DNA of 20,481 bases from a virus, in the IMG/VR virus record IMGVR_UViG_3300042261_001026, positions 1 through 20,481 of that record; one strand, written 5' to 3'. The position numbers were made by a program, and so were the translations under genes. The notes below the pieces were generated by a model that made no database searches, was not told the origin of the DNA, and worked only from the letters and a program-made list of their open reading frames with translations. Positions within the stretch are counted from its first letter, which is position 1; each line of letters begins with the position of its first letter. This document shows, in pieces, positions 1 to 20,481 of this stretch.

Positions 1-1164
1 TGCGATTAGATCGGCCAACGATGTTTGTAATGATTGTATCTGATTCGAATATGCTTGTTGTGCCGCTGCTTTGTTTTGTGCGGTTGTGCTTAATATCCCA
101 GCCGTATTTTGAGACGCATTTGTCCTCAAATTCGATGTATTTGTTGATTTTTGGGTCGCAATTTGCGATAATGCCGAACCTAAATTTGATTGGATTGTCG
201 CCTTATTAGTTGCTGAATTTTGTACGGAATTTGCTAATGTTGTCGATGCGCTTAATCCTGTCTGTGCTGCCGCTAAGGCATTTGATTTTTGACTTTCAAT
301 TTCAGTTGCTAAAAGATCATCCAAAATTTTAGTCTTATACTCTTGAATCCCTTGACCGGATAATGTTTTGCCAGTCGCTTTCTGTTGATATTCCAATAAT
401 TTCTCAGCTTCCGCGACTTTCGACTGATAGGCCGCAGACGTTGTAACCGTTCCGTATTTTGATTCATACGCGGCCTTCTCTTCCGCTGTCATTGTACCGG
501 CTAAATATTGTTCTTGAAGTGCCGCTCGTTCGCCCATCTGAGCATACGGCTCCAAATATTTTTTGGTTTCTTCGTCTGCGGTTTCGTATTCCGTATACGC
601 CTTTGCGGCATAATCTTTCAATAGTTGCGATGATTCGTCCGCCCCTTTTTCAATATCAAGTAGCGATTCATTTAATCCTTTATTAATGGCATCTATAGCT
701 GCGGTTGACCCTCCAGTTAAATATTGCATAACAGAATCTTTGCTACTAGATGCTTCGGCCAACGCTTTTGCATATCCAGCCGTTAAAGTATCCCGTTGAA
801 TGATCCCCGAATCAACGTAGGTTTTAATCATATTTGATTCTAACGAATCTAGTCCTGAATTTTGGAGTTCATTGTATTTTTTAAGCGTTGCAATTGCGCC
901 GTCAGCTGATGCGTTTAATGTTGCGATAACCTCCGCTTCCCCACTTGTTATAACGCCTTTTGCTTCTAAATATTTAGCCTCCATATCCGTTATAATTTCA
1001 TCACTTTTTTTTTGAAGATATTCTTGGGCTTTTTCGTATGCAGCGGCTTCTTCTGTTGCGGTTTCCCTGACTGCTTCAGCAGCACGTTTTTGAGGTCCTC
1101 CTGTTAAAGCATCTACGGTTCCTCCAATTACTTTACCTATAGTATTAACTATACCTGTTGGCAT
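1..1164 (-). CDS. Putative DNA-injection/internal virion protein, partial (C-terminus beyond left edge)
   Basis: Reading leftward from ATG at 1164 there is an open frame of 388 codons with no stop before the window edge, so the C-terminus is missing. A strong Shine-Dalgarno site (GGAGGTGA) lies just upstream inside the end of the preceding gene, whose TAA is immediately followed by this ATG. The protein starts with a short Gly-rich segment (MPTGIVNTIGKVIGGTVDAL). It then becomes long, helical and rich in Ala, Glu, Gln, Ser and Thr, with heptad-like stretches at about residues 30-100 and 190-290. The last 100 residues seen are Ala/Ser/Asn/Gln-rich and repetitive. P22-like phages place ejection proteins (gp7/gp16/gp20 type) just after gp10, and their composition is similar. 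The position fits an ejection protein that enters the host envelope with the DNA. This is inferred from context and composition; no diagnostic motif was recognised. Confidence 0.7.
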   Translation of the reverse strand, partial: MPTGIVNTIGKVIGGTVDALTGGPQKRAAEAVRETATEEAAAYEKAQEYLQKKSDEIITDMEAKYLEAKGVITSGEAEVIATLNASADGAIATLKKYNELQNSGLDSLESNMIKTYVDSGIIQRDTLTAGYAKALAEASSSKDSVMQYLTGGSTAAIDAINKGLNESLLDIEKGADESSQLLKDYAAKAYTEYETADEETKKYLEPYAQMGERAALQEQYLAGTMTAEEKAAYESKYGTVTTSAAYQSKVAEAEKLLEYQQKATGKTLSGQGIQEYKTKILDDLLATEIESQKSNALAAAQTGLSASTTLANSVQNSATNKATIQSNLGSALSQIATQKSTNTSNLRTNASQNTAGILSTTAQNKAAAQQAYSNQIQSLQTSLADLIA

Positions 1165-1632
1165 TTATTTCACCTCCAATATGAATACTAAATCTGATAA
1201 TTTGAATTCATTTTTTTCTAAAAATTTAGATATGTTAAATTTTGGAGAAATTTGAATATGGCATAACTTGCACTTCATACTTTTAGATATCTTTTTTATT
1301 TCGTTTAACATAACAATTAGAATTTTCCCCTGTTCACTTTTAGATAAGCTTGGGTTTGGTTGAATACCTAAATCCTGAATAATTGAAATTTTGGAATCGT
1401 AAAGACTGGTAGAAATTAATAACAAACAAATTCCAACAACCTTGCTTCCTTTTTTAACAACAAAGCCATATAAATTAGGATTAGTTAAACTTTGTTCCAA
1501 TAATTTCAATATGGTTTCCGGTGAAAAAGAACAGCCAAATTTATTAAGTTCAAATTTTTGAAATGATTTGCTTGCTATTAAAAGAGCATCTACAAAATGT
1601 TCTTTTTTACATTTCTCTACATCGTATACCAT
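1165..1632 (-). CDS. GNAT-like acetyltransferase domain protein
   Basis: This 155-aa protein starts at ATG 1632, overlapping the previous gene by 16 nt, with AGGAAAGG as ribosome site. The layout is that of a small GNAT fold: N-terminal helices (residues 10-50), then strands with YGFVVKKGSKVVGICLLL (about 55-72). Next is a segment resembling GNAT motif A (QDLGIQPNPSLSKSEQGKIL) followed by a helix, then CHIQISPKFNISKFLEKNEF, similar to the usual C-terminal strand and helix. The acetyl-CoA loop is degenerate: the family pattern R/Q-x-x-G-x-G/A appears only as SKSEQGK. Catalysis is therefore uncertain. Small GNAT-like proteins are known between tail genes in podovirus genomes, where their role is unclear. 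It is Lys-rich and likely cytoplasmic or virion-associated. The fold is moderately sure; the substrate is unknown. Confidence 0.6.
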   Translation of the reverse strand: MVYDVEKCKKEHFVDALLIASKSFQKFELNKFGCSFSPETILKLLEQSLTNPNLYGFVVKKGSKVVGICLLLISTSLYDSKISIIQDLGIQPNPSLSKSEQGKILIVMLNEIKKISKSMKCKLCHIQISPKFNISKFLEKNEFKLSDLVFILEVK

Positions 1633-2009
1633 ATAACTACCTTTCCTCGTGCGCTGGTTGTTTCTGAAAAACTACTTGAATCGAATAGTCCTCCAGTTGT
1701 TCGATATAAGGTTAAAGTTTGTCCTGATAAATCAAGTTTTAAATAATCGAATCCGTTTGATCCTAAATAGACCTCGGTTACTGCATCATTCGTAACTTGC
1801 GGTAAACAACTCATTATTTTTTCCGATGATCCAATACTGCTTAAATCAACCGTTTGGCTTTCGGTACTATCCATATTCCAGGCCGGAATATCCAAAATAG
1901 CTATTTTAAGCAATTCCGAACCTGACCATCGTGAAAATATGGTTTGTAGATACGAGTGAACAGCATTAATATCCGGTAAAGCTAAAAACGTCGGTATTTT
2001 AAAAGCCAC
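1617..2009 (-). CDS. Small virion-operon protein, function unknown
   Basis: This is a 130-aa protein not recognised as a known family. The start is GTG at 2009, supported by GAGGAGG nine bases upstream. It overlaps the end of the gp10-like gene by 11 nt and is itself overlapped by the GNAT-like gene by 16 nt, so translation is probably coupled. The N-terminus (AFKIPTFLALPDINAVHSYLQ) looks helical; the rest is Ser/Thr-rich and probably beta-rich, ending in GKVVIWYTM. No signal peptide or membrane segment is seen. Its place between gp10-like and injection-like genes suggests a small tail or tail-accessory component, but this is only positional inference. Confidence 0.75.
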   Translation of the reverse strand: MAFKIPTFLALPDINAVHSYLQTIFSRWSGSELLKIAILDIPAWNMDSTESQTVDLSSIGSSEKIMSCLPQVTNDAVTEVYLGSNGFDYLKLDLSGQTLTLYRTTGGLFDSSSFSETTSARGKVVIWYTM

Positions 2010-3450
2010 TGATACCTACCTCCTCATATACTTTTCCGATAACAATCGGGACAGCCGGAGTACCCTCAATCTGATATTTTCGTGAATAATACGATCCCAT
2101 CGAATTAAGGATTACCATCGGTGAATATTGACCTTTTCGATTCAAATTAATATATCGCCAGTTGGAGTATCTCAACGTTCCGTCCATCATCATATCGATT
2201 GTTCTGAGCCTTAATTGAGGGATAGTATTACCGTCATCACCAAGCCCTTGCCCATTTTTGATAAACAGTTGCAACCGATAACTTCGTTTTTCTTTTAATG
2301 GCGCGGAATGATCTATAAATCCACTATCTTTAAAAAAATAAATTTGGTTTCCGTTATCCGTGTAAAAAAGTTCATTCATTTCCAATATCGTGTCATCAAA
2401 TCGACTGCACCATAAATGTTTATTCCAGGAACGGGCATAAATATAAGATTGCCCGACAAATCTTTCACGTGTTGATGTTGCTTTATTCCAATAGGTTCTT
2501 TTAAACCAATAACCGCTGCCAATATCATAAATAAAACATTGATCTTCAGTTGGAAAGTTCGCAAATAAAAAGCTTTTTCCTAAAATCGAACATGATTCCA
2601 ATCGACAATCTGAAACAGTTTCTAAATTTTGAAATGTTCGATCAAAAGATGTATCAATGGCTGTTGCCGTTTGCCCGGCTAATGAAACCAGTTTTCGTTT
2701 GTTATCAAATAAATACATCACTTCATCAATAACTGTTTGTGAATAAGCCGACATACCACCTCGCGCGGATAAAATACCCTCTAATCGACTGAATGGACTT
2801 GTGCCGTCGTTATACCAAAACTCAACCGATCGAGTTCCGATTATGACTAAAACCCGTTTTACAACATACAACGCGATAATATAGTCCGCGTCCGCTTCTG
2901 CGGTATAAACGTCTAAGGCACTCCATGTTGTGGGTGAATTCATAAAATCACAAAAACCGAATTGACCTGTTCCTGCTTTATTCGCAATTAGCCATTGATC
3001 GAAAAAAGCAACATGAGTAACTTCTGTCGGAGCGTCTCCATCTGAAATAAATTGCGCCGATCCTGCAGTTCCATCTGTATAAAGTATTTTTCCGCCATTG
3101 GCCATTACTAAATAATCGCCATTATCCGTAAATGTGACCGGTGTTCCGGCTGTTAATAAATCAGAGTTAGTTAGTTCCGTAATAACTCCGCTATCGGTAC
3201 ATGAAAATACTCTTCCATCAGAGACAAACACCGCAACCTGTTTATTTTCCCACCAATAACCACCATCACCACTTTTATTTGTTCCTGTTTTAGTAAATTT
3301 TGTTGTTCCTGGAAACGAACAAACATTCCCGACATCATCAAGATAGGAATCGTACATTTCAGATCCCAAGCCTTGAGTAAATCCCGAATCAACATTTTGA
3401 TACGGTTTTGCATTAATAGGAATTTCTACGGTAGTTTTATATGCTGTCAT
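1999..3450 (-). CDS. P22 gp10-like packaged-DNA stabilisation/tail hub protein
   Basis: The protein is 483 aa from ATG 3450 (AAGGAG nine bases upstream). An upstream in-frame TTG at 3480 lies before that site and is not used here. The start overlaps the stop of the preceding gene as ATGA. The sequence is mostly beta-strand, with repeated blade-like segments such as NGDYLVMANGGKILYTDG, FFDQWLIANKAG, VLVIIGTRSVEFWYNDG and YLFDNKRKLVSLAG. This beta-propeller-like pattern, including the 'RSVEFWYNDG...SPF.R..G' stretch, is typical of P22 gp10-type proteins. These sit below the gp4 ring and close the tail channel after packaging. Length matches P22 gp10 (about 470 aa). Position two genes after the gp4-like adaptor supports the call. 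No truncation is seen. Confidence is good for the family, less so for exact orthology. Confidence 0.8.
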   Translation of the reverse strand: MTAYKTTVEIPINAKPYQNVDSGFTQGLGSEMYDSYLDDVGNVCSFPGTTKFTKTGTNKSGDGGYWWENKQVAVFVSDGRVFSCTDSGVITELTNSDLLTAGTPVTFTDNGDYLVMANGGKILYTDGTAGSAQFISDGDAPTEVTHVAFFDQWLIANKAGTGQFGFCDFMNSPTTWSALDVYTAEADADYIIALYVVKRVLVIIGTRSVEFWYNDGTSPFSRLEGILSARGGMSAYSQTVIDEVMYLFDNKRKLVSLAGQTATAIDTSFDRTFQNLETVSDCRLESCSILGKSFLFANFPTEDQCFIYDIGSGYWFKRTYWNKATSTRERFVGQSYIYARSWNKHLWCSRFDDTILEMNELFYTDNGNQIYFFKDSGFIDHSAPLKEKRSYRLQLFIKNGQGLGDDGNTIPQLRLRTIDMMMDGTLRYSNWRYINLNRKGQYSPMVILNSMGSYYSRKYQIEGTPAVPIVIGKVYEEVGISGF

Positions 3451-4382
3451 ACCGTAGCACTCCTTGAAATTTCTTCCCAAACAGAATCTGTGCTATTCCA
3501 TATAAAAGAAATGACACAATTTTTTCCGAGTGTGATTGGTTGGCCTGAAAGCAGAACTAATCCATTCCCATTACTGAACGTTACTGTGGCCGAATCGCTT
3601 CTGCCTCTAACAATTAAAAACTCGCCGTTAACCGTTCCGGCCACAATTTGAGGATTGCTCGTTACCTCAATATTTCCGCTCAATCCCTGTATATTCATAA
3701 TAGTGTGCGTTTTGGTCAATCCGGTTACATCAACGTCGGTTGTACTTGAATATGAGTATGCCACTCCGATTTTAGAAGAAGCAAACCAATCGACTAAAAA
3801 ATATGATTGTCGTGATCCGCTAAAGGTTGTCGTCCCTGACCCCCTAAAAATATAGTAATTTTGAGCCTCAATGACGCCGGTAATCGTAAGCGTCTTCGCT
3901 GAAGCAACGGTTGTATATGCTCCAAATTCATATTTTAAATTTACATTTGATGGGATAGTCAGATCATTATCTATTTCCCAATTACCAGGTGATAAATAAA
4001 TAGTTCGATCATTTCCGGCAGTGGCAGCAATAGCCAGTCCGATTGTCGTGTCGTTTTTATCCGTGCCATAATCTGACGCATTAATATAAAGCGTCGATAA
4101 GGAAATAATTTGATAGGTATGCAAATCCTTTGTGTCGATTATCACTCCATCAGAATCTTTTATGACGATTGAATAAGTACCGTCTGCGTATATTGCAGCA
4201 ACTCCGCGCGCATCTAGCGTAACCGGATTTTCGGATTCAGTGACCTTGTCCGCATCTTCCCAAACCGTTTTTAAAGTCAATCCATCCGCTTCATAAAAAT
4301 AAATAGAACCGCCGGATAATGGATTACCACTTGAATCAATAACACCTGAAACCAGAAAATCAACTTGATGTGCTTGTGTCAT
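3447..4382 (-). CDS. Tail fibre/appendage-like protein with collagen-binding-like N-domain
   Basis: This 311-aa protein has ATG at 4382 and GGAGG seven bases upstream. The N-terminal 100 residues resemble a domain common in podoviral tail proteins: VSGVIDSSGNPLSGGSIYFYEADG, then NPVTLDARGVAAIYADGTYSIVIKDSDG. That is a short beta-sandwich of the carboxypeptidase-regulatory/appendage type. Residues 100-150 (ASDYGTDKNDTTIGLAIAA, then RTIYLSPGNWEIDNDLTIPSN) look like the start of a pectate-lyase-type beta-helix, but the helix is short. The C-terminus (NGLVLLSGQPITLGKNCVISFIWN) resembles a fibre tip motif. There is no catalytic signature, so enzymatic tailspike activity is not claimed. Lying between gp4-like and gp10-like genes, it is probably a short tail appendage or adaptor for a receptor-binding fibre. 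Confidence 0.7.
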   Translation of the reverse strand: MTQAHQVDFLVSGVIDSSGNPLSGGSIYFYEADGLTLKTVWEDADKVTESENPVTLDARGVAAIYADGTYSIVIKDSDGVIIDTKDLHTYQIISLSTLYINASDYGTDKNDTTIGLAIAATAGNDRTIYLSPGNWEIDNDLTIPSNVNLKYEFGAYTTVASAKTLTITGVIEAQNYYIFRGSGTTTFSGSRQSYFLVDWFASSKIGVAYSYSSTTDVDVTGLTKTHTIMNIQGLSGNIEVTSNPQIVAGTVNGEFLIVRGRSDSATVTFSNGNGLVLLSGQPITLGKNCVISFIWNSTDSVWEEISRSATV

Positions 4383-4394
4383 CCTTTGCCTCCA

Positions 4395-5237
4395 TTAATC
4401 ACTAAAAAACGGTTGAATTTGAAGATCGCCTTTTTCACTGTTCGCCCCGTTAGCCTTTATTTTAGCTTCATTCATTTGAAGTCTTATGTCGCTTAGAGGT
4501 TGCCCAAATATTCCGGCTGATGGGGCTAATTCGTAAGCTAATGCAGAAACTAAATGCAGATACCATTCCCCGAAAAAGTCTGGTGTATTTGATCCTAAAT
4601 CAAAATCTTGCGGATATCGATAGACAAAACCCTCTAATAAATAGGTCGCCTTATCTGGGAATGGGTAAAGAAAAATTCTTGAAGATGATCTACGCTCGAA
4701 AAATATATCTGTTGGAATGCCGTCATTATTGCTATCTGAAATATTATAGGTTTGATATTGCTTTTGCGTGATAGGAGATAAATCGTAAATATCCGTATTG
4801 TCTCTTAACCTAAAATCTGAAATGCCAACTACGCTTGTCTGTATCGTAATATTTCCGAGTGAGGCGTATCCTGTCCCTAATACTGGTGCTGATGCAGCAC
4901 TTGTGGTTAATTTTCTCCAATAGCTTAATGATTGAGCACCTGTAATCGGAATGGTATCTGCTGTTAAACTATGATTTCTTATGCACTCATAATCATAACC
5001 ATCCGAACCCAAAACTTTATTTGATGCCGTTAACGGATATGAAACAAAATCCGAGTTATATAAAAGAACACCCTCACCCCGCAAATTCAATACGATCATA
5101 TTGAGCAATGATGAAGCATTTCGATATTCGTCTGCGGAAGGTATTTGACCTATTCCTAAACGCCCGATTTTTCTAAGAGCTTCCTCAATAATTTGATTGC
5201 GAGTTAATGTGAAATTATATGAACCGGATGTTGTCAT
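4395..5237 (-). CDS. P22 gp4-like head-to-tail adaptor (tail accessory factor)
   Basis: This is a 280-aa protein whose ATG directly follows the TAG of the upstream gene (TAGATG). It opens with LTRNQIIEEALRKIGRLG and SADEYRNASSLLNMIVLNL, the two-helix opening typical of gp4-like adaptors. It closes with TPDFFGEWYLHLVSALAYELAPSAG, equivalent to the conserved 'FPEEW..AL..NLA..LAPEYG' helix of the family. A small aromatic/Cys insert at about residues 81-108 (YDYECIRNHS... SYWRKL) looks like the carbohydrate-binding-like inserts often seen in phage structural proteins. P22 gp4 (166 aa) binds the portal and extends it for gp10. This homologue is longer, mostly because of that insert and the beta-rich middle. 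The family call is quite secure. Confidence 0.82.
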   Translation of the reverse strand: MTTSGSYNFTLTRNQIIEEALRKIGRLGIGQIPSADEYRNASSLLNMIVLNLRGEGVLLYNSDFVSYPLTASNKVLGSDGYDYECIRNHSLTADTIPITGAQSLSYWRKLTTSAASAPVLGTGYASLGNITIQTSVVGISDFRLRDNTDIYDLSPITQKQYQTYNISDSNNDGIPTDIFFERRSSSRIFLYPFPDKATYLLEGFVYRYPQDFDLGSNTPDFFGEWYLHLVSALAYELAPSAGIFGQPLSDIRLQMNEAKIKANGANSEKGDLQIQPFFSD

Positions 5238-5576
5238 CTACGCATCCACCGCGCCTTGAAATTCCGGTAATGTTTTGAGATATGCATAAGCCGCTTGCAC
5301 ATAATCAGTGTAATAGGTTGTAATTGGTTGCGGTTCAGGATTTTCTTCAGTTGCTTCCGGTATAACCATGTATGATAACGATAATGGACTAACTAACTGT
5401 ACACGTACGTAATTTCCTATTTTAGCCCCTTTTCCGTGGTCGCAAAGCTGTTCACTTCCATAAATGCCATAATCGATATCTACACCGTCTCCGTTGTGCC
5501 TGTTGACGCAGTAAATTCGAATATACGCATTCGGAATATTCACCCCTGAGATTGTTACTGTATTTATTAATGCCAT
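5238..5576 (-). CDS. Small structural-operon protein, function unknown
   Basis: This 112-aa protein has ATG at 5576 and an excellent AAGGAGG site upstream. The sequence is beta-rich: NTVTISGVNIPNAYIRIYCVNR, then DIDYGIYGSEQLCDHG, NYVRVQLVSPLSLSYMVIP, and a C-terminal helix DYVQAAYAYLKTLPEFQGAVDA. Short proteins of this type, with an N-terminal beta part and a C-terminal 'YLKTLPEF.GA.D' helix, are common just upstream of adaptor or tail genes in phages, and their role is not established. The stop touches the start of the gp4-like gene, so the two are probably co-translated. A virion assembly or tail function is inferred from position only. Confidence 0.75.
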   Translation of the reverse strand: MALINTVTISGVNIPNAYIRIYCVNRHNGDGVDIDYGIYGSEQLCDHGKGAKIGNYVRVQLVSPLSLSYMVIPEATEENPEPQPITTYYTDYVQAAYAYLKTLPEFQGAVDA

Positions 5577-5595
5577 TTTTTTTGCCTCCTTAAAT

Positions 5596-8500
5596 TTAAT
5601 TAATATTAATATTTAATAAATTTATTTCGTTTGCCGTAAAAGCTTTATTTTTATAAAAAATGATAGTATTTATATACCCACCAAAAAAGTAGGTTTGATC
5701 TAAAGATTTACCATAATAACTACCAATTTGAGCATCATAATTTGTATTATTTATAGTCCCTGTTTGGTCAAGCGATGTAAAAAGTGTGTTATTAGTATAA
5801 ACAAAATTTTTTGCGCCATTATAAACAAAACTAGCTTTAACTTTTTGTGATGTTATAAAACCTTGGTTAGCATTAACTCTTATTCCACTACCGTTAATTG
5901 TCGTTAATTGTATATTTCCTCCAAAATATCCAGCAAAAAATGATCCATCTGTTCCATTCATATGTTTTGATAGCACCAATTGTGTAAATTGATCGGCCCT
6001 ATAATCATAATAGTGATAGCAAAATATACTAAATTGTGTCATATCGTTAAAAATAGAGGATGGTGTAACCGTTAAATAATCATAATTAGTATTAATAAAT
6101 TTAATTCCTATCATGCCATTAATTGAGCAAATTACTCCCGCTGTCGCAATAATAGGTTGATATACTAATGTTGGTTGAATCGCATTGTTTCCGTTTCCAG
6201 ATTGGTCATACCCAATAGATACGGAAGCCGTTGAAACTCCTGCAAAACTTAATATATTCGGCGTGTCCAGTTCATTTCCGATGAAACCGATATCCTTTGT
6301 AGCACTATCTGACCACCGTTGAATCTGAATACAATATCCGTTATATGTTGGGCTAAGCTTACGCAAAGAATACGCTGCGGTTGCTCCGGGGACCAACTGC
6401 AAAATAGGGGTGTTTTCAACTGTTCTTAGATTAAAATTTCCACTGACTTTGTAATTCCCATGCAAATTGCCAGATTTAACGGAAATCGTGCCGTCGATAT
6501 ATAGATTTGAGGTTACCCAATTAACATAAATTCCATTTACGATTGAGGGCAAAGTGATGCTTGAAAATCGGCCTGTTAAATTGCCGTTCAGAACTTTAAA
6601 GATGTTTCCAGGTTTTGGTACAAAATTAAGCGTAGGGCTAATAACCAGATTTCCGGTTGCATAACCATACTGGCCGTTAAAAGTTACTGAGTCATAATCC
6701 GAAGCACTTCTTAAATCGATATTGGTTGTTATTAGTATGGCCCATTTGTTGGCAAAATAATTATTAATAATCAATATATTTGAAGTTGAAAGGGCTGAAT
6801 TAAAATACATGATTTCCGATAGATAGCCATTCCAATAGCCGGCTCCCCAATCGGTACCGATTCTTAATTTTGAATTTGCAATAGAGACACTTCCACCAGC
6901 ATTATAACTTATAGGCTGACTAGTACCATTACAATAATAAACATTTCCTGTTGTTGAGCCATTGCTTCCACCGAATCGTGTAAAAATTCTGCTGGCAAAT
7001 AGCGTATTAGTATCCGAGAAATATTGCGCATAATTCCAGAAACTCACACCGGCATTACTTGTAGTGGTTCCCCTCCCTAACGTAAATCCAGCCCCACTAC
7101 TTGTTGACCCAAAGCCAATAAATCGTTGCGAGGCTGATGGATTAACAACCTGTACAACATACGCCACGGTCATATCAGGATTTCCACTGATTCCGAAATT
7201 GGATGCCGTTTGTAAATACTGACCGGTTGAACTGTTAAAATAAATCGATGCCAAATTATTGAAAACCGATTGGTTATAAGAGGGTTGTTGAGATGCTGAA
7301 AGCTGCAACGGATGATTATTATTCCCGCTCTTATCAAACCAAGCGCTGACGGAGGTTGATGTGCCGCCATTGGCTGTACAGACGGAACCAATGTCGCTCG
7401 CATCCAACCACAACACCGGCGACACATCGATTGCACCCGGTGCGCTGGTTACTACAATTTGGCCTGCGCTGTACAAGTTGCTTAAATCCCACGCTAAACC
7501 GGCATTAAGCGTCGGCAGCGTAATATTCACGAACCGGCCGCTATTGATGTTCGCGCCACGAAGCACGGTAAAGCTGTTGCCGGCGGCCAACGTAATGGCA
7601 TTGGGTGTCGCAATCACCAAACTGCCGGTGGGGATGCCGTAGGTGCCGTTGAGCGTGACCCAATCATACCCATCTGCCGCGACTGACCGGATATCGATGT
7701 TGGTGGTTATCGGGATGGCCCATTTGTTGGATAGGTAGTTTTCGACAGCCTGACGATTTGGGGTAGACAGTGCCGTATTATAAATAATGATTTCCGAGAT
7801 ATTTCCGTTTAAATGCCGTGCCGGTGATCCGCCGTTCACCCAAGCGGCAATACTGCCGGGACCGAATTGTTTATTGTTAACGCCGCCGTTGGGGAAGATA
7901 ACACCATTCACCCCATTTGCATAAGTCCACGATTTATTACCATCATCTCCGACATATGAAATATAAGAGATATTGTTTTTAATAAACCCGGCTGCTGTAT
8001 TGGCATCATCTCCGTTTATACGAGCTCTATTTGTATAATTAAATACACCTGCAGTCGATAAATTTAAATGGACATAACCCGATAACCAAGAGTTGGCTGC
8101 CAATAACGGATTCGCACCGGAAGCATCCGTCATTGCAGTTGCTTTAAATACAATGAATGCACCGATGGATGTATAAATGCCGACATTCGGGTATGAGATA
8201 AACTGAGTTGATCCGTTAAAGGTTAAACTGGGATATCCGTTCAGAATCGTAGTATTATAACTGGGTTGATAAGCCAGCGTATTCTGTGATGCGTTGTAAT
8301 TATTTCCACTCTTATCCATCCATGCACTCACTGCATTGGCGCTGGCTGCATTGGCCGTGCTGATGGAGCCGATATCACCGGCATCCAACCACAACACCGG
8401 CGATACCGGAATACCGGCCGGTGCGCTGGTTACCACCAGTTGCCCGGCGCTATACAATTTGCTCAAATCCCAGGATAATCCTGAATTTAGGGTTGGTAAT

Positions 8501-8730
8501 GAAATATCTGAAAACCGACCTGTGTTAGGCGTTGTGCTTAGAATATTGAAATAATCGCCCGCAACAGTTGGGTTGTAGGTTACGTTCCGTGTTATGGTAA
8601 TACTGCCAGTAGCACTTCCCGAAAACTGAACGTCAACCGTCCCAGGCGTACCACTGGTTAAGAGCGTGATTGCATTCGCCTGAGCTATTCCAAAAATTAG
8701 AAATACTAAGCTGAGTAAAAATCGTTTCAT
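5596..8730 (-). CDS. Large secreted/fibre-like protein with three LamG-like lectin modules
   Basis: This 1044-aa protein has an N-terminal signal peptide (hydrophobic LLSLVFLIFGIAQANA, likely cut after ANA). Its ATG overlaps the stop of the upstream gene (TAATG) and has no clear ribosome site, so translation is probably coupled. The body repeats one plan. A beta-strand unit (F..I.LPTLNSGLSWDLSKLYSAGQLVVTSAP at about 74-105, again near 400-435, degenerate near 720-760) is followed by a LamG/ConA-like jelly roll. Jelly roll 1 starts at SPVLWLDAGDIG (about 110) and ends with SNKWAI (about 338). Jelly roll 2 starts at SPVLWLDASDIG (about 437) and ends with ANKWAI (about 664). The third (about 785-1044) starts AYSLRKLSPTYNGY and contains KDIGF and YDQSGNGNNA, like the arabinofuranosidase-B-type fold common in phage fibres. 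No catalytic residues can be assigned. It probably binds glycans. A signal peptide is unusual for a virion fibre. Confidence 0.82.
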   Translation of the reverse strand: MKRFLLSLVFLIFGIAQANAITLLTSGTPGTVDVQFSGSATGSITITRNVTYNPTVAGDYFNILSTTPNTGRFSDISLPTLNSGLSWDLSKLYSAGQLVVTSAPAGIPVSPVLWLDAGDIGSISTANAASANAVSAWMDKSGNNYNASQNTLAYQPSYNTTILNGYPSLTFNGSTQFISYPNVGIYTSIGAFIVFKATAMTDASGANPLLAANSWLSGYVHLNLSTAGVFNYTNRARINGDDANTAAGFIKNNISYISYVGDDGNKSWTYANGVNGVIFPNGGVNNKQFGPGSIAAWVNGGSPARHLNGNISEIIIYNTALSTPNRQAVENYLSNKWAIPITTNIDIRSVAADGYDWVTLNGTYGIPTGSLVIATPNAITLAAGNSFTVLRGANINSGRFVNITLPTLNAGLAWDLSNLYSAGQIVVTSAPGAIDVSPVLWLDASDIGSVCTANGGTSTSVSAWFDKSGNNNHPLQLSASQQPSYNQSVFNNLASIYFNSSTGQYLQTASNFGISGNPDMTVAYVVQVVNPSASQRFIGFGSTSSGAGFTLGRGTTTSNAGVSFWNYAQYFSDTNTLFASRIFTRFGGSNGSTTGNVYYCNGTSQPISYNAGGSVSIANSKLRIGTDWGAGYWNGYLSEIMYFNSALSTSNILIINNYFANKWAILITTNIDLRSASDYDSVTFNGQYGYATGNLVISPTLNFVPKPGNIFKVLNGNLTGRFSSITLPSIVNGIYVNWVTSNLYIDGTISVKSGNLHGNYKVSGNFNLRTVENTPILQLVPGATAAYSLRKLSPTYNGYCIQIQRWSDSATKDIGFIGNELDTPNILSFAGVSTASVSIGYDQSGNGNNAIQPTLVYQPIIATAGVICSINGMIGIKFINTNYDYLTVTPSSIFNDMTQFSIFCYHYYDYRADQFTQLVLSKHMNGTDGSFFAGYFGGNIQLTTINGSGIRVNANQGFITSQKVKASFVYNGAKNFVYTNNTLFTSLDQTGTINNTNYDAQIGSYYGKSLDQTYFFGGYINTIIFYKNKAFTANEINLLNININ
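7400..7730 (-). repeat. Intragenic direct repeat, copy 2 (lectin module gene)
   Basis: Within the 1044-aa gene, blocks recur about 980 bp apart. A 23-bp identical stretch lies at 7400-7422 and 8381-8403, and CCGGTGCGCTGGTTAC also occurs near both. ATGGCCCATTTGTTGG at 7715-7730 recurs at 6737-6752. These mark module boundaries and show recent duplication of an approximately 326-residue unit. The 7360-7740 block is notably richer in G+C than adjacent DNA. Confidence 0.7.
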
Positions 8731-9749
8731 TAATCTAAAATTCTAAATAGACTAAGATTATAAAATTTAATCGTTATGTTGTTTGCTGCAGTAAGATTTT
8801 CTATTTGAGTTGAAATCGTATCATTCGCATTAAGATCAATAATGCCTCCATAAGATTGGCCGCCTTTTCCACTAGCAGCCAATAATGTAAATTCGGATTC
8901 ATAGTCTCCTAATGGTTTTGCTCCATTTCGTGAAATACCAACATGGATTACATCATTTACATTTCCACTTAATCCTGAAAGACGACCTAAAATAAAATAA
9001 GTACCTGTTTTTAGTACTGTTATTGTACCGTTTATGGGATTTATAGTTACATTTTTTGATACAAACCAGGGAGTGGATACTGAATTTGCAGTAACCGTAT
9101 AATAAGTATCTTTAGCCGATATGATTGTTGCTGTTACATTATATGAACTTGATAAACTACCTTTAACTTTATTAGAAGCTATTATCCAAGTTGCGTTTAT
9201 AGTGCCGGCAACATCCAAAGCATAATTTACATTTGAAGTCCCAATCCCAACCATCCCGCCATCTTTAACAAATACACCATAATTTGAGTTTTGGTCTTGG
9301 ATTTTAACGCCATTGCTATCCAACGCCTTGATTGTCGGCGTTTGAAGCGTTGTCGGCAATGACAACGTAGATTTCACCGTGCCATTCACATCGAGCGCGA
9401 CGGTAGGATTTGAAATACCAACTCCGAGATATCCGGCGGTAAGATAGCTATTCCCCGTCGCAGCAATAAACACGGTTGTATTTCCACTTGCATTCTGTAA
9501 ATAAAAAACGCCGTTTTGGTTCACTGCGCCGGACTGAATGATCGGAGATACGACGGAAGATGTTGCGTTTAAGGTCGTGGCGGTGATGCTTCTTGATACT
9601 ATTAAATTATTGATTGTTACTGTCTGAGAAAAATAAACACTCTTATTTACAGTCTGCGGAAAAGTTTCACTTACTCCACCACCACTTACCCCCGCAAAAA
9701 TATGAATGGAATTGATTAATAAAAATATTGATAAGAATATTTTCTTCAT
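8730..9749 (-). CDS. Signal-peptide-bearing fibre-like protein with C1q/TNF-like C-domain
   Basis: This 339-aa protein starts at ATG 9749, overlapping the upstream stop as TAATG; GGGGTGG is a weak ribosome site. The N-terminus (MKKIFLSIFLLINSIHIFAG) is a clear signal peptide, likely cut near FAG. The middle carries tail-fibre motifs: GNSYLTAGYLGVGISNPTVA with LDVNGT, and again GGMVGIGTSNVNYALDVAGT. These are 'GIGT..P...LDV.GT' repeats also seen in trimeric fibres and adhesins. The last 120 residues (GTYFILGRLSGLSG, IHVGISRNGA, GIIDLNANDTISTQIEN, ITIKFYNLSLFRI) have the strand pattern of a C1q/TNF-like jelly roll, a usual trimeric receptor-binding head. It sits next to two other exported proteins. 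It could be a virion fibre or an exported surface protein. Confidence 0.8.
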   Translation of the reverse strand: MKKIFLSIFLLINSIHIFAGVSGGGVSETFPQTVNKSVYFSQTVTINNLIVSRSITATTLNATSSVVSPIIQSGAVNQNGVFYLQNASGNTTVFIAATGNSYLTAGYLGVGISNPTVALDVNGTVKSTLSLPTTLQTPTIKALDSNGVKIQDQNSNYGVFVKDGGMVGIGTSNVNYALDVAGTINATWIIASNKVKGSLSSSYNVTATIISAKDTYYTVTANSVSTPWFVSKNVTINPINGTITVLKTGTYFILGRLSGLSGNVNDVIHVGISRNGAKPLGDYESEFTLLAASGKGGQSYGGIIDLNANDTISTQIENLTAANNITIKFYNLSLFRILD

Positions 9750-10540
9750 TAATCCACCCCTTGAATGAAATTCATAATCGCCGTACCGGATGTAAATGCA
9801 TTTAATGTTAATCGAATACCGGAAACAGGCGCGGAATAATTACCATCATCATCAGATGTTAATGACTGTAAATCTTCGTGATTAAACGTTTTAATATTTT
9901 GATTGTTGATTTGGAGATCGTTAAAGGTATGTTCGACTGTAAAGGTTAATGAACCGGTTGCAACATATGATGATCCGCTAACCCAAGTAGCCCCAAACCC
10001 TTTACCAATTATCGCCCAATAAGAACGCCAAGACGTGCCTATACCTGGTTGATTTGTTGATGATGCGGTGTTTGGAACAATACATTTATAGGTTGTTCCT
10101 GAATAATCCTGAACAATGCTTCCGGTTATTCTTACGCATAGTCCTACATTAAAATTCTGTTGATTTTTATCTGGAATAATCCATTTTGTAGATGCCAACC
10201 CATTTGTGCCTACTTGAATTGCGCCAGCCGTAGCGTTATCAACCGAAACATCCGTAACAGTTGCAAAATCATTTTGAGATGAAACGGAGGCTGTCGTTAC
10301 GCCAGTAATCATTTCGATTAATGATTTACCATGTCGATCCGTACCGGTTACAAGGAATATTCGGGCAGCATCACTCCCAGCTGAAACAATTGAGATTCTT
10401 CTGGGAATATCCAATGTCGCAACGCTACTTGATACCAATGCGCCATTTAATGTCAAACTTCCGGCAGCACCTGGAGTTTGCGATTGACAAACTCCATCGC
10501 TATCGGCTGCCGTCATAGAAAGATATACCGTTTCTTTCAT
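9749..10540 (-). CDS. Structural protein with beta-rich body and carbohydrate-binding-like insert
   Basis: This 263-aa protein has ATG at 10540 and AAGGAG seven bases upstream. The opening (ETVYLSMTAADSDGVCQSQT, LTLNGA), the RRISIVSAGSD stretch and the 'TGTDRHGKSLIEMITG' stretch match a widespread family of small phage proteins encoded near the capsid and decoration genes. It is beta-rich and probably part of the capsid surface or neck. Residues about 149-176 (TTYKCIVPN, then SWRSYWAIIG) look like a small aromatic carbohydrate-binding-type insert, similar to one in the gp4-like protein. The C-terminus (YSAPVSGIRLTLNAFTSGTA, IMNFIQG) follows the usual 'G.RL..N.ytsGt....ivQG' ending of this family. 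No signal peptide is present, unlike its neighbours on both sides. The exact role is not known. Confidence 0.75.
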   Translation of the reverse strand: MKETVYLSMTAADSDGVCQSQTPGAAGSLTLNGALVSSSVATLDIPRRISIVSAGSDAARIFLVTGTDRHGKSLIEMITGVTTASVSSQNDFATVTDVSVDNATAGAIQVGTNGLASTKWIIPDKNQQNFNVGLCVRITGSIVQDYSGTTYKCIVPNTASSTNQPGIGTSWRSYWAIIGKGFGATWVSGSSYVATGSLTFTVEHTFNDLQINNQNIKTFNHEDLQSLTSDDDGNYSAPVSGIRLTLNAFTSGTAIMNFIQGVD

Positions 10541-10557
10541 CGCAAACTCCTTAAAAA

Positions 10558-11235
10558 TTATTTAATGATCTTAAACAATCCACTGGCTAAAATACGATAT
10601 AGCAACACACCTACTTTTGATGCGCTATTCGATTTAACACCAATCACCAAATTACCAGTCGATGTTGACTTTGTGATGGCCGGTAATCCAGCAGTATAAA
10701 CAACGCTTCGTGTTACCGCTGTTTCACTGCCAATCTGAACCGGAATTGCGCCAGACCAGCCATACCAATCGGTTGTACTAGTTACTCGGTTGCCGCTGGT
10801 ATTCATTCCATCAATTGCCGTTACTTCAACGGTTAAAACATTCCACGTTGAATTGGTTATATTCACCGTAACCACGTTTAATGTAACACCGGCGGTAACA
10901 TATGACGTATAGGGCACAATTCCAACACGATAGATGCTATCGTTGGTTGAATTTTTGATAACCTGCTCAAGATTCCATGTGACAACGAGCGGATCAATTT
11001 CAAGAACACTCGTCCCATTTGCAGTGAATTTGATGTCATTCGTAGCCGAAGAATAAAAACCGGTATTCGTCACGCTTTCCGATCCGACAATGAATGTTGG
11101 GGCTGAAGCAGATCCTTCCGTATTCAATAACCGCATTTTAGTATACTGAGTATAACCGCCAGCATCCGCAAAAAGCGGAGCGGCGATTAATACGAGACCA
11201 GCATAAACTAAAAGCAGTTTTAATGCTTTTTTCAT
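10558..11235 (-). CDS. Signal-peptide-bearing fibre-like protein
   Basis: This 225-aa protein has its start set at ATG 11233-11235 because AAGGAGG lies just upstream. A longer frame reaching 11319 overlaps the capsid gene and lacks such a site. The N-terminus (KKALKLLLVYAGLVLIAAPLFADA) is a signal peptide with a likely cut after FADA. Residues 45-80 (APTFIVGSESVTNTGFYSS, then KFTANGTSVLEID) match the 'P.i.fGs...TGFY......i.f..NG...l.id' motif of phage tail fibres. The rest is beta-rich and Thr/Val/Asn-rich. It follows the major capsid gene by only ten bases. The function is not recognised. A fibre motif joined to an export signal suggests a protein assembled or displayed outside the cytoplasm, which is inference. 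Confidence 0.78.
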   Translation of the reverse strand: MKKALKLLLVYAGLVLIAAPLFADAGGYTQYTKMRLLNTEGSASAPTFIVGSESVTNTGFYSSATNDIKFTANGTSVLEIDPLVVTWNLEQVIKNSTNDSIYRVGIVPYTSYVTAGVTLNVVTVNITNSTWNVLTVEVTAIDGMNTSGNRVTSTTDWYGWSGAIPVQIGSETAVTRSVVYTAGLPAITKSTSTGNLVIGVKSNSASKVGVLLYRILASGLFKIIK

Positions 11236-11245
11236 GCTAACCTCC

Positions 11246-12157
11246 TTATGCTGACATTCCGTTACTATATAACGCACGTGGATCATACAACCCATGAGCT
11301 TCACGATAGCTTGCAACAAACTCCATCACTTCGTTCCGAATTACTTCGTTTGATCTAGTTCGGATACCTCTACGAATTTGGCGTACTAATCCAGGAACAT
11401 TAGTCCGATAAAAATATTGGCCGGTACTGGTTAAGTAATGCCAAACCTTATATCCACCAGGAAGTTTATTTCCTCGTGCCAATGGGTTAATCGCGTTATT
11501 TCCGGTTTCCGGTTCTTTGTCTGATCCAAATAATCTTGCTGCCGCAAAATCTAAATCAGGCGGAACAACCATTTTAATCGGAAGAATTTTTTTCTTACGT
11601 CCTGCAGGATCAACCATTTTCTGAATTGCAATAAAATCAGCTTCAACTGAAGTCCGAGAAAATGACGCCGGTGTTGTTGGTCTATTTGCAAACGTGCCAC
11701 CACGCGCAACAACGTGCGCAGTAGATAGATAAGCCTGACCGTCCGAGGTTGTATATGTTGAAGAATTAATTAACTGATCTGCGCCATACATTTCTTGAGT
11801 TTCGCGTGCTGCCGTTGCTAAATCAACCGCTAATTTTTTGATTAAATTATACAGATCGTCGTCAACCATTTCTTCTGTTACCTCAAAGCCACTTGAAAAT
11901 TTCAAATTGACGACGCTTGTAGAATAACCTTGACCTGCGGAATCAAATGGAATATTTATTCCTTCACCAGTTTTTGTAAATAAGCCGAATCCGTATGCTT
12001 CCTGGTATGTCTCTTGAGATTTTGTAGATGTTTCTTGATCGAAAAACCAAGCTACAACCGGATCATAATTATCATAAGTTAATCCAAAATACGCTTTTAA
12101 TGTCTCGGATAAACCTAAAAATTTTGGAAAATTACTACGTGTAATAATGCCTGACAT
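11246..12157 (-). CDS. Major capsid protein (HK97-fold-like)
   Basis: This 303-aa protein has ATG at 12157 and AAGGAG upstream. Features typical of this capsid group are as follows. The N-terminus is ITRSNFPKFLGLSETLKAYF. A segment GFEVTEEMVDDDLYNLIKKLAVDLATAARETQEM corresponds to the long spine helix with a following A-domain. KMVVPPDLDFAAARLFGSD is the common 'lvVPP.L...A..l' motif. YKVWHYLTSTGQYFYRTNVPGL is the usual 'v.~p.Lts...wfl' strand, and FVASYREAHGLYDPRALYSNG is the C-terminal strand. No maturation cleavage site or protease gene is seen. It follows scaffold and decoration genes in the usual order. This protein forms the icosahedral shell that is packaged through the portal. Function is confident. 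Confidence 0.88.
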   Translation of the reverse strand: MSGIITRSNFPKFLGLSETLKAYFGLTYDNYDPVVAWFFDQETSTKSQETYQEAYGFGLFTKTGEGINIPFDSAGQGYSTSVVNLKFSSGFEVTEEMVDDDLYNLIKKLAVDLATAARETQEMYGADQLINSSTYTTSDGQAYLSTAHVVARGGTFANRPTTPASFSRTSVEADFIAIQKMVDPAGRKKKILPIKMVVPPDLDFAAARLFGSDKEPETGNNAINPLARGNKLPGGYKVWHYLTSTGQYFYRTNVPGLVRQIRRGIRTRSNEVIRNEVMEFVASYREAHGLYDPRALYSNGMSA

Positions 12158-12174
12158 TTTGTTTCAACTCCTTC

Positions 12175-12717
12175 CTAAATAGTGGTTGTGTCGGTATATG
12201 CGTTTTCGACAAATGCAACTAAAACTTTGACATGTTCACCCCATGCGTTATCTGCACGATCGGCTTTATCGATAATACGCACAGAATTTCCAGTTCCGAT
12301 ATTAGACGAATCCAATTCATAGATAGAATTTCCGGTATCCGTATTGCAATTCCCAACGGTTAAATCCGCAGTCGCATTTCGATCTGCAACTGTAACGGTA
12401 GTACCTGAATCGCACTGAACCTCGAAAATATTGTTTTTAATCGGAATACCGGCAACATATCCGGCAGTCAGAGCCGGAAGATATGAAAGCGGTTTCATGT
12501 TCGAATCATATAACGCAGCCGCAATAGCAACATTTACAACGCCGCTACCCGCAGCAGAACGGCCATAATAGCCATCACTTTTAGCATAGATTGGATCACC
12601 TTTCCCGATCGTAGTCGAATTATCAGAATAAATTTGATAAAGGATTGTTGACGCGCTTTGACTTCCATCTAAGTTACGAACATATTTAAATCCACTTGGG
12701 ATATCCGTATTAGCCAT
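12175..12717 (-). CDS. Capsid decoration/stabilising-type protein
   Basis: This 180-aa protein has ATG at 12717 preceded by AGGTAGGTG. GFKYVRNLDGSQSASTI, then IGKGDPIYAKSDGYYG, VAIAAALYDSNMKPL, and a long beta part (NNIFEVQCDSGTTVTVADRN...SIYELDSSNIGTGNSVRIID) ending in WGEHVKVLVAFVENAY follow a family of small phage structural proteins. That family has 'GFKPVR.LdG', a 'iGDPV' turn and 'fevQ.dsg'. It is usually encoded directly upstream of the capsid protein. These are thought to bind the outer capsid surface or act as cement. The protein has no export signal and is moderately acidic. The call rests on order and strand pattern. Confidence 0.75.
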   Translation of the reverse strand: MANTDIPSGFKYVRNLDGSQSASTILYQIYSDNSTTIGKGDPIYAKSDGYYGRSAAGSGVVNVAIAAALYDSNMKPLSYLPALTAGYVAGIPIKNNIFEVQCDSGTTVTVADRNATADLTVGNCNTDTGNSIYELDSSNIGTGNSVRIIDKADRADNAWGEHVKVLVAFVENAYTDTTTI

Positions 12718-12728
12718 GTTACACCTAC

Positions 12729-13301
12729 CTAAGTTTCTTTATTTTTAGGAAACATTTCATTAGTCTTTTCTAATCTCGCATTGATATACATTTGCGATTG
12801 TTTCCCTGGAATAGCCTGAATTTTTTCAGCTCGGCTTTTCCTGATTTTCATAAGAGTTAGACCGTTAAAGGTAATAACTCCATCCGTACTGACTGAATCA
12901 GTTGCTTTTCTAACAATTTCAAGCAATTGTGGGTTTTCAATATCATCAAATGAAGCATAATCCCATTTAAGTAAGAGATGAGATGATAACTCTTCTTTTG
13001 ATACCCATTTTGCTTGTAAACTTTTGTCTTTAAGCGATACGTCCATAAACGAATAGCTATTAAGGCAATTGTTTTCTAACGCTTCATCTAAATCGGAATC
13101 ATCTTCGTCTGTTTTGACGTTTGACGTAGGTTGGTTATCAACCGTTTTTTGATCACTAAGATAGGTTTCTATCTTAGCGGCTTGGTCGTCGGTAAGTTGA
13201 AGAATTTCTGTATTACCGTCGTTATATTTTATATCATATTTTCCGTCATCACGTTTGTCAATTAAAATAATGCTTTTAATATCAATATTTACTTTAGCCA
13301 T
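12729..13301 (-). CDS. Conserved-position phage protein, function unknown
   Basis: This 190-aa protein has ATG at 13301; its AAGGAG site lies inside the end of the scaffold gene. The N-terminal 50 residues (KSIILIDKRDDGKYDIKYNDGNTEILQLTDDQAAKI) look like a small beta-sheet domain. A disordered acidic linker follows (about 52-80), then a helical and beta C-part ending in basic RKSRAEKIQAIPGKQ. It is encoded between scaffold and decoration protein. Head-assembly accessory function is inferred from position; no family was recognised. Confidence 0.78.
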   Translation of the reverse strand: MAKVNIDIKSIILIDKRDDGKYDIKYNDGNTEILQLTDDQAAKIETYLSDQKTVDNQPTSNVKTDEDDSDLDEALENNCLNSYSFMDVSLKDKSLQAKWVSKEELSSHLLLKWDYASFDDIENPQLLEIVRKATDSVSTDGVITFNGLTLMKIRKSRAEKIQAIPGKQSQMYINARLEKTNEMFPKNKET

Positions 13302-13303
13302 AA

Positions 13304-14152
13304 TTAATTTTCTCCTTGAATCGCACGTAATTCGGAAATTGCTTTTTCACGGTATTCTTTTGGTAATCGAGACAACATCTCTTTAACTCTTGGATTTATA
13401 CCGCTCGGAATAGATGAATTAGATGGCGAATCCGACAAGGAACGACTACCTGAAATACTCATTGTTGTGGGTCGTCCATGCTGGTCTTTAAACAAATCGA
13501 TGGTACGTCGCGCGACTTCTTTTAACCTTAAATTAATATCTGTTTTATAAATCGGATTTTCTTCTTGGATTTCCTGTTCAATACGTATAGCCGTTTTTTG
13601 CATGGCTATATTAGATTCAAACCAAGTGTTTTCACGTCTAAAATTTGCCGTAGCCATATCAACAACTTCTTTCGACGGTAATGTCTGAGTTGTCGGTACT
13701 GATGCGGTTGTCTGTTTTAAGTTTAGTTGCTGAAGTTCAATATCCATTTCATTGACTACTGCGGTATCCCCGTTTTCCAATGCTTGCAATCGTTTTGCCG
13801 ATAATTGATTTTTCTGGTCTGAAATTTCCTGCATCATTAATTTTTGGGTAACTTCAGCCATTTGCTGTTTTAATCGAAGTGTTTCGTTTTCAGCCCTTAA
13901 AGCTCGTTGTTCAGCCTCTTTACTCAAACGATACATTTCATTAAACCGATCTGATTTTTTCTTTTGTTTATTGGGTTCATGTTTGTCTTGAACAACATCT
14001 TGTTTTTTATCGTCAATATCATCATTATTTTTTACAGATTCAATATCGAGATCGTTATCTAATGGCTCATCATCCATCTGAATGGATGTATCAGGTTCCG
14101 AGTTTAACACTCTATCAATAGATGATATGGAATCCGTTTTTGGTTCGGGCAT
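13304..14152 (-). CDS. Scaffolding-like protein
   Basis: This 282-aa protein has ATG at 14152 with AAAGGAA upstream. It has the classic scaffold build. An acidic disordered N-terminus (about 20-60, with DDEPLDNDLDIES and NNDDIDDKK) is followed by a long highly charged coiled coil (about 65-150, rich in Glu, Gln, Arg and Leu, for example RLSKEAEQRALRAENETLRL). A helical middle comes next. A Ser/Pro-rich linker precedes a basic C-terminal helix (RVKEMLSRLPKEYREKAISEL) that could bind the capsid subunit, as in P22 gp8. It is larger than minimal scaffolds and lies between co-chaperonin and capsid genes. Scaffolds guide prohead assembly and leave before or during packaging. Confidence 0.78.
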   Translation of the reverse strand: MPEPKTDSISSIDRVLNSEPDTSIQMDDEPLDNDLDIESVKNNDDIDDKKQDVVQDKHEPNKQKKKSDRFNEMYRLSKEAEQRALRAENETLRLKQQMAEVTQKLMMQEISDQKNQLSAKRLQALENGDTAVVNEMDIELQQLNLKQTTASVPTTQTLPSKEVVDMATANFRRENTWFESNIAMQKTAIRIEQEIQEENPIYKTDINLRLKEVARRTIDLFKDQHGRPTTMSISGSRSLSDSPSNSSIPSGINPRVKEMLSRLPKEYREKAISELRAIQGEN

Positions 14153-14153
14153 G

Positions 14154-14471
14154 TTAATTAGTTCCTTTCTTGCTTACGGTGCAGATCACATCTCCGTCTC
14201 TCATGACTAAATACTCTTTCCCTTCTCGTTTAATGGCTCGAAATGATGATGGACTGAATACAACATCATCTCCGACATTAACGCGGGTTACCGCTGCGCC
14301 TATTCTGAGAACTTTCCCTTCAAATAACTCTAACGAACCGTCTTTAGTGGGATCGCCTGGCAAACAAATTCCTGATTTTAGAATAGTTCCGTCTTTCTCG
14401 ATTTTAGATACTTTTTCATCTAACTTTTGTTCGACAATAATAATGTTACCTACCGGATTAAGATCAAGCAT
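14154..14471 (-). CDS. Phage-encoded GroES-like co-chaperonin
   Basis: The protein is 105 aa from ATG 14471, chosen because GAGGAGG lies eight bases upstream; an in-frame TTG at 14492 precedes that site. It overlaps the previous gene by 8 nt. The GroES pattern is clear. There is an N-terminal strand LNPVGNIIIVEQ, and a mobile loop ending in SGICLPG, with ICL in place of the GroEL-binding IVL. GKVLRIGAAV is followed by VNVGDDVVFS, then a C-terminal EGKEYLVMRDGDVICTV. The roof hairpin between the 'GkVl.vG' and 'VkvGD' strands is missing, as in T4 gp31. It probably partners host GroEL to fold the capsid or another structural protein encoded beside it. Confidence 0.85.
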   Translation of the reverse strand: MLDLNPVGNIIIVEQKLDEKVSKIEKDGTILKSGICLPGDPTKDGSLELFEGKVLRIGAAVTRVNVGDDVVFSPSSFRAIKREGKEYLVMRDGDVICTVSKKGTN

Positions 14472-14781
14472 CTTGTTGATCCTCCTCAACATCCGGTTGT
14501 ATACCTAAACTTTCAAGTTCTTCGATTAAAAGTCTTAACGTCGTAAGCGATCCCTGTAACGAAAAATAAATATTTGATAAGGCTTCCTGTGATGGAATTA
14601 AGGTAATCCGGTTAAACGTCCGAAGAATATTTCCGTAAATCATATTAAATACGGCCTGCGTTCTTGGATCGCGTTTCCATTCCAGCCATTCATCATTCGT
14701 TAATTTAGGCAAAACAACGCTTCCTTTTGAATTTGATTCAATTAACGAGGCATATACATCTTTTAGTTTTATGTCTTCCAT
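14464..14781 (-). CDS. Small helical protein, function unknown
   Basis: This 105-aa protein starts at ATG 14781, sharing one base with the upstream stop (TAATG) and preceded by AAAGGAAG. It is mostly helical. A segment LTNDEWLEWKRDPRTQAVFNMI suggests a 'WL.W..dp.t' motif. It continues with FNRITLIPSQEALSNIYFSLQGSLTTLRLLIEELESL and ends acidic. Proteins with this W-rich, 'P.T.A....l' pattern are common between portal and head genes in podoviruses, with no known function. Coupled on both sides to small genes and to the co-chaperonin, it may act in head assembly. Confidence 0.72.
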   Translation of the reverse strand: MEDIKLKDVYASLIESNSKGSVVLPKLTNDEWLEWKRDPRTQAVFNMIYGNILRTFNRITLIPSQEALSNIYFSLQGSLTTLRLLIEELESLGIQPDVEEDQQDA

Positions 14782-15095
14782 TAAGTACTTCCTTTCTGTT
14801 TTGCTTTTGTCTTTTTTGTTTCTACTTTATCATCCTGTTTTTCTTCTGCTGACGATAAAAACTCATTTAAACATCTTGACGAAAAATCAAATGCCCAATT
14901 TGAATTATCTTTTGATTCGAGCCGGATTCTAACTAAAAACAAAACAAGTAAATCGAGCATAGAAGACCGAATCGTTGGGTCTAATTCACTCAATTTTTTA
15001 GTGATATAGTTAATGGTTTCAGTATCGTTATTTAAAATATTTTTAAGTTCTTCTCTTGACTTCAGTTTTTCAATGGTATCATCAATTAAGCTCAT
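14781..15095 (-). CDS. Small charged helical protein, function unknown
   Basis: This 104-aa protein starts at ATG 15095, preceded by AAGAAAGGAA. It is helical: IDDTIEKLKSREELKNIL, then TIRSSMLDLLVLFLVRIRLES, and a Lys/Glu-rich tail (EEKQDDKVETKKTKAKQKG). The central hydrophobic part is too amphipathic to call a membrane helix with confidence. No family was recognised. It is the first small gene after the portal, and its stop overlaps the next start. A role in head assembly is inferred from position only. Confidence 0.7.
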   Translation of the reverse strand: MSLIDDTIEKLKSREELKNILNNDTETINYITKKLSELDPTIRSSMLDLLVLFLVRIRLESKDNSNWAFDFSSRCLNEFLSSAEEKQDDKVETKKTKAKQKGST

Positions 15096-15154
15096 GACAT
15101 TTCCTTTCTTATTTACTTTTTTTACCTTTGCATTTTGCTAAAAAAATCTCCTTT

Positions 15155-17179
15155 CTATTGTTGTTGTACATTCTCAGGCTGGCTTTGAAGTTCTCGTTGT
15201 AGTTTCGTAATCTCTTGGATAGATAGTGCTTTTAAAAGATCATTTTGGCCTTGCTTATATCCTTGCTGAACCATTGACTGGACGGTATTACCCATAGAAT
15301 CCATTAAGTTTTTGATGATACCGGAAGGAATTTTGATTGCCTTAAAAAATTCGGTTAAAGCGATTTTCTTTGCTTCGGGATTATTTGCTAACAGAGGCTC
15401 GGTATTTACAGTTTGCAATAACACTTGTGCTACATTAATTTTTTCTTGCTGCGAAATGATGGTCGGATCGCTTACCGGATGAACATCCAAAGGGTTATTA
15501 AAATCATCCCTGCAAATACTAAGTTGATTAATTTGATCTGGAATACTGTCGTCTTTATTAATAACAACTTCATAAAACTCCGTTTTATCTAAATACAGCA
15601 TTTCGAGTAAATACATCGTTCGGAGTTCTTGAGCAAACGCGCGATGGGTTCTAATTTGGATTCCGGTAAATAGTTTTGAGCCTTGCTCAATTGCGCGTTC
15701 CGTTGCGGTTGCGGAAGTATCCGATCGGGGCATCGCTCCGGTAAACAGTTCCGTAACGGTAGTCAATTTTTCAGCCATCGCTTGAAGAAACGTGACTAAA
15801 TTAATCAATACTTGTGATGGTGGCGCAAAATTTAAAGGCATAATAGCCTTGGATATATCATCTGTAATAAGATCGACTTCTTTAAACTCTGCCATTCCAT
15901 AAGTTAATTTCCCTCGTGTAATTCCAGATCGTCGATTAATAAATCCGCCTCTCAGATTTGCTAAATGAGCGGCATCCGTTAATTGGTTAATTGCGGTATT
16001 TTGGACATGGGTGATGTTGTAAAGCAAATGACCGAACCCATACCCATAAATCGACGAATCGTTCGGCAAGAATGTATAAAGTGTGAAGTATGATATGGTA
16101 TGATAGGAACTTGAAATTGAAATAAATTTAGGATGGATTCTTGATTCCAATCTTAGAAATGTTCTGGTTTCATAATCCACAAAAATAACGACCGGCTCCT
16201 TAATCCCATCATTATTGAAATCATAAAATGTATGTTGCTCTAAAATCAGTCTCGGTGTTGATTCGTCATTTTGTGATGGCTTTTCAAGATGATTTACTTT
16301 ATCGTTTGCGATATCCGATTCGGTTTCTTCGGTTGAAGATGAATCTGACACATAATCGATTTTATCGACATTAATGAATATTTTTTGTTTTGCTTTAATT
16401 CGTAGATCGTTCAATTTCATTTTCACTTTTTGAGTTATTCGATACGCCTCTTTTAATGAAATCGTATAATAATTAACAACAATATCTTCCGGTCTTACGA
16501 ATGTAGATTCAACTTTTCTTGTAATACTGTTGTAATATGCTTTTTTAAACATAAACCCTTCACGCGGCAACATCATCAACCCTTGATCCATATCCGGTAT
16601 AAAATCCGATGTTTCTGGTCTAATACGATAATTCATGTATTTTTCGACCCTTGACGCTCTATCTCTATCGCTTTGATCGTCACCAATAGGAAAGCCTTTA
16701 ACCGGATTCTTTTCACCAAACAATAACCCAAGCAATCGTGCTTGAGCGTTAATGCACGCTGTTAAAATGGTTGGAAGCCGAACATTAGATGCCCCCTTCC
16801 ACGGTTTGGTCTTTTCTTCCGCTTGCATAGAAAATAATTCTTTGACCAACGCACGAAACGCATCTAAATCAGAAAGCGAATCTCTATCGATCTCATAGCC
16901 ATCACAAACACGGTTTGCAAGTTCTTTTTGTTCATCTTCCGTTAATTGATCCGCTAAATTTGGAAAGTATCTTTGTTGTAATGGCTCAGAATAATCGATA
17001 TCAACATTACCAATCGCATCTTTATTCTCAGAATTTCGATTAAAAAACGCATCAACTTCATCCATTAATTCAGGATCGGCTTGTAATACGGAATCAATAT
17101 TCTGTTGTTCGGGCAAATCACTCATTCCCTGTTGCATTAATTGCGGTTTGGATAAAATAGACTGTGCTACCGGTTGCAT
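15155..17179 (-). CDS. Portal protein (P22-like)
   Basis: This 674-aa protein has ATG at 17179 with AAGGAGG upstream. It is similar in length to P22 portal (725 aa). The N-terminal part contains KPWKGASNVRLPTILTACINAQARLLGLLFG, the typical portal 'pw.gASn..lPl...a......r.....f'. It is followed by MNYRIRPETSDFIPDMDQGLMMLPREGFMFKKAYY. The middle has VRPEDIVVNYYTISLKEAYRITQK. Later features are FLPNDSSIYGYGFGHLLYNITHVQNTAINQLTDAAHLANLRGGF and the stem-like ATERAIEQGSKLFTGIQIRTHRAFAQELR. The C-terminus is a long Gln-rich helix that may form a barrel extension. It forms the dodecameric DNA entry ring bound by terminase and the gp4-like adaptor. Confidence 0.9.
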   Translation of the reverse strand: MQPVAQSILSKPQLMQQGMSDLPEQQNIDSVLQADPELMDEVDAFFNRNSENKDAIGNVDIDYSEPLQQRYFPNLADQLTEDEQKELANRVCDGYEIDRDSLSDLDAFRALVKELFSMQAEEKTKPWKGASNVRLPTILTACINAQARLLGLLFGEKNPVKGFPIGDDQSDRDRASRVEKYMNYRIRPETSDFIPDMDQGLMMLPREGFMFKKAYYNSITRKVESTFVRPEDIVVNYYTISLKEAYRITQKVKMKLNDLRIKAKQKIFINVDKIDYVSDSSSTEETESDIANDKVNHLEKPSQNDESTPRLILEQHTFYDFNNDGIKEPVVIFVDYETRTFLRLESRIHPKFISISSSYHTISYFTLYTFLPNDSSIYGYGFGHLLYNITHVQNTAINQLTDAAHLANLRGGFINRRSGITRGKLTYGMAEFKEVDLITDDISKAIMPLNFAPPSQVLINLVTFLQAMAEKLTTVTELFTGAMPRSDTSATATERAIEQGSKLFTGIQIRTHRAFAQELRTMYLLEMLYLDKTEFYEVVINKDDSIPDQINQLSICRDDFNNPLDVHPVSDPTIISQQEKINVAQVLLQTVNTEPLLANNPEAKKIALTEFFKAIKIPSGIIKNLMDSMGNTVQSMVQQGYKQGQNDLLKALSIQEITKLQRELQSQPENVQQQ

Positions 17180-17191
17180 AAATTTTCCTCC

Positions 17192-18757
17192 TTAATATCC
17201 CGTAACAGGATTCCTTCGCCGACCTGCCGAAACAAGATCGACTTCACGAGAATCCTCATCATCTTTATCCTCGACTGACGGAGGATAATATCGCGTGTCT
17301 AAAAGTGATAATCGATACGCATTTTCCGGCATATCATCGTCCTCTTTTGCGGGCATTCCATTCGCACCATACATCCAATTCGTCATTTGTCGGTGATAGT
17401 TCGGCATATTATTGAAATAAAATAGGGATGGCATATTGTTTTGGGCTCTCAGAAGATCATTTAGCATCATAATTCCCTGGCTTTTATCTCTTGATGCAAT
17501 AAATAACGGAATTCCAAACGCTAATAATCCACATGCAACATGACCAAACACCGAATTTTCGTTGTTTGTATCAGCCTGAGCGGAAGGATCAATAATCGCC
17601 TTGTTCACTCTCAACTTGTAATTCAAAACCAACTTTACAATTTGATCCGCAAGGGTTTTAGGTGAACAGTTGACCAATAATTCAAGAAAATCGTACTTTA
17701 ACCCTCTCGGATCAGTCGCACGAAATAACACATAATGTGGTTTTTGAGGATGGGTATCGATCGCAATATCTACCATCCAGTCAGAAGGTATTGTAAATGG
17801 CTCTATTCGATGTATTTTTGGATTAATACTCAGTATCAGTCCGGCTTTATATGAAGGTATGCCTTCTAAACGTGCCTTCCTTTCTTCTTCAGTCAAAGAC
17901 TTAGCAAACTGATTAACGCCTTCTTGAGTTATCCCATACCCAATATTCGCTGAAATGTCGGCATTAATGTTATAAACCGACGGATCAGGCGATCCGTCCT
18001 CTAACACCGAATTTATTACATCTGTGTCTACCCACGCTTCCTTTAAAAGCGTCATCGCGAATATTTCTCTTCCTTTATAATCAACAAGTCCACGAGCGGC
18101 AGCTACTCTCACGTCACGCTTTGGCGGTTCGTCATATATAATTAAATGGTGTTTACCACCTTCCGATACACTCGAATCCTGATTATTTGACATTATCTCT
18201 ATCGTCGATTTTGTATACCTGTCTTTCCAGCTATTTCTAACTCCCATATTATTTTTTGATGAATCTACAGGCCTAGACGCTGGCCATAATTCGTCAAACT
18301 TCGGTTCTATTACCTTCTTTATATGCTGCTCCCAATCTTGCCCATACCACCGTATATATATCGGTGGTTTCCAACCTAGCGCATTCCATAGCCAGCCAGT
18401 TCTTTCTTCCGACTCCCACGGATATCTACCCATTATCACTGACAAAATGCACACAAATGATGAGAACGTCTTCGATATCCGGTTTGCTCCGGTTAATGTG
18501 ATAATCTTTATATTTGGGTTCGGAAAAACGTTAGAAGAAAAAAGCTCTTTCTGTATTGGATTAAATTCCCATTTACCTTGCGCACCTAAATAACCTTTTC
18601 CAGGATGATTAAAAAAGAAAAGTTTGTTGTCTATCTCATATTGCCGTATCTTCGCTTTTTCGGCTTCTATTCTCTTGATTATCGCTAATCTCTCTTGCTG
18701 TAAGTTTCGCAACTCCAAAAGCGACATATTATCCATCTGTTCTTGAGTTATTGGCAT
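17192..18757 (-). CDS. terL: Large terminase subunit (packaging ATPase/nuclease)
   Basis: This 521-aa protein has ATG at 18757 with no ribosome site in the short leader. Residues 90-97 are the Walker A position, GANRISKT, with Ser where the last glycine of GKT usually stands. Walker B is LIIYDEPP (about 205-212), and TLLKEAW (236-242) may be the coupling motif. The RNase-H-like nuclease domain begins at VDIAID (329-334) and has AIIDPSAQ (387-394) for the second acidic site. The acidic C-terminal stretch (VEDKDDEDSRE) follows. The N-terminal 45 residues form a charged helix. The portal gene follows after 12 bases. It packages DNA into the prohead using ATP and cuts the concatemer. A good promoter ends just before the gene. 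Confidence 0.9.
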   Translation of the reverse strand: MPITQEQMDNMSLLELRNLQQERLAIIKRIEAEKAKIRQYEIDNKLFFFNHPGKGYLGAQGKWEFNPIQKELFSSNVFPNPNIKIITLTGANRISKTFSSFVCILSVIMGRYPWESEERTGWLWNALGWKPPIYIRWYGQDWEQHIKKVIEPKFDELWPASRPVDSSKNNMGVRNSWKDRYTKSTIEIMSNNQDSSVSEGGKHHLIIYDEPPKRDVRVAAARGLVDYKGREIFAMTLLKEAWVDTDVINSVLEDGSPDPSVYNINADISANIGYGITQEGVNQFAKSLTEEERKARLEGIPSYKAGLILSINPKIHRIEPFTIPSDWMVDIAIDTHPQKPHYVLFRATDPRGLKYDFLELLVNCSPKTLADQIVKLVLNYKLRVNKAIIDPSAQADTNNENSVFGHVACGLLAFGIPLFIASRDKSQGIMMLNDLLRAQNNMPSLFYFNNMPNYHRQMTNWMYGANGMPAKEDDDMPENAYRLSLLDTRYYPPSVEDKDDEDSREVDLVSAGRRRNPVTGY

Positions 18758-18770
18758 CGGTTTATTTTTT

Positions 18771-18800
18771 ATAATAGCTATCCTGTGGATAACTTGTCAA
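18771..18800 (-). promoter_or_regulatory. Sigma70-type promoter for terL, overlapped by DnaA-like boxes
   Basis: On the minus strand TTGACA (18795-18800) is followed by 18 bases and TATTAT (18771-18776). The -35 hexamer is consensus and the -10 differs at one position. A start about seven bases further would leave a leader of only about 6-8 nt before the terL ATG, with no ribosome site. The -35 hexamer lies inside one DnaA-like box and the spacer contains a perfect TTATCCACA. Control by DnaA is therefore possible but not shown. Confidence 0.6.
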
Positions 18801-18848
18801 TAACTTTGTTAATAACCTATGTATAACCTGTGAATATTTTGTGGATAA
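18784..18848 (+). repeat. Six phased DnaA-box-like 9-mers (candidate origin or DnaA-binding array)
   Basis: Read on the plus strand, 9-mers start at 18784 (TGTGGATAA), 18795 (TGTCAATAA), 18807 (TGTTAATAA), 18818 (TATGTATAA), 18829 (TGTGAATAT) and 18840 (TGTGGATAA). Spacing is 11, 12, 11, 11, 11 bp, about one helical turn, all in the same orientation. The first and last are the exact consensus DnaA box (TTATCCACA on the other strand); the four between match 7 of 9. Directly beyond is a very AT-rich stretch (about 18849-18910), as in an unwinding element. Binding by DnaA is inferred. Confidence 0.65.
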
Positions 18849-18911
18849 CTTAACTCTTTTTTAAATAAAAACATCGTATTTAAAATAAAAAATCAATGTA
18901 TTGTATGGGAA
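18849..18911. other. AT-rich stretch beside the DnaA-like array (possible unwinding element)
   Basis: This 63-bp stretch is almost entirely A and T, with runs such as CTTTTTTAAATAAAA and TTTAAAATAAAAAA. It contains no plausible gene. Next to phased DnaA-like boxes it resembles the unwinding element of a bacterial or plasmid origin. AT-rich spacers are also common in this genome, so the role is tentative. Confidence 0.4.
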
Positions 18912-18940
18912 TTGAATTTCATCAAAAAGAAAAATACAAT
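18912..18940 (+). promoter_or_regulatory. Sigma70-type promoter for a small plus-strand RNA
   Basis: TTGAAT (18912-18917) and TACAAT (18935-18940) are separated by exactly 17 bases. The -10 matches consensus at five of six positions and the -35 at four of six. It points away from terL and lies directly before a hairpin and an intrinsic terminator, so initiation near 18947 would give a transcript of about 66 nt. Confidence 0.5.
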
Positions 18941-18946
18941 TAAGAT

Positions 18947-19012
18947 GTACGTGCTTAACTGCACATCAAAAAGCAAGCCAAGCTATGTATTTCTAGTTTG
19001 GCTTTATTTTTT
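18947..19012 (+). ncRNA. Candidate small RNA (hairpin plus terminator)
   Basis: The interval runs from the predicted start of the plus-strand promoter to the T-tract of the terminator and contains no convincing open frame. The first hairpin pairs GATGT (18944-18948) with ACATC (18963-18967), plus an inner GC/GC closing a six-base loop. If the start is at 18947, part of this arm is lost and the inner GTGC/GCAC form (18951-18954 with 18961-18964) remains. The second hairpin is the terminator. The RNA would be antisense to any minus transcript reading from the small-terminase gene to terL. It could be a regulator or, given the DnaA-like boxes, a primer-type RNA. It matches no class I recognise. 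Confidence 0.42.
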
Positions 19013-19013
19013 T
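18975..19013 (+). terminator. Rho-independent terminator (plus strand)
   Basis: An 11-bp stem, AAGCCAAGCTA (18975-18985) with TAGTTTGGCTT (18994-19004), has one G-T pair and an 8-base loop. It is followed by TATTTTTTT. It is strong on the plus strand. On the minus strand the hairpin is followed by GCTTTTT, so weak termination of transcripts running toward terL is also possible. Confidence 0.75.
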
Positions 19014-19230
19014 ATAAAAATTAGCCCATTTTGTTTTTTCGTGCCTGGAGGTAGACCGATAATAGAAAGTTCACCCACCGATACCCCCACCCACCCACCG
19101 GCGCGCGTGCCTGTGCTTGCACCCACATTACATATACAAAATAATAGGATAATGTCGCATAATGTATGTTCTGTTAAGCAAGCTACTTTCAATATTTTAT
19201 TATCGTGACGCTAAAATATTGGAATAACTA
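19014..19230. other. Non-coding spacer between terminase genes
   Basis: Apart from the G-quadruplex motif there is no supported gene here. A GC-rich patch (about 19095-19122) carries GCGCGC and the small dyad GTGCTTGCAC. A near-direct repeat ATAATGT occurs twice about ten bases apart around 19150-19166. A pac or cos recognition site could lie in such a region, but none was identified. Confidence 0.45.
19074..19099 (-). other. G-quadruplex-forming motif
   Basis: The plus strand is C-rich here. On the minus strand it reads as G-runs of three, three, five and three, separated by T, T and a seven-base loop (TATCGGT), with an extra GG at the start. This satisfies the usual four-tract quadruplex rule with very short loops. 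It lies on the minus strand between the small-terminase gene and terL, in otherwise AT-rich DNA, and would be in RNA transcribed toward terL. Formation is predicted, not shown. Confidence 0.6.
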
Positions 19231-19950
19231 TTACTTTACATAATTATTTTCATCATTTTTTGGCTGATTTTCGTCGATTTTAGTCGGTTTGGACGATGCA
19301 AACTCGGCGTCTATGACACCGCTTGCTCTCAACTCCGTCTCCTTGTCGCGTATACGTCTGTCTAGCTGTGCAAGGGCGTCACTTTGACTATCAATCGCAG
19401 TTTGAGCGTGCGCAATCGTAGCTGTACTTTGTCCTGATAACAATCTTGCTTTGTCTATACAAATCGACGCCATGATTGTTAGTTGATAGGCATTCGCGAC
19501 GTCAAGTTTCGCCGGCTCAAATGCACGGGTTAACGCATCTTTTGCTTTAGCAATCAACAAATCAGGCAAATTTTGCAAAATCCGGTCTTGATAATCGCGT
19601 AGTTTTGTTGTGTCGATATTGTAGAGATCGGTACACCAGCAACACACCGTATTTTCCGGTATCGCCAATGCCGTGCCGATGTGCGAGCACGTAAACCCAG
19701 CGCGATTGAGAGCAACCGCTAGTATTTTTTCGTCCGGGTGATAATTTCTGTAAGGTTTTCTCGCGCCCGATCCGCCATATTTTTGGCCTGAGCGTCGTGA
19801 GTGTCGAGCCGCTATATTTTGCGCTATTGCGTCTACGTCTAGATTGAGTTGCTCCGCGATCTCGAGCGTTTCGGCTTGCCCGATCATATTTGGCCGCGCT
19901 GGCTGGAGTTGCGTTGGTGATTTGATTATGCCCTGTTTGACATGTCCCAT
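19231..19950 (-). CDS. HTH protein, probable small terminase subunit
   Basis: This 239-aa protein has ATG at 19950 with no ribosome site. Residues 74-106 (EKILAVALNRAGFTCSHIG, then ALAIPENTVCCWCTDLY) form a helix-turn-helix. Upstream is a basic segment ARHSRRSGQKYGGSGARKPYRN that could bind DNA. Downstream, LPDLLIAKAKDAL and NAYQLTIMASICIDKARLLSGQSTATI match the helix common to many phage small terminases and related HTH proteins. DALAQLDRRIRDKETEL (191-207) is a likely coiled coil for oligomerisation. Small terminases recognise the packaging site and load the large subunit. Against a simple call, it is separated from terL by 473 bp, and its DNA is clearly richer in G+C than the downstream genes. 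A transcription regulator is the main alternative. Confidence 0.65.
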   Translation of the reverse strand: MGHVKQGIIKSPTQLQPARPNMIGQAETLEIAEQLNLDVDAIAQNIAARHSRRSGQKYGGSGARKPYRNYHPDEKILAVALNRAGFTCSHIGTALAIPENTVCCWCTDLYNIDTTKLRDYQDRILQNLPDLLIAKAKDALTRAFEPAKLDVANAYQLTIMASICIDKARLLSGQSTATIAHAQTAIDSQSDALAQLDRRIRDKETELRASGVIDAEFASSKPTKIDENQPKNDENNYVK

Positions 19951-19959
19951 AAGTAATAG

Positions 19960-19968
19960 ATTATACCA
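19960..19968 (-). promoter_or_regulatory. Extended -10 promoter element before the small-terminase gene
   Basis: The minus strand reads TGGTATAAT, a perfect extended -10 (TG, one base, TATAAT). The ATG follows after nine bases, so a transcript starting here would be almost leaderless, consistent with the missing ribosome site. There is no -35 match at the usual spacing, where a dyad lies instead. Confidence 0.45.
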
Positions 19969-19996
19969 GTTTGTGCATTCAAATGCACGAGCTGGT
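19965..19996. promoter_or_regulatory. 32-bp dyad, candidate operator
   Basis: Two 16-base arms match as inverted repeats at 13 of 16 positions: ACCAGTTTGTGCATTC and AAATGCACGAGCTGGT. The core GTGCATT/AATGCAC is perfect. It overlaps the -10-upstream region of the small-terminase gene, so a dimeric repressor could block it. As plus-strand RNA the mismatches at positions 6 and 8 become G-U pairs, so a hairpin is an alternative reading. Confidence 0.5.
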
Positions 19997-20008
19997 GACC
20001 ATCGTAAT

Positions 20009-20037
20009 TATGTAGTTTCGATTTTCAATTTTGTCAA
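20009..20037 (-). promoter_or_regulatory. Possible second promoter for the small-terminase gene
   Basis: The minus strand has consensus TTGACA (20032-20037), a 17-base spacer and TACATA (20009-20014), a moderate -10. CATAAT at 19-base spacing is an alternative. A transcript from here would include the dyad in a leader of about 50 nt. Confidence 0.35.
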
Positions 20038-20102
20038 TGGTCTATTTTTTTGTTTTAGTTATGATAAAAATTATATTATAAAATTTCATTGCATTAAATC
20101 GC

Positions 20103-20132
20103 TTGACAATAACGATAACATACATATATACT
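20103..20132 (+). promoter_or_regulatory. Strong sigma70-type promoter for the rightward gene
   Basis: Consensus TTGACA (20103-20108) is followed by 18 bases and TATACT (20127-20132; one mismatch). A second TATACT overlaps at 20132-20137. Transcription would begin near 20139 and read through a leader of about 270 nt into the plus-strand gene at 20409. The opposite direction from the late operon suggests a divergent control region. Confidence 0.6.
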
Positions 20133-20190
20133 ATACTATATAGTCAATATTTAATTTAACTATTAATTAGTTGTTATCAATATTGATTAT

Positions 20191-20208
20191 AGATAGTAGA
20201 TAGATAGT
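20191..20208. repeat. Short GATA-type direct repeats
   Basis: AGATAGT (20191-20197) is directly followed by AGATAGATAGT (20198-20208), giving three GATA units in the early leader of the rightward transcript. They could bind a repressor or be simple-sequence drift in AT-rich DNA. Confidence 0.35.
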
Positions 20209-20242
20209 TTGATCATTGACAACAAAATACAACAAATCGGAG

Positions 20243-20353
20243 CAACGACGCCGGTTGGCCTACCTGAGACTAGCAATCGTGAGGTAGGTTTTGAGACGGG
20301 GTACGTGCCGTACGGCAAGTCAAGGCGGGCTGGAGTGAGCCCGCTGGCCGTTG
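20243..20353 (+). ncRNA. GC-rich multibranch structured leader RNA element
   Basis: A closing stem pairs CAACG (20243-20247) with CGTTG (20349-20353) and, after a two-base bulge, GCC (20250-20252) with GGC (20346-20348). Inside are three hairpins. The first is CCTACCT (20259-20265) with AGGTAGG (20282-20288), extendable by two G-T pairs. The second is TGCC (20306-20309) with GGCA (20314-20317), inside a perfect 12-base palindrome. The third is GCGGGCT (20325-20331) with AGCCCGC (20338-20344), with loop GGAGTG. GC content is far higher than in the flanks. It lies in the leader of the rightward gene. It could be a riboswitch-like or protein-bound leader, or a guide-type RNA. I did not recognise a known consensus. 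Confidence 0.5.
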
Positions 20354-20365
20354 GGAGTATTTTAT

Positions 20366-20387
20366 TAATCATCCATTCGGGTGATTA
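20366..20387 (+). promoter_or_regulatory. Hairpin directly upstream of the rightward ribosome site
   Basis: TAATCATCC (20366-20374) pairs with GGGTGATTA (20379-20387) around the loop ATTC, nine pairs including one G-T. It is not followed by a T-run, so a terminator is unlikely. It ends eleven bases before GAGGTG, so it may influence translation start. Confidence 0.5.
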
Positions 20388-20408
20388 TCAAATATTCGAG
20401 GTGTAAAA

Positions 20409-20481
20409 ATGAAAATAACCGAAAAAATGCTTTTAGATAATTATGTGGGTATTACAAACGGGATAGATAGTATATCAGATA
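20409..20481 (+). CDS. Start of a rightward gene, partial, function unknown
   Basis: ATG at 20409 is preceded by GAGGTG five bases upstream, and the frame stays open to the window edge for 24 codons (MKITEKMLLDNYVGITNG..). It is the only supported plus-strand gene and is driven by the strong upstream promoter. Too little is visible for a family call. The residues do not resemble the N-terminus of the IscB nuclease family (no PLMP motif) or a typical retron reverse transcriptase. Being divergent from the late operon, it may belong to early or replication genes. Confidence 0.6.
   Translation, partial: MKITEKMLLDNYVGITNGIDSISD

Follow-up and report, generated by a model that had tools for sequence, protein, structure and literature searches.

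A helically phased array of six DnaA-box 9-mers overlies a candidate terminase promoter in a phage genome fragment

DnaA is the best conserved bacterial initiator and its box is common to bacteria in general, while phages outside a few models are, to our knowledge, not usually thought to use it. In the halves of the Escherichia coli origin oriC, weak sites lie exactly 2 bp apart in one direction, strong sites serve as their anchors, and R4 and C1 are separated by 3 bp (PMC4451416). Repression by DnaA-ATP is known for mioC, where it acts through five boxes within and close to the promoter, and for dnaA (PMC4585315), and boxes carried on plasmids titrate DnaA in vivo (PMC5835720). For phages, multiple DnaA boxes have been described in the injection stop signal region within the first-step-transfer DNA of T5-like phages (PMC13250531), and an Ori-Finder prediction has been reported for one Pseudomonas phage; a search of the open-access literature found no paper on phage-wide DnaA-box arrays.

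The window analysed here is the whole of IMG/VR virus record IMGVR_UViG_3300042261_001026, a linear fragment of 20,481 bp that extends just 1.6 kb past the array under study. The minus strand carries all of the structural genes, which include a head-closure protein, a capsid (Mu gpT-like), an SU10-type portal and the large terminase gene terL (17192–18757). TerL gave no Pfam or PHROG match, and its identity was confirmed from motifs and predicted fold: the P-loop (GANRISKT), the YDEP motif and the nuclease aspartates were found in the alignment with relatives, and the structural model matched the D6E large terminase (Foldseek E 2e-14) as well as the large terminases of HK97 and Sf6. A putative small terminase gene (terS-like; 19231–19950, minus strand) encodes a helix-turn-helix near residues 72–110 followed by long helices in a low-confidence model, which was built from a single sequence and was of too poor a quality for a fold search. 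The terS-like gene and terL are separated by 473 bp and the array lies within this gap, in agreement with the sequence-only reading, which had placed it in an intergenic gap between packaging genes.

Six DnaA-box 9-mers follow one another in one direction on the minus strand (18784–18848). Box 1 (18784–18792) and box 6 (18840–18848) are exact copies of the strict consensus TTATCCACA, whereas box 2 (TTATTGACA, 18795–18803), box 3 (TTATTAACA, 18807–18815), box 4 (TTATACATA, 18818–18826) and box 5 (ATATTCACA, 18829–18837) each carry one mismatch to the relaxed consensus TTATNCACA and two to TTATCCACA, giving the order strong-weak-weak-weak-weak-strong. The starts of the boxes are separated by 11, 12, 11, 11 and 11 bp, with gaps of 2, 3, 2, 2 and 2 bp between them. 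The original description, six same-direction 9-mers 11–12 bp apart with two exact boxes flanking four 7-of-9 matches, was thus borne out, the former by the coordinates and by shuffling and the latter against the strict consensus. Single boxes with one mismatch are not enriched in the window (29 observed vs 28 expected); the same-strand chain with steps of 11–12 bp contains six boxes here, and no chain longer than two arose when the window was dinucleotide-shuffled 300 times or when positions 18700–19000 were shuffled 5000 times, so that the array is far beyond chance. An accidental or simple-repeat array with no DnaA role, to which the AT-rich surroundings and the presence of only two exact boxes might point, is highly improbable, given these shuffles and the fact that unrelated phages share this phased motif.

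The arrangement resembles the half-arrays of E. coli oriC (R5M-tau2-I1-I2 and C3-C2-I3-C1) in its one-way weak boxes 2 bp apart, and it resembles the R-box anchors of oriC in that strong boxes adjoin the weak ones, with one 3-bp anchor gap, as between R4 and C1. The features of a cooperative DnaA array, namely strong and weak boxes together, a single direction and gaps of 2–3 bp in helical phase, are present. Unlike oriC, the phage array has no demonstrated DNA unwinding element (DUE), no opposed second half and no identified IHF or Fis sites, and it overlies a candidate late-gene promoter.

This promoter candidate is of the sigma-70 type (TTGACA-18-TATTAT; 18771–18800, minus strand), matches the consensus at 11 of 12 positions and is one of three matches of such quality in the 20-kb window. 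The last six bases of box 2 form its −35 element, the mismatch of that box making the perfect TTGACA, while box 1 occupies the spacer, and the ATG of terL lies 14 bp past the end of the −10 element; judged by sequence, it is the best promoter candidate for terL. A Shine-Dalgarno sequence is absent from terL and present in most other genes of the window, which is consistent with a very short leader. As at DnaA-repressed promoters, the boxes overlap the candidate promoter, recognised by its consensus match, of the gene downstream. The E. coli mioC and dnaA promoters likewise have strong and weak boxes clustered within and around them, and by analogy their repression by DnaA-ATP and the titration of DnaA by such a cluster may be counted as a further likeness; the phage locus differs in having a terminase gene downstream, six boxes in an unbroken phased chain, and binding that is predicted.

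Behind the array lies an AT-rich, easily melted stretch (about 18850–18905) that could serve as an UP element or a DUE. It ranks in the least stable 1% or so of 50-bp windows, and elsewhere in the window there are several stretches of equal or lower stability, so that the AT-rich block described earlier is real but unexceptional. The block bears on the reading of the array as a DnaA-dependent phage origin, in which a DnaA filament and the adjoining block would melt the duplex and load the host helicase. The oriC half-array geometry, the adjacency of the block and the confinement of the boxes to a single intergenic place in most of the sampled viral records all agree with such an origin. The order of R1 and DUE in E. 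coli is, however, the opposite of that seen here, where the block lies on the 5′ side of the TTATCCACA strand. The origin reading is further weakened because the block is ordinary within the window, AT-rich flanks are not a consistent feature of viral arrays, and several isolates carry their arrays at sites other than their known origins, including Berlinviruses, whose array beside terL lies away from what we take to be a T7-type primary origin near gene 1. It is weakly supported, and we regard it as rather unlikely. Of the roles offered by the sequence-only reading, the DnaA-controlled switch gained support, because the terL promoter candidate sits inside the array, and the origin lost it.

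Phased arrays of this kind were observed widely in other phages. When IMG/VR was searched for three boxes in tandem separated by 2 bp, at least 120 matches were obtained, where a rough count from the fixed bases gives a chance expectation of well under one. In a second scan of sampled viral contigs, with gaps of 0–20 bp left free between boxes, gaps of 2 bp (120) and 3 bp (68) made up 188 of 336, gaps of 4 bp were few (5), gaps of 5–7 bp were not found, and longer gaps of 9–16 bp showed a second mode at 12–13 bp; the two modes represent phasing at one and two helical turns. The arrays are intergenic in 193 of 216 cases and are flanked by AAAG before and G after the box, and the AAG that precedes box 6 here is found in most viral arrays. 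The reversed pattern gave no matches in 100 array-bearing records, which were chosen for the pattern and do not provide an unbiased rate. Overlap with a promoter was considered as a general feature and rejected, as good promoters occur at 15% of 130 viral arrays vs 18% of other intergenic gaps, and promoter control is therefore not a rule of the class. Arrays are also carried by isolates, among them Berlinviruses, SP6-like, N4-like and T5-like phages, Lactococcus phage WRP3, Streptomyces phage Faust and microviruses, and arrays of this class may have more than a single role. The same 9-mer is shared by phages of Lactococcus, Klebsiella, Vibrio and Streptomyces and by microviruses, which have no terminase, and one sequence common to phages of such hosts points to DnaA.

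This distribution in unrelated virulent phages, together with plasmid titration, also suits a pure decoy, in which the phage copies would sequester DnaA and the position of the array would have no role, the aim being to prevent initiation in the host or to relieve host genes such as nrdAB of their repression by DnaA. In the T5-like phage Spc35 the array is part of the left terminal repeat (about 5483), within the first-step-transfer DNA. The present locus is like the T5-type injection stop signal in being a non-coding phage region with multiple DnaA boxes; the T5-like boxes differ in lying in pre-early DNA, with proposed roles in DNA transfer, and not at a terminase promoter. A decoy alone would leave the exact overlap with the terL promoter candidate unexplained, and both it and the aim ascribed to it seem unlikely.

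The position of arrays relative to terL was tested in the 41 array contigs in which terL was detected, counting 2.5 kb to either side. Thirteen arrays lay upstream, where 4.6 were expected, and none downstream, where 4.0 were expected; when eight contigs of one presumed lineage, assigned by eye, were left out, the upstream count was 6 vs 3.6 expected (P = 0.12). The link to regions upstream of terL is thus suggestive, a lead and not a rule, because the excess comes mostly from that one lineage. One contig (L132) has a terS-terL pair with the array some 36 bp upstream, and in two contigs of about 36 kb (G001, L013 61–174; G021, L078 13832–13955) the array is situated in the overlap between the contig ends, upstream of terS/terL and apparently near the genome terminus. 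Berlinviruses P483, A7 and NJ2, which are T7-like, are similar to this phage in having the same 9-mer family in one direction, with a period of 11–12 bp, beside terL (12-bp period in P483, L229 3450–3580, and in A7, L228 1–150), but their arrays are beyond the 3′ end of terL and not over its promoter. In P483 the array separates terL from the early genes and seems to be located at the genome end. The arrays of P483 and A7 occupy the place at which T7 has short repeats near the terminal repeat. Such positions, the location of the present array between a terS-like gene and terL, and the imbalance of thirteen to none raise the alternative of a pac/SRR-like element for packaging or for the genome end, to which the small terminase or some other phage protein would bind in place of DnaA. 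The weaker association once the one lineage is removed, and the occurrence of the 9-mer across phages of diverse hosts and in the terminase-free microviruses, argue instead for a conserved host protein and make this alternative improbable.

The conservation of the boxes in relatives could be followed at a distance. No nucleotide relatives of the terL region were found in INPHARED, searches for close relatives through terL, portal and capsid gave only distant ones or none, and the nearest terL relatives (37–48% identity) have no array at terL, a point against the operator reading given below. The closest of these (L002) carries a pair of exact DnaA boxes with a separation of 31 bp, or about three turns (2238–2277), some 55 bp before a TTGACA-17-TATTAT match and about 8 kb upstream of its terL. 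A conserved element in the terS-terL gap common to this phage and two other sequences (L003 and L004) was sought by alignment, which showed nothing convincing.

Several further features were observed around the gap. The terS-like gene is also without a Shine-Dalgarno sequence and has an extended −10 element (TGGTATAAT) 9 bp before its ATG, which is abutted by a 30-bp imperfect palindrome (CCAGTTTGTGCATTCAAATGCACGAGCTGG, 19966–19995; fold computed), and the two together (19950–19995, minus strand) likely represent an operator and a near-leaderless terS-like transcript. On the plus strand, a strong terminator hairpin (18947–19012, z −4.6) follows a weak promoter (18912) and a smaller hairpin, possibly specifying a short RNA between terL and terS. 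A GC-rich patch rich in C-tracts (19050–19125), just after terS and within the otherwise AT-rich gap, is a possible cos/pac candidate. At 20103–20405 (plus strand), a promoter-like TTGACA-18-TATACT and the GC-rich stretch with inverted repeats that follows it precede an ORF at 20409 and resemble a structured leader; the region had no match in Rfam, and Rfam and tRNA searches of the window found none.

Taken as a site for host DnaA, the array is strongly supported by its low-affinity geometry of the oriC kind and by the recurrence of its 9-mer among phages whose hosts are unrelated, and DnaA very probably binds it. Its use as a DnaA assembly site acting as an operator over the terL/late promoter, released by titration, is put forward more tentatively, at a little short of an even chance. 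The strong boxes at the ends would anchor DnaA, and the weak one-way boxes 2–3 bp apart would let DnaA-ATP fill in as a cooperative filament covering the −35 element and spacer of the terL promoter, so that free DnaA-ATP would keep the packaging and structural operon off. Replication of the phage would multiply the arrays, with six boxes per genome copy, and free DnaA-ATP would fall; hydrolysis of DnaA-ATP linked to the forks would lower it further and the late operon would open, the array doubling as a DnaA titration site. That the late operon is held off until the copies draw DnaA away follows the logic of mioC and dnaA repression and of plasmid titration. Control by DnaA is suggested for a promoter known from its consensus match alone, and its sign, repression or activation, is not settled by sequence, repression being favoured by analogy. 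The fuller proposal, in which a DnaA-ATP filament blocks the packaging and structural genes, the phage times late expression by counting its copies and the class is widespread, is possible, and we hold it with less confidence still.

That phased arrays occur across many unrelated phages, in one case over a terminase promoter candidate, suggests that phages may commonly read or capture DnaA. The copy number of the phage genome could also be linked in this way to the timing of late genes without a phage-encoded late activator, and on the fuller proposal helically phased DnaA arrays would represent widespread and little described elements of phage control or host takeover.
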